Assembly (NCBI GenBank): GCA_016788705.1
Contig: JAEUSQ010000015.1
Location: 62,001 to 126,000, forward strand
Reading direction: 5' to 3'
DNA from: Bacteroidetes Order II. bacterium
GTDB lineage: Bacteria > Bacteroidota > Rhodothermia > Rhodothermales > UBA2364
DNA length: 64,000 bases
Shown here piece by piece: positions 1 through 64,000 of this stretch. How positions within the stretch are numbered: the stretch's first letter is position 1; every line of letters begins with the position of its first letter. Under the pieces are notes generated by a model. It saw only the letters and a list, made by a program, of their open reading frames with translations, had not been told where the DNA came from and made no database searches. The translations under genes and the position numbers were made by a program.

Positions 1-896
1 GTAGGCCCTGCAGACAACAAAGAGTCGTTTCGGAAGCGAAATACCCGTAAATCCTGCCGTGTACCCAGGGTAGGCGAGGTGCCATAGCGAATATCACCTC
101 GTCCACCAAAAAGGTAAATGAGCAAGTCTTTTGGTTTTTGGGGGTCAGGCATGGTGTAAGCCACGTGGTTTGTCCGACGAATGGGATCGCTAAAACCCAC
201 TGGCACCGTCGAAAAAACTTCTAATTCGGGATCATAGACCTCTACGGTTTCTACCAAGTCATTGATGGTAACCGGATTATCCCTCCTACTTCCGCCCAGG
301 AGGAGTGCCCGGCCATCCGGCAAAACGACCGAAGCATGTCCGGTTCGGGCAGCAACCATGCGGCCACGGGTCAGTTGCGGCGACTCATTTTGTGGGTCAA
401 TCACAAATGCTTCGTTTATTGCCGGATCATTATAGCGTTTGGCACCGCCAGAGATAAGCAACTGACCTGTTGGCAAGAGGGTCGCACTATGTCCGCCAAC
501 GGCATAGGGCACTGTGATTGAGCCGGGGGTTAGACGGGGGTACAAGCGAAGAATTTGGAGGGTATCCCGCGCTACCAACCCATCTATATCGGTTGCGGCA
601 ATTACAATGGTGTTCACACCCGATTTAAGGCTCACGTTGCCTTCCCATCTCCCATTGGCCCGATTAAAAGCGACCTCATCGCCACGTATCGTAACGTTTT
701 TAATCTCTTGAAACGAAGACGCCTCTACGGAAACAAAAACAGTAAAATCATCCACCACCACATCTGGGTTTTGTGGCGAAAACACTTTAATGCCAGGGGC
801 TTTAGGTTCAACAAACTCACGCTCACACCCAGTAAACAGAACTACAAGCGATAACAAAAGAAATGTGTAAATTCGTTGGTAAACCAAATGAGACAT
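1..896 (-). CDS. Kelch-repeat lipoprotein, 3' part outside window
   Basis: Translating the minus strand from the ATG at 896 gives about 298 codons with no stop before the window edge, so the gene is partial. The N-terminus is a lipoprotein signal peptide with a lipobox ending LFTGC at about residue 27. An Ig-like or linker stretch follows, then kelch-type motifs near residues 155-210 (SATLLPTGQLLISGG and RTGHASVVLPDG followed by LLLGG). This pattern suggests a surface-anchored beta-propeller protein; the ligand is unknown. It starts 12 nt after the stop of truA, so the two are probably co-transcribed, although a link in function is unlikely. No clear Shine-Dalgarno sequence precedes the start. 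The kelch assignment rests on the GG-turn pattern seen by eye. Confidence 0.75.
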   Translation of the reverse strand, partial: MSHLVYQRIYTFLLLSLVVLFTGCEREFVEPKAPGIKVFSPQNPDVVVDDFTVFVSVEASSFQEIKNVTIRGDEVAFNRANGRWEGNVSLKSGVNTIVIAATDIDGLVARDTLQILRLYPRLTPGSITVPYAVGGHSATLLPTGQLLISGGAKRYNDPAINEAFVIDPQNESPQLTRGRMVAARTGHASVVLPDGRALLLGGSRRDNPVTINDLVETVEVYDPELEVFSTVPVGFSDPIRRTNHVAYTMPDPQKPKDLLIYLFGGRGDIRYGTSPTLGTRQDLRVFRFRNDSLLSAGP

Positions 897-908
897 AGTT
901 ATGATAGA

Positions 909-1643
909 TTAATAGCGAACATATTCCAACACTAAGCCATATGCTGGTGCTGCATATCCAGCCATCCGACGATCTTGTGAAGCAAGAATGGTTTTAAGGG
1001 ATTCTGGGTTTCGTTTACCATGCCCTACTTCCATCAACGTTCCCACAATCGCACGCACCATCCCATGCAAAAAACGATTGGCAGCAATTTCAAAACAATA
1101 AAACCCTTCGGTGGCTTCCGAAATCCACTCGGCACGAGTAACGAAACAAATCCGGTTTTGGGTTTCGGATTGGGTAAGGCAGAATGAGCCAAAATGATGC
1201 TCTCCCACCAAAAAACGGGCGGCTTCGTTCATCTGGTCTATGTTTGGAACAGGTCTTACCAACCAGCGAAAGCCACGTTCCAAGGTAAACGGTTTGGTGG
1301 AAATCCGATATCTATACCCGCGCTCTGTTGCATCAAATCGGGCATGAAAACCTGTCGGGGCTTCTTCTACAGCACGGATGGCAATAGTTGCAGGCACAAG
1401 GCCATTCAAGGATTTTTGCAGGCGGTATGGTTCAATCAACCGTGGTGCCACAAAATGGGCAACTTGTCCACGGGCATGTACCCCTGCATCTGTTCTGCCC
1501 GATCCAATCAGCCTAATTTCTTGCTTAAACAAGACATAAAGTGCTTTTTCGAGGGTCTCCTGTATGGTCATCCGGTTCTCCTGAATTTGCCATCCGGCAA
1601 AGGAAGCACCATCATATTCTATTAATAAACGATAGGTCACCAT
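909..1643 (-). CDS. truA: tRNA pseudouridine(38-40) synthase TruA
   Basis: This 244-aa protein is the usual length for TruA, which isomerises uridines 38-40 in the anticodon stem-loop of tRNAs. The catalytic aspartate is Asp52 in the family motif GRTDAGVHARGQ. The N-terminus RLLIEYDGASFAGWQ and the C-terminal half RFLHGMVRAIVGTL are also characteristic. It is read divergently from aroK, with about 140 bp between the start codons, so the two promoters lie back to back. The kelch lipoprotein follows 12 nt downstream on the same strand. No truncation or odd residue was noticed. Confidence 0.96.
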   Translation of the reverse strand: MVTYRLLIEYDGASFAGWQIQENRMTIQETLEKALYVLFKQEIRLIGSGRTDAGVHARGQVAHFVAPRLIEPYRLQKSLNGLVPATIAIRAVEEAPTGFHARFDATERGYRYRISTKPFTLERGFRWLVRPVPNIDQMNEAARFLVGEHHFGSFCLTQSETQNRICFVTRAEWISEATEGFYCFEIAANRFLHGMVRAIVGTLMEVGHGKRNPESLKTILASQDRRMAGYAAPAYGLVLEYVRY

Positions 1644-1782
1644 AAAATTTTAGATATTGAATTCAGAAAGTCATCTGGTCTAGGGTTTCGGTCAGAATGT
1701 ACCGCTGAGCGGTTTTGTATTGCTTGCATACAGACGACTTAAAGCACTACCTTGCACCATTTCCTTAAAGTTAAGAACAATC

Positions 1783-2355
1783 ATGCCCGAACGGATTTAC
1801 TTAACCGGATTTATGGGGTGCGGAAAGAGTACCATCGGCACCATTTTGTCTAATGTCTTGGGCTATATGTTTCTGGATCTGGATGTAGAGGTAGAAAAAC
1901 ACATTAGAATGGATATTCCTACATACTTTACCCAGTTTGGAGAAAAAGCATTCCGGCGTGTAGAATCCGAGGCATTGTTTAAAACCGCTACCTTGAAACA
2001 CCATGTAATTGGATTGGGGGGTGGCTCGCTTGTGCAACCGGAAAACCTAAAATGGGTGCTTCGGAATGGTTTGGTGGTGTATCTTGCCTTATCTGCGGAG
2101 GAACTAACCGAGCGGCTGCGGTATAGTACCCATCGCCCGCTCTTGTTGGATGAAAATGGACAAGTGGTTTCTCGAACGGTTTTGTATAAGCGGATTTCCG
2201 AGATATTGGCTGTCCGAAAACCGTTTTATGAACAGGCCCATATTAAAATCAACATAGCCAAGCAACAAGTAGGAGAATCGGTCGATGCAGTTGCACGGGC
2301 GGTACACCACTATCGGATTCCTCCAAACAAGTTAAACCCTAATTCTTTAAAATAA
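1783..2355 (+). CDS. aroK: Shikimate kinase
   Basis: Shikimate kinase phosphorylates shikimate at the 3-hydroxyl with ATP, the fifth step of the chorismate pathway. The Walker A loop GFMGCGKST is at residues 9-17. The substrate-binding region FLDLDVEVE and the GLGGG turn follow, and the lid segment has RPLL. I chose the ATG at 1783 (190 aa) because the P-loop then begins at the usual distance from the N-terminus. An upstream in-frame start at 1720 would add a 21-residue extension with no family counterpart. The gene ends 17 nt before an unrelated secreted hydrolase. No other aro gene is in the window. Confidence 0.93.
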   Translation: MPERIYLTGFMGCGKSTIGTILSNVLGYMFLDLDVEVEKHIRMDIPTYFTQFGEKAFRRVESEALFKTATLKHHVIGLGGGSLVQPENLKWVLRNGLVVYLALSAEELTERLRYSTHRPLLLDENGQVVSRTVLYKRISEILAVRKPFYEQAHIKINIAKQQVGESVDAVARAVHHYRIPPNKLNPNSLK

Positions 2356-2372
2356 CCAGATAACACAATCGT

Positions 2373-4277
2373 ATGAATCCGTCACGACTTCACCTCCGTG
2401 TGCTATTCCTCATCGGACTTTTTGTCGTTGCTCCCATATTTGTAGTAGGGCAAACGATTAATGCTGCTTGGGTAAAAACGCACTACCAAAAATACGAGTA
2501 CTATATTCCCATGCGCGATGGCGTAAAGTTGTTTACCATTGTCTATGTCCCCAAAGAGGCATCGGAGCACCAGACCTATCCCATGGTTCTCATGCGTACA
2601 TGTTACTCAGTAGCACCGTATGGCCTAAACAACTATTCAAGCAGGCCCGGACCTTCCGAAACCATGGTTAAAGAAAAGTACATTTTTGTGAATCAGGATG
2701 TGAGAGGGCGCTACAAGTCGGAAGGCGACTGGACCAATGTCCGTCCGTTTATCCCTAACAAAAAAGGAACCGAAACCGACGAGGCTTCCGACGCCTACGA
2801 CACCATCGAGTGGTTACTTAAAAACATTCCTCACAACAATGGCAAAGTGGGGCAGTATGGCACATCTTATCCCGGTTTTTATACCACAATGGGCATCTTG
2901 TCTGGCCATCCGGCTTTGGTCGCCGCAAGCCCACAGGCCCCAGTAACCGATTTTTACTTCGAGGATTTTCACCACAATGGCGCCTTAACTCAAGGCTATT
3001 TTTACACATATCCCTTGTTTGGAATCCCAACAGGCGGACCAACCGAAAAACATTGGTGGTTGCCTTCGATGGTGCAAGAAGGCCTACCGGATGATTATGC
3101 GTTTCAACTTTCGCTTGGACCTCTCAAAAACACCACCGCACGGTTTTACAAAAACAACGAATTCTGGAATCAAATCATCAACCATCCCGATTACGACGCA
3201 TTTTGGCAAGCGCGGGGTGTAAAACAATATCTCCGCAACACTAAAACAGCCACCATGACAGTTGGCGGCTGGTTTGATGCCGAAGATTTATATGGGCCAT
3301 TGACGGTCTATAAAACCCTTGAGCGGAACAGTCCGGGTACGTACAACACATTGGTTATGGGCCCCTTCTCGCATGGTCAATGGAATGGAGGCGGAGAAGC
3401 CCATACGATGCATGGGGACCATTATTTTGGCGACAGTTTGGCTGTTTTCTACCAAAAAAATATGGAAGCACCCTTTTTCCGGCATTTCTTGAAAGAAGCA
3501 GGAGATGGAAAAACAGGGCTTCCGGACGCTTATCTGTTTGATACAGGGCGGCACGCATGGGAGAAATTTGAACAATGGCCCCACCCCAATGCCGAGAAAC
3601 TGAAGTTCTACCTTAATCATACCGGAAAGTTAGAGACAAAAGCACAAATGCCTAAAAATTTTGCAGCTTATGTCTCCGATCCACAGAAACCCGTGCCATC
3701 TCGATGCCTTGTGCCCACCATCGAGGGTCTGACCATGCACCAATATATGTCGGACGATCAACGCTGCTTTTCGACGCGCCCCGATGTTTTGACCTTCCAA
3801 ACAGAGGTACTAACAGAAGACACGACTTTAGGCGGTGAAATATTGGCGCAACTGAACATTGCCACAACGGGTTCTGATGCCGATTTTGTGGTAAAACTCA
3901 TAGATGTATTTCCTCCCAATGCTAAAAATCATCCACATATGCCCCATAAAAACATCCATATGGCAGGGTATCAGATGATGGTACGAAGTGAAATCATGCG
4001 GGGGCGTTATCGTAATGGATTCGACAAACCACAACCTATCCGGGCAAATACCGAAACAAAAATCCAATTCCCTTTGCAGGATGTCTTGCATACCTTCAAA
4101 AAAGGACACCGGATCATGATCCAAGTCCAAAGTACAATGTTTCCCTTGTTCGACCGAAACCCGCAAAAATATGTTCCCAACATCTATTTCGCAGACGAAA
4201 AAGACTTTATACGCGCCACACATAAAGTCTTTAATAACAGTTATATAGAAGTACAAGTTCTCAAAAACAAACCCTAA
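2373..4277 (+). CDS. Secreted S15/CocE-family hydrolase, alpha-amino-acid ester hydrolase-like
   Basis: This 634-aa protein has an N-terminal signal peptide (residues 1-26, ending VVG-Q). An alpha/beta-hydrolase domain and a C-terminal jelly-roll (PepX_C-like) domain follow. The nucleophile is Ser165 in GQYGTSYPG, the acid is Asp302 in GGWFDAEDLYG, and the histidine is His334 in GPFSHGQW. The residues just after the acid (Glu304, Asp305) and the acidic residue in FEDFHHNG (Asp198) match the carboxylate cluster that distinguishes alpha-amino-acid ester hydrolases (known from Acetobacter turbidans and Xanthomonas citri enzymes) from cocaine esterases. That family hydrolyses esters and amides bearing an alpha-amino group, including some beta-lactam side chains. 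The true substrate here is unknown. The location is inferred to be the periplasm. Confidence 0.88.
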   Translation: MNPSRLHLRVLFLIGLFVVAPIFVVGQTINAAWVKTHYQKYEYYIPMRDGVKLFTIVYVPKEASEHQTYPMVLMRTCYSVAPYGLNNYSSRPGPSETMVKEKYIFVNQDVRGRYKSEGDWTNVRPFIPNKKGTETDEASDAYDTIEWLLKNIPHNNGKVGQYGTSYPGFYTTMGILSGHPALVAASPQAPVTDFYFEDFHHNGALTQGYFYTYPLFGIPTGGPTEKHWWLPSMVQEGLPDDYAFQLSLGPLKNTTARFYKNNEFWNQIINHPDYDAFWQARGVKQYLRNTKTATMTVGGWFDAEDLYGPLTVYKTLERNSPGTYNTLVMGPFSHGQWNGGGEAHTMHGDHYFGDSLAVFYQKNMEAPFFRHFLKEAGDGKTGLPDAYLFDTGRHAWEKFEQWPHPNAEKLKFYLNHTGKLETKAQMPKNFAAYVSDPQKPVPSRCLVPTIEGLTMHQYMSDDQRCFSTRPDVLTFQTEVLTEDTTLGGEILAQLNIATTGSDADFVVKLIDVFPPNAKNHPHMPHKNIHMAGYQMMVRSEIMRGRYRNGFDKPQPIRANTETKIQFPLQDVLHTFKKGHRIMIQVQSTMFPLFDRNPQKYVPNIYFADEKDFIRATHKVFNNSYIEVQVLKNKP

Positions 4278-4305
4278 CCCTGTTCAGAAGCAGAAGAAAT
4301 TGTTC

Positions 4306-5160
4306 ATGTTTATAGATACACACGCACATCTCTACCTCCCACAATTTGACCAGGACCGGGACGAGATGATCCAGCGGGCATTTGATTCCGGTGTTCACCG
4401 AGTGGTCATGCCAGCCATAGACATCAAGAGCATTGAAGCAGCCTTAGTTCTGGCAGACCAATATGATGGTTTGTATGTAATGAGTGCTATTCATCCATCG
4501 GATGTGAAAGACGCCACAGATCGGGATTTTGAACACATTGTGGCTTTTTGTGCCCATCCTAAAGTGGTAGCAGTGGGCGAAAGCGGATTGGATTATTACT
4601 GGGACCGGACATTTGATGAAAAGCAACAGGACTTTTTCCGGCGGCACATCCGTTTAGCCATAGAACAAGACCTGCCACTGGTAATTCATAATCGGGAGGC
4701 CTCCGAAGACGTGGTACGGTTACTCCGTGAAGAAAAGCGTGTACATTCAAACGGAGAACGGCTCAAGGGGATCTTTCATTGCTTTAGTGGGCCAGTTTGG
4801 GTAGCGGAGGCAGCGCTTGATCTGGGGTTTCATCTGGGCCTTGGCGGCGTTTTGACGTATAAAAAAAGTACGGTTCCGGAAGACATCGCTCGTGTACCTC
4901 TTGATCGTTTGGTTTTGGAAACAGATGCTCCCTTCCTGGCTCCTCAGCCGAGACGCGGAAAACGAAATGAGCCTTCTTTCGTACCGTGGGTGGCGGAAAA
5001 ACTCGCAGAAGTGAAAGGGGTTTCGGTATCTGCTATTGCGGAGATGACCACCAGAAATGCAGAAAAGCTTTTTCGTCTCCCACCCCTTGAATCAAAAAAG
5101 TTTCAACAAGAGGCAAATTTGCTGAATGAAACAGAGAAAGGATCTGTCCATATAAAATGA
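4306..5160 (+). CDS. TatD-family metal-dependent hydrolase
   Basis: This is a 284-aa TIM-barrel amidohydrolase of the TatD family, whose members act as metal-dependent 3'-5' exonucleases or related hydrolases in the cytoplasm. The metal ligands are visible in order: FIDTHAHLY at the N-terminus, GESGLDYYWD, LVIHNREA, GIFHCFSG and the C-terminal LETDAPFLAP. I took the ATG at 4306, preceded by an AGAAGAA stretch, rather than a TTG two codons upstream. The last 25 residues after LFRLPP are a short unconserved tail. The gene is followed by a bidirectional terminator and converges on mscL. Confidence 0.93.
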   Translation: MFIDTHAHLYLPQFDQDRDEMIQRAFDSGVHRVVMPAIDIKSIEAALVLADQYDGLYVMSAIHPSDVKDATDRDFEHIVAFCAHPKVVAVGESGLDYYWDRTFDEKQQDFFRRHIRLAIEQDLPLVIHNREASEDVVRLLREEKRVHSNGERLKGIFHCFSGPVWVAEAALDLGFHLGLGGVLTYKKSTVPEDIARVPLDRLVLETDAPFLAPQPRRGKRNEPSFVPWVAEKLAEVKGVSVSAIAEMTTRNAEKLFRLPPLESKKFQQEANLLNETEKGSVHIK

Positions 5161-5276
5161 CCTCCAAGCGAAGTGGAAGAAGGCTCTCTTGAAAGGACTT
5201 CACAATCCGCCAAATGGATTTTTGCATGATACCATGAGGGCGCCCCTTATAAAAGCAACCTGCTCCAAAACGAAAA

Positions 5277-5302
5277 AAGGCTGTTCAAACACGAACAGCC
5301 TT
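5277..5302. terminator. Bidirectional intrinsic terminator between tatD-family gene and mscL
   Basis: A perfect 10-bp stem (AAGGCTGTTC / GAACAGCCTT) encloses a 6-nt loop. It is flanked by a T-run on the plus strand and an A-run on the 5' side, which reads as a T-run on the minus strand. It lies between two convergent genes and can serve both. Confidence 0.85.
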
Positions 5303-5322
5303 TTGTATATCGTCAAAGTCAC

Positions 5323-5619
5323 CTACTTGTTTCGGATTTTATTGACCCATCGCACAATCAGGAAGACCACAAAAGCAATGACGACAAAGTTAATCACAGC
5401 CTGAATGAACATGCCATACTTTAGGGTTGCACTTCCGACAGTATATTCGAGTGCAGAAAAGTCCACGCCGCCCAAGAAGATACCGACGATCGGCATGAGC
5501 AAGTCATTGACCAAACTATCCACTATCTTCTGGAATGCAGCTCCGATGATCACACCAACAGCCAAATCCATCACATTGCCTTTGGCAATAAATTCTTTAA
5601 ATTCGGACATCATACTCAT
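5323..5619 (-). CDS. mscL: Large-conductance mechanosensitive channel MscL, short form
   Basis: MscL opens under membrane tension to release solutes during hypo-osmotic shock. The N-terminal amphipathic helix [11 protein letters not shown] is followed by TM1 with the pore-lining motif [13 protein letters not shown] short periplasmic loop and TM2 come next, and the protein ends at VNKIRNK. I chose the ATG at 5619 because AAGGAG lies 8 nt upstream and the protein then begins [10 protein letters not shown] as in other MscLs. The resulting 98 aa are well below the usual 130-150. The missing part is the cytoplasmic C-terminal helical bundle, with a shortened periplasmic loop. Studies of E. coli MscL found the bundle dispensable for gating, so this channel is probably functional (inference). 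Confidence 0.93.
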
Positions 5620-5713
5620 CTTATTTCTCCTTAGGGATTTAGTGATTAACAAAAAGTAATGACGGCAACATAAGAATTGTTGGATTTAAAGTAAAGATCA
5701 ACGGTTTAATCTC

Positions 5714-6352
5714 TCAGGCCACAAGATAGAAATCTTCACCTTCTTGCGGTTTTAGAATCAGAATATTCGCCCGAACCAATAATACCAAGGTGTGCGCTGC
5801 CTGCTTTGGAGGAATATCTGCCAACCGTGCAAATTGAGAAACCGTGATTTTTTCGTATCGGTCTAAATAGGCCATCAATTTGCGTTCTTTTTCCCCAAAC
5901 TCGAACTGGACATCACGCGGATTTTGCTCGTCCCGCATAATCCGAACCATTTCTTTACTGGCTTCAATACTTTTATCTTCCAGACGCACAAAAGCAATTT
6001 TCCGCACACCATCCGCAGAAATAAGAAAGTGTGGCTTTTTATGGCTGTTTGGAATCGAAAGCACCAAGACCTCTTTTTTGCGTGACACCGGAACCACCTC
6101 AATCTCATGCTCGACCTCTGGCGAGATATGCCGGGCCATAGCCTCCTTCAATGCAAAGAGTTCCTCTTCTGCATCTCGTACCCCGCACATTGTTCCATCA
6201 TCTTCGATGCCTACCAAAATTTTGCCACCCTTTGTATTAGCCAATGCAATGATTTCTTTGGCAATCCGCTCCGGCTCTGGGATCTTCTTCTTAAACTCAA
6301 TATGCAAACCCTCTCCTATTTGGATGAGGCGCTGCAACGCTTGTACAGTCAT
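5714..6352 (-). CDS. AlbA_2 (Schlafen-like) DNA-binding-domain protein with C-terminal winged helix
   Basis: This 212-aa protein has an AlbA_2/Schlafen-type nucleotide/DNA-binding domain at about residues 10-125. The signature is EFKKK near residue 19, then EIIALANTKGGKILVGIEDDG. The C-terminal ~60 residues (KLMAYLDRYEKITVSQFARL...) look like a winged helix for DNA binding. Proteins of this family are usually called putative transcriptional regulators; some act in defence or nucleic-acid cleavage, but nothing here shows that. It lies 21 nt downstream of gpsA and is likely co-transcribed with purM and gpsA. The domain call is firm and the role is unknown. Confidence 0.82.
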   Translation of the reverse strand: MTVQALQRLIQIGEGLHIEFKKKIPEPERIAKEIIALANTKGGKILVGIEDDGTMCGVRDAEEELFALKEAMARHISPEVEHEIEVVPVSRKKEVLVLSIPNSHKKPHFLISADGVRKIAFVRLEDKSIEASKEMVRIMRDEQNPRDVQFEFGEKERKLMAYLDRYEKITVSQFARLADIPPKQAAHTLVLLVRANILILKPQEGEDFYLVA

Positions 6353-6373
6353 TCATTTGGGAGTAAAGGAACA

Positions 6374-7399
6374 TCAACCCAGCCAGTCCACCTCATTTTT
6401 CGCCGCCCTACTCATCAGGTGCATCACCACTTCTTGAGGCTTTTTGCCCTCGAACAGGAGCGAATGAACCGCTTCGGTAATGGGCATTTCTACATGCAGT
6501 TTACGGGCAAGTTCCATGACCGATTGGGTAGTTCGTACGCCCTCAGCCACCATATTCATTTCGGCTTCAATTTCGGCCAATGTGTGGCCCTTCCCGATTT
6601 GCTCGCCCACATAACGATTTCGGCTATGGCGGCTCATACACGTTACCACCAAATCTCCGATTCCTGCCAAACCAGAAAACGTTTCAGGGCGGGCCCCCAT
6701 TGCCAACCCCAAACGCCGGATCTCGGCCATGCCCCTGGTCAGGATAGCCGCTTTTGTATTATCTCCATACCCCACGCCATCACTGATCCCAGCAGCAATG
6801 GCCATCACATTTTTTACCGAACCAGAAATTTCAACCCCCAATAAATCCGGATTCACATAGATCCGGAGTTTTTTACTCATAAAAGTACGTTGAATCTCTT
6901 GTGCCGTTCCAAGAGACCCTGCCGCAGAGACCACGGTTGTGGGCATCCCCTGAATCACCTCTTCGGCATGACTGGGACCATATAAAACACCAATATGACT
7001 TTGAGGAACCACTGGGGCAAGCGCCGTCGTTAATATCTGCGAAGTCGTAAGTAAAGTTCCGTTTTCGATGCCCTTCGCCACCGAGACCACAACCAATCGC
7101 TTGTTTGCATAGGGTTTTAGGGCCGTTGCCAGTGTTCGGATGGACTGTGAAGGCGTGGCCATTACCCACACTTCTTTGTTCAGAGCAGCGCGTGCCAAAT
7201 CATGCGTGATCACCAAATCGGAGGGCAATAGCGTCTCCCGAAGATAATCTGGATTATGGCGGGTTTGCCTCATGGTTTCGGCTGCTTCTTCGCGGCGGGC
7301 CCACAACGTGACATCGTGACCTTTCTCCACCAAACCCACTGCAAGGGCAGTTCCCCAACTGCCACTACCAAAAATGCCAATTTTCCGTGGATGCATCAT
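6374..7399 (-). CDS. gpsA: Glycerol-3-phosphate dehydrogenase [NAD(P)+]
   Basis: GpsA reduces dihydroxyacetone phosphate to sn-glycerol-3-phosphate, the backbone for phospholipid synthesis. The Rossmann motif GIFGSGSWGTALA is at residues 8-20. The catalytic-lysine region EISGSVKNVMAIAAG and the substrate loop GDNTKAAILTRG are intact. The 341-aa length is typical. AGGAG lies 8 nt before the start, one of the clearer ribosome binding sites in the window. The gene begins 11 nt after the stop of purM, so translation of the two is probably linked. Confidence 0.96.
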   Translation of the reverse strand: MMHPRKIGIFGSGSWGTALAVGLVEKGHDVTLWARREEAAETMRQTRHNPDYLRETLLPSDLVITHDLARAALNKEVWVMATPSQSIRTLATALKPYANKRLVVVSVAKGIENGTLLTTSQILTTALAPVVPQSHIGVLYGPSHAEEVIQGMPTTVVSAAGSLGTAQEIQRTFMSKKLRIYVNPDLLGVEISGSVKNVMAIAAGISDGVGYGDNTKAAILTRGMAEIRRLGLAMGARPETFSGLAGIGDLVVTCMSRHSRNRYVGEQIGKGHTLAEIEAEMNMVAEGVRTTQSVMELARKLHVEMPITEAVHSLLFEGKKPQEVVMHLMSRAAKNEVDWLG

Positions 7400-7410
7400 T
7401 TATTTCTCCT

Positions 7411-8424
7411 TTAGGCAATTGCCGTATCTTGCACCACCTCTCCAATCAGAATGGGTTTCTCGCCAGCCTCATTCCACAACATCAGCGCGGCTTGGGCCTG
7501 AGAGGCCGCCACCACAGCAACCAAGCCAATACCTAGGTTAAAAGTTCGGCGCATATCGTCTTCTGGTACCTCTCCAATGGATTGTATGCAATTAAATATG
7601 GCGGGTCTGTCCCAAGCACCCCAATCAACTTGTAAGGTCATCCCTTTGGGAATGACCCGTCGGGTATTTTCGATCAATCCACCGCCCGTAATATGCGAGA
7701 ATGCATGGGCGATGTCTTTCTGCGCGAGCAGTTGGATAGCAGATAGATAGGACCGATGTACATCCAAGAGAACTTCACCCACTGTACGTCCACCCAAGGC
7801 TTCGGGCGTATCTTGAATCTGGTACTTGCTAAAAAGCACTTTGCGGGCAAGGGAATAACCATTGGTATGTAAACCCGTAGAAGGCAATCCAATTAGAACA
7901 TCCCCAGCCTGTACACGGCTACCATCCAGAATTTGCGCCCGATCCACCATACCGACTATCGTTCCAGCCAAATCATACTCCCCCGGCGCATATAAATCTG
8001 GCATTTCAGCCGTTTCTCCTCCAATCAATGCACACCCATTTTCACGACATGCGACAGAAAAACCGCGAATGACTTCTTCAACCACCCTTGGGTTTAGGGA
8101 TCCGGTAGAAAAATAATCCATAAAAAACATCGGAACAGCCCCACAGACTGCAATATCATTCACACAATGGTTTACCAAGTCTTGCCCGACGGTATTGTGG
8201 CGATCCATCAAAAAAGCAACCTTTAGCTTGGTCCCCACCCCATCCACCGAAGAGACCAGCACGGGTTCCTGATAAGCTGTAAAATCAGGTTTAAAAAAGG
8301 CGCCAAATGCACCAATATCTGCCAGCACGCCCGGCGTAAAGGTACTCCGAACCAAGGGTTTAATGCGGCTCACCGTTTCATTTCCGGCGTCAATGTTCAC
8401 GCCTGCATCGCGATAGGTAATCAT
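7411..8424 (-). CDS. purM: Phosphoribosylformylglycinamidine cyclo-ligase (AIR synthetase)
   Basis: PurM converts FGAM to aminoimidazole ribonucleotide with ATP in de novo purine synthesis. Family features are the N-terminal TYRDAGVNIDAGNE, the ATP-binding SSVDGVGTKLKVAF, the GGETAEMPDLY motif and the HITGGGL segment. The length of 337 aa is normal. It is the first gene of a three-gene unit purM-gpsA-AlbA_2. No purine riboswitch-like structure was recognised upstream in 8425-8546. Confidence 0.97.
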   Translation of the reverse strand: MITYRDAGVNIDAGNETVSRIKPLVRSTFTPGVLADIGAFGAFFKPDFTAYQEPVLVSSVDGVGTKLKVAFLMDRHNTVGQDLVNHCVNDIAVCGAVPMFFMDYFSTGSLNPRVVEEVIRGFSVACRENGCALIGGETAEMPDLYAPGEYDLAGTIVGMVDRAQILDGSRVQAGDVLIGLPSTGLHTNGYSLARKVLFSKYQIQDTPEALGGRTVGEVLLDVHRSYLSAIQLLAQKDIAHAFSHITGGGLIENTRRVIPKGMTLQVDWGAWDRPAIFNCIQSIGEVPEDDMRRTFNLGIGLVAVVAASQAQAALMLWNEAGEKPILIGEVVQDTAIA

Positions 8425-8546
8425 AATCGGGTTAAAAGGTTAAAAAAAACAAGATACACCCAAGGAACCACCAAATGGGGGGTCTCACCTGTAAATCCAT
8501 GCACGAATAAGAACATTTTATTTGCCCGGCTCGAAGAAGTCGGTAC

Positions 8547-8580
8547 AAAAAAAGCCTTGTTCGGGGTTGGAACAAGGCTT
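8547..8580 (-). terminator. Intrinsic terminator of the small T9SS-sorted protein gene
   Basis: An 11-bp perfect stem (AAGCCTTGTTC / GAACAAGGCTT) with a 7-nt loop is followed on the minus strand by a run of seven Ts. It sits 20 nt after the stop of the gene at 8601-8984. Confidence 0.85.
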
Positions 8581-8600
8581 CTCTGCAAAAAAACGCAATC

Positions 8601-8984
8601 TTATTTCATCAAAAGCATTTGGCGTGTCATTTTACCCGATCGGGTTTCGAGGCTGTAAAAATAAACCCCACTCGGCAATTCACCTGCATTAAATTTCACT
8701 TCATAAACGCCGGGTTCCATCGTTTCATCTTTAAGCGTAGCAATCAGCTTACCCAAAATATTATATACATTCACTTTTGCATATTGTTTGGTTTTCAACT
8801 CAAAGCGAATGACCGTAGAAGGATTAAACGGATTCGGAAAATTTTGGTACAATGCGAATGACTTGGGTTGGTCGTGGGTGATACGCAACAGATCGTCAAA
8901 GGATTTATAGGGTGTACGAGCCGCCAGTACAACCGACGAACTTACCATAAGTCCTAACAGAAAGGTAAAAATGACTTTTTTCAT
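8601..8984 (-). CDS. Secreted mini-protein consisting almost only of a T9SS type A sorting domain
   Basis: The 127-aa product has a signal peptide (residues 1-21, ending VLAA). About 18 residues of linker follow, and then a complete Por-secretion C-terminal sorting domain from about residue 43. The domain shows FALYQNFPNPFNPST, VYNILGKLIATL, LPSGVYFYSL and the terminal GKMTRQMLLMK. In normal cargo this domain follows a large functional domain, directs export through the type IX system and is cleaved on arrival. Here no cargo is attached. It could be a decayed cargo gene, a secreted peptide or an adaptor for the sorting machinery. It has its own terminator and no close operon partner. The domain call is confident and the function is unknown. 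Confidence 0.88.
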   Translation of the reverse strand: MKKVIFTFLLGLMVSSSVVLAARTPYKSFDDLLRITHDQPKSFALYQNFPNPFNPSTVIRFELKTKQYAKVNVYNILGKLIATLKDETMEPGVYEVKFNAGELPSGVYFYSLETRSGKMTRQMLLMK

Positions 8985-9068
8985 ACGACTACCACGAAGA
9001 AGTCAAGGGGTTAGACAAACTCAACAAGTAATATAAACAAAAGTTAGGCCAAAAGCGATACGTTAATG

Positions 9069-9419
9069 CTACCAATCAAAACTTTTTCGGTCGTTGGTAC
9101 TTTTGGGAGATGAAATCACCAAATACCGAACGTTTTTACCGGATTCATTCCGAAACTGGTGATATGTTTTAGGCGGTATTTCGAGGCCCTCGCCTGCATG
9201 TAGCACAAATTCGTCGTGTTCGATGGAAACGGTCGCCTCACCTTCTACCACATATAGATATTGTCGCGACTGATGGTGTAAGTGCCTGATTTCTGCATTT
9301 CCGGGAGGCGCAACTTCTTCTACGACGCTCAAATGGGGGTTATCCACCAGCCACCAGCCTTTGGCGTTCTCACCCCATTGGTAAGATTTTGCGTTTTCTG
9401 CACTTGTGGGTTTTTTCAT
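9069..9419 (-). CDS. Small single-domain cupin protein
   Basis: This 116-aa cupin has the two conserved motifs. Motif 1 is around IRHLHHQSRQYLYVVEGEA with histidines and a glutamate placed as metal ligands. Motif 2 is around IPPKTYHQFRN. Single-domain cupins bind a metal and may be isomerases, dioxygenases or sugar/ligand sensors; no specific activity can be assigned. I chose the ATG at 9419, which has GGAG six nt upstream. A longer frame from 9488 would run back into the response regulator gene. It lies 19 nt downstream of the LytTR regulator stop and probably belongs to that transcription unit. Confidence 0.85.
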   Translation of the reverse strand: MKKPTSAENAKSYQWGENAKGWWLVDNPHLSVVEEVAPPGNAEIRHLHHQSRQYLYVVEGEATVSIEHDEFVLHAGEGLEIPPKTYHQFRNESGKNVRYLVISSPKSTNDRKSFDW

Positions 9420-9438
9420 ACGATTCTCCGATACGAAC

Positions 9439-10128
9439 TTAGATTGTTTTAAGCCGTTTAAGTAACATATCTTTAAAAGATGCCCCAATTGGAATAACCG
9501 ATCGCCCGATCACAATAGATGAGTCTGCAATGTCCACAATCTGATCTATACGTACAATAAACGAGCGATGTACCCGAGAGAAGGCATTGGCAGGTAGTTT
9601 CTCCTCAAACCCTTTTATGGTTCCATGTACCACATAATTTTCTTTCACGGTATGGATCCGCACGTAGTCTCCCTGTGCTTCAATCCACTGGATATCCGTG
9701 AGCGCAAGCTTAACAAGCCGCCCTTCCGTTTTGATAAACACATAATCTTGTTCGGGTGACGCTTTTTCTTTTGCGGCCAGCATTCTGGACTGTGCCCGCT
9801 GGACAGCCTTTAAAAAGCGGGCATACTTCACAGGTTTCACCATATAGTCCGTTACTTCCACATCAAATGCTTCCACGGCATACTGCTCTTTTGCACTTAC
9901 CAAAATAACCATAGGTCGGTGTTCCAAACTTTGGATGAATTCGAGGCCCGTCATTTCCGGCATTTCAACATCCAGAAAAATCAGATCAACCGATTGTTTT
10001 TTAAGGACATTGGCCGCCTGAATGGCCGATTCGCAGGTGGCTACCAACTCCAGATCTGAGACCTGAGAAATGTAATGCTCCATGAGCATTCGGGCCATGT
10101 CGTCGTCGTCAACTAATAAACAGCGCAT
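9439..10128 (-). CDS. LytTR-type response regulator
   Basis: The 229-aa protein has a receiver domain (residues 1-115) with acidic pocket DDDD near residue 7. The phosphoacceptor is Asp53 in IFLDVEMPEMTG and the conserved lysine is Lys98 in VKPV. A LytTR DNA-binding domain (residues ~135-229) has IQWIEAQGDYVRIHT and the FSRVHRSFIV motif. It would act as a phosphorylation-controlled transcription factor in the cytoplasm. It starts about 90 nt downstream of the hybrid histidine kinase, so the two form a plausible two-component pair. The kinase's own HPt domain would pass phosphate to this receiver (inference). Confidence 0.93.
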   Translation of the reverse strand: MRCLLVDDDDMARMLMEHYISQVSDLELVATCESAIQAANVLKKQSVDLIFLDVEMPEMTGLEFIQSLEHRPMVILVSAKEQYAVEAFDVEVTDYMVKPVKYARFLKAVQRAQSRMLAAKEKASPEQDYVFIKTEGRLVKLALTDIQWIEAQGDYVRIHTVKENYVVHGTIKGFEEKLPANAFSRVHRSFIVRIDQIVDIADSSIVIGRSVIPIGASFKDMLLKRLKTI

Positions 10129-10220
10129 AACTCGCCAGGGTTTCGGGTGAACAAGGAAACAAGATAGGATTTAACCCTGCAAACATCAAACGAATCTCAA
10201 AAAACGGCCCAAAAAACATG

Positions 10221-12932
10221 CTAATTCGCCAGTTTTGTCCGGTGTTGTTTTAATTCGGCGATGGCCTGATCTGTAAGGGAAACAATGAATTGCATCCGAC
10301 CATCTTGTGGCGACATGGTCTTCCCTTCCGTTAAGTCCTGTTCCAACGTGTCTAATTGCTGCGCCAATGAATCTATGCCAATCATGCGGGCAGATGATTT
10401 CATTTTATGGGCAATAAATTTGACATGTGCAAAATTGCCCCGACGCCAGAACTCGGTCAGTTCATGAATCTGTTCAGGGGTTTGCATAAGGAAAAGGTCT
10501 ATGACCCGCACCACAAAGGCTTTATTACCAAGGGAATGATCCAATAATTGTTGAATATTGACCGACTGAGCGGGCAGTGAGTCTCCATTGGGAGGAGTGG
10601 GTTTTACCTCAAATTCGAGTGGGATCACAGGAGAAGCCACTACCGTTGTAGGGGGTGGTGTTTTTTCTACAGCTTTTTTACCTGTTGCTGGTGCCGCTAT
10701 CGGCTTGCTATCAGGCTGAAATGAAGGAGTTGTCGTCCAGCGAATGGTTTCTGGAACAGACTCAATTACGGGAACAGGGGCTTTTGGTGTACTGTTTTCC
10801 GTCGTCAGAACTGCTGGCTTCGGAGGTTGTTTGTTTGCTTGCGACTTTTGCCAATGAGAGACCAATACTTTGCGCAAATGGGCAGGCTCAAACGGTTTTA
10901 GCACAAAATCATTCATTCCTGCTTCAAAAACTTGGGCACGGTTTTCCGACAGCATAGAAGCCGTCAGGGCAATAATCGGCAATTCCGTAGAGGTTTTTTT
11001 TAGATTTTGCCGGATAAACTTGGTAGCCTCAATACCATCCATACCGGGCATCTGAATATCCATCAAGATGAGGTCGAAATGGTTTTCCCGTACTTTTTCG
11101 ATGGCTACGAGACCACTTTCAGCCACATCCACTACCGCCCCCCACTTTGTCAACATCTGATGGGCCACGAATTGGTTCATATTATTGTCTTCGACCACCA
11201 AAATGCGAGCGTTGAGCAGGCTTTGGTCCACCTCTAAGCCTTCGTGGGTAGTTGAAGCAGCAACAGACTGCTCCGAAACCAAGAAGGGCAGTACAACGCG
11301 GAACACAGTCCCTTCATTTACGACACTCTTCACTTCGATATTTCCGCCTTGTTGCGACACCAATTCTTTCACAATGGCCAATCCCAACCCTGTACCGCCA
11401 TATTTTCTGGTGGTATCGGTAGCTGCTTGGCTGAAACTGTCAAAAATTCGAGGCAGTTTTTCAGCGGAAATCCCAATACCCGTATCCTCCACTATAAAGA
11501 CCAATGGGATTTTTCCCTCGGTAACCACATCGGCACTCACTTTCAACCTCACTTCGCCCTTTTCGGTAAATTTAATGGCATTTCCCACCAAGTTTAACAG
11601 AATTTGACGGAGGCGAACTTGGTCCCCTACTACACTTTGAGGTAGGTTTTCTTCTGGTAGAATTTGCAGCTTAAGTCCTTTGCGCTCGGCTGTAAACCGC
11701 AGCATGGCATAGAGACCCTTAAATAACTCGTCTAAGCGGAATGGTACTTCTTCAAAATCTATTTTCCCCGCATCAATCTTTGCGAAGTCGAGAATATCAT
11801 TGATCAACGCGAGCAAAGATCCGGCAGAGAACTGAATGGCTTCCAGATACCGAGATTGCTGACGGGTGAGGCTTGTTTCTTCCAGAAGATGCGTCAAACC
11901 AATAACGGCATTTAAAGGCGTCCGCATTTCATGGCTCATATTGGCTAAAAACCGTTCCTTAGACCTGATAGACTGCTCCGCGATGTCGTTTGCACGTAAC
12001 AGATCGGCCTCCGACCGCTTTCGTTCGGTTATATCACGCAAATAGGCCGTGAACAAACGTCGGTCATTATTCTCTATTGGGGTGATGGCCAGTTCAACCG
12101 GAAAGGGTTGTCCATTTTTATGGACGGCCTGCATCTCCATATGCCGACCTAAAACAGGCCCTTGCCCCGTTCTTAAATAATTTTGTATCCCTTTTCGGAG
12201 GATTTCGCGATGCTCTGGAATCAACAATTCCTCTGCCAGCGACTGCCCTATAATTTCGTTTTTGGTGTAGCCAAAGGTACGTTCTGCTGCTGGATTGAAC
12301 TCCAAAATTCGTGAATACTCATCTATGGTAACAATCGCATCTAATGCCGATTCCAAGATCGCCGATTTTCGGGTCTCGCTTTCCCGTAGCCGATGGGTCG
12401 TTCTTTGGCGTTCTTGTAGTTCTTGTAACAACGCCTGATGGGCTAAGCAACGAGAAACAGATTCACCAAATTGTTGGGCAATCGGCTGGAGTTGATTTAG
12501 TTCGCGGGTATAAAACGGAAGTCGGCGCTTGGCATCATACAGTTTTAGAAAGCCCAAGTTTTCTAATCGAAAAACAGCAAATACTCCTTCCGGATAAACA
12601 ATATCTTCGGTGATTAATTCAGAAAAGGCTTCGTGTTCGCTGGAAAGGCTCCAGAATGCGGCCTCGCGTGTCCGTAGGGCAAGTGGATGATCGTAGGCTA
12701 TCACTCCTTCCGTCATGCGGATTTTAGGCTCGGCATAGAGTAGCTCATAACGACGTCCTTCCCCGGCCTGTTTTTCAACCCAAACAGAAACTAAATCTAA
12801 ATTTTTGCGAGCAGCGAGTACTTCCACAAACGCTGCGCAATTGGTCTGAACATCCAAAGAAGTCCCGATAGACAGCGAAATCTCATACAACGTCGCTATA
12901 TCATGTGCTATGTCGAAGCCTGAAAATTGCAT
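10221..12932 (-). CDS. Hybrid sensor histidine kinase (GAF-PAS-HisKA-HATPase-REC-HPt)
   Basis: From the ATG at 12932 the protein is 903 aa. Domains in order: GAF-like (about 6-165), PAS with PAC (about 195-305, ALDAIVTIDEYSRILEFNPA), HisKA with His334 in MSHEMRTPLNA, HATPase with N box GNAIKF and G boxes DTGIGIS and GTGLGLA, receiver with Asp625 in LILMDIQMPGMDG, a Pro/Thr-rich linker, and a C-terminal HPt with His842 in AHKMKSS. No membrane segment is visible, so this is a cytoplasmic phosphorelay kinase. It lies upstream of the LytTR regulator. The frame stays open for 111 further codons (to a TTG at 13265), encoding a Cys-rich stretch of lower GC without any ATG. Whether that part is translated is unresolved. 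Confidence 0.93.
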   Translation of the reverse strand: MQFSGFDIAHDIATLYEISLSIGTSLDVQTNCAAFVEVLAARKNLDLVSVWVEKQAGEGRRYELLYAEPKIRMTEGVIAYDHPLALRTREAAFWSLSSEHEAFSELITEDIVYPEGVFAVFRLENLGFLKLYDAKRRLPFYTRELNQLQPIAQQFGESVSRCLAHQALLQELQERQRTTHRLRESETRKSAILESALDAIVTIDEYSRILEFNPAAERTFGYTKNEIIGQSLAEELLIPEHREILRKGIQNYLRTGQGPVLGRHMEMQAVHKNGQPFPVELAITPIENNDRRLFTAYLRDITERKRSEADLLRANDIAEQSIRSKERFLANMSHEMRTPLNAVIGLTHLLEETSLTRQQSRYLEAIQFSAGSLLALINDILDFAKIDAGKIDFEEVPFRLDELFKGLYAMLRFTAERKGLKLQILPEENLPQSVVGDQVRLRQILLNLVGNAIKFTEKGEVRLKVSADVVTEGKIPLVFIVEDTGIGISAEKLPRIFDSFSQAATDTTRKYGGTGLGLAIVKELVSQQGGNIEVKSVVNEGTVFRVVLPFLVSEQSVAASTTHEGLEVDQSLLNARILVVEDNNMNQFVAHQMLTKWGAVVDVAESGLVAIEKVRENHFDLILMDIQMPGMDGIEATKFIRQNLKKTSTELPIIALTASMLSENRAQVFEAGMNDFVLKPFEPAHLRKVLVSHWQKSQANKQPPKPAVLTTENSTPKAPVPVIESVPETIRWTTTPSFQPDSKPIAAPATGKKAVEKTPPPTTVVASPVIPLEFEVKPTPPNGDSLPAQSVNIQQLLDHSLGNKAFVVRVIDLFLMQTPEQIHELTEFWRRGNFAHVKFIAHKMKSSARMIGIDSLAQQLDTLEQDLTEGKTMSPQDGRMQFIVSLTDQAIAELKQHRTKLAN

Positions 12933-13406
12933 AACCGCGCTACCGTGTTCCGAGGTGAAGGTATTTGAACCAATTAATCTACCACATATTCCTAATGGGT
13001 GCAAACATGATGCCTTATTTCCATTCACACAATTTTTTTGACGATTTTCTATTCCGCAACTTATCTTGCACTCGTCATATTTAGGTTGACCTCTACCTTT
13101 TATCTCATATTGAGACAATGCTTCTGCAAAAATTCTTTCGTAGAAAAAACGCGCTTCAAAGCCACAATTTCGACTTTCATCATTAATTTGCGATAAAAGG
13201 TAATTCACACTGTCATTTTTTGGTATGGTAGTTGATATATTGAATGATATAGCTGTGTCCTGCAATCCGGTCTGTTTTGCATATACGCTCTATCATTCCG
13301 CCAAAGACCTTACCAATACATAGTTTAAAAATACATTAATACGCTTTATATAATAGCTTATCTGATAAGACTTGCTATTGTATAAGGGTGATGATACAGG
13401 CGTTTT

Positions 13407-14441
13407 ATGAACCAAGCAGTTAATATACTGATTACAGGTGCAGGAGGGGCTGCGGCAGTATCCGTATTTAAAGCCCTTAATTTGCCTAACATCACTTGTT
13501 TTATGGCTGATATAGACCCCTATGCTGCGGGCCTATATTTGGTTTCGCCGGAGCGCAGGATATTGTTACCACGTGGTGACCACAAGGCTTTTATACCAAC
13601 CTTGCTCCATGCCTGCCAAAGCAATGGGATAGATGTGTTAATCCCTACTGTTGAGGTTGAATTTTTGTCAATATCTAAATACCGCAACTTGTTTGAGTTT
13701 GATGGAACCCAGTTGATGCTGGCTCCTCAAGAAACACTGGACCTGTGTCTGGATAAGTGGACACTTTTACAGGCCGCCCAAGAAGTCATTCCGATCCCAC
13801 GCACGGCCCTGCTAACCAACACCTTAGACACCACCGACTGGATGCTCCCTGTGATTGCAAAACCCCGAAAAGGGAGCGGTTCAAATGGAATCCACCTGAT
13901 TAAATCGTGGGATTCACTGGCACTCGTTCCAAAAGATGAGTCTTATATTATTCAGGCATATTTACCTGGCCCCGAATTTTCGGTAGATGTCTTTGCTACC
14001 GCCAAAGGCAAAGTGATGGCAGCAGTTCCCCGCGAGCGGTTAAAGATTGATTCTGGGATTGCCGTTGCGGCGAGGATTCGTAGAGATCCCACCTTAGAAA
14101 AGTGGGCCATGAAGCTTGCAGAACGCCTCAAGTTGACATTCTGTGCCAATGTCCAGTTCAAGTTAGACCATGACGGAACCCCACGTTTGCTCGAAATAAA
14201 TGCACGTTTCCCCGGAACCATGCCCCTAACCGTAGCTGCAGGTATAAACATGCCTTTATTATGCCTTCAATCACTTTACGGTGAAACCATCCATGCAGAT
14301 CAATGTAAATATGAAGAAATTTCCGTCATGCGCTATTTGCAAGAAACCATTGTACCCTCTGGTGAAGTGGAAGCATTAGAAAAGGAAAAGGCCTACATGA
14401 CCCACCCAGACCGCTATAAATCCGCCTTAAATTCCGCCTAA
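13407..14441 (+). CDS. ATP-grasp enzyme of the carbamoyl-phosphate-synthase-like type
   Basis: This 344-aa protein begins with a pre-ATP-grasp Rossmann-like domain (NILITGAGGAAAVSVFKAL), followed by the ATP-grasp fold. The ATP-binding PVIAKPRKGSGSNGI segment is around residue 150. The metal-binding end is in QFKLDHDGTPRLLEINARFPG around residue 250. ATP-grasp enzymes ligate a carboxylate to an amine or thiol via an acyl phosphate. The substrates cannot be told from sequence. The gene is first in a tight cassette with a PHP-domain protein (11 nt downstream) and a processive-type glycosyltransferase. It is divergent from the hybrid kinase across 474 bp measured to the ATG at 12932, or 141 bp if the kinase starts at 13265. 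Confidence 0.88.
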   Translation: MNQAVNILITGAGGAAAVSVFKALNLPNITCFMADIDPYAAGLYLVSPERRILLPRGDHKAFIPTLLHACQSNGIDVLIPTVEVEFLSISKYRNLFEFDGTQLMLAPQETLDLCLDKWTLLQAAQEVIPIPRTALLTNTLDTTDWMLPVIAKPRKGSGSNGIHLIKSWDSLALVPKDESYIIQAYLPGPEFSVDVFATAKGKVMAAVPRERLKIDSGIAVAARIRRDPTLEKWAMKLAERLKLTFCANVQFKLDHDGTPRLLEINARFPGTMPLTVAAGINMPLLCLQSLYGETIHADQCKYEEISVMRYLQETIVPSGEVEALEKEKAYMTHPDRYKSALNSA

Positions 14442-14452
14442 CCCTTATTCCT

Positions 14453-15202
14453 ATGTCTGCAAAAAAATTAAACTTAAGGGAAGACCTCCATATTCACTCC
14501 ACCTTTTCGGACGGAGCGGATAGTATAGAAAACAACATCCGAATGGCAATCAGTCGCGGGTTAACGCATATTTGCTGCGTAGATCATGTGCGACGAGATA
14601 CCAATTGGGTCCCGAATTATGTGGATCAGATCCATCAATTCAGACGCAAATACGGGGATCAGATCAAAATCAGCATTGGCATTGAGGCCAAGTTTATCAA
14701 TGCCGCCGGAGATTTGGACTTACCAGATAACATAGAAGGGGTTGAATACATATTTGCTGCCGACCACCAGTTCCCCTACGGCATTGACATTTATAATCCC
14801 CGTCAAATAAAGGAATTATTGGATGAAGGTTTGGTACAACAGGAAGTTCTTTTCCGCCACTTGATTCGTGCGACCATTGGCGCAATGTGGAAATATTCTG
14901 AACAGGCAACGGTTGTGATTGCCCATTTATTCAGTATTTTGCCTAAAGTCGGTCTTTTGGAGCAAGACATCCATATAGAATTGAAAGCGGCTTTGGCGCG
15001 TGCAGCCATAGAAACCGGATCTCAGATCGAAATTTCGGAGCGTTGGCAATGCCCACAATTGGAATCCGCTCACTTCTTATGGGAAATGGGTGTTGAAATG
15101 CCTGTCAGTACCGATAGCCATAAAAAAGAAACCATTGGGGAATATCAGTTTGTCCGGACCATTGCCACACAACTACCTTTACTTTCCATCGAAATAGACT
15201 AA
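14453..15202 (+). CDS. PHP-domain metal-dependent phosphoesterase-like protein
   Basis: The 249-aa PHP-domain protein has the metal-binding motifs in order: DLHIHSTFSDG (residues ~11-21), CVDHVRRD, GIEAKFI, FAADHQFPYG, VVIAHLF and STDSHKKE near the C-terminus. PHP domains bind three metals and cleave phosphate esters, as in histidinol-phosphate phosphatase or the polymerase exonuclease domain. The length and single-domain layout resemble HisJ-type phosphatases, but no his gene is near. It is sandwiched between the ATP-grasp enzyme (11 nt upstream) and the glycosyltransferase, which points to a dephosphorylation step in making or recycling a glycan- or peptide-like product (inference). Confidence 0.85.
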   Translation: MSAKKLNLREDLHIHSTFSDGADSIENNIRMAISRGLTHICCVDHVRRDTNWVPNYVDQIHQFRRKYGDQIKISIGIEAKFINAAGDLDLPDNIEGVEYIFAADHQFPYGIDIYNPRQIKELLDEGLVQQEVLFRHLIRATIGAMWKYSEQATVVIAHLFSILPKVGLLEQDIHIELKAALARAAIETGSQIEISERWQCPQLESAHFLWEMGVEMPVSTDSHKKETIGEYQFVRTIATQLPLLSIEID

Positions 15203-15283
15203 ATCCAATGGAGTTAAAGATGGGAAGTAGCGTGCATGTGCCAGTCGGAAAGCTTGTAAATCCTCGCATCCCAACAATATACC

Positions 15284-16930
15284 TTGGAATTCATACTTAT
15301 CACCCTGAAATGGGTCATGGTTTTTTTCGTTATTTTAGGGACCATGCCTATTTTTGCATCTTTTTATCAATTCATTCTTGCAGGCTTTCATCAGTTTAGC
15401 GATCATTATAACCGTGTAGAAAACTACTATCCGAGGGTTGCTGTTGTTGTGCCCGCCTGGAATGAGGGCGCGGTGATTGGTGCAACCATAGACCGTTTGA
15501 TGAAGATGGAATATCCCGAAGATCGGTTACGAGTATATGTGGTAGATGATGCCAGCACCGATGACACCCCTGACGTTATCCAACAAAAGGCAAAAGAGTA
15601 TTCCGGCAGAACCTTTCATATTCGCCGCGAGAAAGGCGGGCAAGGTAAGGCACACACCCTCAATCATGGCATTCAGCAGCTTCTACATTCAGAACCGGAA
15701 ACTACGCTAAATAACACTCCTGAAGAAGTTTTCAACTCGCCTTTAGAGCCCGATACAGAAACATTTACCCGCCCCAACTTCGAACAAATTGGACGTTATA
15801 TGCCCAATTGGGCACATCTTGATGAATTGGCACAGGTCACAGGCGATCAGTGGGTGGAAGCCTTAATGATCATAGACGCCGATGTCATTTTTGAACGTGA
15901 TGCCCTGCGCAAAATGGCACGCCACCTTTCTGACCCAGAGATTGGTGCTGTAACGGCTTATATAAAGGAAGGGTCTTCACCCGGAAACTATATGCAGAAA
16001 TTTATCGGCTACGAATATATTACGGCACAGGCTGCTTCGCGACGGGCGCAAAATGTTTTAGGAGCGATGTTTTGTTTGGCGGGTGGTGCGCAACTACATT
16101 CCCGCGAAAACCTAGAACTCATAGGCGGACGGATAGACACCAGTTCTTTGGCAGAAGACACCTTTACTACATTTAAAACCCAGATCGAAGCAGGAAAAAA
16201 GGTGGTATTTGAAGGAAATGCGATTGTTTGGGCAGAAGAGCCGGATGATGTGAATGGTCTTTGGAAACAACGCTTGCGCTGGGCAAGAGGCAATGTTCAG
16301 TTAACCAAGCACTTCAAGCATCTTTGGTTCAACAAAACATACCACAGGAAGTTGGGTGGGTTTGCATTTGGGTTTATCTGGTTCAATATTTTTTTGATGC
16401 CCGTCCTTATGATCTTGTCTTCGATAGGCTTGGTTTCGCTTTATTTCATGGATTTCCCCTTTGCTTGGGAAGTTTTTCGGGCTTTTTGGCTTTTTCACGC
16501 CATCAACTATTTATTTGTTACCCTCATGTCTTTTGCCATTGATCCTTTTACAGCCAAGCGAACGTGGTTAGAAGGCTTTCTGTTTCCTGGCATCATTTCG
16601 TTTTCGGTAATTGTCTATTCTTGCTTCCCCGGTCAATTCGTGCGCCAAGTGACGGAATGGCTGGTTGGATCGGGGTTGTTCCCACCAGACTGGGTGGTTC
16701 AGGGAATCATTCTGTTTATTTATGCTTGGCAAGCCTTGTGTATGGTTGCGGCTTGGGGGGTGCGTGCAATTGACAAAACCCGATTTAAATGGCTCTCGCC
16801 GATGCTTATGTACTTTGTTGGTTTTGGCCCCATGCTGTGCGCAATCACGTTTCATTCATACATCTTAGAGGCACAAGGTGCAGAGATGAAGTGGGACAAA
16901 ACGATCAAAACTGGCAAAGTAAAGTCATAA
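15284..16930 (+). CDS. Membrane glycosyltransferase family 2, cellulose-synthase-like
   Basis: This is a 548-aa GT2 enzyme. An N-terminal TM helix (about residues 5-32) is followed by a GT-A domain with VVVPAWNEGAVIGATIDRL, the nucleotide-binding VVDDASTDDTPD, and the DxD equivalent IIDADVIFE. The acceptor motif is QRLRWARGN. Four or so C-terminal TM helices follow (from about residue 355). QxxRW and the TM layout are typical of processive synthases such as cellulose, hyaluronan or poly-GlcNAc synthases. An unusual insertion of about 60 acidic residues (about 135-195) lies between the DDAST motif and the DAD motif. The start is uncertain: a TTG at 15284 or an ATG at 15317; neither has a Shine-Dalgarno sequence. 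The sugar and acceptor are unknown. Confidence 0.88.
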   Translation: MEFILITLKWVMVFFVILGTMPIFASFYQFILAGFHQFSDHYNRVENYYPRVAVVVPAWNEGAVIGATIDRLMKMEYPEDRLRVYVVDDASTDDTPDVIQQKAKEYSGRTFHIRREKGGQGKAHTLNHGIQQLLHSEPETTLNNTPEEVFNSPLEPDTETFTRPNFEQIGRYMPNWAHLDELAQVTGDQWVEALMIIDADVIFERDALRKMARHLSDPEIGAVTAYIKEGSSPGNYMQKFIGYEYITAQAASRRAQNVLGAMFCLAGGAQLHSRENLELIGGRIDTSSLAEDTFTTFKTQIEAGKKVVFEGNAIVWAEEPDDVNGLWKQRLRWARGNVQLTKHFKHLWFNKTYHRKLGGFAFGFIWFNIFLMPVLMILSSIGLVSLYFMDFPFAWEVFRAFWLFHAINYLFVTLMSFAIDPFTAKRTWLEGFLFPGIISFSVIVYSCFPGQFVRQVTEWLVGSGLFPPDWVVQGIILFIYAWQALCMVAAWGVRAIDKTRFKWLSPMLMYFVGFGPMLCAITFHSYILEAQGAEMKWDKTIKTGKVKS

Positions 16931-16960
16931 AAAAAGTCGTATGGACTTGTAAGAAAAGGC

Positions 16961-18112
16961 TTACCTGCTTTTTTTGCGGGCAAATAGGAGATTGGCGGGC
17001 AAATGAACCGCCAGTATATAAGGCTCTTCTCCTTGTGACCAATGGCCATAAGTAACGGTTAGAACACGCCCATCCGGAAAAACTTCCACCCCAGGATAAG
17101 CAGCATCCCATTGATTTTTATTGTCTTTGATGCGGAAGCGTAATTCCCCCTTTTTCCCTTCAACCAAATCCTGATATGTGCCCACCCAAGCTACCCAATC
17201 TCCTTTTGTGGGGCTTCCCTCGGCCATATCCCGGAAAGCGATGAACAAACGGCCATCTTTCAGGTATTTTGCCGTATGACGATCCCCAGTCAAAGCGAGC
17301 GGTAAAGCACGTGGCTGACTCCAATTTTCCCCTTCGTCTGTCGAAAAAACAATTTGAGAAGGTGCTTTTCGGCTATTTTCCCTCATTAACAAAGCAATCT
17401 GACGCCCGTCAGGCGATCGAATAGCGCCGGGTTCACAGAGGTGTAATGTGGCATCGGTCAATATTTCGATGGGTTCAGACCACGTTTTGCCATCGTCTGA
17501 GGAAAGGGTCTTATACACCCGAAACCGCCGTTCTCCTGCCCCTTTTTCACGAATAAAACGTCCATCATCGTGAAATAATGCCATAAGGCTGCCTTCTTTC
17601 AAAACCTCTAATGAGGCCATCGCCACAATGCCCCCAAAATTTCCGATCGGCTTAAGTGGCGTCCAATGGTGGCCATTGTCATCGGATGTAGCCAGTCGAA
17701 TGGGGTACAGTCCAGAAAACAGTAAAAGCCGCCTCCCACCTGCTTGGGTTCTGATTTGGTATATGGTGGGTGTTTCAAGCGAGGTGTCCCAATTTTCGGG
17801 TGTCGGGAGGCGTTCACTCCACGTTTTTCCACCGTTTTCACTTTTTTTATACAGAATAGCCCCTTTCCCATGCCCCCGTGGGTAAACCACCAACACGGTT
17901 TTTTGATCATCCAGCAAGACAGTGGTCGGATGTCCCAGATACTGCCCTTTTTCTTGGTCCACCAACTGCTGTAAAGATGATTCGGCATCCAGATCATATT
18001 GTGGAATCCCAAAAAACTGAGCAGATAGGTCGTCGTGCAACAACTTGACAGGCTGACAGGTTGTGAGTAGGACACAGGAGGCCCAAAAAAGCATTTGGTG
18101 AATTACTTTCAT
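16961..18112 (-). CDS. Sialidase/BNR-repeat six-bladed propeller lipoprotein
   Basis: The 383-aa protein has an N-terminal signal sequence with a likely lipobox around LLTTC (residue ~19, with an atypical Thr before Cys). At least four Asp-boxes follow (SENGGKTW, SDDNGHHW, SSDDGKTW, STDEGENW), the hallmark of sialidase-fold beta-propellers. An early arginine (YPRGHGK) and RENS / FRDM segments could supply the arginine triad, but I cannot confirm it. Exo-sialidase activity is therefore possible, not shown; many BNR lipoproteins have other glycosidase or binding roles. I used the ATG at 18112, since a GTG nine codons upstream only adds MSAPEYCIS before the signal peptide. It converges on the glycosyltransferase gene and is divergent from the TPR gene. 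Confidence 0.82.
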   Translation of the reverse strand: MKVIHQMLFWASCVLLTTCQPVKLLHDDLSAQFFGIPQYDLDAESSLQQLVDQEKGQYLGHPTTVLLDDQKTVLVVYPRGHGKGAILYKKSENGGKTWSERLPTPENWDTSLETPTIYQIRTQAGGRRLLLFSGLYPIRLATSDDNGHHWTPLKPIGNFGGIVAMASLEVLKEGSLMALFHDDGRFIREKGAGERRFRVYKTLSSDDGKTWSEPIEILTDATLHLCEPGAIRSPDGRQIALLMRENSRKAPSQIVFSTDEGENWSQPRALPLALTGDRHTAKYLKDGRLFIAFRDMAEGSPTKGDWVAWVGTYQDLVEGKKGELRFRIKDNKNQWDAAYPGVEVFPDGRVLTVTYGHWSQGEEPYILAVHLPANLLFARKKSR

Positions 18113-18344
18113 AGATATACAATATTCGGGGGCTGACACGTCGTTGTAATCAAACCGAGGCGGCGATAAGATAAGGGCGTTCTCCGAAAAAGAAAAACGG
18201 TTTCAAAATCGGGAATTTGGTTATCCAGCAGACCAATTCACGTTTGTTTCGGGAAAGGAAGTTGCTATATTGTTTTGCTATCTTCCGGTCTGCGCATCGG
18301 TACTGTAGTTTATCCTCCATCACCTTCACAAAGACCGCACGTAC

Positions 18345-21300
18345 ATGCGCTTTGTTCTCGTTTCTCCGGCGTTTGGCTTCTCCCCAAAATGCGCCTTGCT
18401 TTTATTTTTGGGGTGGTTTTCTGGTGAACTGGCTTTTGCCCAAACACCTACCACCTCTGCACACACCGAATATGCAACGGCTTTAGCGCTTTTTCAATCG
18501 GGCGTTTATCAAAAAGCCTATGAAGCCTTTAAGTCTTTCGAGCAGCAATATCCGGATCATCCTCATGCGGCAGAATCCCGATATTATCAGGCGGAGTCGC
18601 TACTTGCTTTAGGAAAAACCCAAGAAGCGGCACCGCTCTACGCCTCGTTTGCAAGTCACTACCCCGGCCATCCGTTTGGGGAAAAAGCGCAAATGACCCT
18701 AGGCCAATATTATTTTGAAAAGGGGGAATATGCCAAGTCGCGTGCCGCATTTGGAGGGGTTTTTCAAAACCAAAAAGATCCTGAACTGGCTGCTGAAGCC
18801 CTTTATTGGATGGGGCTAAACAGTATCCGTCTAAATGAAATGGATATTGCCTTAGACTACTTGGATCAAGCCCATATCCGGTTTCCAAATACCCAGATTG
18901 CCCCACAGGCACTGTATCTGGTAGGAAAAACCGAGTTGGAACGTAAAAATTTTGCCCGTGCAGCCGAACTTTTTGATCAATTAGCAAACCGTTACCCCTT
19001 GTCCGACTTTACCGGAAAGACGGCTCTGGCTGGCATGGAAGCCAATTTTGAATTAGGCCGATTTGAACGGGTACTCGGCGAAGGAGACAAACGACTACCC
19101 TTTTTTACAGGCCGCGATTTAGAGCGGGCATTGATGATGATGGGCGAATCGGCCTCACAGTTAAACGATTTTAGTAGGGCACAATATTACTTCACCCAAC
19201 TCAACAACAACTTTCCCCGCAGCCCTTATACCCGATATGCGAATTTTGGCTTAGGATGGACCTATCTTCAACAAAAACAATACAGTACAGCATCAGGTTT
19301 TTTCCGCGCAAGTAAACAGGATTTCAAAGACAATCTGGCACAAAAAGCCACTTATTATGAAGCAGTATCCACATTACTTTTAGGAGAAACCAATCAAGCA
19401 CGCACAATCTTTTCGGATGTAGTGGTACTTTGGCCGCAAGGAGAATTTACAGACCAGGCACTTTTTGAACTAGGTCTCCTTCAGTATAAAGCACAACGTT
19501 GGGAAGAGAGTGCACGGTATTTCAACCAATTGGTAACCGGTTTTCCTGCTTCCAACCGAACCGGAGACGCATATTTGTACCTTGGCGAATCGTTTGCCTT
19601 ATTGGGTGATAACGACCGGGCCAACGCAGCTTTTGAACAAGCCATGCGCCAAACCAATCTGACGGCATCGGCACGCAACCAATTAAGTTATCGGAAAGGA
19701 TGGTTATTGTATCAAAATCGAAATTTTGCAGAGGCACAAGCCGCTTTTGGAACAGCCTTTACGACGTCTAATGCCGGAGAGGCCCTTTTTTGGCAGGCCG
19801 AAAGTTTGGTTCAGGAGGGTAAGTATGCGGATGCCGAACGCCTCTTAAACCAATACATCGCCGGATATAAACAAGATCCAAACGTAAACAGTGCCCATTA
19901 TGTACTGGGTTGGATTTACTTCAATACGGGCCGTTACGACTTGGCTGCCCGCAGTTTCGAGACTTTTACCGCTAACTTCCGGCCCACCGCCAATCAAGAA
20001 GCGTACCGTACCGATGCCCAGATGCGGCTCGGCGACAGTTATTTTGCTTTGAAACGGTTTGATGATGCCGTTCTCGCCTACCGAAAAGTGGGCAATCAAG
20101 GGACCGTATATGCACTCTTCCAGATTGGTCAAGCATACATGAACAGTGGACAGGAGGCCGATGCCATCAATGCCTTCCGTAGATTGGTCGGCAATTATCC
20201 CAACTCCGAATGGGCGCCCGAATCACAATACCTCGTAGGTTACATCCTACTCCAGCAACAAAAATACGACTTGGCCATTAATGAGTACTTCAATGTATTG
20301 CGTTTCTATCCCCAAAGCCCCGAAGCTGCTAAAGCACAATATGGAATCGGAGATGCCTATTTTAACCAAGATCGCTTTTCCGAGGCCATTAATGCATACA
20401 AAGAAGTGATCATCCGGTATCCCCAAAGCCCTGTGATTCCGGATGCACTTATGGGAATTCAACTTTCGTATCTCGCCCTAAATCAGCCTGGTGCAGCCGA
20501 AACGCTCATTGACCAGTATTTGCGCCAAAATCCCGGAACAGAAGTGGCAGATCAAGTACGGTTTAAGCAAGCTGAAATGCAGTTTCAGAATGGTGAAACC
20601 CAAAAAGCCCTCACTGGATTTCAGTACTTTTTGCAGGCGAACCGAAATCCGGCATTAGCCCCAGCTGCAACCTACTATGTAGGAGCCAGTTATTACCAAC
20701 TGAAAGATTACCGAAATGCGGAACAGTACTTAAAACTAGTATTGGATCGTTACCCCTCGGAGCCAGCATCGTTTGAAGCCGCACGTCTATTGGCCAATTT
20801 ATTGCTGACAACCGGAAGGCCCAATGAAGCCCTTAGCTTATTCAAACGATTGGAGACCAATGCAGAGGGAGATATTTCTGAAATCTCCGAAGCCCAATTA
20901 GGTCAGGCGCAAGCCATGATTGCGTTGGGGGATACCGAGGGCGGACGTCGGTTGTTGGAACAAATTGCATCCAAACACGCCACACAAGATGCTGGAAAGA
21001 CGGCCTTACTCCGACTCGCCGCCGTGAACGTACAATTGAACAATTTAAATGCTGCATTAGATCTCTATCGGCGAATGGCCCAAACCAACGACGATGTTTT
21101 TGCCAGTGAAGCACAATTTCGTTATGGAAGCCTCTTGTTGCAGATGAACCGCGCACAAGAAGCCCTTCAAGCCTTCACCGCCATCCAACAACGTTTTCCA
21201 GATGTGATAGATTGGGTGGCGCAAAGTTATTTGGGACAGGCACGCGCATATCGGGCACTCGGCAATCGAGCCAGCGCCCTTCAGGCATATGATCAGGTCA

Positions 21301-21362
21301 TAGTGGAATATGGTCAAACCCCTTATGCACAGATTGCCCGTTCGGAGAAAGCAACACTTTAA
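18345..21362 (+). CDS. Large periplasmic TPR-repeat protein
   Basis: This 1005-aa protein has a signal peptide (cleaved after about residue 32, ELAFAQ). The rest is a solenoid of about 25 tetratricopeptide-like repeats with recurring motifs such as ALFQSGVYQKAYEAF, YPDHPHAAESRYYQA, YLVGYILLQQQKYD and YPQSPEAAKAQYGIG. The alternation of one TPR helix pair with Y-P-S-P turn sequences resembles the YbgF/BamD-like class of periplasmic TPR proteins that tether outer-membrane and inner-membrane machines. It is the first gene of a five-gene plus-strand cluster. The barrel protein follows after 34 nt. A scaffold role is an inference. No enzyme motif is visible. Confidence 0.86.
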   Translation: MRFVLVSPAFGFSPKCALLLFLGWFSGELAFAQTPTTSAHTEYATALALFQSGVYQKAYEAFKSFEQQYPDHPHAAESRYYQAESLLALGKTQEAAPLYASFASHYPGHPFGEKAQMTLGQYYFEKGEYAKSRAAFGGVFQNQKDPELAAEALYWMGLNSIRLNEMDIALDYLDQAHIRFPNTQIAPQALYLVGKTELERKNFARAAELFDQLANRYPLSDFTGKTALAGMEANFELGRFERVLGEGDKRLPFFTGRDLERALMMMGESASQLNDFSRAQYYFTQLNNNFPRSPYTRYANFGLGWTYLQQKQYSTASGFFRASKQDFKDNLAQKATYYEAVSTLLLGETNQARTIFSDVVVLWPQGEFTDQALFELGLLQYKAQRWEESARYFNQLVTGFPASNRTGDAYLYLGESFALLGDNDRANAAFEQAMRQTNLTASARNQLSYRKGWLLYQNRNFAEAQAAFGTAFTTSNAGEALFWQAESLVQEGKYADAERLLNQYIAGYKQDPNVNSAHYVLGWIYFNTGRYDLAARSFETFTANFRPTANQEAYRTDAQMRLGDSYFALKRFDDAVLAYRKVGNQGTVYALFQIGQAYMNSGQEADAINAFRRLVGNYPNSEWAPESQYLVGYILLQQQKYDLAINEYFNVLRFYPQSPEAAKAQYGIGDAYFNQDRFSEAINAYKEVIIRYPQSPVIPDALMGIQLSYLALNQPGAAETLIDQYLRQNPGTEVADQVRFKQAEMQFQNGETQKALTGFQYFLQANRNPALAPAATYYVGASYYQLKDYRNAEQYLKLVLDRYPSEPASFEAARLLANLLLTTGRPNEALSLFKRLETNAEGDISEISEAQLGQAQAMIALGDTEGGRRLLEQIASKHATQDAGKTALLRLAAVNVQLNNLNAALDLYRRMAQTNDDVFASEAQFRYGSLLLQMNRAQEALQAFTAIQQRFPDVIDWVAQSYLGQARAYRALGNRASALQAYDQVIVEYGQTPYAQIARSEKATL

Positions 21363-21396
21363 ACCCGAAAACGCCCTATAAAACAGTTTAAGAGTT

Positions 21397-23157
21397 ATGA
21401 AAAGCTATCGTTTTGGGGTTCTATTTTTTTTACTAATCGGACAGGTTTTGCTGGCACAACCCGTTGTACCGGACCTTAAGCCGAATGAAGTGGTGATCCG
21501 AAGCAAAAAGCCAATCGAATTACCAAAAATAGAACGCCCCTCCATCACCAGTTTGGTAATTCCTCCGAAGCCTTTTTCACCACCCGAAGGACAAACCCCT
21601 TTTATTGGTGGGTACAAGCAAAACCCCACCGAACTTCCTCATAATTCGTTGGCCGATGTTCCCGTTGGCGATCGTTTTACCCTGTCTTCTGCACAGCCAA
21701 GACAACTTCTACTAAAAGCGTCTGCGGGCCGTTATTTTAGTCGTGAACTTCAGGCATTTGCCCATGTACCGTTTCGGGATGGGGTTGCTTTTTTTGGGGA
21801 TATAGACTACTTGGGGAGCGATGGACATCAGCCTTTTGAAGCAAAACCGGATTTAAAGGCTACTTTTGCGAATTTCAAACTTAAAATCGGCTCCTCTCAA
21901 GAATACCAAAAAAGTATTGCCCGTTTGATTCTGAATGGCTTTTCCACCCGAAACAATCTTTTTGGTGCCGATACAATGATGGTGGTGACAGGCCCTAAAC
22001 TAATGGCACAGCCCCTCCGAAAGGGACGTGGCCTAGGAATCGGCGGAGATTGGTACGCCCTCGAAACCGCCCGTTTCCCTTTTAAAATTCGTGCTGACTA
22101 CCAGAGTGAACGATTCGATAGTGACATATTATCTGTTGCACCGGATATCTATTCCAGAACTGAAAAACGCATGAATCTCGGCGGCGAGGCCCGAATACCC
22201 ATGGGAAAAGTTGAGTTTTTTTCGGATGCACACCTGACCCTCTCTGCAATAGATTCAAAAGCCGTACTCGGTTCAGACTTGCTTTCGCAATCGGTGAAAG
22301 CAGGGATTACTTGGATGATCACGAAGGCATTATGTATCAGCACGGGTCTTCAATATGCTGGCTTTGAGGCTTCGGAAAGAAACATGGGTACGGAACCTGT
22401 TTCAAAAAACTTCTTCGCACCTTATATCCGCGCCGATTATTTCTTCCCCAAAGGATTGCAGGTGTTTTTGAAAAACGACCCCCGCATCATCCATCATACT
22501 ACCTCCGGCTTATTTGCACAGAATCCGTATTTGATTGATGATCCGATAGTTAAACCAACCGTAAGCACCATTGCCATTGAGTCTGGTATCGGTTTAAGAA
22601 GACAACCTTATCAGTTTGGTTTTAAAGCAGGTTATACAAAAAACCCGGAATATTTATATTTTCAAAAGGCTACCAAGGACCGATATGCAGGTTTTGCAAG
22701 AGGGATATTTGAATCTCAATATGCACTGGCGGATGCTTTTTATGCACAGGCCGAGGCGGGTATCACCCTTTTTGAAGTCCTTTGGGCTTCGGTGACGGCA
22801 AAGTTACAAAATGGACGCCTGATTGGTTCAGAGGGAAACGAAGATACCCTAATCCCACATGAAGCCACATTTGAGTCTTCTGGCAGCCTCGTGTACACCT
22901 TTTTAAAACAAAAGGCACGTCTTCAAGCGGATATTAACATGATTGGCACGAGATATGCAAGCACCGATAAAACAGGAGAAGTTACACCTGTATTGGATTT
23001 AGGAATTTCAGGGAGTTATCAAATTTGGAAAGACTATGGCGTTTATGCACAAGTAAAACACCTTTCCGCCAGTCCATACGAACGCTGGGCTGGCTATCCT
23101 GAAGCCCGATTTGTGGTGATGCTGGGTATTAAAACAGCCTTGAATGTATTGAATTAA
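21397..23157 (+). CDS. Predicted outer-membrane beta-barrel protein
   Basis: This 586-aa protein has a signal peptide (residues 1-20, ending LLAQ). A proline-rich periplasmic segment of about 60 residues (PKIERPSITSLVIPPKPF) follows, and then a long run of alternating hydrophobic/polar beta strands rich in aromatic residues. The C-terminal strand ARFVVMLGIKTALNVLN fits an outer-membrane barrel end poorly in its last residue, but the remaining pattern is barrel-like. No TonB-dependent plug domain is seen. I do not recognise a named family. It lies between the TPR scaffold and the SPOR protein, so it is probably the outer-membrane part of the same envelope machine (inference). Confidence 0.7.
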   Translation: MKSYRFGVLFFLLIGQVLLAQPVVPDLKPNEVVIRSKKPIELPKIERPSITSLVIPPKPFSPPEGQTPFIGGYKQNPTELPHNSLADVPVGDRFTLSSAQPRQLLLKASAGRYFSRELQAFAHVPFRDGVAFFGDIDYLGSDGHQPFEAKPDLKATFANFKLKIGSSQEYQKSIARLILNGFSTRNNLFGADTMMVVTGPKLMAQPLRKGRGLGIGGDWYALETARFPFKIRADYQSERFDSDILSVAPDIYSRTEKRMNLGGEARIPMGKVEFFSDAHLTLSAIDSKAVLGSDLLSQSVKAGITWMITKALCISTGLQYAGFEASERNMGTEPVSKNFFAPYIRADYFFPKGLQVFLKNDPRIIHHTTSGLFAQNPYLIDDPIVKPTVSTIAIESGIGLRRQPYQFGFKAGYTKNPEYLYFQKATKDRYAGFARGIFESQYALADAFYAQAEAGITLFEVLWASVTAKLQNGRLIGSEGNEDTLIPHEATFESSGSLVYTFLKQKARLQADINMIGTRYASTDKTGEVTPVLDLGISGSYQIWKDYGVYAQVKHLSASPYERWAGYPEARFVVMLGIKTALNVLN

Positions 23158-23265
23158 CGGTTTATTTTTACCATAATTATCCACGGATGGCTTCAAAAAT
23201 GTATGATTCATGATTATCTTGTAAAGCCCTCCAGTTTCTGAACCAATCTTTTATTTGCCGAAAAC

Positions 23266-25350
23266 ATGAACGATCCATTGCCGCGATTCCGGCGCGAAGA
23301 AGTGTTCCAATCTACACAAATACCGGAATCGGATATACAACATCCCATCCCCAATCCGGCCCAAGCAGCAGCAGCCGTTTTGGATGCCCTCTCCTCGGAT
23401 GCTCCTGAAGGGGTAGCCTTTGTACCGGAAGGCCTGCCAAGTCCCACAGGTATTGTTCAAGACTTACCCATTTCAGGAAGCTCGGCTGCCGAATCCATTG
23501 CAGAGGGGGTATCCGGATTTGACGAAACCCTTCATGTTGCCGCACCGGAAATTACGACCGAAGGATTGATTGCCGATATTCCACAGGCCATTCCAGAACT
23601 ACCTCAGGCAGAAGTAGAAGGTATCAACCGCTTTTTATACGATGAAACCCTTGGGGATCCGATGGATACAGCCTCTTTTTCGGCACCCATCGCTTATACT
23701 GGCGAAATCCATTCAGTAGCTTCCGAAACCGAATGGAAACCTTTAGAAAACCTTCCATCCGCAATCTCATCCCAAGCTATTGTAGATGATGAACCTCTTC
23801 TGGTACTCCCCTCCGTTGAGGCAACGCCCCCCCTTGACAATGCTTTGATGAATTTAGGCAATGAGTTGCCGGATGATCTACGGTCTCCGATTATGGACTT
23901 TTCAGAATCCGGCGGCTTGGCACACCCAACCGAACCGCTTATGATCTTGGAATCAGTTACGGCTGAAAACACGGCTGAGGGAGGCCCAATTTCAGACCTT
24001 GCGGTTCCCGACCGCACCGAAGCCTTTGAAACCTTGACCGCACGTGAAACTGTACCCGTTCTGGCGCAACCGATTCCCTTGGCGCCAGAAGATCCCATTG
24101 CACCACCCACTGATCCTAAACAGGAAATCGCCATGATGTTAGAACAAGATGAACCGGCTTTTACCGTGGCTGTCCGGTATCTCGAAACCTATCGCCAAGA
24201 CCCGACCGGAGAATCGGGTGCGGATGCCCTTTTCTGGGCTGCCGAAAATTATCAGAAAGCCGGACTACCCGGAAAAGCACGCGGCCTGTTTCAAGACTTT
24301 GTGCGCCAATTCCCCAATCACCCCAAAGTATCAAAAGCACAAGAATATCTTCAATGGATAGATGTGGATACTCCTTCGGAAGAGCAAGTAACCCGCCCTA
24401 CCCTCAACACAGCGCTTGCCACACAGGTACCCAGCGAACCCAAACAGCCTGAGCCGCCATATGGCACGCCCTTGCCCAGTTTTCGTCCCATTGGCGACCA
24501 GACGCCCGCGGCGGCGGCCCATATACCAGCACCTCAACCCGTTACCGACGAGCCATATCACTACATCGCTCCACCTGTGATGGGGCCCACAATGCGTAAT
24601 CCACCTGCCCAGCCGATTCCACAAACAGTACGCATGTCATCAACACCGGAACAAAACCCTAACGAACCTGTTTCTAACGAATCTTCGAGAGCAACCACAG
24701 CGGCCGTAGCCGCTACGGCCACTTCCGTTCCGCTTTTATTAAGAGCCAAAAATTTTGTACAATCTAAACCTCCCAAAGTGCGCGGCTTAATTTATATATT
24801 GAGTGGCCTTGCCCTCTTTCTCATTGCCTTGGTTTTGTTTACCCTGAGCCGAGGACTCTTTTCCAGTACTACTGGCCCAACCATCTCCCAATCGGGACAA
24901 ACGGGTCTTACCAATGAAAGTTTGGTACAGCAACGGGGTACTTCTCCTACGCCTGCTCCTGGTACAGCGGGCGGATTGATTGGTAACGGAGAGGGTACGA
25001 CGGCCACTTCCGGCGGCACGGGTGCTACGGCTAGTGGTGGTACAACCACAGGATCAGCGTCCGATATTTTCCGCAGTCCTATGGAGGTACAAGGGGGGAG
25101 CGATCTAAACACCTCGGCTGGCGGCTGGGGCTGGTCTCTCAAGTTTTCCTCTAACCGTACCGAGCTGGAAAAGATGGCAGCCAACCTACGTAGTCGTGGG
25201 TATCGTACAGGTATTATCACCATCAGTTCCCCCCAGCAAGGCTATCGGCTGATTTTAGGTCAGTTCAAGTCTAAAGAGGAAGCCAAAGCATCAAAAGGCA
25301 AATTGCCCTACGATACGCCCAAGGACGCTTGGACCGTAGAAATTAAATAA
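23266..25350 (+). CDS. Inner-membrane SPOR-domain protein with long acidic N-terminal region and TPR
   Basis: The 694-aa protein has four parts. Residues 1-285 are acidic, Pro/Glu/Ala-rich and probably disordered. Residues ~287-360 form a short TPR-like block (FTVAVRYLETYRQ, YQKAGLPGKARGLFQDFV). A single TM helix spans about 508-530 (LIYILSGLALFLIALVLF). A Ser/Thr/Gly-rich linker leads to a C-terminal SPOR domain (about 619-694, GWGWSLKFSSN ... YRLILGQFKSKEEA). SPOR domains bind denuded septal peptidoglycan. With no signal peptide and one TM helix, the long N-terminus should be cytoplasmic and the SPOR domain periplasmic. A strong terminator follows, separating it from exbB. Confidence 0.87.
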   Translation: MNDPLPRFRREEVFQSTQIPESDIQHPIPNPAQAAAAVLDALSSDAPEGVAFVPEGLPSPTGIVQDLPISGSSAAESIAEGVSGFDETLHVAAPEITTEGLIADIPQAIPELPQAEVEGINRFLYDETLGDPMDTASFSAPIAYTGEIHSVASETEWKPLENLPSAISSQAIVDDEPLLVLPSVEATPPLDNALMNLGNELPDDLRSPIMDFSESGGLAHPTEPLMILESVTAENTAEGGPISDLAVPDRTEAFETLTARETVPVLAQPIPLAPEDPIAPPTDPKQEIAMMLEQDEPAFTVAVRYLETYRQDPTGESGADALFWAAENYQKAGLPGKARGLFQDFVRQFPNHPKVSKAQEYLQWIDVDTPSEEQVTRPTLNTALATQVPSEPKQPEPPYGTPLPSFRPIGDQTPAAAAHIPAPQPVTDEPYHYIAPPVMGPTMRNPPAQPIPQTVRMSSTPEQNPNEPVSNESSRATTAAVAATATSVPLLLRAKNFVQSKPPKVRGLIYILSGLALFLIALVLFTLSRGLFSSTTGPTISQSGQTGLTNESLVQQRGTSPTPAPGTAGGLIGNGEGTTATSGGTGATASGGTTTGSASDIFRSPMEVQGGSDLNTSAGGWGWSLKFSSNRTELEKMAANLRSRGYRTGIITISSPQQGYRLILGQFKSKEEAKASKGKLPYDTPKDAWTVEIK

Positions 25351-25358
25351 AACCCTCG

Positions 25359-25409
25359 GAAGCCTGTCTTATAATGTATAGGCATTAGATAGGCTTCTTT
25401 CTCTTTTTC
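25359..25409 (+). terminator. Intrinsic terminator between SPOR gene and exbB
   Basis: An 11-bp stem (GAAGCCTGTCT / AGATAGGCTTC, one G-T pair) with a 17-nt loop is followed by TTTCTCTTTTT. It lies 9 nt after the SPOR stop codon and about 20 nt before the exbB start. It should reduce read-through, so exbBD may also have a promoter of their own. Confidence 0.7.
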
Positions 25410-25429
25410 CCACTTGTTCCGCAAAACCC

Positions 25430-26203
25430 ATGCCATTGCTCAACGGATTCATCCTTGCCTTACAGCAACCAACTGCCACCCCTCTTGCTACGCAACCGGG
25501 CCCAACCCCTGTAACACCACAGGCCACAACGAATATGTTCGACCTCGTTTGGTCTGGCGGATGGGTCATGATCCCAATTATCATCGCCTCGCTTTTGGCG
25601 GTATATGTATTTATAGAACGTTTTTTACTTTACCGCAAGGCTGCAGCAAACGAAAACTTTATTGAGTACATCCGCCGATACCTACAAGGTGGCGATGTTC
25701 GGGGAGCACTGACCTATTGCGCTACCATTTCAAAACCAGTGGCACAAGTTGTAAAAAAGGGTTTAGAACGGATTGGGCGTCCGATTACCGAGATACAGGA
25801 AATTGTTCTGATCGAAGGCAGGGATCAGGCATATAAGTTAGAAAAAAGGCTGGTATGGCTTGCAACCATTGCTGGAGTTGCCCCACTTTTAGGATTTCTG
25901 GGCACTGTTTTGGGCATGGTCGAGGCATTCCAGTCTATTCAAAGTATGCAAGGGCAGGTGAATCCAAGTGTTTTAGCAGGCGGAATCTGGACGGCACTCA
26001 TTACCACCGTAGGTGGTCTAATTGTTGCTATACCAACACAAATTGCCTACAATTACTTATTGGAGCGCTATCATTTCATTGTGAACCAAATGGAACGTTT
26101 TTCCTCGGACTTTATTGACCTGTTACAGGAACCCGTTCCCACTATGGTGATGCCACAAACCACGCAACCATACCCATACCCGCAACAAAATCCGCAATAC
26201 TGA
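25430..26203 (+). CDS. exbB: MotA/TolQ/ExbB proton channel family protein
   Basis: This 257-aa protein has the three-TM topology of ExbB/TolQ: TM1 at about residues 45-63, TM2 at about 143-165 and TM3 at about 187-207. A cytoplasmic helical domain lies between TM1 and TM2. The conserved stretch GVAPLLGFLGTVLGMVEAF is in TM2 and the TALITTVGGLIVAIPTQIAYN segment is in TM3. With ExbD/TolR it forms the proton-motive-force motor that drives TonB- or Tol-type work across the periplasm. A Pro/Thr/Gln-rich N-terminal tail (residues 5-35) precedes TM1 and the C-terminus is Pro/Gln/Tyr-rich. Its stop is one nt from the exbD start. Whether it serves TonB or a Tol-like function cannot be told; the neighbouring SPOR and TPR proteins favour a Tol-like role. 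Confidence 0.92.
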   Translation: MPLLNGFILALQQPTATPLATQPGPTPVTPQATTNMFDLVWSGGWVMIPIIIASLLAVYVFIERFLLYRKAAANENFIEYIRRYLQGGDVRGALTYCATISKPVAQVVKKGLERIGRPITEIQEIVLIEGRDQAYKLEKRLVWLATIAGVAPLLGFLGTVLGMVEAFQSIQSMQGQVNPSVLAGGIWTALITTVGGLIVAIPTQIAYNYLLERYHFIVNQMERFSSDFIDLLQEPVPTMVMPQTTQPYPYPQQNPQY

Positions 26204-26204
26204 A

Positions 26205-26633
26205 ATGAGCCGCTTTCATTTTTCCACCAACAAACTCCGTCCGATGGAGTCGTTTAGTCAGGCAGGAATGGCGGACATCACCATGTTGCTCCTCATTTTT
26301 TTCTTGCTAACCTCTAATTTTATCATCCAAAATGGACTTCCGGTTAACGTCCCCAAGGCCGAAGCCGGAACCCCGACAGACAGCGAGCAATACCTGACCG
26401 TCATTGTCACGGAAAACAACGAGATTTTTGTGAATCAAGTACAAATCCGTGAAGAGGACTTGGTTGGCACCTTAAATGCAAACAAAGGGGATATGCAAAA
26501 AGTGGTCATTCGTGCAGATGAAAAAGCACGTCATGGAGTTGTCACTGCGGTGATGTCGGCGGCGGCATCGTTGGACTTACGTGTAGCAGTTGCCACCGAG
26601 CTACCAGAAGAGAACACGTCTTCTGGTAGGTAG
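26205..26633 (+). CDS. exbD: ExbD/TolR family biopolymer transport protein
   Basis: The 142-aa protein has one N-terminal TM helix with the proton-carrying aspartate in MADITMLLLIFFLLTS (Asp about residue 24). A periplasmic ExbD/TolR domain follows, with the VNVPKAEAG motif and VVIRADEKARHGVV near the C-terminus. This is the standard stator partner of ExbB. It is separated from exbB by a single nucleotide, so translation is coupled. An intrinsic terminator closes the unit 27 nt downstream. Confidence 0.93.
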   Translation: MSRFHFSTNKLRPMESFSQAGMADITMLLLIFFLLTSNFIIQNGLPVNVPKAEAGTPTDSEQYLTVIVTENNEIFVNQVQIREEDLVGTLNANKGDMQKVVIRADEKARHGVVTAVMSAAASLDLRVAVATELPEENTSSGR

Positions 26634-26659
26634 TTCCTTTCAATGGTATTATGTTTGGG

Positions 26660-26689
26660 GGCCGATATGTGTTTATCGGCCTTTTTTTT
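26660..26689 (+). terminator. Intrinsic terminator of the exbBD unit
   Basis: A perfect 8-bp stem (GGCCGATA / TATCGGCC) with a 6-nt loop is followed by eight Ts. The T-run overlaps the stop codon of the convergent lipoprotein gene. Confidence 0.88.
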
Positions 26690-27206
26690 ATTCAACCAAT
26701 AAATCACCATAGCTTACCATTTCCCCACTCAATCGGTCAAAGATAAAAAGGCGGTGTATGCCTTTAATGGTAGAGACCGATCCAGATGCAGAAAGCAGGC
26801 TAATGTCAAAATTAAACGTATAAGCACCCGGTAAGCCCGTTTGACCAATTTCATCTAAAAGTACAAACCGACCCTGGTCATTGTACCCCCTTAGAGTCAG
26901 GCCATTGGGCAATTGGTCCGTCGCTGTAACGATGACAGGTATGGTGACAAAGCCACTTGAAATTGGATTGGGGAAGGCAGGGTTAAAACGAATATAGCCA
27001 GTATAAAAAGGAGCAGAGCGCCAATCGGTTTTGTCTTCTTCGATGGGCGTACCATTTGTACTTTTTAGTAGGCCACCGCCCCTATCGGTACGGGTCACTC
27101 CAGCAGGTTTTTGGGATGCTTCACGGATAAAGGCTTCTTGAAGACCCGTATCGCATTGTGTTAGGAACAGAGAAAGTCCGAACAACAGAAAAGGTACATA
27201 TTTCAT
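26688..27206 (-). CDS. Putative lipoprotein of unknown function
   Basis: The 172-aa product starts with a lipoprotein-like signal sequence (FLLFGLSLFLTQC, Cys about residue 18; Gln before Cys is atypical). A polar region of about 50 residues follows, then a small beta-rich domain containing IRFNPAFPNPISSGFVTIPV. That block resembles the PNPF motif that opens T9SS sorting domains, and LFIFDRLSGEMVSYG resembles its strands. It may therefore be a diverged sorting-domain-like fold anchored as a lipoprotein, but this is uncertain. It converges on exbD and its stop lies inside the terminator T-run. Confidence 0.65.
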   Translation of the reverse strand: MKYVPFLLFGLSLFLTQCDTGLQEAFIREASQKPAGVTRTDRGGGLLKSTNGTPIEEDKTDWRSAPFYTGYIRFNPAFPNPISSGFVTIPVIVTATDQLPNGLTLRGYNDQGRFVLLDEIGQTGLPGAYTFNFDISLLSASGSVSTIKGIHRLFIFDRLSGEMVSYGDLLVE

Positions 27207-27455
27207 GTGGATATTGGTTGACTGAATGGAAGTGCAAAATACACATTAGAGCGGGTTTTACGGGTATTTCCCTGAAAAAATTTTCAGCCATAATCTCTGG
27301 TAGCCAAGATGCAAAGGCATTTTGAGCCTTAACCTGCCCCCCATTGTTCGAAGAGTGGTTTTGGAAGCAACAATCAAACCAGTTTCGTAAAAAATCCCGC
27401 AGAACCCAAAGGGACAGAACTGTAATTTACCCCTTAAAAAAGAACGCACGAAGAT

Positions 27456-28094
27456 ATGTTTCAACCTGAAGATTTTTTATCCGAACAGCAACGGTCATTG
27501 TTAAAACATTACGAGACCTTGCTTATTGAAACCAATAGCAGGATTAACCTCATTTCCAGACAAATGAATCCCGCCGACTGTTATGAACGGCATATTTTGC
27601 ACTGCCTCAGCCTTACCGAGCGGCCTTTTCCAGATCAGGCAGAAGTCGTAGATTTTGGAACCGGAGGTGGCTTACCCGGTCTGGTGCTGGCCATTTGTTT
27701 TCCGAAGGTACACTTTCACTTAATAGATAGTACTGGAAAGAAAATACGGGCCGTTCAGGAAATGTCCCGCACCTTAGGATTGGATAACGTATCTGCGTAT
27801 GCACTCCGGGCCGAGACCTGGACGGGAAAAGCCCATTATGCCGTCTCGCGAGCAACGGCCCCTTTGAAGGATTTGTGGTTTTGGTTCAACCGCGTGCGGA
27901 TTCCCTTTTCTGCACCCGTCGTTGCTTGGCAACCCGGCCTCCTCTGTCTAAAAGGGGGGAATTTGACCGAAGAAGTGGCCCAACTCAGGCGCCGTTTTCC
28001 CCGTATATTGGTACGCCAGACCCCACTTACCGAGGTTCTGAGACGGCCTTATTTCGAAGAAAAGGTACGGATGACCATAGAAGCCCTGCCATAA
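27456..28094 (+). CDS. rsmG: 16S rRNA (guanine527-N7)-methyltransferase
   Basis: RsmG (GidB) methylates N7 of G527 in 16S rRNA using SAM. The SAM-binding motif VVDFGTGGGLPGLVLAI is at about residues 64-80. The LIDSTGKKIRAVQEM segment and the ISRQMNPADCYERHILHCL region upstream are typical. The length of 212 aa is normal. Its stop codon overlaps the start of menH by one base (TAATG), so the two are translationally coupled. No gidA neighbour is present. Confidence 0.95.
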   Translation: MFQPEDFLSEQQRSLLKHYETLLIETNSRINLISRQMNPADCYERHILHCLSLTERPFPDQAEVVDFGTGGGLPGLVLAICFPKVHFHLIDSTGKKIRAVQEMSRTLGLDNVSAYALRAETWTGKAHYAVSRATAPLKDLWFWFNRVRIPFSAPVVAWQPGLLCLKGGNLTEEVAQLRRRFPRILVRQTPLTEVLRRPYFEEKVRMTIEALP

Positions 28095-28948
28095 TGCGCC
28101 TTAGCCTCTATTTCATAAACCATCCGGCGGATTCACGTCCTCCAATGTTATTCCTCCACGGTTTTATGGGAAATGCGGGTGATTGGTATTCAGTAATCCA
28201 GCCTTTAGAAGCAGCGTATCGGTGTATTCTGGCTGATTTACCGGGGCATCGCATCTCCACAAAAGACTTGGCTCCCGATTGGCAAGAAGTGGAAATACCT
28301 TTGCCTTCCGGAACGATGTCCGAAATTGCGGACGCATTAGAAACATTTAGAAAAAACGTGCTGCACGTTCCATGGCAGGTTGCTGGTTACTCAATGGGGG
28401 GGCGTGTCGCATTGTTCATGGCCTGTCATTTCCCGACATCCCTTCAACGCTTGGTTCTCATCTCGGCTTCTCCAGGCCTAAAAACAGTAGCAGAACGCAA
28501 GGAACGACAAACACAGGACGAAGCCCTTGCTCTTCAATTGGAACAACTTGCCTTGTTAGAGGAAGATAAACGTGCCTTTGCCCTCCGAGAATACTTGCAT
28601 CAGTGGTACCGTACCCCAATATGGGCTTCGCTTCATGCACGTCCCGATATTCTGGAAGCCATTATCTCGAATAAGCGACAGGGTTTACCCGCAGGATGGG
28701 CCCTATCGCTACGAACCATTGGTACAGGGATGCAGCCTTCATTATGGCCTGTTTTAAACCAACTGGCCCTTCCAGTGTGCCTGATCACAGGAGACTATGA
28801 TCCCAAATTTACCACCCTAAACCAAGAGATGGCTCAGCACATTCACCACACCCAACACCATATCGTCCCCAATGCCGGACATGCCTTGCTTTCAGAAGCG
28901 CCAATGGAATTGGCACACCTCATCCTTCAAGGATCAAGACCTTCATGA
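28094..28948 (+). CDS. menH: MenH-like alpha/beta hydrolase (SHCHC synthase)
   Basis: The 284-aa alpha/beta-hydrolase matches 2-succinyl-6-hydroxy-2,4-cyclohexadiene-1-carboxylate synthase of menaquinone synthesis. It has LFLHGFMGNAGDW at the oxyanion hole, the MenH-style nucleophile elbow AGYSMGGRVAL, the acid in ITGDYDPKF and the histidine in PNAGHALLSEAP. I chose the ATG at 28094, which overlaps the rsmG stop (TAATG), because the hydrolase fold begins right there. A longer frame from 27875 lies inside rsmG. No other men genes are in the window, so the assignment rests on the motifs; a general hydrolase is the alternative. Confidence 0.82.
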   Translation: MRLSLYFINHPADSRPPMLFLHGFMGNAGDWYSVIQPLEAAYRCILADLPGHRISTKDLAPDWQEVEIPLPSGTMSEIADALETFRKNVLHVPWQVAGYSMGGRVALFMACHFPTSLQRLVLISASPGLKTVAERKERQTQDEALALQLEQLALLEEDKRAFALREYLHQWYRTPIWASLHARPDILEAIISNKRQGLPAGWALSLRTIGTGMQPSLWPVLNQLALPVCLITGDYDPKFTTLNQEMAQHIHHTQHHIVPNAGHALLSEAPMELAHLILQGSRPS

Positions 28949-29075
28949 GCACCCACACCCTCCTACCGTTTGTCGCACTTGTCAGGCTGTTAAACGATTC
29001 TCATAGACGGAACAGCTACGAAATGCCTATTCTGCACGTGAAAAAGTAAATACCTAAACGATTTTCCGTTTCCAT

Positions 29076-31373
29076 ATGAAAAAAATTTATCTACTTCTGA
29101 CATTTTGTCTTCCCGCATGGGCTTTCGCCCAAACAGGCGTTGTTCGGGGAACCGTTAACGATGCACTCACCAAACAAGCGATTCCGGGCGTAACCGTTCA
29201 GATCGTCGGCACATCGTTTGGTGCCGTGAGCGACATAGAAGGAAACTTCCAAATTTCAGGAATTCCTGTTGGCGTGGTTACTATTCGGGCCACGTTTGTC
29301 GGATTCACCCCCCTAACCAAAACGGATATTGTGGTTCAGAACAGCCGCCCAACCGTTTTGCAACTTGAGCTTTCAGAATCCATCAACGAAGCGGCCAGTG
29401 TCACCATTCAAGGCTCTGTTTTTGAAACCAAGTCCGATGCACCCGTCTCCATCCGTAGTATTTCGGCAGAGGAAATCCGCCGGACACCAGGTGGTCAGGG
29501 CGATATTTCCCGCTCGCTACTCTCTTTGCCTGGCGTTACTACCGGCGCTGATAACCGAAACGACCTTTTGGTGCGCGGAGGTGGCCCTGGCGAAAATGCG
29601 TATTTTTTAGATGGGATCGAAATTCCACAGATCAACCACTTCGCTACCCAAGGGGCAACAGGCGGCCCTTTAGGCATGATCAACGTGGATTTTATTGCCA
29701 ACAGTGATTTTTATTCCGGTGGTTTCCCAGCACGTTATGGAGACGCTCTTTCCTCCTTGCTCATTATCGAAAACCGTCCGGGTTCACCAGATCGGATTGC
29801 CGGGGACTTTACAGTTTCGGCCACCGATGCAGGAATAAATTTAGACGGCCCTCTTGGTAACAAGGGCAACTGGTTTTTTTCCGCCAGAAGATCTTATATC
29901 CAGTTTCTTTTCGAGGTAATTGGCCTTCCCATCTTGCCTTCCTACTGGGATTTTCAAACCAAATTAGAGTACAACCTAAATAAAAACAATCGGTTAACCT
30001 TTGTAGGACTCGGCGCAATTGATGATTTTGAGTTTAATGTGCCCGAAGATCCCACCTTTGAGCAACAAGAAATTGCCGACCGCATTTTTGACAATGACCA
30101 ATGGAGCTATACCAACGGCCTTGTATGGCGACATCTTTTTAAAGATGGTTTTATGAACGTGGCCCTTAGCCGCTCTATGAATGAATTCCGGTTTGCAGAC
30201 GTAAACCGTGAAACCAACGAAAACGTCTTCACCAATACCTCCCAAGAATCTGAAAACCGTTTACGGGTGGATGTGGACAAAAAGATCACCAAAACCCTTT
30301 CGTTGGGATATGGCGGTGGGGCTACGAATGCACGGATTGCCTCCGACTTTTTCCAGAAAGCCACGCCTGCTGTACCCTTTGACCTAAATTTCCAGAACAC
30401 CTTATTACTTTGGAAATATTTTGCTTATGGTCAGGCCATTCTTAAAAATGCAAACGGTAAATTTACGTCCACCCTCGGATTACGCTATGATGGCAACTCC
30501 TTCCTTGGCAAAAACTACCTTGCGCCCCGCCTTTCGGCCTCTTATACCCTAACTCCAACGGTTTCGCTCAATGCCTCTTATGGGGTTTTTAACCAATCAC
30601 CGGAATACCTGACTATGGCCATCCGCCAGAACGATGCCTATGTCAACCAAGGCCTTCCGTACATCCATACCACTCACTACATTAGCGGTTTGGCGTGGCA
30701 AGCCCGTCCCAGTCTGCGTTTGTCTCTAGAAGGTTTTTATAAGCAATACGAAAACTATCCAGTCTCGGAAAAATCCGGTATTTCCTTGGCCAATTTGGGT
30801 GGTGATTTTGGATTCGTGGGTGCGGAAGCGGTATCAGGCGTTGGGAAAGGCCGCGCTTACGGGCTTGAGCTATTTGCACAAAAGAAAATGGTGGAACGCC
30901 TCTATGGCCTCGCCTCGTATGCCTTAGTTTGGAGCGAATTTACCGGAAAAGATGGGGTTTTTCGGCCCTCCAGTTGGGATGTTCGTCACGCGGTTTCGCT
31001 CACCTCCGGGTATCGTATTGGCCGAAAATGGGAGTTTGGCGTAAAATGGCGGTTCACCTCCGGCAATCCGTTTACGCCTTACGATCTGGCAAAGTCGGCA
31101 ACAGAATACCAAATTACGGGACGTGGGGTACAGGACTTTTCCAAACTCAACAGCCTACGGATGCCAGCCTATCACCGTTTAGACTTTCGGGTGGATCGTC
31201 GTTTCTTCTTTAATAAACTGAATGGGGTGGCGTATATAGATATTCAAAACCTGTATAACCGCGAGAATATTTTCACCTACACCTATACACAAGACCCGGC
31301 TTATCCCAACAACCTTCGACCTTCTTCACAGGTCTCTTTCCTGCCCAATATTGGTTTTTCCATCGAGTGGTAG
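29076..31373 (+). CDS. TonB-dependent receptor with carboxypeptidase-like N-terminal domain
   Basis: The 765-aa outer-membrane receptor has a signal peptide (1-18, AFAQ). A carboxypeptidase-regulatory-like domain (about 20-110, GVVRGTVNDALTKQAIPGVTV) is followed by a plug domain (about 115-230, ISRSLLSLPGVTT and LLVRGGGPGENAYFLDGIEI) and a 22-strand-type barrel to the C-terminal NIGFSIEW. It takes up an unknown ligand using energy from a TonB-ExbBD motor, for which the ExbBD pair about 3 kb upstream is one candidate. No SusD partner follows, so it is not a Sus-type glycan locus. An intrinsic terminator lies 26 nt downstream. Confidence 0.92.
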   Translation: MKKIYLLLTFCLPAWAFAQTGVVRGTVNDALTKQAIPGVTVQIVGTSFGAVSDIEGNFQISGIPVGVVTIRATFVGFTPLTKTDIVVQNSRPTVLQLELSESINEAASVTIQGSVFETKSDAPVSIRSISAEEIRRTPGGQGDISRSLLSLPGVTTGADNRNDLLVRGGGPGENAYFLDGIEIPQINHFATQGATGGPLGMINVDFIANSDFYSGGFPARYGDALSSLLIIENRPGSPDRIAGDFTVSATDAGINLDGPLGNKGNWFFSARRSYIQFLFEVIGLPILPSYWDFQTKLEYNLNKNNRLTFVGLGAIDDFEFNVPEDPTFEQQEIADRIFDNDQWSYTNGLVWRHLFKDGFMNVALSRSMNEFRFADVNRETNENVFTNTSQESENRLRVDVDKKITKTLSLGYGGGATNARIASDFFQKATPAVPFDLNFQNTLLLWKYFAYGQAILKNANGKFTSTLGLRYDGNSFLGKNYLAPRLSASYTLTPTVSLNASYGVFNQSPEYLTMAIRQNDAYVNQGLPYIHTTHYISGLAWQARPSLRLSLEGFYKQYENYPVSEKSGISLANLGGDFGFVGAEAVSGVGKGRAYGLELFAQKKMVERLYGLASYALVWSEFTGKDGVFRPSSWDVRHAVSLTSGYRIGRKWEFGVKWRFTSGNPFTPYDLAKSATEYQITGRGVQDFSKLNSLRMPAYHRLDFRVDRRFFFNKLNGVAYIDIQNLYNRENIFTYTYTQDPAYPNNLRPSSQVSFLPNIGFSIEW

Positions 31374-31398
31374 TCCCGATAAAATAAGTTGCCGATAT

Positions 31399-31434
31399 AA
31401 GCCGTTGTTTTATTTTGAACAGCGGCTTTTTTTA
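31399..31434 (+). terminator. Intrinsic terminator after the TonB-dependent receptor
   Basis: A stem AAGCCG / CGGCTT extended by a TTG/CAG segment encloses an A/T-rich loop and is followed by seven Ts. It lies 26 nt after the receptor stop codon. Confidence 0.82.
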
Positions 31435-31517
31435 TTCCGTGCTCTTACGAACCAAGTTTTCCGTTCTTCGTTAAATGGATCTTACCAACGGTTGTTTACC
31501 TTTTTCAGGATAATCGT

Positions 31518-32243
31518 ATGTATAAATTTACCTTTGGATTTTTGACCATCGCCTCGTCTATCACCTACTTTTTGGGAAATGGTTTTTTTGTCCTATGGCC
31601 GTTTATTTCTCTGGCCTCGTTTTCGATGATTGCTTTTCCTGTCGGGTGTTTGGCATTGGGTTTCTTCTTTAAATGGGTGATTGGGAGCCGAAACCTCTTC
31701 GAAGACATTGGCAGCACGCTCACCGCATTTGTGTATGTTTTAGTGGGTATTGGGACCGGATTGGGGCTGTTTTGGAGTTGGAAAAATAACCACACTCATT
31801 TATACATAGATAATGGCAACTTAAACCCTATTTCTATCCAAATTTCCGATTGGGAAACGGTTCATATACCAGGCCGGATGCTGATGGCCGTTTCTGTTCC
31901 CATCCGTACTGTTACCTTACGGCACGATACCACCAGCACCCAAATCCCCATTCCAAAACGGTCGCGGGTCTTTTATAACCCCGGACGCCACAACAATTAT
32001 TTAAAATACCATGTGGTCTATGGGCCAACCCACCAAAACGAGGAATACCCCGAAGAAGTCCTGAGTCGCCCATTATGGTTTGTTTCGGATGCGGATTTTT
32101 TGTTTGAGCAGCCCGATGAAGACATTGAAGTATGGGGCATTCAACCGGAAAAGGTGATAAGAACCGTTTTAACAAGGGTTTCGGATGGCTATGTGGCGCT
32201 TCATCGGGAAAACAAAAACCGACACCACAAACCCGAACTTTAG
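31518..32243 (+). CDS. Predicted membrane protein of unknown function
   Basis: The 241-aa protein has three hydrophobic segments in the first 95 residues (about 5-22, 25-55 and 70-92). A soluble C-terminal domain of about 140 residues follows, rich in beta-type sequence (LYIDNGNLNPISIQISDW, VPIRTVTLRHDTTSTQIP). I do not recognise the family. The soluble part should be outside the cytoplasm if the topology is N-in with three helices. It stands between the receptor terminator and the cytochrome gene, with no clear operon partner. Confidence 0.7.
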   Translation: MYKFTFGFLTIASSITYFLGNGFFVLWPFISLASFSMIAFPVGCLALGFFFKWVIGSRNLFEDIGSTLTAFVYVLVGIGTGLGLFWSWKNNHTHLYIDNGNLNPISIQISDWETVHIPGRMLMAVSVPIRTVTLRHDTTSTQIPIPKRSRVFYNPGRHNNYLKYHVVYGPTHQNEEYPEEVLSRPLWFVSDADFLFEQPDEDIEVWGIQPEKVIRTVLTRVSDGYVALHRENKNRHHKPEL

Positions 32244-32398
32244 GGTTGCAGAAGCCGCGTAAACAATGCCCAAGCCCTGCGGTGGTTAGACGTTCATCCC
32301 GCTTGTACAGTGAATGGGTTTCTTAAATAGTTTTGTTTGGCATTTGCGCAAAAAAATTGTACCTTTCACCGTTTCTTTAAACCCATGTGAACAGAACG

Positions 32399-32935
32399 AT
32401 GAAAGCCACACTCTTCCTTATGCTGGGCATTTTTGCTTTGCCCCTAATCTGGGCTACCCAACGCCCAACGCCCTCACATTTATCCAACCCCGTTGCCACC
32501 GTTGCAGATTCGCTCCAAGCCGACCGAGACCGACATACGTTGGCCCTGATCGAAAAATACAAGGGCCGCGAACAAGACAAAGCAGGCGATGTATTCCCCA
32601 ACCTAAAAGTACAAGCCTTGAAAGACCTTCCTTTGGAACGCTTTTACCGTGCGATGAACCTAGGTTATAGCCGTGGTTTGGGCGTGTCGTGTAATTTTTG
32701 CCACAACGTAAACAACTGGGCGGATGAGACTAACGAGCATCACGCCATTGCCCGTGATATGGCGCGGTTGGTGGAGTTTACCAACGCCAAAGTAAAAGAA
32801 CTTCCTGCCTTGGCCGATAAACGTGGCATGACGGTAAATTGCTCCACTTGCCATCAGGGGCACAAAGAACCGCCTCGTTTGGCACCCCCTGCTGGCGCAC
32901 GCCCTCCACAAAACAGGCCACGCAATAACCCATAA
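32399..32935 (+). CDS. Diheme c-type cytochrome, photosynthetic-reaction-centre cytochrome-subunit-like
   Basis: The 178-aa exported protein has a signal peptide (about 1-20) and two CXXCH heme sites, CNFCH at about residue 97 and CSTCH at about residue 147. The flanking sequences (LGVSCNFCHNVNNWA and MTVNCSTCHQGHKEPPR) resemble small proteins annotated as the cytochrome c subunit family of photosynthetic reaction centres. Those occur in many non-phototrophic Bacteroidota and related phyla, so no phototrophy is implied. I chose the ATG at 32399; a GTG at 32387 would add only four residues. The C-terminus is Pro/Arg/Asn-rich. Its redox partner is unknown. Confidence 0.85.
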   Translation: MKATLFLMLGIFALPLIWATQRPTPSHLSNPVATVADSLQADRDRHTLALIEKYKGREQDKAGDVFPNLKVQALKDLPLERFYRAMNLGYSRGLGVSCNFCHNVNNWADETNEHHAIARDMARLVEFTNAKVKELPALADKRGMTVNCSTCHQGHKEPPRLAPPAGARPPQNRPRNNP

Positions 32936-33040
32936 GCTGTTTTGATTTTACCCAATCCCAAACGTCCTCTTGAGATACTGCATGGGACTTGAATTTACTG
33001 CCGTCACCCCGTATGACGCAAAAGCACTGTTGGTGACAGG

Positions 33041-33204
33041 TTATTTTTTTACATAATAATCAAACCAAAAACCCCCATGATCTTCAAGTAAAAATTCTTC
33101 ATATGGTAACACGCTACCTTCTTTAAAAAATAAATTTTTAATAGGTATTTTTCAAATTGTGTACAGCCTAAACAAACGAAAACAAATTCTATTAAATTTT
33201 TTAT
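33041..33204 (-). pseudogene. Broken small ORF, possible lipoprotein remnant
   Basis: The minus strand reads FKEGSVLPYEEFLLED and then HGGFWFDYYVKK followed by a stop at 33041-33043. That composition looks like real protein. Upstream, in a different frame, IEFVFVCLGCTQFEK reads like the end of a lipoprotein signal peptide. The two parts join only if one base is gained or lost in an A5 run near 33147-33151. No ATG was found. The family is unrecognised. It may be a decayed gene, or a real gene with a sequencing error in the homopolymer. Confidence 0.4.
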
Positions 33205-33207
33205 ATT

Positions 33208-33496
33208 TTAAATTTGTTCGAGAATTTTTGTTGAAAGAGTTATTTTTCCACTATCCCTCAATTTGTCACAAACAAATGCCGCCAATGCCTTTTCTGCAAC
33301 GTTTTTAGCATTCAGAAGTTTGATATTTTTTGATATTTTTGTTTTGCTAACAGTTGTGAAAATTTTTGAACAGATTCAGACCGTTCTCCACTTACCGAAC
33401 AAGCGAAACCAATCATAGGTTCTGGGTCAACTCCTCTTTGCGCATAAAGCATTGAAGTCAAAAAAACAATAGTATAATTAATAACGTGCGTTTCAT
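33208..33496 (-). pseudogene. Frameshifted gene for a small secreted protein
   Basis: From the ATG at 33496 the minus strand encodes MKRTLLIILLFF and then meets a stop. A one-base shift in a run of seven T/A gives LTSMLYAQRGVDPEPMIGF, completing a signal peptide with an AQ cleavage site. About 35 residues later a second one-base shift near an A6 run leads to LLNAKNVAEKALAAFVCDK, ending in LSTKILEQI and a stop at 33208-33210. The conceptual product is about 96 aa, exported, unknown family. Both breaks are at homopolymers, so either decay or sequencing error is possible. Confidence 0.5.
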
Positions 33497-33832
33497 AGTA
33501 TTATGATTAATGGTCGGATAGGGCGCGGTATCGGGCTTGTGCGACTTTGGCAATGTGCTTGCAAATGGTCAAAGTATTTTCTATATGTTAGCCAAATTAA
33601 TTAAGTCTTAAAATAATTTAAAACCTTAAAAAAATTAAAATAACACATTGCCCTATTTATATAAACCTTAACAGGTATAAAATTGATTAGGACTCACAAA
33701 GACGTGGTTTCAAAAAATTTCCTCCGATCATATTTTTAAATAAATTAGGCGTTTAATGTTTAATTTTTTAAAAAATTATCCTTTTCAGCTTTCAAACAAA
33801 CAAAAGTAGCTAAGAACATATATTTTACCCTT

Positions 33833-34120
33833 TTATATTGGTAAGAGTCCCAGTTCCTTTAAAAATTTATTATGCGTCTCTCCTGCCTTGGCTATGTCCT
33901 TATCAAGGTCAACGAGTTTTGGTTTACTATTTTCAAGTAAATGAATTCTTCGTCTAACGATATGCTCACATACTTTGATATATTGAGATTAAAATCGTTT
34001 TTCACGACTTAATCCATCGCCACTATACGATAATAATATATTTCCTATTTTCGGTCTTTGTATGTATTTACCATAAATTTAGGCTGTGGATCAAACTTTC
34101 ACAAAATTTGGGGTATAGGC
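33833..34120 (-). pseudogene. Remnant of type I restriction HsdM C-terminus
   Basis: The minus strand reads FDPQPKFMVNTYKDRK, an in-frame stop, EIYYYRIVAMD, a second stop, then VVKNDFNLNISKYVS. After a frameshift it gives RRRIHLLENSKPK, then LVDLDKDIAKAGETHNKFL and KELGLLPI with a terminal stop at 33833-33835. The DFNLNI-x-x-YV block followed about 40 residues later by HN-x-FL-x-ELGL is characteristic of the end of HsdM, the N6-adenine methyltransferase subunit of type I restriction-modification systems. Only about 90 C-terminal codons remain, with at least two stops and one frameshift. No hsdS, hsdR or methyltransferase catalytic motif (NPPF) was found nearby. Confidence 0.6.
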
Positions 34121-34358
34121 CTAAGCTTTTACGATAATATTAAACTAATCTTTATGATAAAAATTAGCCTAATGCTATTTCTGACATCTGTCAAGCACTT
34201 TCTGAACTCTTAATTTGTCCGTACAACATAAAACCACCTTTTAACCAATAAACGAAAGGCATCCCTGATATCAAGTTTATGAAGCAATCCATTTGGGGGC
34301 TTCATCCGCTTTTTTGTGTATCTATTGGCTTGGCGTTCAAAATGCCATCTCCGGTCAT

Positions 34359-34925
34359 TCAGACAGAGGGAATCATCCCAGATTTTCGGGCATATTCAAA
34401 GATATTGCCTGCATCCAAAATATCCGCTACATCGCCGAGAGGCCGTAATAAATACGTTTCCCCCGATGTCAGATTGGTAAGGGTTCCGGCGGCCACGTCA
34501 ATTTCCACCTCGTCTCCGGTGCTAATCTTATCATTCAGTCGCTCCATGCCCTCGAATGGGACTAAAAACCCCCCATCCACAGCATTGCGGTAAAAAATAC
34601 GGGCATAACTCTCGGCTACCACCGCCTCACATCCAGCCTCGGCCATTGCAAAAGGCGCGTGTTCCCGCGAGGAACCACATCCAAAGTTGCCACCAGCAAT
34701 CATGATATTATACTTACTGGTATAAGCATCGGCCTGTACATACGGCGTATTTCCGTCGGGCAACCCCTGCTCACCGGGCGGTACACTACTCATGGCATAA
34801 TGCCCGTACATTTTTCTTTCGTCTGGCTTGGTCATGCTGTACACCAAGTATTGGGCCGGAATAATTTGGTCGGTATCTACGGCTTCGCCACAAACCCAAG
34901 CCAAGCCACGAATCATTTTTTTCAT
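34359..34925 (-). CDS. leuD: 3-isopropylmalate dehydratase small subunit
   Basis: LeuD is the swivelling small subunit that, with LeuC, isomerises 2- to 3-isopropylmalate in leucine synthesis. Family features are VDTDQIIPAQYL near the N-terminus and GGNFGCGSSREHAPFAM in the middle. The length of 188 aa is usual for the short LeuD type. It is separated from leuC by a GNAT gene on the opposite strand, so it needs its own promoter in the 56-bp gap 34926-34981. Downstream lies the AT-rich stretch with no terminator that I can see. Confidence 0.95.
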   Translation of the reverse strand: MKKMIRGLAWVCGEAVDTDQIIPAQYLVYSMTKPDERKMYGHYAMSSVPPGEQGLPDGNTPYVQADAYTSKYNIMIAGGNFGCGSSREHAPFAMAEAGCEAVVAESYARIFYRNAVDGGFLVPFEGMERLNDKISTGDEVEIDVAAGTLTNLTSGETYLLRPLGDVADILDAGNIFEYARKSGMIPSV

Positions 34926-34981
34926 CTTTGTAATTGAATTATTTTAAGCAATGAATTTATTTATCCTCTTAATGGCGCACG

Positions 34982-35539
34982 ATGCTATCTTCCTTTTCCC
35001 TACTCCCCGCCCCAATTATCACCACTCCTCGGTTAGAACTCCGGGTGATGACACCTGAAGACAGTCCATCCTTATACGCCCTTCGATCCGACCCCGTGGT
35101 AATGCGTTTTATTCCGAGACCCCTTGCAAAAACGACCTCGGATACCTTAGCGCTCATTCAGGCTTTTCAAGCACTTATCGAGGCCCATCAGGCCATTACG
35201 TGGGGGATTTTCCTTCGCTCCACGGAGGCATTAATTGGTACTATCGGATATGTTCAAATACATCCCCAACATTCTCGCGCAGAAGTTGGCTATTTACTCG
35301 GCGTACCCTATCAACGAAACGGGTTTATGTCCGAGGCCCTAAATGCCGTCTTGATACATGGATTCCGTGTTTGGAAATTCCACACCGTAGAAGCCATTAT
35401 TTCTCCGGACAATCTTCCTTCTCGGTATCTCCTTGAAAAAATTGGCTTTATCCAAGAAGGCTATTTTAAGGAAAACCAATTTTATCACGGACGATTTCAC
35501 GACTCGGTGGTGTTAACACATTTTGGAGCGCACCTATAG
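34982..35539 (+). CDS. GNAT N-acetyltransferase, RimJ/RimL type
   Basis: The 185-aa protein fits the Acetyltransf_3 group of GNAT enzymes. It shows TPRLELRVMTPEDSPSLY at the start, RSTEALIGTIGYV and the acetyl-CoA-binding segment VGYLLGVPYQRNGFMSEAL, and ends with the LLEKIGFIQEGYFKEN motif. Such enzymes acetylate N-termini of ribosomal proteins or small amines; the substrate here is unknown. It is the only plus-strand gene inside the branched-chain amino acid block. Its stop is one nt from the convergent leuC stop, and it starts 57 nt from the divergent leuD. Confidence 0.88.
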   Translation: MLSSFSLLPAPIITTPRLELRVMTPEDSPSLYALRSDPVVMRFIPRPLAKTTSDTLALIQAFQALIEAHQAITWGIFLRSTEALIGTIGYVQIHPQHSRAEVGYLLGVPYQRNGFMSEALNAVLIHGFRVWKFHTVEAIISPDNLPSRYLLEKIGFIQEGYFKENQFYHGRFHDSVVLTHFGAHL

Positions 35540-35540
35540 G

Positions 35541-36839
35541 TTAGACTAAAACCCCGCGTGGATCGGCAATTGCCCCCACAAGCGCCGAGGCCGCAACTGT
35601 ATAAGCCGAAGCCAAGTACACGGAAGACTGTTTAGAACCCATCCTCCCAGGGAAATTGCGGTTGGTCGTAGAAATTACATTTTCGGTTCCATGAGTACGT
35701 CCAAACGTATCCACCGGACCACCCAGACAAGCGGCACAGGAGGCATGGGTTAGTCGGCAACCAGCCCGTTCCAGAATATCCCAAACCGACTCCCCCTCCA
35801 TCAAGGTTTCGTGCATCAATTTGGCAACATGGGTTGTGGCTGGCACACAAAACGTCGGAACAACCACTTCACGACCACGCAATACCTGCGCCGCCATAAT
35901 AAAGTCCTCCATCTTCCCGCCAGTACACGAACCAATATAGCACTGATCCAATTTTGTGCCCGCAACTTCCGAGACAAAGGCTTTGTTATCGGGACGATGC
36001 GGCTTGGCAACCATCGGCTCAAGTTTGGTGACATCAAAACGATATTCACTATGATAACGAGCATTCGGATCGGAATAGAGAGGCATAAACGGATAATCGG
36101 TCCGCGCCCGTACATACTCAAACGTTTTCTCATCTGGTGCGATAATGCCATTTTTCCCCCCTGCTTCAATCGCCATGTTGGTAAGCGTCATCCGCTCTTC
36201 GATGGAAAGGCCAAATACGGCTTCCCCATCGAACTCCATAGCACGATACGTCGCACCATCCACACCAATCTCCCCAATAATTGCCAGAATAAGGTCTTTA
36301 GCTGTTAGGTAGGAAGGCATTTCACCTTCCATAATAAAGCGCATAGACTCCGGTACTTTGACCCAAAGCTTGCCCGTTCCCATAATAAAGGCGGCATCGG
36401 TATTGCCAACACCTGTTGCAAACATTCCAAAGGCACCCGATGTACAAGTATGGCTATCCGTCCCAAACAAAACCGTACCAGGCCGGTTGAAGCCTTCTTC
36501 GGCCAGCGCCATATGGCAAACCCCTTTATAACGATCTGAACCCACATCGTAATAATGCGGCAATGCCTGTTCGGCAACAAATTCCCGCAACAGCACAACG
36601 TTCCGATTGGCATGTTTGTCGGACGTAAAAATATAGTGATCTGGGATAATGACCAACTTTTCTTTGTCCCACACTTTTGCATGTTCGCCAAATTCGCGCT
36701 TAAATATCTGAGCAGCAGGAGGCCCACATACGTCATGTGTCATTAAAATATCAACATTAACCCAGATATTTTCTCCAGGGGAAACCCGATCACGGCCAGC
36801 AGATCGGGCCAGAATTTTTTCGGTTATGGTCATAGACAT
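35541..36839 (-). CDS. leuC: 3-isopropylmalate dehydratase large subunit
   Basis: LeuC is the [4Fe-4S] aconitase-fold subunit of isopropylmalate isomerase. The cluster cysteines are in CYIGSCTGGKMEDF and in the later CAACLGG; upstream, FGTDSHTCTSGAFG supplies the third. From the ATG at 36839 (MSMTITEKILARSAG) the protein is 432 aa, the short form seen in archaea and Thermus-type enzymes rather than the ~466-aa E. coli form. A frame open 22 codons further upstream adds no family sequence. That short class also includes homoaconitases, but the leuA/leuB context settles the role. It follows the small membrane protein by 29 nt. Confidence 0.94.
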   Translation of the reverse strand: MSMTITEKILARSAGRDRVSPGENIWVNVDILMTHDVCGPPAAQIFKREFGEHAKVWDKEKLVIIPDHYIFTSDKHANRNVVLLREFVAEQALPHYYDVGSDRYKGVCHMALAEEGFNRPGTVLFGTDSHTCTSGAFGMFATGVGNTDAAFIMGTGKLWVKVPESMRFIMEGEMPSYLTAKDLILAIIGEIGVDGATYRAMEFDGEAVFGLSIEERMTLTNMAIEAGGKNGIIAPDEKTFEYVRARTDYPFMPLYSDPNARYHSEYRFDVTKLEPMVAKPHRPDNKAFVSEVAGTKLDQCYIGSCTGGKMEDFIMAAQVLRGREVVVPTFCVPATTHVAKLMHETLMEGESVWDILERAGCRLTHASCAACLGGPVDTFGRTHGTENVISTTNRNFPGRMGSKQSSVYLASAYTVAASALVGAIADPRGVLV

Positions 36840-36868
36840 AAAAAACCTATTTGCGGTTAAACAATTGC

Positions 36869-37318
36869 TCAATTTTCGGTTTTGTTTATTCGGTATCGGA
36901 ACCAAGCCGCAACGCCCAGCCCGAGTACAGAAGCGATGGTTTGTGCACCATAAGCAAACATAATCATAATTACCAGACTAAAACTTTCGATCATCGTAGT
37001 GACAAAAGAGGTAATAATTTTTCCCGGATAATAGCGACTTTTCGGATATTCGACAGAAAAATCAAAGATATATTGCAGGCCAATACCGCCGGCTATAATC
37101 ATGATTGCCAAAAGGCCACACAAAATCCAGTACATTCTTTCCGGGCCACTACCCACCACCATCAAAGCGACCATCAACCAATAGGGCAAGGTCGCAACAA
37201 ACAAATCTGAAATCATCCCCCAATCTGCGGTGCGCGTACTGAGGAACCAGATGCTGTACCCATTAACAGCCATCCCGACGAACGCCAACAAGAGCGCACT
37301 CTTTTTTCCCGATGTCAT
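36869..37318 (-). CDS. Small membrane protein within the leu cluster
   Basis: The 149-aa product (start ATG at 37318) has four hydrophobic segments at about residues 8-25, 38-55, 60-82 and 105-135. It has no recognisable motif. It sits between leuA (46 nt upstream) and leuC (29 nt downstream) on the same strand, so it must be co-transcribed with both. A longer frame from 37459 overlaps the end of leuA and was not used. A transport or regulatory link to leucine synthesis is possible from position alone; there is no sequence support. Confidence 0.75.
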   Translation of the reverse strand: MTSGKKSALLLAFVGMAVNGYSIWFLSTRTADWGMISDLFVATLPYWLMVALMVVGSGPERMYWILCGLLAIMIIAGGIGLQYIFDFSVEYPKSRYYPGKIITSFVTTMIESFSLVIMIMFAYGAQTIASVLGLGVAAWFRYRINKTEN

Positions 37319-37364
37319 CTTAAAACGGTTGGGGACGGATGAAGCGCCGCCCCATCCATCTGGT

Positions 37365-38966
37365 TTAAACTTGAGCGTCCACTTCCACTTTTTCGCGGAT
37401 GGAATGACGTACCATGTCTTGGCTGTCCCGAAACGCTTCGACATGGTTGATGGCATCAATATACGCCAATGCCGATGCCAGTAATGTGTTCATATTCCGT
37501 GCAGCACCTTTAAACGTGCGGTCTTGAAATTCAATTTCCACATCCACCTCCCCAACAGCATCTTGTCCTTCGGAAAGTGCACGAATGTGATACCCCATCA
37601 GTTTGTACCCATGCTCCATACAATGGTCAATGGCCCGATAAATGGCATCAATAGGCCCATCTCCGGTGGCGGTATGTTCTTTTTTATGACCTGTTCGGGC
37701 AAAGTGAATCCTTACGGTTGCTAAATTGGGTTTTCCAGTTTCAACATGTACTTGGAGGTGCTCCAAGAGAACATAGGTTTCTGAACTATCGGACTCTAAG
37801 GTCTTCATCATCAGAACCAAGTCTTCGTCGTAAATGTGCTTTTTCTGGTCGGCAATATCAAGAAAGCGTCGGTAAAGATCATCTTTCAGATCAGTCGTCA
37901 CCGAGAATCCCAGTGTTTGTATCCGCGAGAAGAAGCCATGTCGTCCGGAGTGGCGTCCCAAAGAAATCTGGCGATTGGTGTCTTGCCCCACATCTTCGGC
38001 ACGCATGATTTCATAGGTATCCCGTCTTTTCAGCACGCCATCTTGGTGAATGCCTGCTTCATGGCTGAAGGCATTTTTACCAACAATGGCTTTGTTTGGC
38101 TGCACACTAAACCCCGAATACGTCGAAACTAATTTGCTTAACCCCATCAGCATCGGAGAATTCACCCGAGAGTCAACGCCAAAAATACTTTGACGCACCC
38201 GCAATGCCATCACAATTTCTTCTAAAGCGGCATTTCCGGCCCGCTCGCCAATCCCATTGATGGTACACTCCACTTGTCTGGCCCCTGCCTGAACACCAGC
38301 TAGAGAATTGGCAACAGCAAGCCCCAAATCGTTATGGCAATGGGTAGAAAAAATGACATCCGACCTGCCGTTTGCAGCCTTCATGCACGCTTGTATGAGG
38401 TCTGCATATTCGTTAGGGAGACAAAATCCGGTGGTATCGGGAATATTAATGGTCGTTGCTCCGGCTTCAATCACTGCCGCAATCACCTCTTGCAGATAGG
38501 CCACCGGTGTTCGTCCAGCGTCTTCGGCGCTAAACTCCACATCATTCGTAAAGGTTTTGGCGTATTGTACTGCTTCGATTGCTTTTTGCAGGACTGTTTT
38601 TCGCTTGTCTTCTAATGTAACACCGTACTTGACATCGGCAAACTTCCCTTCGATGTGAATATCACTGGTGCCGATAAAGGTATGAATCCGTGTTTTTGCT
38701 CCGCCAGCAAGTGCTTTTGCGGCTTCGCGAATGTCCAACTCCACCGCACGCGCCAACGCCGCAACGGTTGGCCCATGAACTTCCTGCACCACCCGTTGCA
38801 CACCTTCAAATTGAACAGGGGATGACACGGGGAACCCGGCCTCGATAACATCCACCCCCAAAGCAGCCAGTTGGTGTGCAATGTGTAGTTTTTCCGGGAT
38901 GGTCATAGATGCACCCGGCGCTTGTTCTCCATCACGCAGGGTGGTATCAAAAATAGTGATACACAT
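37365..38966 (-). CDS. leuA: 2-isopropylmalate synthase
   Basis: LeuA condenses acetyl-CoA with 2-ketoisovalerate, the committed step to leucine. The HMGL-like TIM barrel starts TIFDTTLRDGEQAPGASM (residues ~4-21). The metal-binding HCHNDLGLAVANSL and GIGERAGNAALEE follow. The C-terminal ~130 residues form the LeuA dimer/regulatory domain that binds leucine for feedback inhibition. The length of 533 aa is slightly above the common 510-520. A 284-nt gap separates it from leuB and contains a terminator-like hairpin about 40 nt upstream of the start. It is followed by a membrane protein and leuC. Confidence 0.96.
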   Translation of the reverse strand: MCITIFDTTLRDGEQAPGASMTIPEKLHIAHQLAALGVDVIEAGFPVSSPVQFEGVQRVVQEVHGPTVAALARAVELDIREAAKALAGGAKTRIHTFIGTSDIHIEGKFADVKYGVTLEDKRKTVLQKAIEAVQYAKTFTNDVEFSAEDAGRTPVAYLQEVIAAVIEAGATTINIPDTTGFCLPNEYADLIQACMKAANGRSDVIFSTHCHNDLGLAVANSLAGVQAGARQVECTINGIGERAGNAALEEIVMALRVRQSIFGVDSRVNSPMLMGLSKLVSTYSGFSVQPNKAIVGKNAFSHEAGIHQDGVLKRRDTYEIMRAEDVGQDTNRQISLGRHSGRHGFFSRIQTLGFSVTTDLKDDLYRRFLDIADQKKHIYDEDLVLMMKTLESDSSETYVLLEHLQVHVETGKPNLATVRIHFARTGHKKEHTATGDGPIDAIYRAIDHCMEHGYKLMGYHIRALSEGQDAVGEVDVEIEFQDRTFKGAARNMNTLLASALAYIDAINHVEAFRDSQDMVRHSIREKVEVDAQV

Positions 38967-39002
38967 ATATTTATGTTACTTATTGGAAAAAAACGACTTA
39001 GA

Positions 39003-39062
39003 AAAAAGAACCGCCAGCTTGAAGGGTGAAATCACCAAAAGGAATAGGGCATCAGGCTGGCG
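39003..39062 (-). terminator. Terminator-like hairpin upstream of leuA (possible attenuator)
   Basis: On the minus strand a perfect 7-bp stem CGCCAGC / GCTGGCG encloses a 37-nt loop containing a GGTG/CACC inner hairpin, and is followed by GTTCTTTTTT. It lies between leuB and leuA, ending about 37 nt before the leuA start. It could end the ilv-leuB transcript or be part of a leu attenuator. Confidence 0.5.
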
Positions 39063-39145
39063 CACGGAAGTCGTAGGCCAAGCAAGACAAAAACAAGAAA
39101 GGACAGGCCAAAAGGGCCTTGATACATTGCTGGGTCGGTCTTCAT
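39032..39145 (-). CDS. Candidate leucine-rich leader peptide upstream of leuA
   Basis: A 37-codon frame from the ATG at 39145 encodes a peptide with seven Leu and two Val residues, clustered in LSFLVFVLLGLRL. It ends in a TGA inside the loop of the terminator-like hairpin 39003-39062. Leucine-rich leaders ahead of leuA are a known regulatory device. Here the 5' arm of the hairpin lies within the last codons, so a ribosome finishing the peptide would block the hairpin, the reverse of the classical arrangement. No Shine-Dalgarno sequence is seen. It may be chance. Confidence 0.25.
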   Translation of the reverse strand: MKTDPAMYQGPFGLSFLVFVLLGLRLPCASLMPYSFW

Positions 39146-39250
39146 CACACGAACCAAATTGGTGGGCGGTAGCAACAAGACATTGCCCCGTAAGTACCCA
39201 AGCTAAGAAAACAAATCGTTTAATCGTAAGAATTGGAGATTAAGGTTGCA

Positions 39251-40324
39251 TCAACCGAACTGAAGTCGTTTCACCACTTCATCTCCAAAAGCAGACGTAG
39301 TAAGTGGTAAAATCGGACCTGTTGCCAAATCGGCTGTCAAAAAACCATCCAATTGTGTTTTTGAGACTGCAAGACGAATAGCGGTTGCGGCGGCATTTTC
39401 GCCCAGAAAATCCAACATCATGGCTGCGCTGAGTATGGTAGCAACTGGGTTTGCAATCCCTTTTCCGACAATATCGGGTGCGGAACCATGAATTGGTTCA
39501 AACAAGCCACTCGATTCACCGATGCTGGCCGAGGGTAACATTCCAAGAGAACCAGGCAATACCGCAGAGGCATCGCTCAGAATATCTCCAAAAAGATTTC
39601 CGGTGAGGATTACATCAAACTGACGTGGATTCAAGATCAATTGCATCGCTGCATTATCCACGTACATGTGCTCTAACTGAACATCCTCGAACTCGGCATC
39701 ACGTATGTCCTGGACCACTTCTCGCCAAAGTTGCGAAACCGCCAAAACATTTGCTTTATCCACCGATGTCACCTTATTTCTGCGGTCACGGGCATACCGG
39801 AAGGCGATACGGGCAATGCGTTCGATCTCTGGACGGGTATAACGCATCGTACTCACCCCTTCAAAATCGTTTCGGTAAGAAGGCGTACCAAAATAGATCC
39901 CTCCCACCAATTCCCGAACTACCAACAAATTGGTTCCCGCCACTTTCTCCGGGCGCAAAGGGGAACGCACCGCCTGAACCTCATCCACAGCGACAGGACG
40001 AAGGTTTGCAAATACGTCTAGGGCCTTTCGCATGGTCAATAGGCCCGTTTCGGGGCGAAGTTCCTTTGGCAAACCGTCATATTGGGGGCCACCCACTGCG
40101 CCTAACAAGACGGCATCGGCGCGTTTGCAAGACTCATGCGTCTGGTCTGGATAGGGGCTACCAAGATCATCTACCGCCGCCCCACCGATGAGTGCCGACT
40201 CGAACAAAATCCCAAAATCAAACAACTCCGAAACACGGGTCAATACTTTTACGGCTTCGGCCACCACTTCAGGGCCAATCCCGTCTCCAGATAAAAGCGT
40301 AATATTATAGGTGGAGGGTTTCAC
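39251..40324 (-). CDS. leuB: 3-isopropylmalate dehydrogenase
   Basis: LeuB oxidatively decarboxylates 3-isopropylmalate with NAD+ to 2-ketoisocaproate. The N-terminal ITLLSGDGIGPEVVAEAV, the substrate-binding RPETGLLTMRKALDVFANLRP and the metal site NLFGDILSDASAVLPGSLG are all present, followed by EPIHGSAPDIVGKGIANP. The length of 357 aa is normal. It lies 29 nt downstream of the DinB-like gene and 284 nt before leuA. Confidence 0.97.
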   Translation of the reverse strand: MKPSTYNITLLSGDGIGPEVVAEAVKVLTRVSELFDFGILFESALIGGAAVDDLGSPYPDQTHESCKRADAVLLGAVGGPQYDGLPKELRPETGLLTMRKALDVFANLRPVAVDEVQAVRSPLRPEKVAGTNLLVVRELVGGIYFGTPSYRNDFEGVSTMRYTRPEIERIARIAFRYARDRRNKVTSVDKANVLAVSQLWREVVQDIRDAEFEDVQLEHMYVDNAAMQLILNPRQFDVILTGNLFGDILSDASAVLPGSLGMLPSASIGESSGLFEPIHGSAPDIVGKGIANPVATILSAAMMLDFLGENAAATAIRLAVSKTQLDGFLTADLATGPILPLTTSAFGDEVVKRLQFG

Positions 40325-40353
40325 GTAGCGTAAGGTTTTATAAGGTGTAATAT

Positions 40354-40875
40354 TTAATCAGTCTTTACCCGATCATTCAGCGTTGGCTCGGTATAAAATG
40401 CCATATCCACATCCCTAAGCATTTTCGTCCAGAATACAATTTGTCCTGTGTGATAAGAAAAATGCTGGGTGACATGAATCATTATACCTGTAACGCTCCA
40501 GTCATTCCTTCCCTGCACCGCCCGTTTACAATACAGTTCATCCGGGTTTAATGATTTCATTTCGGCCACAGCTTCGGCAACGGTTTCAGTGAGTGCATCC
40601 AGTAACTGCGTTTTTGACATGCCTCCTCCGGCATTAAACTCAAAGGAGCGATCTCGTAGATCCGGCCTCCCAGCCAAACCAGAGAGCACATATTGTCGGA
40701 TATTGCCTACAAGATGTAACAATTGGTTACCCACCGCATTCGAGTTGCCGGAAGGTTTTGTCCAAATTTCTGTCTCATCCATCAATGCCAGACAGGCACG
40801 GATTTTGGAGAGATTTTCCTCAAAATACTGGATACACTCAGCGGCAATAAGTTGTATGTCCATGCGCGAAAACAT
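40354..40875 (-). CDS. DinB/DUF1572-family four-helix protein
   Basis: The 173-aa protein fits the DinB superfamily of four-helix-bundle metalloproteins. Candidate metal-ligand histidines are in LLHLVGNIRQYV (residue ~54) and HVTQHFSYHTGQI (residues ~134-142), spaced as in the family. Members include bacillithiol S-transferase and other thiol-handling enzymes; many are uncharacterised and damage-inducible. It lies between ilvC (hairpin in the 37-nt gap) and leuB and must be co-transcribed with the pathway. Why it is there is unknown. Confidence 0.82.
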   Translation of the reverse strand: MFSRMDIQLIAAECIQYFEENLSKIRACLALMDETEIWTKPSGNSNAVGNQLLHLVGNIRQYVLSGLAGRPDLRDRSFEFNAGGGMSKTQLLDALTETVAEAVAEMKSLNPDELYCKRAVQGRNDWSVTGIMIHVTQHFSYHTGQIVFWTKMLRDVDMAFYTEPTLNDRVKTD

Positions 40876-40879
40876 AAGA

Positions 40880-40907
40880 AGAGGGCCAGAAATTACCCCG
40901 ACCCTCT
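40880..40907 (-). other. Intercistronic hairpin between ilvC and the DinB-like gene
   Basis: An 8-bp stem (AGAGGGTC / GGCCCTCT with one T-G pair) with a 12-nt loop lies between the ilvC stop and the next start. It is followed only by TCTT, so it is a poor terminator. It may attenuate or mark mRNA processing and set the ratio of ilvC to downstream leu products. Confidence 0.35.
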
Positions 40908-40912
40908 AAAAA

Positions 40913-41995
<1,083 letters not shown>

Positions 41996-42009
41996 TTATG
42001 GCGAACAAC

Positions 42010-42585
42010 TCAATCACCGTGAATGAGAGGACGGGCCAAGGCTACCCTACCGCTTCGGGCCACATCCAAAATGCCATAAGGCCCCAATATATGAATAAGG
42101 GCTTTAATTTTTTTTGTAGGGCCGATCACTTCAAACATCAACGTTTCGGGCGTAATGTCCACTACTTTTCCTTCAAACATTTCGAGGGTATCCCGTAGTT
42201 CGCTGCGTTGATGAGCCAATGCCCGTACCCGGATGAGGCAAATTTCACGCTCCACATAGTCCGCATCGTTTAGGTCTGTCACCTCCAACGTTTCAACAAG
42301 CCGATTCAGTTGACGGAGAATCTGCCGGATTACTTTGGTATTTCCGCTGGTGGCTAACGTGAGCCGAGAAACACTTGGATCTTCGGTTTCACCAACAGCA
42401 ACACTTTCCAAATTAAAGCCCCGTGCCGCAAACATATTCAGTACACGGTTCAAAGATCCAGATTGGTTTTCCAGCAATACACTGATAATATGGCGTTGCA
42501 CCAATGTTTCATCACCCGGATTAATGGGGAGTCCGTCTGCCTTTTTACGGTATATCTGCTGGGGGGTTAAAGTCTTGGTGGACAT
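42010..42585 (-). CDS. ilvN: Acetolactate synthase small (regulatory) subunit
   Basis: The 191-aa protein starts with an ACT domain (about residues 29-105, HIISVLLENQSGSLNRVLNMF and GFNLESVAVGETED). A second ACT-like C-terminal domain follows (DITPETLMFEVIGPTKKI). This is the IlvH/IlvN regulatory subunit that binds valine and stimulates the catalytic subunit. It follows ilvB by 33 nt. The N-terminal ~25 residues (TLTPQQIYRKKADG) are an extension beyond the usual start. Confidence 0.94.
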   Translation of the reverse strand: MSTKTLTPQQIYRKKADGLPINPGDETLVQRHIISVLLENQSGSLNRVLNMFAARGFNLESVAVGETEDPSVSRLTLATSGNTKVIRQILRQLNRLVETLEVTDLNDADYVEREICLIRVRALAHQRSELRDTLEMFEGKVVDITPETLMFEVIGPTKKIKALIHILGPYGILDVARSGRVALARPLIHGD

Positions 42586-42618
42586 AGGTTTATGTTTTAA
42601 TGGATTAAGGCAAACAAA

Positions 42619-44385
42619 TCAGACAAAACTATCGGGGGTCATCCGTTTCGTGATCATCTCATCGGTCGAAGCACCAGAAGGAACCATCGGAAACACCATT
42701 TCTTCCTTCACCACCTTAAATTCCATCAATACGGGGCCATCGTGTGCAAAGGCTTCATCGAGCGTTTTTTGTACATCGGCAACATTTTCGCAATACAAGC
42801 CCTTTATACGGAATGCTTCGGCCAATTTTACATAATCCGGATTGGAGCCAGAAAGATCGGTATGGCTGTATCGGCTTTCATGGAATAATTCCTGCCACTG
42901 ACGGACCATTCCAAGAAAATTATTATTGAAAATGATGATTTTTACGGGCAGGTTGTACTGCGAGATCACCCCCAATTCTTGGGCATTCATCAAGAAACCA
43001 CCATCCCCGTTAATCGAGACCACGGGACGTGTTTGTTGTCCGAAGGAAGCTCCCATGGCAGCTGGTAACGAGAACCCCATGGTTCCCAATCCGCCCGAAG
43101 TAATATGGGTACGAGGATAGACGTATTTAAAAAATTGTGCGCCCCACATTTGGTTTTGGCCGACGTCTGTGATCACAACGGCATCTCCCTGGGTTTTCTC
43201 CCACAACAAATCCAAGATATATTGTGGCCGAAGTTGTCCGTCTTTATCATAACCCAATGGACATTCTTGTTTCCATTGTGCAATCTGCTCAAGCCATGCC
43301 GAGGTGTCTTTTTTGCCAACCAGAGGCAATAATTGCTGTAACACCCTTTTCACATCCCCCACAACCGCACAATCCACATAAACATTTTTAGAAATACAGG
43401 AAGGGTCAATATCCATGTGAATGATTTTTGCATGGGGCGCCCAAGATTCTAATTTCCCTGTCACACGGTCATCAAACCGTGCTCCAACGGCAATCAGCAA
43501 ATCCGCATGTTGAACTGCCTGATTGGCATACCATGTCCCATGCATTCCTAACATATGTAGCGAAAGCTCATCGGTCACGGGGAACGCTCCGATGCCATGC
43601 AAGGTAGTCGTCACCGGAATCTGGGTTTTTCTGGCCAGTTCTGCCAATTCTTCGGCTGCGCCCGAAAACAAACATCCCCCACCCACATACAACAAGGGCT
43701 TGCTTGCGGCCATGATCATATCGGCAGCCTGTTGGACTTTTGCTTTGGATGGCTGCATTGGAACATGATACCCCCGGATGTCAATACTTTCTGGAATCTG
43801 AAGCGGTGCCTTGGCCAGTAGAACGTCTTTAGGGATATCTACCAGAACGGGTCCTGGACGTCCGGACTGGGCGATATGAAAGGCTTCACGCACCACCCTT
43901 GAAAGATCCCGCACATCCCGCACCAAATAATTATGTTTGGTGATGGTTCGGGTAATCCCCACAATATCCGCCTCTTGAAAAGCGTCATTTCCAATTAGAT
44001 GTGTAGGAACCTGTCCTGTAATAACGACAATCGGCACGGAGTCCATATAAGCATCTGCAATTCCAGTCACGGTATTGGTTGCCCCCGGCCCACTGGTGGC
44101 CAGCATCACCCCTACTTTCCCCGTGGCCTTGGCATATCCTTCTGCGGCATGGGTCCCACCTTGCTCGTGTCGCACCAAAATATGCTTAAACGAAGGCTGA
44201 ATCCGGCTGAGCTCATCATAAAGAGTAATAATAGCACCTCCTGGATGGCCGAAAATAACTTCTACCCCTTCATATTCTAAAGTTCGAATAAGAATCTCGG
44301 AACCAGTAACTGTCGGGGGCTGGATTGTTACCATTTCGTCGGGAATTGCATCACCGGCGGTATCTGGGATATTCTGCGTGGTCAT
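42619..44385 (-). CDS. ilvB: Acetolactate synthase large (catalytic) subunit
   Basis: This 588-aa thiamine-diphosphate enzyme makes acetolactate or acetohydroxybutyrate, the first common step of Val/Leu/Ile synthesis. Domains: N-terminal TPP-binding with EVIFGHPGGAIITLYDEL (catalytic Glu in RHEQGGTHAAEG), central FAD-binding region, and C-terminal TPP domain with SINGDGGFLMNAQELG and NNNFLGMVRQWQ. It is the first gene of the minus-strand branched-chain block. It is preceded by a 418-nt untranslated region with alternative hairpins just before the start. Confidence 0.96.
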   Translation of the reverse strand: MTTQNIPDTAGDAIPDEMVTIQPPTVTGSEILIRTLEYEGVEVIFGHPGGAIITLYDELSRIQPSFKHILVRHEQGGTHAAEGYAKATGKVGVMLATSGPGATNTVTGIADAYMDSVPIVVITGQVPTHLIGNDAFQEADIVGITRTITKHNYLVRDVRDLSRVVREAFHIAQSGRPGPVLVDIPKDVLLAKAPLQIPESIDIRGYHVPMQPSKAKVQQAADMIMAASKPLLYVGGGCLFSGAAEELAELARKTQIPVTTTLHGIGAFPVTDELSLHMLGMHGTWYANQAVQHADLLIAVGARFDDRVTGKLESWAPHAKIIHMDIDPSCISKNVYVDCAVVGDVKRVLQQLLPLVGKKDTSAWLEQIAQWKQECPLGYDKDGQLRPQYILDLLWEKTQGDAVVITDVGQNQMWGAQFFKYVYPRTHITSGGLGTMGFSLPAAMGASFGQQTRPVVSINGDGGFLMNAQELGVISQYNLPVKIIIFNNNFLGMVRQWQELFHESRYSHTDLSGSNPDYVKLAEAFRIKGLYCENVADVQKTLDEAFAHDGPVLMEFKVVKEEMVFPMVPSGASTDEMITKRMTPDSFV

Positions 44386-44803
44386 AAGATTGGGGTTATA
44401 GTGGTCTTAAAAAAGCAAGTTGCTTATTTTAAGGATTTTGTTTTTGAAGCAACAAATTTTTAGCCAGATCAAGGATGGACGATTCATTTCAGAACCAAAT
44501 CCGGTCAGAACCTTTAGGCAAAGAAGGTAGCATCCATACAAGACGAACTTGCCTCTGAGGTTGGGGACGTGCCATTAAATAAACAAACTTTATTGAACAA
44601 ATAAAACCTAAAGAACAACGGCTCAGCAAGGGATTTAGGATAAATAAATGAAGCAAAAAAGAGACTGGGTTACAAAAATAACATAAAAGCGCTTTCAATA
44701 CTTAATTAAATAAGAACATATGCACATTAACCAAAAAAACAAAAGAAGATACCTGCGACGTTTGGCTTTACCCCTAAAAAAACAAGTCAATATTCACATC
44801 ATT
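44386..44803 (-). promoter_or_regulatory. Leader region of ilvB with alternative hairpins
   Basis: This 418-nt gap separates the GNAT gene from ilvB. Near its downstream end two exclusive pairings use the same strand: GTTGCTT with AAGCAAC (44419-44453), or AAGCAA with TTGCTT (44413-44425) followed by a T-run. The second is a weak terminator 28 nt before the ATG, so switching between them could attenuate ilvB. The rest is T-rich on the coding strand and holds a 69-codon frame (44489-44698) that I do not trust. No T-box or other riboswitch was recognised. Confidence 0.35.
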
Positions 44804-45277
44804 TTATAATTCAATGACCGATTGAATCGCGAATTCGACCGCATTTTGCTGTTTCCAGAAGGATTGGGCTTCCGCATTGCGTGAAGAGGCAATTAAGCCA
44901 ATGCGTTCGCTTCCAATTTCCACAGCCCACTCTTTTACTTGATCTACCAAGGCTTTACCGATCCCAAGCCCTCGATATGCTGTATCAACATAAATCTCTT
45001 GAATAAAAACTTCTCCTGGCGGTTCAAAAATGGTAGAAGTAACGGCATAATGGGCTGCGATGTACCCTACGATTCCCTTTTCCTCGACGGCAACCCACAT
45101 CTTATGATCGGCTTCATAGAGCCAGTCGGAAAAACTATTACGCCAGCGATCTGTTGCATCCGGTGCAAGCCTAAAGCGGGTATCCAACGACTGGTGTAGC
45201 CGCATAAGCGACCTCCAAAGTCGTTCAATTTCATCTCGATGTTCTCGTTTGGCTTGTATAATCGTAAAATGTGCCAT
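44804..45277 (-). CDS. GNAT N-acetyltransferase
   Basis: The 157-aa protein begins MAHFTIIQAKREHRDEIERLW and contains the acetyl-CoA-binding motif VDTAYRGLGIGKALVDQV. It ends with an ASSRNAEAQSFWKQQNAVEFA segment, which is a standard GNAT fold layout. The substrate is unknown. It is the last gene of the SAM-riboswitch-headed unit, 58 nt after asd, so its product may acetylate something linked to methionine metabolism, though position is the only reason. I used the ATG at 45277; an upstream start at 45301 adds eight hydrophobic residues. Confidence 0.85.
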   Translation of the reverse strand: MAHFTIIQAKREHRDEIERLWRSLMRLHQSLDTRFRLAPDATDRWRNSFSDWLYEADHKMWVAVEEKGIVGYIAAHYAVTSTIFEPPGEVFIQEIYVDTAYRGLGIGKALVDQVKEWAVEIGSERIGLIASSRNAEAQSFWKQQNAVEFAIQSVIEL

Positions 45278-45335
45278 GGATACCCAAAATAGAAGGGGCA
45301 CACCTGTTGATGCACCCCAATTTAAAAGGCGCTTT

Positions 45336-46394
45336 TTAAATCCGATGTTTCAAGTAGCCTTTGTTCACCAAAAGTTCCGCATTGAGAATGGCGCCTCCTG
45401 CTGCTCCACGAATGGTATTATGGACCAGAAGCGTAAACTTCACATCGAATAATGTATCCGCACGCACCCGCCCCACCGAGACCGTCATGCCATTTCCCAA
45501 AGAAGCATGGCGTCGTGGTTGCGGAAAACGCTCATCCTCGAATAATTTGATCAGGGGCGTAGGCGACGAAGGCAACCCCAGATGACCAATCGGGTCTTCG
45601 AAGGTTTCAAACGCTGCTTTGATTGCAGAAAGATCGGCGGGCGTTTTTAATTTAACCGAAACACTTTCGGTATGGCCATCCAAAACAGGAACCCGATTAC
45701 AGGAAGCACTGATCTTAAAGTCTGCGAAGCGAATGCCCTCTTCTGAAAGGGTGCCAAACAATTTTAGTGGCTCTGTTTCCATTTTGGCTTCTTCGCCCCC
45801 GATGTGTGGTACGACATTACCTAAAATGTCTAAAGAAGGTACACCCGGATAACCCGCGCCGGAAAGAGCCTGCATGGTCACCACGTGGACTGCCTCCAAA
45901 CCAAATGCTTGCTGAAGGGGTAACAAGGCCAGCACGAGACCGACCGTTGAGCAATTGGGATTGGTGACAATAAAGCCGCCTTGCTTGCTGTAGGTCTGAC
46001 GATCAATTAAAGCCAGATGCGCCGGGTTCACTTCTGGAACCAACAATGGGACAGTCGGCTCCATCCGATAGTTTCGGGTGTTGGAGATTACTGGCATACC
46101 AGCTTGTGCAAACGCCAATTCCATTTCCAACGCCACACTGGCATCTACACCGGAAAAAACAAAGTCGGCATCCACTTCTTCCGGATTCGCAAGCACCACA
46201 GTTTGACCTGCAATTTTTTCAGGAATCGGGGTTGCGCCAATCCAATTTACGGCATCTATGTACTTTTTCCCGGCCGATCGCTCGGAAGCCGCAAGGGCAA
46301 CCACTTCGAACCACGGGTGCCCATCCAACAACTCCACGAACTTCTGACCAACAGCACCAGTCGCCCCTAAGACGCCAACACGATACTTTTGCAT
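45336..46394 (-). CDS. asd: Aspartate-semialdehyde dehydrogenase
   Basis: Asd reduces aspartyl phosphate to aspartate semialdehyde, the branch point to lysine/diaminopimelate and to homoserine, threonine and methionine. The NADP-binding GVLGATGAVGQKFVELL is at residues 7-23. The catalytic Cys is in TNPNCSTVGLVLAL, and the substrate-binding KISASCNRVPVLDGHTE follows. The 352-aa length is at the long end of the archaeal/short-type class. AAAGGAG lies just upstream of the ATG. The start overlaps the end of metX by 28 nt, so translation is coupled. This puts lysine-pathway entry partly under SAM control. Confidence 0.94.
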   Translation of the reverse strand: MQKYRVGVLGATGAVGQKFVELLDGHPWFEVVALAASERSAGKKYIDAVNWIGATPIPEKIAGQTVVLANPEEVDADFVFSGVDASVALEMELAFAQAGMPVISNTRNYRMEPTVPLLVPEVNPAHLALIDRQTYSKQGGFIVTNPNCSTVGLVLALLPLQQAFGLEAVHVVTMQALSGAGYPGVPSLDILGNVVPHIGGEEAKMETEPLKLFGTLSEEGIRFADFKISASCNRVPVLDGHTESVSVKLKTPADLSAIKAAFETFEDPIGHLGLPSSPTPLIKLFEDERFPQPRRHASLGNGMTVSVGRVRADTLFDVKFTLLVHNTIRGAAGGAILNAELLVNKGYLKHRI

Positions 46395-47575
46395 TTTAAC
46401 TCCTTTAGCTTATGATTTAAGGGATGGTTATTCGAGGTCGTTGCCGACACCAAAGGTAGGCCAACAGGTTTCCCTACCGCGTTTTCAGCAACCGATTTTG
46501 AAATGGCCTTGCCATTCACTTGGGGGTACGAATCTGACAGAAAGGGCTTAATAAACGAACTCAGTTGTTCAAATTCGATTAAGAACGCATCGTGGCCATC
46601 TTCTGAATGTAAAATTCGGAAATGTGCTTGCGGTATATGCCGCGCCAACTCCTCCTGTTCAGGAAGTGGATATAGAAGGTCGGAGTCTATCCCCACAACC
46701 AAGACCGGAATGTTCAGGCTTCGAAGTACTTGCTCATAGACCCCACGCCCTCGTGAGACATCGTGCGAATCCATTAATTGTGTCAGCCGAACATAGACAT
46801 TGGCATCAAACCGTTCGGTTAATTTTCTGCCTTGGTACCGTTGATAGCTCTCTACGGCATACAAGGCTTCGCCCTGAGACGCCTGCTCTGCCCGACCGAA
46901 GCGGTCTTGAAAAGAACGCCAAGACCGATACGAAATCATGGCATTCATACGAGCAGCTGCCAATCCTGCAAGCGGCGGATTCGCTTCGTCGTAGTAGCCA
47001 TTCTGCCAATGAGGGTCGGCATAGATTGCTGCACGTTGTGCCTCGCTCCACCCAATGGTCCAGGCGGAATGGCGTCCAGAAGCCGCAATCACGGCCACAC
47101 GCTTGACCCACTCCGGTGCCAAATAAGCCCATTCCAAGGCTTGCATCCCTCCCATAGAACCACCAATAACGGCTTCGATTCCTTGTACTCCTAATTGCTT
47201 TAGTGCCTCGATGTGGAGTCGAACCGAATCTCGAACCGTGACCCTTGGAAACGTTCCACCATATCGTTTTCCTGTTTCCGGATTGATTGTGCATGGCCCC
47301 ATCGTCCCATAACACGACCCTAATACATTTAAACACACCACCCAATACCGATTCGTATCAAATGCTTTACCTGGCCCCAATAGATCGCCCCACCAGTCAG
47401 CGATATCCGTATTTCCGGTCAAGGCATGGCAGACCACCAATACATTGTCTTGACGTTCATTGAGTGTACCCCACGCCTGATACCCTACCTGTACGGCATG
47501 TAGTTGGTGTTGATTTTCAAGGGTGAATGGATGGATATATAAGGTTTTAAGGCCGGATGGAAGAGGGATGTCCAT
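46367..47575 (-). CDS. metX: Homoserine O-acetyltransferase
   Basis: MetX transfers acetyl from acetyl-CoA to homoserine. The alpha/beta-hydrolase core shows VVCHALTGN at the oxyanion region, the nucleophile elbow GGSMGGMQALEWA, the acid in VVGIDSDLLYP and the histidine in SEDGHDAFLIEF. The length of 402 aa exceeds the common ~370 because of a C-terminal tail of about 45 residues that runs into asd. By motif it could also be a homoserine succinyltransferase of the MetX fold; acetyl is more likely with metY (OAH sulfhydrylase) next to it. It follows metY by 73 nt. Confidence 0.93.
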   Translation of the reverse strand: MDIPLPSGLKTLYIHPFTLENQHQLHAVQVGYQAWGTLNERQDNVLVVCHALTGNTDIADWWGDLLGPGKAFDTNRYWVVCLNVLGSCYGTMGPCTINPETGKRYGGTFPRVTVRDSVRLHIEALKQLGVQGIEAVIGGSMGGMQALEWAYLAPEWVKRVAVIAASGRHSAWTIGWSEAQRAAIYADPHWQNGYYDEANPPLAGLAAARMNAMISYRSWRSFQDRFGRAEQASQGEALYAVESYQRYQGRKLTERFDANVYVRLTQLMDSHDVSRGRGVYEQVLRSLNIPVLVVGIDSDLLYPLPEQEELARHIPQAHFRILHSEDGHDAFLIEFEQLSSFIKPFLSDSYPQVNGKAISKSVAENAVGKPVGLPLVSATTSNNHPLNHKLKELKCKSIVLAS

Positions 47576-47648
47576 GATGGTTTGTTGTTAAGGTGGGCAA
47601 GGATAAGCGGAAGGACATACCAGCCGTCCTTCCGCCCAGTCTGGTGCA

Positions 47649-48971
<1,323 letters not shown>

Positions 48972-49047
48972 TTAAATGGGGTAAGTGGTTAAACAAAGAA
49001 CATTCATCCAGTCTCAACGTCCTGATGCAGGCGGGACATGCTTGCGC

Positions 49048-49088
49048 GCAAAAGCAAAAGCCTCAACTACATCGGAGGTAGAAGAGGC
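49048..49088 (-). terminator. Terminator of the SAM riboswitch expression platform
   Basis: On the minus strand GCCTC-TT-CTAC pairs with GTAG-TT-GAGGC around a 7-nt loop and is followed by TTTTGCTTTTG. It lies about 40 nt after the aptamer and about 90 nt before the metY start, where an SAM-controlled terminator is expected. Confidence 0.65.
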
Positions 49089-49128
49089 GCATTTGATAAA
49101 TCAACGTATAGGATAACCGGTGTCTATC

Positions 49129-49250
49129 AAGCGTTCATCTTTCCCCGTGCATATGCAACAAGGCAGGAATTGGCACCTTCTTCCCTGTAATGGGGAACGG
49201 TTGCCAGAGCGTCGTAGGGCCTGTCCCTCGGCTCTTCTGGATAAATGCTT
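49129..49250 (-). ncRNA. SAM-I (S-box) riboswitch
   Basis: The minus strand carries the conserved S-box core: GAGGGACAGGCCCTACGA, then CTCTGGCAACC and GGTGCCAATTCCTGC. The ends AAGCATTTATCC and GATGAACGCTT pair to form P1. The aptamer binds S-adenosylmethionine and controls the downstream metY-metX-asd-GNAT unit; with the terminator 40 nt further on this is most likely transcriptional control, OFF with SAM. Confidence 0.94.
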
Positions 49251-49275
49251 AACTTGAAAAAGAACAAGTGGGGTA

Positions 49276-49305
49276 AAGATACATTGTTTGAACTTTATAA
49301 TTCAA
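49276..49305 (-). promoter_or_regulatory. Likely promoter of the riboswitch-metY unit
   Basis: On the minus strand TTGAAT and TATCTT are separated by 18 nt, placing the transcript start about 20 nt before the aptamer. The same TATCTTT -10 element precedes the tRNA-Lys gene. The rest of the gap, 49306-49495, shows nothing I can name. Confidence 0.5.
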
Positions 49306-49495
49306 GCCCTCCATCGAAAAACCGCTAAATTTTATTAAATGGAAACGCTTTCTATATGCCTTGAACAATATTTTTCGTATTTTAGGTTAAACGGGAATCT
49401 AAACTTCTCGTCCAAGATTCAAGTCTGGTGTTCCTTATAATCTTTATTTCCTAGATACCTTTACCACCACATTTTCAGTTCAGGGAGAATCAACC

Positions 49496-50164
49496 ATGAA
49501 AAAACTTCATCGTCATTTACTCATTGCCTGTACCACAGTATTGCTGATCCCGACTGCTTGGGCACAGACCACATGGGGAGACATTCAACCCAGCGTTCCA
49601 GCTCCTCAACCAACACCCTATTACACGTCCAGCGGTGGAAAACCAGTATTCCGTGCCGTAGCGCCACAAAACAATGTTCCTACAGAGACAAAGATAAATC
49701 CTCATTATGCCAACTCGCAGTATGGTCCTCACAACCCTGCCCCTGTCCCTGGTACGGAAACAGGATGTAGCGCCTTCCCCAGAGGGAGTCAGGAAGAATT
49801 AAATTGTGAAGTGGACGGCTACAAAAATTCCTCTATGCTGCGCTTATTTCAGAACTTTGTAAAAACGAATCGTAACTCGGTGCAATGTGGAAGATTCACC
49901 GCACAATACCAAAATGTGGGCGATCATGCAGAAATAACGGTTTCAGACAATTTTAACAGTTTTGTTCTTGGGTATCGAGACAACATGATCTTGATTCCAA
50001 ACGACGTAGAATCTACAGTACTGTGGCAAACCCGCGACCGGGTTCTAAAAATGTTATATGCCTGCCGCGACGCTGGTATGGACACTGGTTTAGGAGGCTA
50101 TCTACCTCCCGTAACCAATCGCGTCAGAACCCAAGGTGAATATAACCCTACGCGGTATAGATAA
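49496..50164 (+). CDS. Secreted protein of unknown function
   Basis: The 222-aa product has a signal peptide (residues 1-23, TAWAQ). A Pro/Ser/Thr-rich region of about 65 residues follows, and then a folded part from about residue 85 with four cysteines (ETGCSAF, LNCEVDG, VQCGRFT, YACRDAG), which could form two disulfides in the periplasm or outside. No family is recognised. It stands alone: the start is about 245 bp from the divergent metY riboswitch and an intrinsic terminator lies 15 nt after the stop. Confidence 0.75.
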   Translation: MKKLHRHLLIACTTVLLIPTAWAQTTWGDIQPSVPAPQPTPYYTSSGGKPVFRAVAPQNNVPTETKINPHYANSQYGPHNPAPVPGTETGCSAFPRGSQEELNCEVDGYKNSSMLRLFQNFVKTNRNSVQCGRFTAQYQNVGDHAEITVSDNFNSFVLGYRDNMILIPNDVESTVLWQTRDRVLKMLYACRDAGMDTGLGGYLPPVTNRVRTQGEYNPTRYR

Positions 50165-50179
50165 TAATCCGAAGTCAAG

Positions 50180-50207
50180 AAAAGCGCTTCAAAACGGGGC
50201 GCTTTTT
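50180..50207 (+). terminator. Intrinsic terminator after the secreted protein gene
   Basis: An 8-bp perfect stem (AAAAGCGC / GCGCTTTT) with an 11-nt loop runs directly into a T-run. Confidence 0.82.
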
Positions 50208-50274
50208 CTATTACTGACCGAAGATTCAAATTCAAGAACCAAAAACATCGTTTATCTTCCCCTTAAAAACAGCT

Positions 50275-51153
50275 ATGGCAGCATCTATTATAGACGGAAA
50301 AACAATCGCAGCAGAAGTCCGGGCAGAAGTAAAAGAAGCCGTAGCCCAATGGGTCGCCCACGGCCATCGTCCCCCCTTTCTTGCAGTGGTGTTAATCGGA
50401 GACAATCCAGCGTCGGCTTCTTATGTTCGAGGCAAGGCCAAAGCCTGTGCCGAGGTGGGAATGGGCACTGAAACGATCCAACACCCGGCTTCTATGACAG
50501 AAGCAGCCCTGCTTAAACTTATTCAGCACCTAAATACAGATCAAAACGTAGATGGTATCCTCGTTCAACTCCCCCTTCCACCCCATATGGACGAGAAAAA
50601 AGTGCTTCATGCCATTGCTCCGCAGAAAGATGTGGACGGTTTTCATCCTGAAAATGCCGGAAATTTGGTCATTGGTCAGCCGGCATTTTCACCCGCAACA
50701 CCAGCGGGTGTAATGGAACTCCTTAAAAGAAGTGGGGTTGAGACACGAGGCGCCCATGCTGTAGTCATTGGAAGATCCAATATTGTAGGTAAACCAATGG
50801 CCAACCTACTCATTCAGCCCGGAGCAGATGCCACGGTAACCGTATGCCATAGTCGTACCAAAAACTTGGCTGCGCTGAGTGCACAGGCAGATATCTTGGT
50901 TGCGGCCATCGGAAAACCAAATTTCGTGGCCCCCAACATGGTAAAAGAAGGAGCGGTGGTTATTGACGTGGGCATCAACCGTATAGAAGACCTTTCCAAA
51001 AAAAATGGATATCGTTTGGTAGGTGATGTGGACTTCCATGCTGTCTCTCAAAAGGCCGCCCTCATCACTCCGGTCCCTGGAGGGGTAGGACCAATGACCA
51101 TTGCTATGCTGCTCAAAAACACCCTGACGGCTGCTATCAAAAACCATCCTTAA
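50275..51153 (+). CDS. folD: Bifunctional methylenetetrahydrofolate dehydrogenase / cyclohydrolase
   Basis: FolD interconverts 5,10-methylene-, 5,10-methenyl- and 10-formyl-tetrahydrofolate. Signatures are VGDNPAS-like IGDNPASASYVRGKAKAC, the substrate segment DGILVQLPLPPH and the NADP-binding VIGRSNIVGKPMANLL. PVPGGVGPMTIAML closes the protein. The length is 292 aa. It opens a run of three plus-strand genes with short gaps (folD, mscS 18 nt later, then polyphosphate glucokinase 12 nt later). Confidence 0.97.
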   Translation: MAASIIDGKTIAAEVRAEVKEAVAQWVAHGHRPPFLAVVLIGDNPASASYVRGKAKACAEVGMGTETIQHPASMTEAALLKLIQHLNTDQNVDGILVQLPLPPHMDEKKVLHAIAPQKDVDGFHPENAGNLVIGQPAFSPATPAGVMELLKRSGVETRGAHAVVIGRSNIVGKPMANLLIQPGADATVTVCHSRTKNLAALSAQADILVAAIGKPNFVAPNMVKEGAVVIDVGINRIEDLSKKNGYRLVGDVDFHAVSQKAALITPVPGGVGPMTIAMLLKNTLTAAIKNHP

Positions 51154-51171
51154 ATCTCTTAAACCATCCTT

Positions 51172-52059
51172 ATGCAACCTAAAGTACCTGATATAGACCC
51201 GAATACACTGAAGCCTTTACCCCCACCCGATGTAGCTGCGACGGTTAAACAACTCGCTTCCGGTGAACTATTTTACAATTGGGGGTATATCTTACAAGAT
51301 TTACTTTATAAGGCCGCTTGGGCCTTCCTAATTTTTCTCTTCTTTTGGTTCGTCAGCAAGGTGGTGGTTCGGCTTATTCACAAAACAGTGGACAAAACCG
51401 GAAAGAGTGGCAGTGGGGCGCACCAATTACTTGAAAAAACCGCCAAACTGTTTATCTTTTCGTTTGGTCTTGTGACGGCACTGGGCCAATTTATCAACAT
51501 TACGCCCCTTTTGGCTGGCTTGGGCGTGGTTGGGCTGGCCGTGGGATTCGCTGCACAAGACACCATCAAAAATTTCATTGCCGGGATCACCATTCTGATA
51601 GACCAGCCATTTCGCGTGGGGGATAACATTGTCTTGGAAGGAAAATACGGCGTGGTTCATGAAATCACCCTCCGCTCTACCCGAATCAAGACGGTCAACA
51701 ATGAAATTATGGTCTTGCCAAACGACCAAATGATCAATGGCAAGGTAATCAACCACTCCATGATGGGCTTGTTGCGTTTGGAAATTCCATTTTCAATTGG
51801 CTACAACGAGTCTTCTGCCGAAGCAAGAGAAGTTGCACTCCAGATTGCCGCCGCCGATGCCCGTTTGGAAAAAGACCCGGCACCTTCTGTCATTGTTACA
51901 GCAATGGCCGACTCTGGCATTTCACTCATGCTTCGCGTATGGATCCGCAATATGGCGCATGAAGTACCCCTTCGTGGTGATCTTAATGAGGCCCTCCTTC
52001 GTACATTACAAGAAAAAGGCATCGAAATACCGTATCCGGCAATTATTATTCGTTCTTGA
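51172..52059 (+). CDS. Small-conductance mechanosensitive channel, MscS family
   Basis: The 295-aa protein has an N-terminal soluble stretch and TM helices at about residues 45-65, 85-105 and 110-130. The pore helix TM3 is marked by GLAVGFAAQDTIKNFIAG, followed by the beta domain (FRVGDNIVLEGKYGVV, STRIKTVNNEIMVLPN) and a C-terminal alpha-beta domain. It acts as a tension-gated channel in the inner membrane. It lies 18 nt after folD. With mscL at 5.3 kb the organism has both classes of osmotic release channel. Confidence 0.93.
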   Translation: MQPKVPDIDPNTLKPLPPPDVAATVKQLASGELFYNWGYILQDLLYKAAWAFLIFLFFWFVSKVVVRLIHKTVDKTGKSGSGAHQLLEKTAKLFIFSFGLVTALGQFINITPLLAGLGVVGLAVGFAAQDTIKNFIAGITILIDQPFRVGDNIVLEGKYGVVHEITLRSTRIKTVNNEIMVLPNDQMINGKVINHSMMGLLRLEIPFSIGYNESSAEAREVALQIAAADARLEKDPAPSVIVTAMADSGISLMLRVWIRNMAHEVPLRGDLNEALLRTLQEKGIEIPYPAIIIRS

Positions 52060-52071
52060 AACACAACCAGC

Positions 52072-52827
52072 ATGATCAGACTTGGCATAGACATTGGCGG
52101 GAGTGGCATTAAAGGCGTTCCAGTGAATACCGAAAATGGGGAAGTGATGGGGCATCGCCATCGTATTGATACACCCCAACCTGCTTATCCGGAAGTTGTC
52201 GCAGATACGGTGGGCGAGATGATTGCCCATTTTAAATGGCATGGCCCCGTTGGCTGTACTATGCCCAGTATTGTACAGCATGGCGTCACCAAAACGGCTT
52301 CCAATATTCCGCAAGAATGGATTGGTGTGGATGCAGAAGCACTCTTTAAGTCCAAAACCGAACTTGAGTTTAAAGTCATCAATGATGCAGATGCAGCGGG
52401 CATCGGCGAACTACACTTTGGAGCCGCCAATGACCATCCAGGAACCGTCGTATTACTCACGGTGGGTACAGGCATTGGATCTGCCCTGTTTTGTAATGGT
52501 ATCTTGGTACCCAACACCGAACTGGGTCATCTAAAAATGCGCGATACCATTGCCGAGAAATACTGCGGCGACCGCGCCAGAAAAGAGCAAAAGCTAAAGT
52601 GGCCCACCTGGGCTGAACGCTTCAATGAATATCTTGCCCATTTAGAATTGTTGTTTTCTCCAGACATATTCATCATTGGCGGCGGGATTGCCAATAAAAC
52701 AGATAAATATTGGGATTTATTAAAAACCAATGCCAAGATGGTGCCTGCTACCCTTAAAAACAATGCAGGGATTGTTGGGGCAGCCTACGCGGCACGAGAA
52801 ATCCCTTTTACAATTCATCCGCACTAA
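52072..52827 (+). CDS. ppgK: Polyphosphate glucokinase (ROK family)
   Basis: PPGK phosphorylates glucose using polyphosphate (often also ATP). The 251-aa protein has the ROK/actin-fold phosphate loop LGIDIGGSGIKGVPV. VINDADAAGIGE (catalytic Asp) and LTVGTGIGSALF follow, with the glucose-binding PNTELGHLKMRD. FIIGGGIANKTDKYW is near the end. The short ROK length and the NTELGHL motif fit the PPGK clade better than ATP-dependent glucokinases, which carry a longer Cys-rich Zn motif absent here. It lies 12 nt after mscS and converges on dapF. Confidence 0.88.
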   Translation: MIRLGIDIGGSGIKGVPVNTENGEVMGHRHRIDTPQPAYPEVVADTVGEMIAHFKWHGPVGCTMPSIVQHGVTKTASNIPQEWIGVDAEALFKSKTELEFKVINDADAAGIGELHFGAANDHPGTVVLLTVGTGIGSALFCNGILVPNTELGHLKMRDTIAEKYCGDRARKEQKLKWPTWAERFNEYLAHLELLFSPDIFIIGGGIANKTDKYWDLLKTNAKMVPATLKNNAGIVGAAYAAREIPFTIHPH

Positions 52828-52833
52828 TACCTG

Positions 52834-53700
52834 CTACAGGTACATACTACCGCGATATACAGTTGCTGTTGGCCCAGCCTGATACAACGCTGAAAACACC
52901 CCTTCAGCATAGGTAAACCCCACTTCAAGATCCCCTCCTTTGGGGCTTAAACGGATATGGTTACTGTGAACCAAGTGTCTGGTACGGGCCACAATGGCTG
53001 CTGCCAGAGCACCTGTCCCACAGGCAAGTGTCTCTGCCTCCACACCTTTTTCATAGGTACGAATATGTAAATGCCCTGGTGACGTATCGGAACCGGGATC
53101 TATTACTTCCACAAAGTTCATATTAATGCCTTCCGGAGCGAATGCCGAATGCCAACGCAACAAAGGCCCCCAAAATGCGACATCAAACGCCCAAACATCC
53201 CTTACAAAGACTACCGCATGTTGTGTTCCGGTAAACACATAATCAATGGGTCCCATAGCAACTTGGGCATCTGCTGAAACAAAAACATCTGGACGATAAT
53301 CTTGAAACAAAGGCACAAACAACCGAACGGGCAGATCAACTTCTGCTGGTACCATAGATTGGTACAAACCAGCCGAAGTATCAAACTGCAATACTGGTTT
53401 TTGAATGCCCGATTCATGTGCGAATCGGCTCAGAACGCGGGCACCATTGCCACACATCAACCCTAAAGAGCCATCGGCATTAAAGTAGCGCATCCGAAAG
53501 TCTAAGTCTGGCTCGGTATCTTCATCCGTCAAACACAAGGCCAGCAAGCCATCTGCACCAATTCCGAGTCGCCGATGGCAAAGGCGAGCAGCCATTTCAG
53601 ACAATTGCGCCTCATCAAAGTGATAAAAACGATTATCAATCACCACAAAGTCATTGCCTGCCCCGTGCATTTTCGTAAATTCAAGTACCAAACGTCTCAT
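52834..53700 (-). CDS. dapF: Diaminopimelate epimerase
   Basis: DapF interconverts LL- and meso-diaminopimelate for lysine and peptidoglycan. The two catalytic cysteines are in MCGNGARVLSRFA and TLACGTGALAAAIV. The N-terminus FTKMHGAGNDFVVIDNR is canonical. The length is 288 aa. It converges on ppgK with a 6-nt gap and has no terminator visible there. It is divergent from phoH across about 80 bp. Confidence 0.96.
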   Translation of the reverse strand: MRRLVLEFTKMHGAGNDFVVIDNRFYHFDEAQLSEMAARLCHRRLGIGADGLLALCLTDEDTEPDLDFRMRYFNADGSLGLMCGNGARVLSRFAHESGIQKPVLQFDTSAGLYQSMVPAEVDLPVRLFVPLFQDYRPDVFVSADAQVAMGPIDYVFTGTQHAVVFVRDVWAFDVAFWGPLLRWHSAFAPEGINMNFVEVIDPGSDTSPGHLHIRTYEKGVEAETLACGTGALAAAIVARTRHLVHSNHIRLSPKGGDLEVGFTYAEGVFSALYQAGPTATVYRGSMYL

Positions 53701-53781
53701 AAACCTGCTTTGGAGTACGTTAAGAAAAAGGATCTTCCTTTATATATTTTCCAATTTACGCTTTTAAGAACCCCACACCCG

Positions 53782-54744
53782 TTGATCGAAAAAAAATTAA
53801 CACTAAGCAAAGTAGAACCGGTATTGCTTTTTGGTCATAACGACCATCATCTCCGCAAAGTTGAATCGGCATACGAAAAAACGCGCATCACCGCACGAGG
53901 GAACGAGCTTTATCTGAAAGGTGAAGTCCAAGACCTTGCACAATTAGAACGCATCTTCGAGGAACTGAGCCTCATCGTCCATAAGAACGGCCATCTGACG
54001 GATAAAGATGTAGATACGGTCTTGGACTTGGCCCGCCTCAATGGAGGTTCCAAATCCGGCGAAGTCCAAGATGCGGCCTTGCTGTTTACCCAAAATGGCG
54101 GCCTTATCCGCCCGAAGAATGAAGGCCAGCGAAAAATGGTACAAGCGGCACGAAGCCATGACATCGTTTTTGCAATTGGTCCGGCAGGAACAGGGAAAAC
54201 CTATATTGCCGTAGCACTCGCCGTAGCGGCCCTTAAATCTCGTTTGGTGAAACGCATTGTGCTCGCCCGCCCTGCAGTAGAAGCTGGCGAAAGTTTAGGC
54301 TTTTTACCAGGCGATTTGCGGGATAAAATTGATCCGTACCTTCGCCCATTGTACGATGCCTTAGAAGACATGCTACCACCGGATAAACTTCGAGGACTGA
54401 TGGAGCAAAACCTAATTGAAATTGTCCCGCTTGCTTACATGCGCGGACGTACCCTAAACTCGGCATTTGTGATCTTAGACGAGGCCCAAAACGCCACCAA
54501 TACACAAATGAAAATGTTCCTCACACGCCTCGGCGCCAATAGCCGTGCGATGGTGACAGGTGATATTACCCAGACCGATTTGCCCAAACGAAGCCAAAGT
54601 GGATTGATCCACGTACAGGAAATCTTAGAAGGAGTGGAGGGCATCTCTTTTGTCTATCTGAAAAAGTCGGATGTTGTGCGTCACCAGTTGGTTCAAGACA
54701 TTATTGAAGCCTACGACCGCTTCGACACGGATTTGGAGGGGTGA
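53782..54744 (+). CDS. phoH: PhoH-family ATPase
   Basis: This 320-aa protein has a KH-like N-terminal domain and a PhoH ATPase domain. The Walker A is IGPAGTGKTYIAVAL and the Walker B is FVILDEAQNATNTQMKMFL, followed by VTGDITQTDLP. PhoH-family (PhoL) proteins are ATP-binding, RNA-associated and involved in ribosome or RNA maturation. The frame is open upstream into dapF, but the family N-terminus (IEKKLTLSKVEPVLLFG) begins at the TTG at 53782, which I take as the start. A TTG at 53713 is an alternative. The neighbouring ybeY usually paired with phoH is absent. Confidence 0.9.
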   Translation: MIEKKLTLSKVEPVLLFGHNDHHLRKVESAYEKTRITARGNELYLKGEVQDLAQLERIFEELSLIVHKNGHLTDKDVDTVLDLARLNGGSKSGEVQDAALLFTQNGGLIRPKNEGQRKMVQAARSHDIVFAIGPAGTGKTYIAVALAVAALKSRLVKRIVLARPAVEAGESLGFLPGDLRDKIDPYLRPLYDALEDMLPPDKLRGLMEQNLIEIVPLAYMRGRTLNSAFVILDEAQNATNTQMKMFLTRLGANSRAMVTGDITQTDLPKRSQSGLIHVQEILEGVEGISFVYLKKSDVVRHQLVQDIIEAYDRFDTDLEG

Positions 54745-54745
54745 A

Positions 54746-55537
54746 ATGCTGTATGGCTTATTGGAGGTCTTTCGGCTGAATGAGGGCAAGTTCAATGTTG
54801 GTGCAGATAAAAAGTTGGTCCCACATACCGAGGGCCAACCCTTCCCGCCGGGAACTTTACACGTGGCCGCCAATGCCTTTGTCGTTAGGACACCCAACGA
54901 CGTTGTCCTTTTTGATACAGGACTCGGCGAGGAAGCCGAAGGCCGCAACATTACTTTTCTAACCGACCAACTGACACACTTGGGCGTATCCCGTGAAGAG
55001 GTGTCTAAGGTTTTTTTGAGCCATTTTCATGCTGACCACATCGGTGGGGCAACGTATCAGGTTGGATTTGAACGACGCCCTACCTTCCCCAATGCCACGT
55101 ATTTTGCTCAACAACAAGAAGCAACGGCCCTCTATACCGGAAGGTCGAACGATTTGCGGGCCACCACCATTGATGTACTCGAAGAACATGGTCAATTAAT
55201 TTGGTTGGATGGCAATGGATGGATCGAAGACCTCATTGAGTATGAAGTGACAGGCGGCCATACCCCTTTCCACCAAATCGCCTGGCTCCACTATGATGGA
55301 TTGTTGGTGCTATTTGGTGGTGACGTACTCCCACAGCCTGCACAAGTAACCCGCCGTTTTTTGGCCAAATATGATTATCAGCCGGAGCAATCTGCCGAAT
55401 GGCGACAAAAAATGGCGCGACGTGCTTATGAAAATGGTGCAATGATGCTGTTTTATCATTCCACCTCCTATCCTGCTGCTTTTTTACCCGTCTTCGACGA
55501 AAAAACAGGCTATAAATTGGAACCAATCACGCTTTAA
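54746..55537 (+). CDS. Metallo-beta-lactamase-fold hydrolase
   Basis: This 263-aa hydrolase carries the dinuclear metal motif HFHADHIGG (about residue 94), a preceding DVVLFDTGLG strand and the later GGHTPFHQ and FGGDVLP with metal-ligand His and Asp. The arrangement fits the quorum-quenching-lactonase/phosphotriesterase-type branch of MBL enzymes, but the substrate is not determined. The ATG at 54746 is two nt after the phoH stop and has a strong GGAGG within the end of phoH, so the two are translated together. No terminator is visible before the tRNA genes. Confidence 0.88.
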   Translation: MLYGLLEVFRLNEGKFNVGADKKLVPHTEGQPFPPGTLHVAANAFVVRTPNDVVLFDTGLGEEAEGRNITFLTDQLTHLGVSREEVSKVFLSHFHADHIGGATYQVGFERRPTFPNATYFAQQQEATALYTGRSNDLRATTIDVLEEHGQLIWLDGNGWIEDLIEYEVTGGHTPFHQIAWLHYDGLLVLFGGDVLPQPAQVTRRFLAKYDYQPEQSAEWRQKMARRAYENGAMMLFYHSTSYPAAFLPVFDEKTGYKLEPITL

Positions 55538-55572
55538 TAAGGGTCTTTTTACAAATTCTTGACCAAAATCAC

Positions 55573-55601
55573 TTGACCAAACAAAAAAAACACTGTATCT
55601 T
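55573..55601 (+). promoter_or_regulatory. Likely promoter of the tRNA-Lys/tRNA-Leu transcript
   Basis: TTGACC and TATCTT are separated by 17 nt, placing a start about 13 nt before tRNA-Lys. The spacing and hexamers match a sigma-70-type promoter. Confidence 0.6.
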
Positions 55602-55621
55602 TTCCTTCCTGAATCAAAAAA

Positions 55622-55694
55622 GATCCCGTAGCTCAGCTGGTAGAGCAACTGCCTTTTAAGCCGTGGGTCACAGGTTCGAATCCTGTCGGGATCA
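55622..55694 (+). tRNA. tRNA-Lys (anticodon TTT)
   Basis: A complete cloverleaf: acceptor stem GATCCCG / CGGGATC, D-arm GCTCAGCTGGTAGAGC, anticodon loop CTTTTAA (anticodon TTT), T-arm with GGTTCGAATCC and discriminator A. CCA is not encoded. 73 nt. Confidence 0.97.
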
Positions 55695-55702
55695 CAACGC
55701 AA

Positions 55703-55786
55703 GCCCAGGTGGTGAAATTGGTAGACACGCCATCTTGAGGGGGTGGTGCTCGAAAGGGCATGCTGGTTCGAGTCCAGTCCTGGGCA
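55703..55786 (+). tRNA. tRNA-Leu (anticodon GAG)
   Basis: A class II tRNA with acceptor stem GCCCAGG / CCTGGGC, anticodon stem CCATC / GGTGG around TTGAGGG (anticodon GAG), a long variable arm and T-loop GGTTCGAGTCC. 84 nt, 8 nt after tRNA-Lys, so both come from one transcript. Confidence 0.95.
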
Positions 55787-55802
55787 CACCACATACAATC
55801 TG

Positions 55803-55830
55803 AAGCCGCAGCATGTCGTTGTGGCTTTTT
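55803..55830 (+). terminator. Intrinsic terminator of the tRNA transcript
   Basis: An 8-bp stem (AAGCCGCA / TGTGGCTT, one G-T pair) with a 9-nt loop runs into TTTTT. Confidence 0.75.
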
Positions 55831-55937
55831 GTTTATATTTGAATTCCATCTCTCCTTTTGCAACATTTTTGATCTATTCGGCGTTTTCCAAAAGCCGCCT
55901 TCTCTGATTTGCCTACTTGCTTTTCCAGCCTTTATCT

Positions 55938-57009
55938 ATGCCATTACGGTCCTGTCTTTTTCGCTTGACTTATTTGCTACTATGGTGTCTGTGGCTTCCA
56001 AGCATCTTGTTTGCGCAAAACATCCTAAAGCCCCCGTTTGAAACCCTTAAGCGAGACATGGGCGAAACCACCGAGCAAGCATCTGGTATTCAAGTCGTAT
56101 TTTCCTCGGATCATAGTTTTCCGGAGCAACACCCCATAAGGGGGTATCGCAGCAGATGGCACTGCTCGGATTTACGTCAAAGTAAAACCTCCAGACAGTT
56201 TATTGACGCAACTAAACTTGGTTCAGCTTCACGCCTTTAGCATCCTTCCTAAATTGGAGACATACTTTTTCGGAAATGAAGGAACCTTTTTCAATCCATT
56301 ATCATTAGAAAAACTCGATGATAACCGATCTTACCAGGGGCCTCCGCTTGATTATACCTCTTCTGTACTTGCCGATTCTACGGGTACTTATTGGTTTATG
56401 TATCAAGCACCGAATAACTTTGTATCATATCAAAAAGACAAACAAAGTGGTGTCAGAACTGTATATATCCGGGTGGTGCTGGAGTTAAAAAATGGCAAAA
56501 AGATTGCTCTTCGTAAACCTTTAGAGGTTGTACATCCACCCCTCATCTTGGTACACGGTTTTGGTTCAGATGCCCATACGTGGGACCATTTTACCACAGA
56601 TGGAAAAACGCTATGGAAAGAAGACCCCCGATTTTTGATAAAACGCGCCATCAACCTTAAAATGCCCTTTGGTAGTTTTGATGAGAACGCTACCTATCAT
56701 GGAGACTACGCTCCTAAACCGTATCAAAGCCTTCATCCACACCCGTGTAGGATTTAAGATCGGGATTTGGTGATTAATCTAAAGAGCCAACTGGGAGGTT
56801 TATCGGAACCACAGGCAAGGGTTTTCCGTGGCGCGCTACATTGGGGCGGATCCGCTTTAGCTGTCACGAAAAACCCCAATATTTCTCGCCACATTAACTT
56901 CCTGCTGAATCAGCAGCCGTATTCTATTTACTTTGCCCCGATATTGCCCGCGTACCACAAAACAAAATATCATAGAGATATCAGTAACGGCCTTGCTACC
57001 ACAAAGTGA
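55938..57009 (+). pseudogene. Decayed gene for a secreted alpha/beta-hydrolase-like protein
   Basis: From the ATG at 55938 there is a signal peptide (LLWCLWLPSILFAQ) and about 60 further residues. At a G5 run near 56140 the coherent reading moves to another frame, giving GGIAADGTARIYVKVKPP and on through FNPLSLEKLDDNRSYQG to the oxyanion motif PLILVHGFGSDAHTWDHF. The frame stops at 56757 and a second shift near 56710 extends it only to 56781. A further in-frame tail (56767-57009) contains GGLSEPQARVFRGALHWGG. No GxSxG nucleophile elbow is found where it should follow, so the catalytic core is lost. The gap 57010-57155 downstream shows nothing notable. Confidence 0.75.
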
Positions 57010-57155
57010 GCGGTTCACATGCCAAGGGCGTTATGCCATTGAAACATACCCCTATTGTGCAACTTCTGCAAGATTTTTGAAATTTCAACCAATCTACTTG
57101 CCATGACGGAGCCGTTGTAAATTATTGCTTTCCTAATCCACCTCATACACAGATC

Positions 57156-57854
57156 ATGCGCCTAATTTCCCTTGTCCCTGCTGCTACGGATTGGTTGATT
57201 ACCTTGGGGGCTATTTCACATATAGTAGGATGCTCCTCAGACCATACCCAACCCGAAGTCTCGTGGCTTCCCCTTGTTGGCCCGCTCCCAAAACAACTCT
57301 TAGTCCTACAACCGGACGTTGTGATTGCTCCTTACGAGATCGTAGGAGTTCCCGTTTTGGTCTTTGCGCCAAAGACAATGAAACAGATATTGGATCATGT
57401 ACTCAAGTTAGGGAAAGTTTCTGGCCAATTGCCCCAAGCGCTTCAATGGATAGTAAAATCGGAAGAACACCTTAGACACGCACAGTTACAAAGGGGCATC
57501 AATCCCAAAAGACCTTATCATGCGCCGAGCGTTGCTTTGGTCGAGTCATTTACCCCCTTGACCTATGCTTCCGGATGGATTCATGACCTCATAGAACATG
57601 CAGGGGGCGCTCCCTTCATACAAACAGACTCCCCTTCGCTTTTGCCCGACGTATTCTTAATCCCTATCAAAGAATCTGAAAACACTGGTTTTATAGCTTA
57701 TAACAACTGGCTTTCTGGTCAATCCACTTTAGTGCAAGAAACACCCCCCAAAATTTTCTATGTCTCAGACCCACTTTATCGTCAGCCTGGTCCACAACTT
57801 TATCAGGCCATTCAGGATTTGATGGCAAAACTATCCCCTCTCATCATTTCATAA
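57156..57854 (+). CDS. BtuF-like periplasmic-binding-fold protein without signal peptide
   Basis: This 232-aa protein opens with RLISLVPAATDWLITLGA, the first strand-helix of the cobalamin/iron-siderophore binding fold (BtuF/helical-backbone class). VGCSSDHTQPEVSWLPLVG and LLVLQPDVVIAPYEI follow, then the linking helix around 80-115. It starts without a signal peptide or lipobox, as do other cytoplasmic cobalamin-binding-like proteins. The ligand is unknown. A 74-nt gap separates it from sbtA on the same strand, so co-transcription is possible but functional linkage is not obvious. Confidence 0.82.
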   Translation: MRLISLVPAATDWLITLGAISHIVGCSSDHTQPEVSWLPLVGPLPKQLLVLQPDVVIAPYEIVGVPVLVFAPKTMKQILDHVLKLGKVSGQLPQALQWIVKSEEHLRHAQLQRGINPKRPYHAPSVALVESFTPLTYASGWIHDLIEHAGGAPFIQTDSPSLLPDVFLIPIKESENTGFIAYNNWLSGQSTLVQETPPKIFYVSDPLYRQPGPQLYQAIQDLMAKLSPLIIS

Positions 57855-57928
57855 TCTCAATCTCAATCTTTTTTTGTATTTTGGGTTATCTCCCCTCCCT
57901 GCCTGCTCACCTTTTCACCCTTGCCTGT

Positions 57929-58903
57929 ATGAGCATTGAATTAATTTTATCGAATCTACTGAATGCCCCGGTTCTCTTTTTTTTCCTTGGCGTTCTGGCC
58001 ATTTTGGTCAAGTCCGATTTGGACTTTCCGGCTCCTTTGCCAAAGTTGTTTTCGTTGTACCTACTACTAAGTATTGGCTTTAAAGGCGGCGTAGAACTGG
58101 CTCATAGTGGACTTTCTGTTCAGATTTTCAAGACACTGGTAGCGGCGATGGCCGTCTCTGCGATCATCCCGATATATTCTTTTTTCATCTTACGCCAAAA
58201 AATGGATGTGCCCAATGCTGCCGGGATTGCAGCCGCGTATGGATCCGTTAGCGCCGTAACCTATATCGCCGCCACTTCTTTTCTGGCCCGATTAGACGTT
58301 CCTTTCAATGGTCATATGGTTGCTGCCATGGCCCTTATGGAGTCTCCCGCTATTCTGGCAGGAGTATTTTTATACCGAAAATTCCGTTCTAAAACCCAGC
58401 AAACACATGAAGAGTCTGTCACGGAACTGGTTCGAGAAGCCTTTTTCAACGGATCTGTTTTTTTATTGATCGGCAGTTTTCTAATCGGCTTTATCACGGG
58501 TGCAGAGGGTGAAGCCGCGCTTAAGCCCTTTACGAATGATCTATTTAAAGGTGTTTTATGTTTATTTTTATTAGACATGGGGCTGGTAAGTGCACGAAGA
58601 TTTGCACAACTTAAAAAACTAGGTCGTGTACCCATTCTTTTTGCCCTACTCATGCCCCTTCCCAATGCGATTCTTGGCATTATGGTTGCTTGGTTTAGTG
58701 GTATGAATGTAGGGGATGCCTTGCTGTTTGCAACCCTGTGTGCCAGTGCCTCCTATATCGCCGTGCCTGCCGCCTTAAGACTATCGGTTCCAGAGGCCAA
58801 TCCGGGTGTTTATGTCACAATGGCCCTTGCGGTCACCTTCCCTTTTAACATATTGGTGGGCCTTCCTATATATTTAGGACTCATCCGTTTACTTTGGCCT
58901 TAA
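57929..58903 (+). CDS. sbtA: SbtA-family sodium-dependent bicarbonate transporter
   Basis: The 324-aa integral membrane protein has about ten TM helices in two inverted halves. Characteristic stretches are FFFLGVLAILVKSDLDFP, LYLLLSIGFKGGVELA and AYGSVSAVTYIAATSFL. GHMVAAMALMESPAI is in the first half; LLDMGLVSARRF and CASASYIAVPAALRLS are in the second. SbtA imports HCO3- with Na+ and is best known from cyanobacteria. I chose the ATG at 57929 over a TTG 48 nt upstream because helix 1 then begins normally. The PII-like gene follows after 12 nt, the standard SbtA-SbtB arrangement. Confidence 0.9.
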   Translation: MSIELILSNLLNAPVLFFFLGVLAILVKSDLDFPAPLPKLFSLYLLLSIGFKGGVELAHSGLSVQIFKTLVAAMAVSAIIPIYSFFILRQKMDVPNAAGIAAAYGSVSAVTYIAATSFLARLDVPFNGHMVAAMALMESPAILAGVFLYRKFRSKTQQTHEESVTELVREAFFNGSVFLLIGSFLIGFITGAEGEAALKPFTNDLFKGVLCLFLLDMGLVSARRFAQLKKLGRVPILFALLMPLPNAILGIMVAWFSGMNVGDALLFATLCASASYIAVPAALRLSVPEANPGVYVTMALAVTFPFNILVGLPIYLGLIRLLWP

Positions 58904-58915
58904 AATTTAGCCACT

Positions 58916-59209
58916 ATGAAACCGATCAAAAAAATTGAAATTATCACCCCTTCCATTAAATTGCCGGAACTCATGTCTATTCTGGATCAGAACGGCATTC
59001 GCGGCTATACGGTTATTCATGCCTCGGTGGGAAAAGGCACACGCGGCATGGCGTATGACGACGACTTGGTGGGTACATCGGGCAATGATTACCTATTCAC
59101 GCTATGTACCGAAGAAGAAGTTAACCGCTTAATTCCCATCATCAAACCCTTACTTGTGACCTATGGAGGAATATTTCTGATTTCTGACGTGGTGGTCGTT
59201 ACACGTTGA
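58916..59209 (+). CDS. sbtB: SbtB-like PII-family regulator
   Basis: The 97-aa protein has the ferredoxin-like fold of PII proteins: IKKIEIITPSIKLPELMSIL, then GIRGYTVIHASVGKGTRGM leading into a T-loop-like DDDLVG. C-terminal LVTYGGIFLISDVVVV closes the fold. It lacks the Tyr51 uridylylation loop of classical GlnB and the C-terminal Cys-containing motif of some SbtB proteins. SbtB binds adenine nucleotides (ATP, ADP, AMP, cAMP) and gates SbtA. It lies 12 nt after sbtA. Confidence 0.85.
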   Translation: MKPIKKIEIITPSIKLPELMSILDQNGIRGYTVIHASVGKGTRGMAYDDDLVGTSGNDYLFTLCTEEEVNRLIPIIKPLLVTYGGIFLISDVVVVTR

Positions 59210-59241
59210 GGCTTAGGCATCTCCTAATCTATGGCTTAAAA

Positions 59242-59272
59242 CACCTTTTCGGGACGCCTGACTCCCAAGGTG
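59242..59272 (+). terminator. Intrinsic terminator candidate after sbtB
   Basis: CACCTT pairs with AAGGTG, with an inner GGGA/TCCC pairing, followed by CCTTTTCTCCTTTTT. It lies about 30 nt after the sbtB stop. Confidence 0.5.
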
Positions 59273-59777
59273 CCTTTTCTCCTTTTTCAATTTTCCAAAC
59301 ACCAACCTTCACCGTAGTCTCGCTTCTTGGCACACTGCCTATTTTAGCGTACCCAGATGAATATGGTAAAAACCCACCGTTCAACTTCAATAACGCTGTT
59401 CCTGCAACGATAAATTATGTCCTAACCCCGCCGAGATTTGGGTGATAGCGTTTCTCTGGATAGCCAATCTCCTCTCACACCTGTCCACAGACCACCCTAC
59501 ATCACCAATTCGACACCTTTTCTATACAACTATTCTATACACCTTAATTAGAAACTTCATTGCATCATTTTCAAAAATTCTCGTTTATTCTACCGCTCAT
59601 ACATCTTAGATCACTATTAAGCATTTATTTTCACATGAACACTTCATCAAATAACCTGTAAATCCAATCATAAATTATACCATTGCATTTAGCAATAAAC
59701 ATTTTACAGTACTAAACAGATAATAAAATTTGTACTTTGGATGATACAACACTTTATCACTCTTAAACTTAAACAAT
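59273..59777. other. Intergenic region with no gene
   Basis: About 500 bp becomes AT-rich after 59500. An open frame at 59206-59445 has no family resemblance and crosses the terminator hairpin, so I do not call it. TACTTTGG at about 59731 resembles the -7 element of Bacteroidota promoters and could serve the DUF3857 gene, but the -33 part is not clear. Nothing else was recognised. Confidence 0.5.
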
Positions 59778-61867
59778 ATGCGACTTTTTATTAGGTATCT
59801 CTCGCTTGCTTGCTTATTGAGCGGATTCTTGTATGCCCAACCTGCCCCATGAAGTTTGGAGAAGTTTCATTAGAAACCTTAACCTCTCATCCGTTCGAGT
59901 CGGATAAAGAAGCAAAAGCGGTTATTCTGTGTGATTATGGGGTTGTAGAATATAACGAGCGAGGTTTGCACTATGACCGCCATATACGGATTAAGATTCT
60001 TTCGGAAACTGGATATCAATGGGCAACGGCAAACCTATTTTACAGTAAGGGAGAAGACATTCTGAACATTGCAGGGTTCACCTATTCTCTGGGTGCAGAT
60101 GGCAAGGTGGTTCGGACAAAATTAGAAGGAAAAGACATCTTCCGAACGAAAGTAACTAAAGACCAACAGCAACTTAAATTTACCCTTCCGGCTTTGGTTC
60201 CTGGTGCGGTCATCGAGTACCGTTATCGTCGAAGTTATGATTCCCCTCCTATTTTCTTGCCGTCATGGTACTTTCAAACCACGGAACCGACCGTTCATAA
60301 CGAATTTCGCACCATCATTCCCCAATTTTTAGGCTACACCTATTTTAAGAGCGGGCTCATTCGTCCGTTTGATACTGAGGAACGCAAAGAAGGATTGGAA
60401 ACAAACGGGAAAACCAATATCAATCGCTGGGTTATAACCAACGTACCCGCCCTCCGCGAGGAGCCTATCATGCCCGGTTCATTGAATGATCAAATGATGC
60501 GTATTGAATTTCAATTATCACAAATTGCAAGTGACTTCATAATCGAAAATTTTTTAACTACATGGCCTGCTGTGGCAAAACTACTAAACGAGGATCCCGC
60601 TTTCGGAAGGCAAATTGGCAAACACGAACTCATTAATACGACAGCAAGAGACCTAACGCGCAATTTGATCGAACCCGAAGAGAAACTAGAAGCCATTTTT
60701 AAGTATGTACAGAGCCAACTTATTTGGAATGAGCAAACCCAGTATTACCCTAAACGCAACCTGAAAGAAGCCTTTCAAAGCAAAAATGTGGATTCGGCAG
60801 AGCAAGCCCTCATTTTGGTTTCGATGCTCCGGGCAGTAGGCATTGAATCTTTTCCAATCTTATCCCGCACCCGATCTGAAGGCCGCCCCATTACCCTTTA
60901 TCCGATGATTCTTCAGTTCAATTACCTGATTACCTATGCTAAGATTGGTCAAAAAGAATACCTGTTAGATGCCACAGAAAAAGACCACCCCATTGGCATG
61001 TTGCCCGTGAGGGCCTTGAATGAGGAAGGCTGGTTATTTGATCCGGCTGACCCCACTTGGATTGCCATTAAGAGCCGTGAACGCGCCAGCCAAGTGACAT
61101 TGGCACAGGTTAGCATTTCAGAAGAAGGGGTGTTGTCGGGAAAATTAGATGTCAACGAAGCTGGATATGCCAGTATAACGGAACGAAGCCGCCTTTCAGA
61201 AGCGAAAGACGAAATACAATACCTTAGAAAACATCTTTTTGGCGGCGACGAATCTGTGGAAATAAATGACATTCAATTTGACAACAAAGACCAACCCGAT
61301 CAACCACTCAGGTATAAAATTCAGTTCAAGAAACCTGTCGGCACAACGGTTACATCAGATCGGATGTACGTACCAGCAAGCATGTTTGGCGGATGGAGCG
61401 AAAACCCATTTACGTCAGAGACAAGGCTGCTGCCTATAGACTTCATTTTTCCCCTCGAAGAACAACATATTGTACATTTCCACTTCCCACAGGGGTACGA
61501 ATTAGAAGAAAGACCCAATAGCATCATCTTTAAACTTTCAAATGGAAGCGCTGAATTTCGTCGGATGGTTCAAAGCATGGACACCGTACTGACGATTCAA
61601 AGCAAATTAACCATCACAAAACCACAACTTCCGGCCACGATGTATTCGGAAATAAAAGCCATGTTTGATAAGATGGTCACTTTGCAGGCCGACCAAATGG
61701 TCTTTAAGAAAAAGAGCAACCCTGCCCCGAACCAAGAAAAGGATCCTGCCCAGCCCCCCTCGGCTGTCACGCCCAAAATTGGTTCTGGAAACAGTATGCC
61801 CTCCAAACCAGGCCAGAAGACCCCCACCAACCCGAAAGGAAAAAAACAAGTCCCTTTTGTGCCATGA
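59778..61867 (+). CDS. DUF3857 protein with inactive transglutaminase fold; frameshift at signal peptide junction
   Basis: The ATG at 59778 starts a signal peptide (MRLFIRYLSLACLLSG then FLYAQPAP) that hits a TGA at 59850-59852. In the next frame MKFGEVSLETLTS and the whole mature protein continue, so one base is missing or extra at the CCCC run 59845-59848. The body (about 670 aa) has a DUF3857 beta domain, a transglutaminase-core domain and a Lys/Pro-rich tail. In the core the usual Cys is Ser (DSAEQALILVSML) and the usual His is Tyr (QFNYLITYA), while the Asp (LLDAT) remains, so it should not be catalytic. Its stop overlaps the next start (ATGA). The frameshift is either a mutation or a sequencing error. 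Confidence 0.82.
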
Positions 61868-63762
61868 AGACATACCCATTCATCCACTGGCTGACATACT
61901 CGATGGGTATTGTGCTGTTTGCTACCCTACCCTTACAGGCACAAGCCCCTAAAGATCATGCCCTTATACAACGATATGAACACACGTTCGAAGTCATCAA
62001 CAAAGGAGAAGCGATCGAAAAGATTGCTAAGAAAATTGAGGTTCTTAATGAAATAGGCGCCGAGATGGCGGATCTTTCAATCTTCCATACCAAAAATAAG
62101 AGCCTAAAATCTATCAAGGCAACGTTAGTGGGTCCAGACGGCAAAGTGGTGGTTAAAAAACTAGACCAATCCAATATGCAGGATTTTTCTGGCACCATAG
62201 TCAATTTTTATGATGACTTTCGGGTTCGGCAAGTCCGGCTTCGTCATTCAGCATATCCCTATACCATTGCATACGAGTACGAAATCCGTCATACCGAGCT
62301 GTTCAACTACCCCGCTTGGTTTCCCCAGAACCCACAAACGGCAACCGTCAGCAGCCGCTTCGAGTTTTCCTACCCGATAAATGAAGTCAATCCAAAATTC
62401 AAACAACAAAATTATTCCCGTGAGCCAACGATTTCCCAAAATGGCAACCGTAAATTGCTCGTTTGGGAACAGAACGAGCCACTTCCTGCTTTGCCCAAAG
62501 AGCCACTAAGCCCCAGTTGGGCAGATACCGCTCCTGCTGTGATTTTTTCTCCAGATATTTTTACATTTAATGGGCGCTATTCGGGTTCACTTGGCAGTTG
62601 GCATGAACTGGGCGAGTGGCTCACGGGATTGTATCAGAATCGGCAAACATTGTCTGCCGAGAAAGTAGCGTTTTTAAAAAACCTGACCAAGGATGAGGCC
62701 ACGTTACGAGGCAGGGCAAAAAAAGTTTATGAGCACCTTCAAGAGACAACACGCTACATCAGCATTCAACTGGGTATTGGCGGCTATCAACCTTTTGAAG
62801 CAGCCTATGTAGAGAAAAAACAATATGGTGATTGTAAAGCATTGGCCAATTATCTGATGTCCATGTTATTCGCCGTAGAGGTTCCAGCGTATCCAGTTGT
62901 TATCAAAGCAGGTGAACAAGAGGCCGATATTGACCCAGAATTCCCCATCAATGATTTTAATCATGTGATATTGGCCATACCCGATGGCGATTCTTTTATC
63001 TGGCTGGAAGCAACCAGTAATACTTTACCCTTTGGCTGGCTGAGTGATTTTACCGAAAACCGATATGCCCTGCTGCTTAAATCCGGGGAAAGCCGACTGA
63101 TCCGCACCCCAAAAACTACCGCTTCCCAAAACCGACAATCCATTGAAGCACAAATCACTTTTGATAAAACCGGAAATGCCACACAAAACGTACAATTAAC
63201 CGCTTCCGGAAATCAGGCGGCTGATTTAAGAAGTCTCTTGCGCGGGAAAAGTGTCAAAGAATTTACAGAATGGTTTCAGGCGTGGTCGGGAATACGTGCC
63301 CCGAAAATATTGGCCTCCGAGTTTTCCTCTGCCAACAATACCGATTCACTCCTACATTTTTCCGTTAAAATAGAAAGCAACGGCTTTATCAACGGTACTG
63401 GAACCCGTATTTTTTTACGGCCCAATGCGTTTAATCAGCGAAAATTCGCGCCCGAAAAGGTGCAGAACCGGAAAACACCCGTTCGCCTCAGTTACCCTTA
63501 TCGTGATGAGGATGTCATTCGGTATCAAATGCCGAGTGGATATGCCTTGGAGGCGTTACCGGCCCCCATTTCGATCAGTATGGATTTTGGGAGGTATGAG
63601 GCCCGTATCACAACAGAAGAAAACGGTTTTGTCTATCGGCGTATGATAGAACTATATCCCTATCAAATGGAGCCTTCTGCATACGAAGCATTGCGTCAGT
63701 TCTTTCAGAAAGTAGTTCATGCAGACGCTACCCACGTGGTCTTAAAAAAGATCGGGACATAA
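61864..63762 (+). CDS. DUF3857 / transglutaminase-core secreted protein with intact Cys and His
   Basis: The 632-aa protein has a signal peptide (about 1-27, LQAQ). A DUF3857 domain (about 35-225, FEVINKGEAIEKI, SIFHTKNKSLKSIKATL) is followed by a transglutaminase-like core with Cys324 in YGDCKALANYL and His367 in INDFNHVILAI. Glu382 in WLEATSNT stands where an Asp is usual. A C-terminal beta domain follows. Transglutaminase-like proteases or amidases of this type act outside the cytoplasm on unknown substrates. It is translationally coupled to the inactive paralogue upstream through an ATGA overlap, which suggests the two work as a pair. Confidence 0.86.
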   Translation: MKTYPFIHWLTYSMGIVLFATLPLQAQAPKDHALIQRYEHTFEVINKGEAIEKIAKKIEVLNEIGAEMADLSIFHTKNKSLKSIKATLVGPDGKVVVKKLDQSNMQDFSGTIVNFYDDFRVRQVRLRHSAYPYTIAYEYEIRHTELFNYPAWFPQNPQTATVSSRFEFSYPINEVNPKFKQQNYSREPTISQNGNRKLLVWEQNEPLPALPKEPLSPSWADTAPAVIFSPDIFTFNGRYSGSLGSWHELGEWLTGLYQNRQTLSAEKVAFLKNLTKDEATLRGRAKKVYEHLQETTRYISIQLGIGGYQPFEAAYVEKKQYGDCKALANYLMSMLFAVEVPAYPVVIKAGEQEADIDPEFPINDFNHVILAIPDGDSFIWLEATSNTLPFGWLSDFTENRYALLLKSGESRLIRTPKTTASQNRQSIEAQITFDKTGNATQNVQLTASGNQAADLRSLLRGKSVKEFTEWFQAWSGIRAPKILASEFSSANNTDSLLHFSVKIESNGFINGTGTRIFLRPNAFNQRKFAPEKVQNRKTPVRLSYPYRDEDVIRYQMPSGYALEALPAPISISMDFGRYEARITTEENGFVYRRMIELYPYQMEPSAYEALRQFFQKVVHADATHVVLKKIGT

Positions 63763-63816
63763 AGGGGCTAATGTTTTTACACAACGCAACTTTGTGTAGT
63801 ATCTTGGCCCAAAAAC

Positions 63817-64000
63817 ATGTACGATTATTTAAGTCCACACGTATTACAGATCAGAAATTTGGTACATACTGAGGAAGTTCAACACTTGCTATCACTGGCG
63901 GCGTCTTTTGGTTTTCAAGAACAAGTATATGAACCTCCTCTTATTCCAGAAGTTCGCACTCGTGCAATGGGTTCTTCCCATGAATGGGCTTCTTTGTTAA
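63817..64000 (+). CDS. Probable 2-oxoglutarate/Fe(II) oxygenase, N-terminal part only
   Basis: The first 61 codons from the ATG at 63817 are open to the window edge. The sequence LVHTEEVQHLLSLAASFGF, followed by IPEVRTRAMGSSHEWASLL, follows the pattern at the start of prolyl-4-hydroxylase-like 2OG-Fe(II) oxygenases, where an N-terminal helix precedes a VRxxxR segment and an LW-type helix. The HxD iron site would lie beyond the window, so this is tentative. It begins 54 nt after the DUF3857 gene. Confidence 0.5.
   Translation, partial: MYDYLSPHVLQIRNLVHTEEVQHLLSLAASFGFQEQVYEPPLIPEVRTRAMGSSHEWASLL

What the first reader, a model, noticed from the sequence alone, without database searches (positions are those of the whole stretch)
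13407..16930. ATP-grasp / PHP / GT2 cassette of unknown product, next to a hybrid kinase
An ATP-dependent ligase, a metal phosphoesterase and a membrane GT2 synthase with the processive QRLRW motif lie in tight order (11-nt and 82-nt gaps). This combination is not a standard polysaccharide operon and suggests synthesis of an amide-modified or phosphate-bearing glycan. The GT2 has an acidic ~60-residue insertion between its nucleotide and DxD motifs.
Basis: partly seen in the sequence, partly recalled or inferred. Interest (0 to 1): 0.6.

Follow-up and report, generated by a model that had tools for sequence, protein, structure and literature searches.

The report
Signal-controlled polysaccharide-modification gene cassette
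Three neighbouring genes (a ligase, a phosphatase and a sugar-polymer synthase) form a real, rarely kept cassette that travels between distant bacteria with a fourth enzyme, a sugar deacetylase fused to a signalling switch, which suggests bacteria can change the chemistry of a surface polymer directly in response to a signal.

Summary
The three genes are as described (gaps 11 and 81 nt), and the cassette is not chance. A genome scan with the PHP protein returned 80 loci. In the ten best, from Actinomycetota, Gemmatimonadota, Myxococcota and a proteobacterium, the ATP-grasp gene is beside the PHP gene in 9 of 10, and the GT2 subfamily is in 9 of 10 genomes. The window's genome carries this REC-PIG-L gene too, unlinked. 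PHP, GT2 and full-length REC-PIG-L each occur in one genus only of the window's phylum sample. In a second class PHP and GT2 occur in the same 2 of 129 genomes; REC-PIG-L in those and one more. Best reading: a phosphorelay-gated deacetylase, an amide-forming ligase, a phosphatase and a processive synthase that make or edit an N-modified exopolysaccharide. Shown: linkage, co-occurrence, congruent trees, intact motifs. Inferred: substrates, product, kinase partner. The acidic GT2 insertion is confined to the window's genus. Ten literature searches found no description of the REC-PIG-L fusion or of the set.

The parts
13407..14441 (+). ATP-grasp ligase, 344 aa, PRK12767/PylC-like group; product inferred to be an amide (or other carboxylate ligation)
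   Evidence: Pfam ATPgrasp_Ter, ATP-grasp_3, PylC-like_N; model pLDDT 89.6, best PDB match 2pn1 Z 33.1; K117, K152, E263, N265, R267 in 10 of 10 rows; dN/dS 0.064 to G001
14453..15202 (+). PHP metal phosphoesterase, 249 aa, of a subfamily tied to the ATP-grasp gene (motif DHVRxDTxWxP)
   Evidence: Pfam PHP; metal-ligand positions H15, D20, H45, E78, H105, H158, D221, H223 in 12 of 12 rows, H13 in 10 of 12 with Q in 2; clade 100/99 with the other cassette PHPs
15284..16930 (+). membrane GT2 synthase, 548 aa, five hydrophobic segments by a hydropathy scan, processive-type motifs
   Evidence: D88, D89, D198, D200, E291, D292, Q329, R332, W333 in 8 of 8 rows; 46-50% identical by BLASTP to full-length cassette GT2s of Actinomycetota
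15683..15853 (+). acidic insertion of the GT2, about 56 residues (134-190), confined to the window's genus
   Evidence: present in 3 of 8 rows (window, G001, G002), absent in the 5 rows of other genera; 11 D+E and 2 K+R of 57
13266..13406 (.). 141-nt divergent intergenic region between kinase and cassette, with one TTAAAA-18-TATAAT promoter-like match on + at 13325-13354
   Evidence: promoter-like sites in the scanned stretch are no more than in shuffles (6 against a mean of 7.6), so this is weak
10221..13265 (-). hybrid histidine kinase PAS-HisKA-HATPase-REC-Hpt, candidate phosphate donor for the unlinked REC-PIG-L protein; the ORF start may be too far upstream, since the congener ORFs have 935 and 907 aa
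   Evidence: Pfam; a kinase of the same domain order adjoins a REC-PIG-L gene in G546 (L187); partnership is inference

Best explanation
The three window genes are part of a four-component, signal-gated module for making or editing an N-modified exopolysaccharide. The fourth component is a response-regulator receiver fused to a PIG-L-type deacetylase (REC-PIG-L), which in the window's genome lies on another contig. Proposed working: a hybrid kinase (most likely the one divergent from the cassette) phosphorylates REC-PIG-L through its Hpt domain. The PIG-L domain then removes an N-acetyl group (or another N-acyl group) from an amino-sugar precursor or glycan. The ATP-grasp enzyme activates a carboxylate with ATP and joins it in an amide bond, either to the freed amine or, with a phosphorylated amine, to a uronic acid. 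The PHP enzyme removes a phosphate from the substrate or product of that step. The membrane GT2 polymerises the sugar and passes the chain out. Shown here: gene identities, linkage, co-occurrence, congruent descent, intact catalytic motifs and purifying selection. Inferred: every substrate, the order of steps, the product being extracellular, and the kinase partner.
For: Linkage: of the 80 scan loci, 19 have an ATP-grasp gene in the locus. Of 72 loci whose PHP domain could be extracted (80 scan loci plus two Sinorhizobium plasmid loci were tried), 20 have ATP-grasp within 2.5 kb, and these are 20 of the 21 top-scoring PHPs, the exception being L073; L073's genome has the ATP-grasp next to its GT2 on another contig (L175). 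In the ten best loci REC-PIG-L is present in 9 of 10 (not L075), the strict order ATP-grasp>PHP>GT2 in 4 of 10 (L070, L071, L077, L078), GT2 on the same stretch in 6 of 10, and the GT2 subfamily in 9 of 10 genomes (not G422 = L075). Prediction met: the window genome holds a REC-PIG-L gene (L150, 337 aa; Pfam), 43-52% identical to the linked ones. Co-occurrence, window phylum: PHP 3 of 394, full-length REC-PIG-L the same 3 of 394, GT2 the same 3 of 335. Class of the Conexibacter genome: PHP 2 of 129, GT2 the same 2, REC-PIG-L those 2 plus G546. Trees: cassette PHPs form a clade 100/99 and cassette ATP-grasps 99/98, with the archaeal pair L079 next to both; L079 carries a free PIG-L gene just upstream. 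Exopolysaccharide context: TPR proteins after PHP in L069, L073 and L174, a BcsB-like gene in L069, PAS-GGDEF-EAL proteins in L174 and L176; the Sinorhizobium pair lies in a cluster that PMC5498481 (passages read) ascribes to an unknown, probably sulfated polysaccharide. Ligase-plus-phosphatase precedent: C. jejuni Cj1438C and Cj1435 (PMC11800379, passages read). REC-PIG-L is identical in amino acids between G000 and G001 at dS 0.20.
Against: REC-PIG-L is unlinked in the window's genus. G546 has REC-PIG-L without PHP or GT2 matches. L075/G422 has the pair but no REC-PIG-L and no GT2 match; its completeness is unknown. A kinase core is found in only 4 of 10 best loci (2 of 70 others). L076's ATP-grasp falls outside the cassette clade. 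The B-type pairs work in glycan islands mostly without REC-PIG-L, so the deacetylase is not needed for the pair everywhere. No export gene could be named next to the window cassette: the TPR protein 18345-21362 resembles YbgF/PorW types, not PgaA. PHP position 13, a metal ligand, is Q in 2 of 12 rows.
Confidence: 0.55

Rival explanations
1. The set makes a small glycoconjugate, not a polymer: a GlcNAc-containing metabolite built as mycothiol or bacillithiol are (glycosyltransferase, phosphatase, PIG-L deacetylase, ATP-dependent ligase), here under two-component control and with a lipid- or membrane-bound acceptor.
For: The enzyme kinds match step for step (the mycothiol and bacillithiol pathways are recalled). 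The PIG-L part scores best against BshB1, the bacillithiol deacetylase (100 bits; PDB 6p2t).
Against: The glycosyltransferase is a membrane GT2 with the processive QxxRW motif in 8 of 8 rows, unlike the soluble GT4 enzymes of thiol pathways (recalled). BshB1 cut-off not reached (100 of 182.5). Neighbours in Gram-negative loci are TPR, BcsB-like and c-di-GMP proteins.
Confidence: 0.2
2. Writer and eraser: the ATP-grasp enzyme attaches an amide-linked group and REC-PIG-L removes it (an amidase, not a de-N-acetylase), so that the phosphorelay tunes decoration of a polymer rather than its synthesis.
For: PIG-L enzymes include amidases (Mca, recalled). Fusion to REC makes sense for an eraser. B-type pairs occur mostly without PIG-L.
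Against: No direct test. A free PIG-L adjoins the pair in L079 and lies near it in L107, where no receiver is fused, which fits a constitutive pathway step as well.
Confidence: 0.15
3. The PHP protein is a regulatory protein-tyrosine phosphatase of the CpsB/YwqE kind that controls capsule synthesis, and the ATP-grasp is unrelated to it.
For: PHP-type tyrosine phosphatases act in capsule operons (recalled).
Against: Pfam gives only the general PHP model; nearest PDB sequences are PolX, YcdX and histidinol phosphatase. PHP and ATP-grasp trees agree and they adjoin in 20 of 72 loci, the best-scoring ones.
Confidence: 0.04
4. Chance neighbourhood of unrelated genes.
For: Within the genus the whole region is syntenic, so order there proves nothing.
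Against: Same order in distant phyla with 46-50% identical GT2s, co-occurrence in two independent samples.
Confidence: 0.01

Closest known systems
C. jejuni capsule amidation, Cj1438C ATP-grasp ligase and Cj1435 phosphatase (PMC11800379, passages read)
   Same: ATP-grasp ligase, a phosphatase and a GT2 act in one capsule pathway; the ligase adds a phosphorylated amine to GlcA and the phosphatase then removes the phosphate
   Different: Ligase is TupA-like and fused to the GT2. No PIG-L and no receiver domain are described in the passages read; the window phosphatase is a PHP protein
PgaC/IcaA poly-GlcNAc synthases (TIGR03937)
   Same: best NCBIfam match of the GT2 (132 bits), membrane GT2 with QxxRW
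   Different: far below the cut-off (422.3 bits); own C-terminal signature (GAEMKWxKTxKxG); partners differ from the pgaABCD set (recalled)
Response regulators with enzymatic output, including REC fused to a BcsA-like GT2 in Methanobacteriaceae (PMC5847659, section 14 read)
   Same: a receiver domain placed directly on a metabolic or polysaccharide enzyme
   Different: there the receiver is on the glycosyltransferase; here it is on a deacetylase. PIG-L, LmbE and deacetylase do not occur in that paper's main text
Bacillithiol/mycothiol deacetylases BshB1 and MshB
   Same: PIG-L domain with AHPDD and HQDH motifs; BshB1 best NCBIfam match (100 bits)
   Different: below the cut-off (182.5); fused to a receiver; genomic partners differ
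Sinorhizobium pSymB nodP2-smb21248 polysaccharide cluster (PMC5498481, passages read)
   Same: holds a PHP-ATP-grasp pair (L066) of the sister (B) group
   Different: opposite gene order, no REC-PIG-L, followed by a sugar epimerase

Membership tests
PgaC/IcaA poly-GlcNAc synthase | NCBIfam TIGR03937 score at or over 422.3 bits | tested here: not met
   132.2 bits; Conexibacter homologue 132.4
Processive membrane GT2 | D, DxD, ED and QxxRW motifs with membrane helices | tested here: met
   motifs in 8 of 8 rows; five hydrophobic segments by hydropathy; processivity itself not tested
Carbamoyl-phosphate synthase large subunit (CarB) | TIGR01369 over 1027 bits | tested here: not met
   20.4 bits, one domain only
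PylC | TIGR03909 over 248.3 bits | tested here: not met
   51.5 bits; fold similar, PDB 4ffr Z 26.8
PRK12767 carbamoyl-phosphate-synthase-like group | NF009402 over 218 bits | tested here: not met
   179 bits, nearest of all models; nearest structure 2pn1 is uncharacterised
ATPgrasp_Ter (Pfam PF15632) | score over 29.1 bits | tested here: met
   110.8 bits; ter genes nearby were not looked for
PHP phosphoesterase | PF02811 over 26.4 bits and metal-ligand residues | tested here: met
   44.9 bits; ligand positions complete in 10 of 12 rows, H13 is Q in 2
HisJ histidinol phosphatase | TIGR01856 over 90.2 bits | tested here: not met
   45.2 bits
Response regulator | receiver domain with phospho-acceptor Asp, acidic pair and Lys | tested here: met
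   PF00072 80.3 bits (cut-off 30.2); E17, D18, D62, K112 in 9 of 9 REC-PIG-L rows; phosphorylation not tested
PIG-L deacetylase | PF02585 over 28.2 bits with HPDD and HxDH motifs | tested here: met
   91.8 bits; H147, D149, D150, H242, D244, H245 in 9 of 9 rows
BshB1 bacillithiol deacetylase | TIGR04001 over 182.5 bits | tested here: not met
   100 bits
Known anti-phage defence systems | PADLOC match of cassette proteins | tested here: not met
   no match at 1e-5 for the three cassette proteins and REC-PIG-L; one weak kinase hit by its receiver

The most novel reading that the evidence does not exclude
A new class of signal output: a phosphorelay acts directly, through a receiver-fused sugar deacetylase, on the chemistry of an extracellular polymer made by a dedicated ligase, phosphatase and synthase set that moves between phyla as a module, so that cells could switch polymer charge or decoration within minutes without transcription or c-di-GMP.
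Probability: 0.35. Interest if true: 0.8.

Novelty: new variant of a known kind. Interest (0 to 1): 0.65.

Why it matters
It turns three unannotated neighbours into a defined four-component system with a testable partner list, gives a function class to a widespread but unexplained PHP-ATP-grasp pair (also in the Sinorhizobium symbiosis megaplasmid), and adds a receiver-fused PIG-L deacetylase to the short list of response regulators whose output is a metabolic enzyme. If right, it is direct post-translational signal control of polysaccharide chemistry.

Tried and rejected
GT2 structure prediction to explain the insertion: mean pLDDT 48.5, insertion and most of the catalytic domain under 50; not interpretable. 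Viral contigs: no stretch matched the ATP-grasp patterns. Phage records: one weak PHP match in one record (.5% identity, E 4e-4), not followed. Plasmid record of Acetoanaerobium: PHP lies among murB, rapZ, whiA-like genes with no ATP-grasp (gene names by eye), set aside. Defence system: PADLOC none. Promoter scan: matches no more frequent than in shuffles. Kinase as a fixed partner: only 4 of 10 best loci hold a kinase core, against 2 of 70 others, so partner identity stays open.

Limits of the counts: the PHP phylum search used a profile of three near-identical sequences at E <= 1e-10, so distant members could be missed. GT2 in the phylum was run on 335, not 394, genomes. In one search, 10 of the 82 loci given (80 scan loci plus L066 and L067) gave no PHP domain of 150 residues or more and were dropped, L078 among them because its ORFs are frameshifted. 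The PHP tree used 15 of 51 unlinked PHPs. The chance values treat genomes as independent, which they are not; I rest nothing on them.

Own errors: one search covered a wrong 42-residue piece and was redone. One search held a mis-framed row (L002, six stops), and was rebuilt without it. The kinase row was mis-framed and is discarded.

Literature: ten searches found no paper on a REC-PIG-L fusion or on this gene set; two reviews of response-regulator outputs (PMC3086695, PMC1482966) are not held and may mention it.
Full report
What is there. Window 13407-16930 holds three + strand genes: ATP-grasp (344 aa), PHP (249 aa) and membrane GT2 (548 aa), with gaps of 11 and 81 nt. Pfam supports all three. 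A hybrid kinase with PAS, HisKA, HATPase, REC and Hpt domains is divergent from them across 141 nt, followed by a LytTR response regulator. The two other species of the genus keep the same order, at 93 and 81% identity for ATP-grasp, 96 and 88% for PHP and 95 and 87% for GT2, but the whole region is syntenic there. All three genes are under purifying selection (dN/dS 0.033-0.064 between G000 and G001).

Is the cassette more than chance? In 394 genomes of the window's phylum the PHP subfamily appears only in the three genomes of the window's genus, whereas ATP-grasp relatives are common (60 of 394). A genome scan with a PHP alignment of window, congener and Sinorhizobium sequences gave 80 loci. 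The ten best (L069-L078) come from Actinomycetota (7), Gemmatimonadota, Myxococcota and a proteobacterium (titles, phyla). By profile search the ATP-grasp lies in 9 of these 10 loci and 19 of all 80. ATP-grasp > PHP > GT2 in the same order and strand is seen in L070, L071, L077 and L078; GT2 is also adjacent in L072 (opposite strand) and 3 kb away in L076. For L074 the GT2 lies further along on the same contig (L176). Whole-genome search finds this GT2 subfamily in 9 of the 10 genomes. The full-length Actinomycetota GT2s are 46-50% identical to the window's, the ATP-grasps of the cassette clade 43-46% and the PHPs 37-47% (full-length rows, fragments of L078 and the divergent L076 ATP-grasp, 32%, left out).

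The fourth component. Reading the neighbours showed, directly beside the pair, a response regulator whose output domain is a PIG-L (LmbE-type) deacetylase: in L069, L070, L071, L072, L073, L074, L076, L077 and L078, 9 of 10 (Pfam for three of them and the window genome's copy). In L070 and L072 it overlaps the ATP-grasp start. This predicted that the window's genome should have one. It does: of five PIG-L genes one, on contig C20, is a 337-aa REC-PIG-L protein (L150), 43-52% identical to the linked ones. It sits in the same neighbourhood in all three species, and is identical in amino acids between G000 and G001 although synonymous sites differ (dS 0.20). Full-length REC-PIG-L occurs in 3 of 394 genomes of the phylum sample, the same three (two more, G303 and G335, match in the PIG-L part only); GT2 in 3 of 335, again the same. 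In an independent sample, the class of the Conexibacter genome, PHP is in 2 of 129, GT2 in the same 2, REC-PIG-L in those 2 and in G546. G546 is a true exception: REC-PIG-L without the rest, next to a hybrid kinase of the same domain order as the window's. L075/G422 is the converse: pair without REC-PIG-L or GT2.

Descent. In the PHP tree the 11 cassette rows form one clade (100/99), apart from 11 pairs of other glycan islands (B pairs) and 15 unlinked PHPs. In the ATP-grasp tree the cassette rows form a clade (99/98) except L076, whose ATP-grasp is of another branch. The archaeal locus L079 is next to the cassette clade in both trees (86/84 and 95/93), and it carries a free PIG-L gene just upstream; so deacetylase, ligase and phosphatase were probably together before the receiver fusion (inference). 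B pairs sit in surface-glycan islands: Sinorhizobium pSymB beside cysD-nodQ-cysQ and an epimerase, a cluster that PMC5498481 ties to an unknown, probably sulfated polysaccharide, and islands with NeuB-, NeuC- and CMP-sugar-synthetase-like genes in L081 and L139 (by eye).

What kind of pathway. The GT2 has the motifs of processive synthases in 8 of 8 rows; its best NCBIfam model is PgaC/IcaA but far below the cut-off. Around Gram-negative members are TPR proteins directly after PHP (L069, L073, L174) and a BcsB-like gene (L069), and in both Gemmatimonadota copies NtrC-type regulators and PAS-GGDEF-EAL proteins. This points to an exopolysaccharide. The ATP-grasp model (pLDDT 89.6) is closest to 2pn1, a structural-genomics protein without known function (Z 33.1, 299 residues, 2.1 A); carboxylases, PurK and PylC follow at Z 25-28, so fold does not tell the substrate. 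A ligase plus phosphatase plus GT2 has a worked-out precedent: in C. jejuni the ATP-grasp domain of Cj1438 joins ethanolamine-phosphate or serinol-phosphate to glucuronic acid and Cj1435 then removes the phosphate (PMC11800379). In L061 a relative of the ATP-grasp sits beside a HAD phosphatase instead of a PHP, as if the phosphatase type were exchangeable. With PIG-L added, an amide swap on an amino sugar (remove acetyl, add another acyl or aminoacyl group) is the other natural reading. I favour a signal-gated, N-modified exopolysaccharide (0.55) and leave the exact chemistry open.

The insertion. The acidic stretch of about 56 residues in the GT2 is in 3 of 8 aligned sequences, all of the window's genus, varies there, and is missing from the 5 others. 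It is a lineage feature. Its structure could not be predicted.

Novelty. REC domains on metabolic enzymes are known, including REC on a BcsA-like glycosyltransferase in Methanobacteriaceae (PMC5847659, section 14). I found no report of REC-PIG-L or of the four-gene set in ten searches (listed under Tried and rejected), within a library that lacks most subscription papers. I file it as a new variant of a known kind: a two-component output that is a polysaccharide-modifying enzyme, with its own dedicated pathway.

Noticed in passing
L058 8734-9540 (G000:C50, about 24.7-25.5 kb), L059 9370-10119, L060 8042-8791: Each of the three genus members has a second, PHP-related gene, about 30% identical to the cassette PHP, in which most metal ligands are replaced (for example HxH and DH lost). 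It is still under purifying selection (dN/dS 0.08-0.12), so it may be a working pseudoenzyme; a LysM/amidase-like gene adjoins it in G000 and G001.
   Followed up: partly
L066 5944-7673 (S. meliloti pSymB): The symbiosis megaplasmid carries a PHP-ATP-grasp pair in the nodP2-smb21248 polysaccharide cluster; PMC5498481 names the epimerase SMb21228 there but, in the passages seen, gives no role to the pair.
   Followed up: partly
L187 7859-11940 (G546): A REC-PIG-L gene without the cassette, divergent from a PAS-PAS-HisKA-HATPase-REC-Hpt kinase: the cleanest candidate kinase partner seen.
   Followed up: partly
L061 8320-9862 (G392): An ATP-grasp relative next to a HAD phosphatase in an island with DegT aminotransferase, epimerase and Gfo/Idh genes beside a flagellin-like gene: possible exchange of PHP for HAD.
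   Followed up: partly
L107 4019-4708: A free-standing PIG-L gene lies about 1.3 kb from a B-type PHP-ATP-grasp pair in Rhizobium setariae.
   Followed up: no
window 16961-18139 (-): A BNR-repeat (sialidase-like) protein convergent with the GT2, 30 nt away, also present in both congeners; possibly acts on the product, untested.
   Followed up: no
window 18345-23157 (+): A 1005-aa TPR protein (YbgF/BamD-like repeats, weak PorW/SprE match) followed by a 586-aa protein without Pfam match; whether they export the product is unknown.
   Followed up: partly

Follow-up and report, generated by a model that had tools for sequence, protein, structure and literature searches.

The five-gene cluster

Five consecutive plus-strand genes of the window (the whole stretch of 64,000 nucleotides that was analysed) encode a giant TPR protein, an outer-membrane barrel, a membrane protein with a SPOR domain, here called X, and the two subunits ExbB and ExbD (Table 1). 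The first-pass annotation had listed these five genes, and all open reading frames lie where it placed them, with Pfam domains that agree. Its description of X as a SPOR and TPR protein holds for the SPOR domain, while its TPR part matches weakly, at 22.3 bits where the cut-off is 26.3. The statement that TolA, TolB, Pal and TonB are missing is correct for the five genes, amongst which Pfam detects no OmpA-domain (Pal-type) gene; TonB_C and OmpA domains are found elsewhere in the genome. In many Rhodothermales (L048, L051, L052, L055, L056 and others) a minus-strand gene of about 490-610 aa is located 3' of exbD, which is not the case in the genus of the window.

Table 1. Features of the cluster and of the unlinked TonB-like gene. 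Positions are those of the window unless a contig is given.
Feature	Position	Strand	Remarks
TPR protein	18345-21362	+	1005 aa; ORF and Pfam TPR repeats; signal peptide, predicted periplasmic
Barrel	21397-23157	+	586 aa; predicted plug-less, 22-stranded, of the TonB-dependent transporter type (AlphaFold2, Foldseek)
N-terminal tail segment of the barrel, PDLKPNEVVIRSKKPIELPKIERPSI	21469-21546	+	TonB-box-like, core EVVIRS; conserved, disordered
X (SPOR protein)	23266-25350	+	694 aa; inner-membrane, N-terminus predicted cytoplasmic
Weak TPR_6 repeat in the cytoplasmic part of X	24223-24321	+	E 1.9e-4, under the Pfam cut-off
Transmembrane helix of X, GLIYILSGLALFLIALVLF	24784-24840	+	basic residues on the N side, without histidine
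SPOR domain of X, peptidoglycan-binding type	25144-25308	+	PF05036, E 1.1e-8
Hairpin followed by a T-rich tract between X and exbB	25358-25398	+	terminator-like; -20.8 kcal/mol, z -3.85
ExbB/TolQ-type proton channel subunit	25430-26203	+	257 aa; cluster-specific clade; MotA/ExbB Pfam 7.6e-31
ExbD/TolR-type subunit	26205-26633	+	142 aa; ExbD Pfam 2.2e-20; Asp in the transmembrane segment MADITMLLL
Terminator-like site 3' of exbD	26657-26684	+	strong, stronger than the hairpin between X and exbB
TonB-like gene, other contig of the same genome	G000:C53:129342-130319	minus	profile match 3.7e-53, the protein being one of the 20 rows of its own profile; first found, at 80 bits, by a profile made without it

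The barrel and the TPR protein

The barrel has no Pfam match, and by Pfam the plug domain is absent from eight of its homologs. The AlphaFold2 model, based on an alignment of 29 sequences, has a mean pLDDT of 81 and 22 strands spanning residues 103-583, as counted from the listed strands. When it is searched with Foldseek, BtuB, OprC, FrpB and other TonB-dependent transporters come first, with E values down to 2.4e-16. The model contains no plug, residues 20-100 being a disordered tail and too short to form one. In this tail P25, P29, P43 and R47 are invariant despite a pLDDT below 50, and a strict TonB-box-like motif is present in 48/81 homologs against a mean of 0.7 for shuffled tails, a figure which is descriptive, as the pattern was picked with the sequences in view and the homologs share ancestry. 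In the tails of several Bacteroidia the motif reads LPEFVITG or LPDFVITG, which is near the classical TonB box. Going by these models the barrel is predicted to be of the TonB-receptor type, devoid of a plug and provided with a TonB-box-like tail. A plug-less pore of 22 strands would leak unless something closes the barrel.

The TPR protein matches the CpoB/YbgF model TIGR02795 in eleven stretches (340.7 bits, cut-off 90.1), which, TPR repeats being common, is weak evidence of kinship to CpoB. Where tested, each genome carries a single homolog of nearly full length. The PorW/SprE protein of the T9SS was considered as an identity and rejected, since NF052312 scores 118 bits against a cut-off of 250.

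Gene order and distribution

The barrel, ExbB and ExbD genes are colinear on one strand in 40/40 Rhodothermales loci fetched, and the TPR gene joins them in 39; these loci were picked for holding the barrel, so that the counts measure order and not presence. Across them the slot between barrel and exbB is occupied by the X gene, the frame of which is broken in one locus (L038); in another (L068) the slot holds an ORF of 374 aa, for which HU and SPOR matches are found in the duplicate record L217. Retention of the five-gene order in all barrel-bearing loci fetched is far beyond chance, and comparison with relatives, the check proposed in the first-pass annotation, upholds the neighbourhood.

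A search for the barrel in 99 relatives gave matches in 80, nearly always one per genome. The barrel profile matches 229/297 genomes sampled from the phylum, an upper estimate of the true orthologs, as many of the weaker matches span part of the barrel. Relatives recovered by the TPR profile include Bacteroidetes bacterium UBA2364 (TPR protein 95% identical), the nearest one with a name, as well as Roseithermus, Rhodothermus, Salinibacter, Salinivenus and Longimonas, and place the window in the Rhodothermales. In the genomes tested of the families f17, f18 and f19 the TPR gene is not beside the barrel, yet it is present elsewhere in each. A contig of the Zixibacteria (Candidatus Zixiibacteriota, L254) carries TPR, barrel, ExbB, ExbD and TonB-like genes contiguously, without X. 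Some Bacteroidia (e.g. L145, L148, L150, L153 and L161) have TPR and barrel genes without an adjacent ExbBD or TonB-like gene, and in such genomes the two proteins may work with no motor of their own. In loci of Verrucomicrobiota/Planctomycetota found with the TPR profile (L256, L263, L266, L269), giant TPR genes adjoin ExbB and ExbD genes; these loci resemble the vWA force-transducer neighbourhoods presented in PMC12204202.

A TonB-like protein encoded elsewhere

Sister orders within the class, as well as several Bacteroidia, carry a TonB-like gene directly 3' of exbD. Where exbBD is not adjacent, the TonB-like gene often follows directly after X (L137, L138, L142, L143, L149, L154, L155, L158, L159). 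In the Rhodothermales the gene is unlinked to the cluster, and by profile search most of those tested have a full-length relative. The first-pass annotation had regarded a tonB homologue located elsewhere and pairing with this ExbBD as evidence against its proposal, and this is largely what is found, as the unlinked gene follows exbD in sister lineages and tracks the presence and absence of the cluster.

The C53 protein is composed of a transmembrane helix with a His, a Pro-rich linker and a TonB-type C-terminal domain, TonB_C being the only Pfam domain (36.8 bits, cut-off 24.6). The C-terminal domain is modelled as a beta-beta-alpha-beta fold and is structurally nearest to TonB; the top Foldseek match is the TonB domain bound to FoxA, and TolA ranks lower. 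The helix carries the S..H pattern of TonB and TolA, and the role of this His is discussed in PMC12204202. In several members from sister orders (e.g. L122, L123, L124, L127, L128) this His is replaced by Asn.

Two further genes are located in the region of the TonB-like gene. In the genus of the window a cluster c1 gene (L182:10333-11412, minus strand), encoding an outer-membrane-type protein of 359 aa without Pfam match, is directly upstream of it, and a relative of c1 is close to the TonB-like gene in several other Rhodothermales. Near it on C53 is also found the gene of a 911 aa H+-pyrophosphatase (PF03030) with a C-terminal OmpA domain (PF00691; L182:15095-17830, minus strand).

The SPOR protein X

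In many relatives of X, a single transmembrane helix and the SPOR domain at the C-terminus are preceded by an HU-type domain at the N-terminus, which matches HU-CCDC81_bac_2 or Bac_DNA_binding. The genome of the window and its two genus-mates gave no such HU match, and the DNA-binding-type domain appears to have been lost in this genus. The CCDC81-type HU domains of Bacteroidetes were reportedly predicted to have a role in chromosome partition in a 2017 analysis of HU-family clades by Burroughs and colleagues. SPOR domains bind denuded septal glycans (PMC6895207), which points tentatively to division.

Concerted loss

In the family f15 none of the 11 genomes tested gives a TPR match at E <= 1e-60, and all eleven are without the cluster ExbB, their best ExbB scoring 155-162 bits. 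In genomes holding the cluster ExbB this copy scores 383-427 bits and the second ExbB scores like the best one of f15; in the genome of the window the cluster ExbB reaches 382 bits on the profile of its own family and the other ExbB found 110 bits. Searches of f15 for the barrel with single proteins were negative, apart from a weak match in a single genome that is 8% contaminated, and the barrel profile gave weak matches in three other genomes of the family. None of six f15 genomes has a full-length TonB-like gene, five being without match and the sixth having a weak and partial one. X is retained in all six f15 loci fetched, where it matches HU as well as SPOR. Genome G011 of family f10 keeps TPR, barrel and X, and has lost the cluster ExbB, with a TonB-like match that is only weak and partial. 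From these few loss events, of which that in f15 may be a single one, the core would consist of TPR protein, barrel, ExbBD and TonB-like protein, with X as a separable component.

Comparison with known systems

The Ton system has in common with the cluster the ExbBD motor, the TonB-type C-terminal domain, the receptor-type barrel with its 22 predicted strands and perhaps the TonB box, which the conserved motif in the barrel tail resembles. It differs in that the cluster barrel has no plug, that a giant TPR protein is its constant partner and that in Bacteroidota a SPOR/HU protein is co-encoded. The Tol-Pal system has a motor of the same TolQR/ExbBD type and a CpoB-like TPR protein, and the SPOR protein hints at division; in contrast, the cluster has neither TolB nor Pal, the domain of its transducer is TonB-like and not TolA, and an integral barrel takes the place of the Pal lipoprotein. 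Membership of Tol-Pal was rejected, as the TonB-like protein scores 16.6 bits on tolA_full (cut-off 59.45) and TolB_N has no match in the genomes G000-G002, of which G000 is that of the window. Ten OmpA-domain places are found outside the cluster in the latter genome.

The Agl-Glt machinery of Myxococcus combines a TolQR-type motor and a TonB-domain transducer (GltG) with TPR and outer-membrane proteins (PMC3169522). Its barrels are different, no FHA-TonB protein of the GltG type was found here, the TonB-like gene having TonB_C only, and the machinery is reported not to be conserved in Bacteroidetes (PMC3169522). The TonB2 system of Vibrio (TtpB2/TtpC2/TtpD2) is an ExbBD-TonB operon in which the TPR protein TtpD2 is required (PMC6957404); unlike it, the cluster includes a barrel gene of its own, neither TtpB nor TtpC was seen in it, and its TPR protein has 1005 aa instead of 425 aa. 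In the vWA force-transducer clusters a TPR gene adjoins tolQ/tolR-like motor genes, whereas the transducer is a vWA protein, the TPR link is found mainly in the PVC group and no such barrel is described; this holds for the passages of PMC12204202 consulted, which contain no account of the present cluster either. The open-access literature searched on HU-CCDC81 with SPOR, or on TPR/ExbBD/SPOR clusters of Bacteroidetes, likewise gave no description of it.

Proposed mechanism and alternative explanations

We consider the cluster part of a conserved, previously undescribed machine, which is probably a proton-powered puller acting on an outer-membrane barrel. ExbB and ExbD would be the proton-driven inner-membrane motor, of the Ton/Tol kind, and would drive the TonB-family rod encoded on C53, the C-terminal domain of which may take hold of the barrel by the TonB-box-like segment that its disordered periplasmic tail contains. 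Constant partner of the barrel would be the giant CpoB-like TPR protein, perhaps closing or capping the periplasmic side. X would be a co-encoded, separable peptidoglycan anchor, with a cytoplasmic HU-type domain in addition in relatives. What we observe is the order of the genes and how it is conserved, their concerted loss, the domains and the folds as predicted, and it is from these that we infer the physical coupling, the pulling of the tail and the role. To the mechanism as such, i.e. the pull exerted by ExbBD, through an unlinked TonB-like rod, on the tail of a receptor-type barrel that has no plug and has a CpoB-like TPR protein as partner, whatever its role, we assign a probability of about 0.68. 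Of the single machine imagined at first, one ExbBD-powered trans-envelope system remains and is what the conserved neighbours point to; the SPOR protein as its moved part is not supported.

The same mechanism of motor, rod and barrel could have another role if rod and TPR protein together gated the plug-less barrel for the passage of a specific molecule through the outer membrane. The fold of a TonB-dependent transporter, the TonB-box-like tail and the dedicated TonB-like protein agree with such an energised transporter, as does TonB2 of Vibrio, where TtpD2 is needed for iron transport with ExbBD-TonB (PMC6957404). However, the plug, which gated import needs in known TonB-dependent transporters, is missing from the barrel, no binding lipoprotein or catabolic gene adjoins the cluster in the window by ORFs and Pfam, and occurrence over most of the phylum suits housekeeping better than a single nutrient. 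A transporter is somewhat unlikely.

It is improbable that ExbBD is a general energiser, common with ordinary TonB-dependent import, and that the neighbourhood is only an inherited operon order. Motors can be shared, and the genome has seven TonB_C places, with several TonB proteins, and a second ExbB-ExbD-ExbD-TonB operon on contig C66; but the gene order persists as far as Zixibacteria, and in f15 the loss of the cluster ExbB coincides with that of TPR, barrel and unlinked TonB-like genes while another ExbB remains. That ExbBD moves X and no TonB-like rod takes part was tried and given up as hardly credible. In its favour, almost every Rhodothermales locus has X between barrel and exbB, X spans the membrane once with its C-terminus in the periplasm, and its family binds the cell wall; but the helix is without the His of the TonB/TolA type, X persists in f15 after loss of the TPR, barrel, cluster ExbB and TonB-like genes, the contiguous cluster of Zixibacteria does without it, and the TonB-like protein is a better-fitting transducer.

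For the role of the puller, constriction or integrity of the outer membrane at division is a tentative assignment that is likelier than transport. It is suggested by the SPOR and CpoB-like parts and by the lack of tol-pal in Bacteroidetes reported in PMC12204202, while the receptor type of the barrel speaks for import or export. A chromosome-to-outer-membrane division machine, in which, in many relatives, the HU-TM-SPOR protein would tie the nucleoid to the septal wall and ExbBD with the TonB-like rod would draw the outer membrane inward via the plug-less barrel, so that much of Bacteroidota would use it in place of Tol-Pal, is a speculative extension and quite unlikely in this full form.

How Bacteroidota stabilise and constrict the outer membrane when no Tol-Pal system can be recognised in them is described as an open question in PMC12204202. 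The cluster is a concrete and widely conserved candidate for that gap, with a defined motor, rod, barrel, TPR partner and co-encoded HU-SPOR protein. If this is true, a TonB receptor barrel would have been converted from a gated importer to a force handle.
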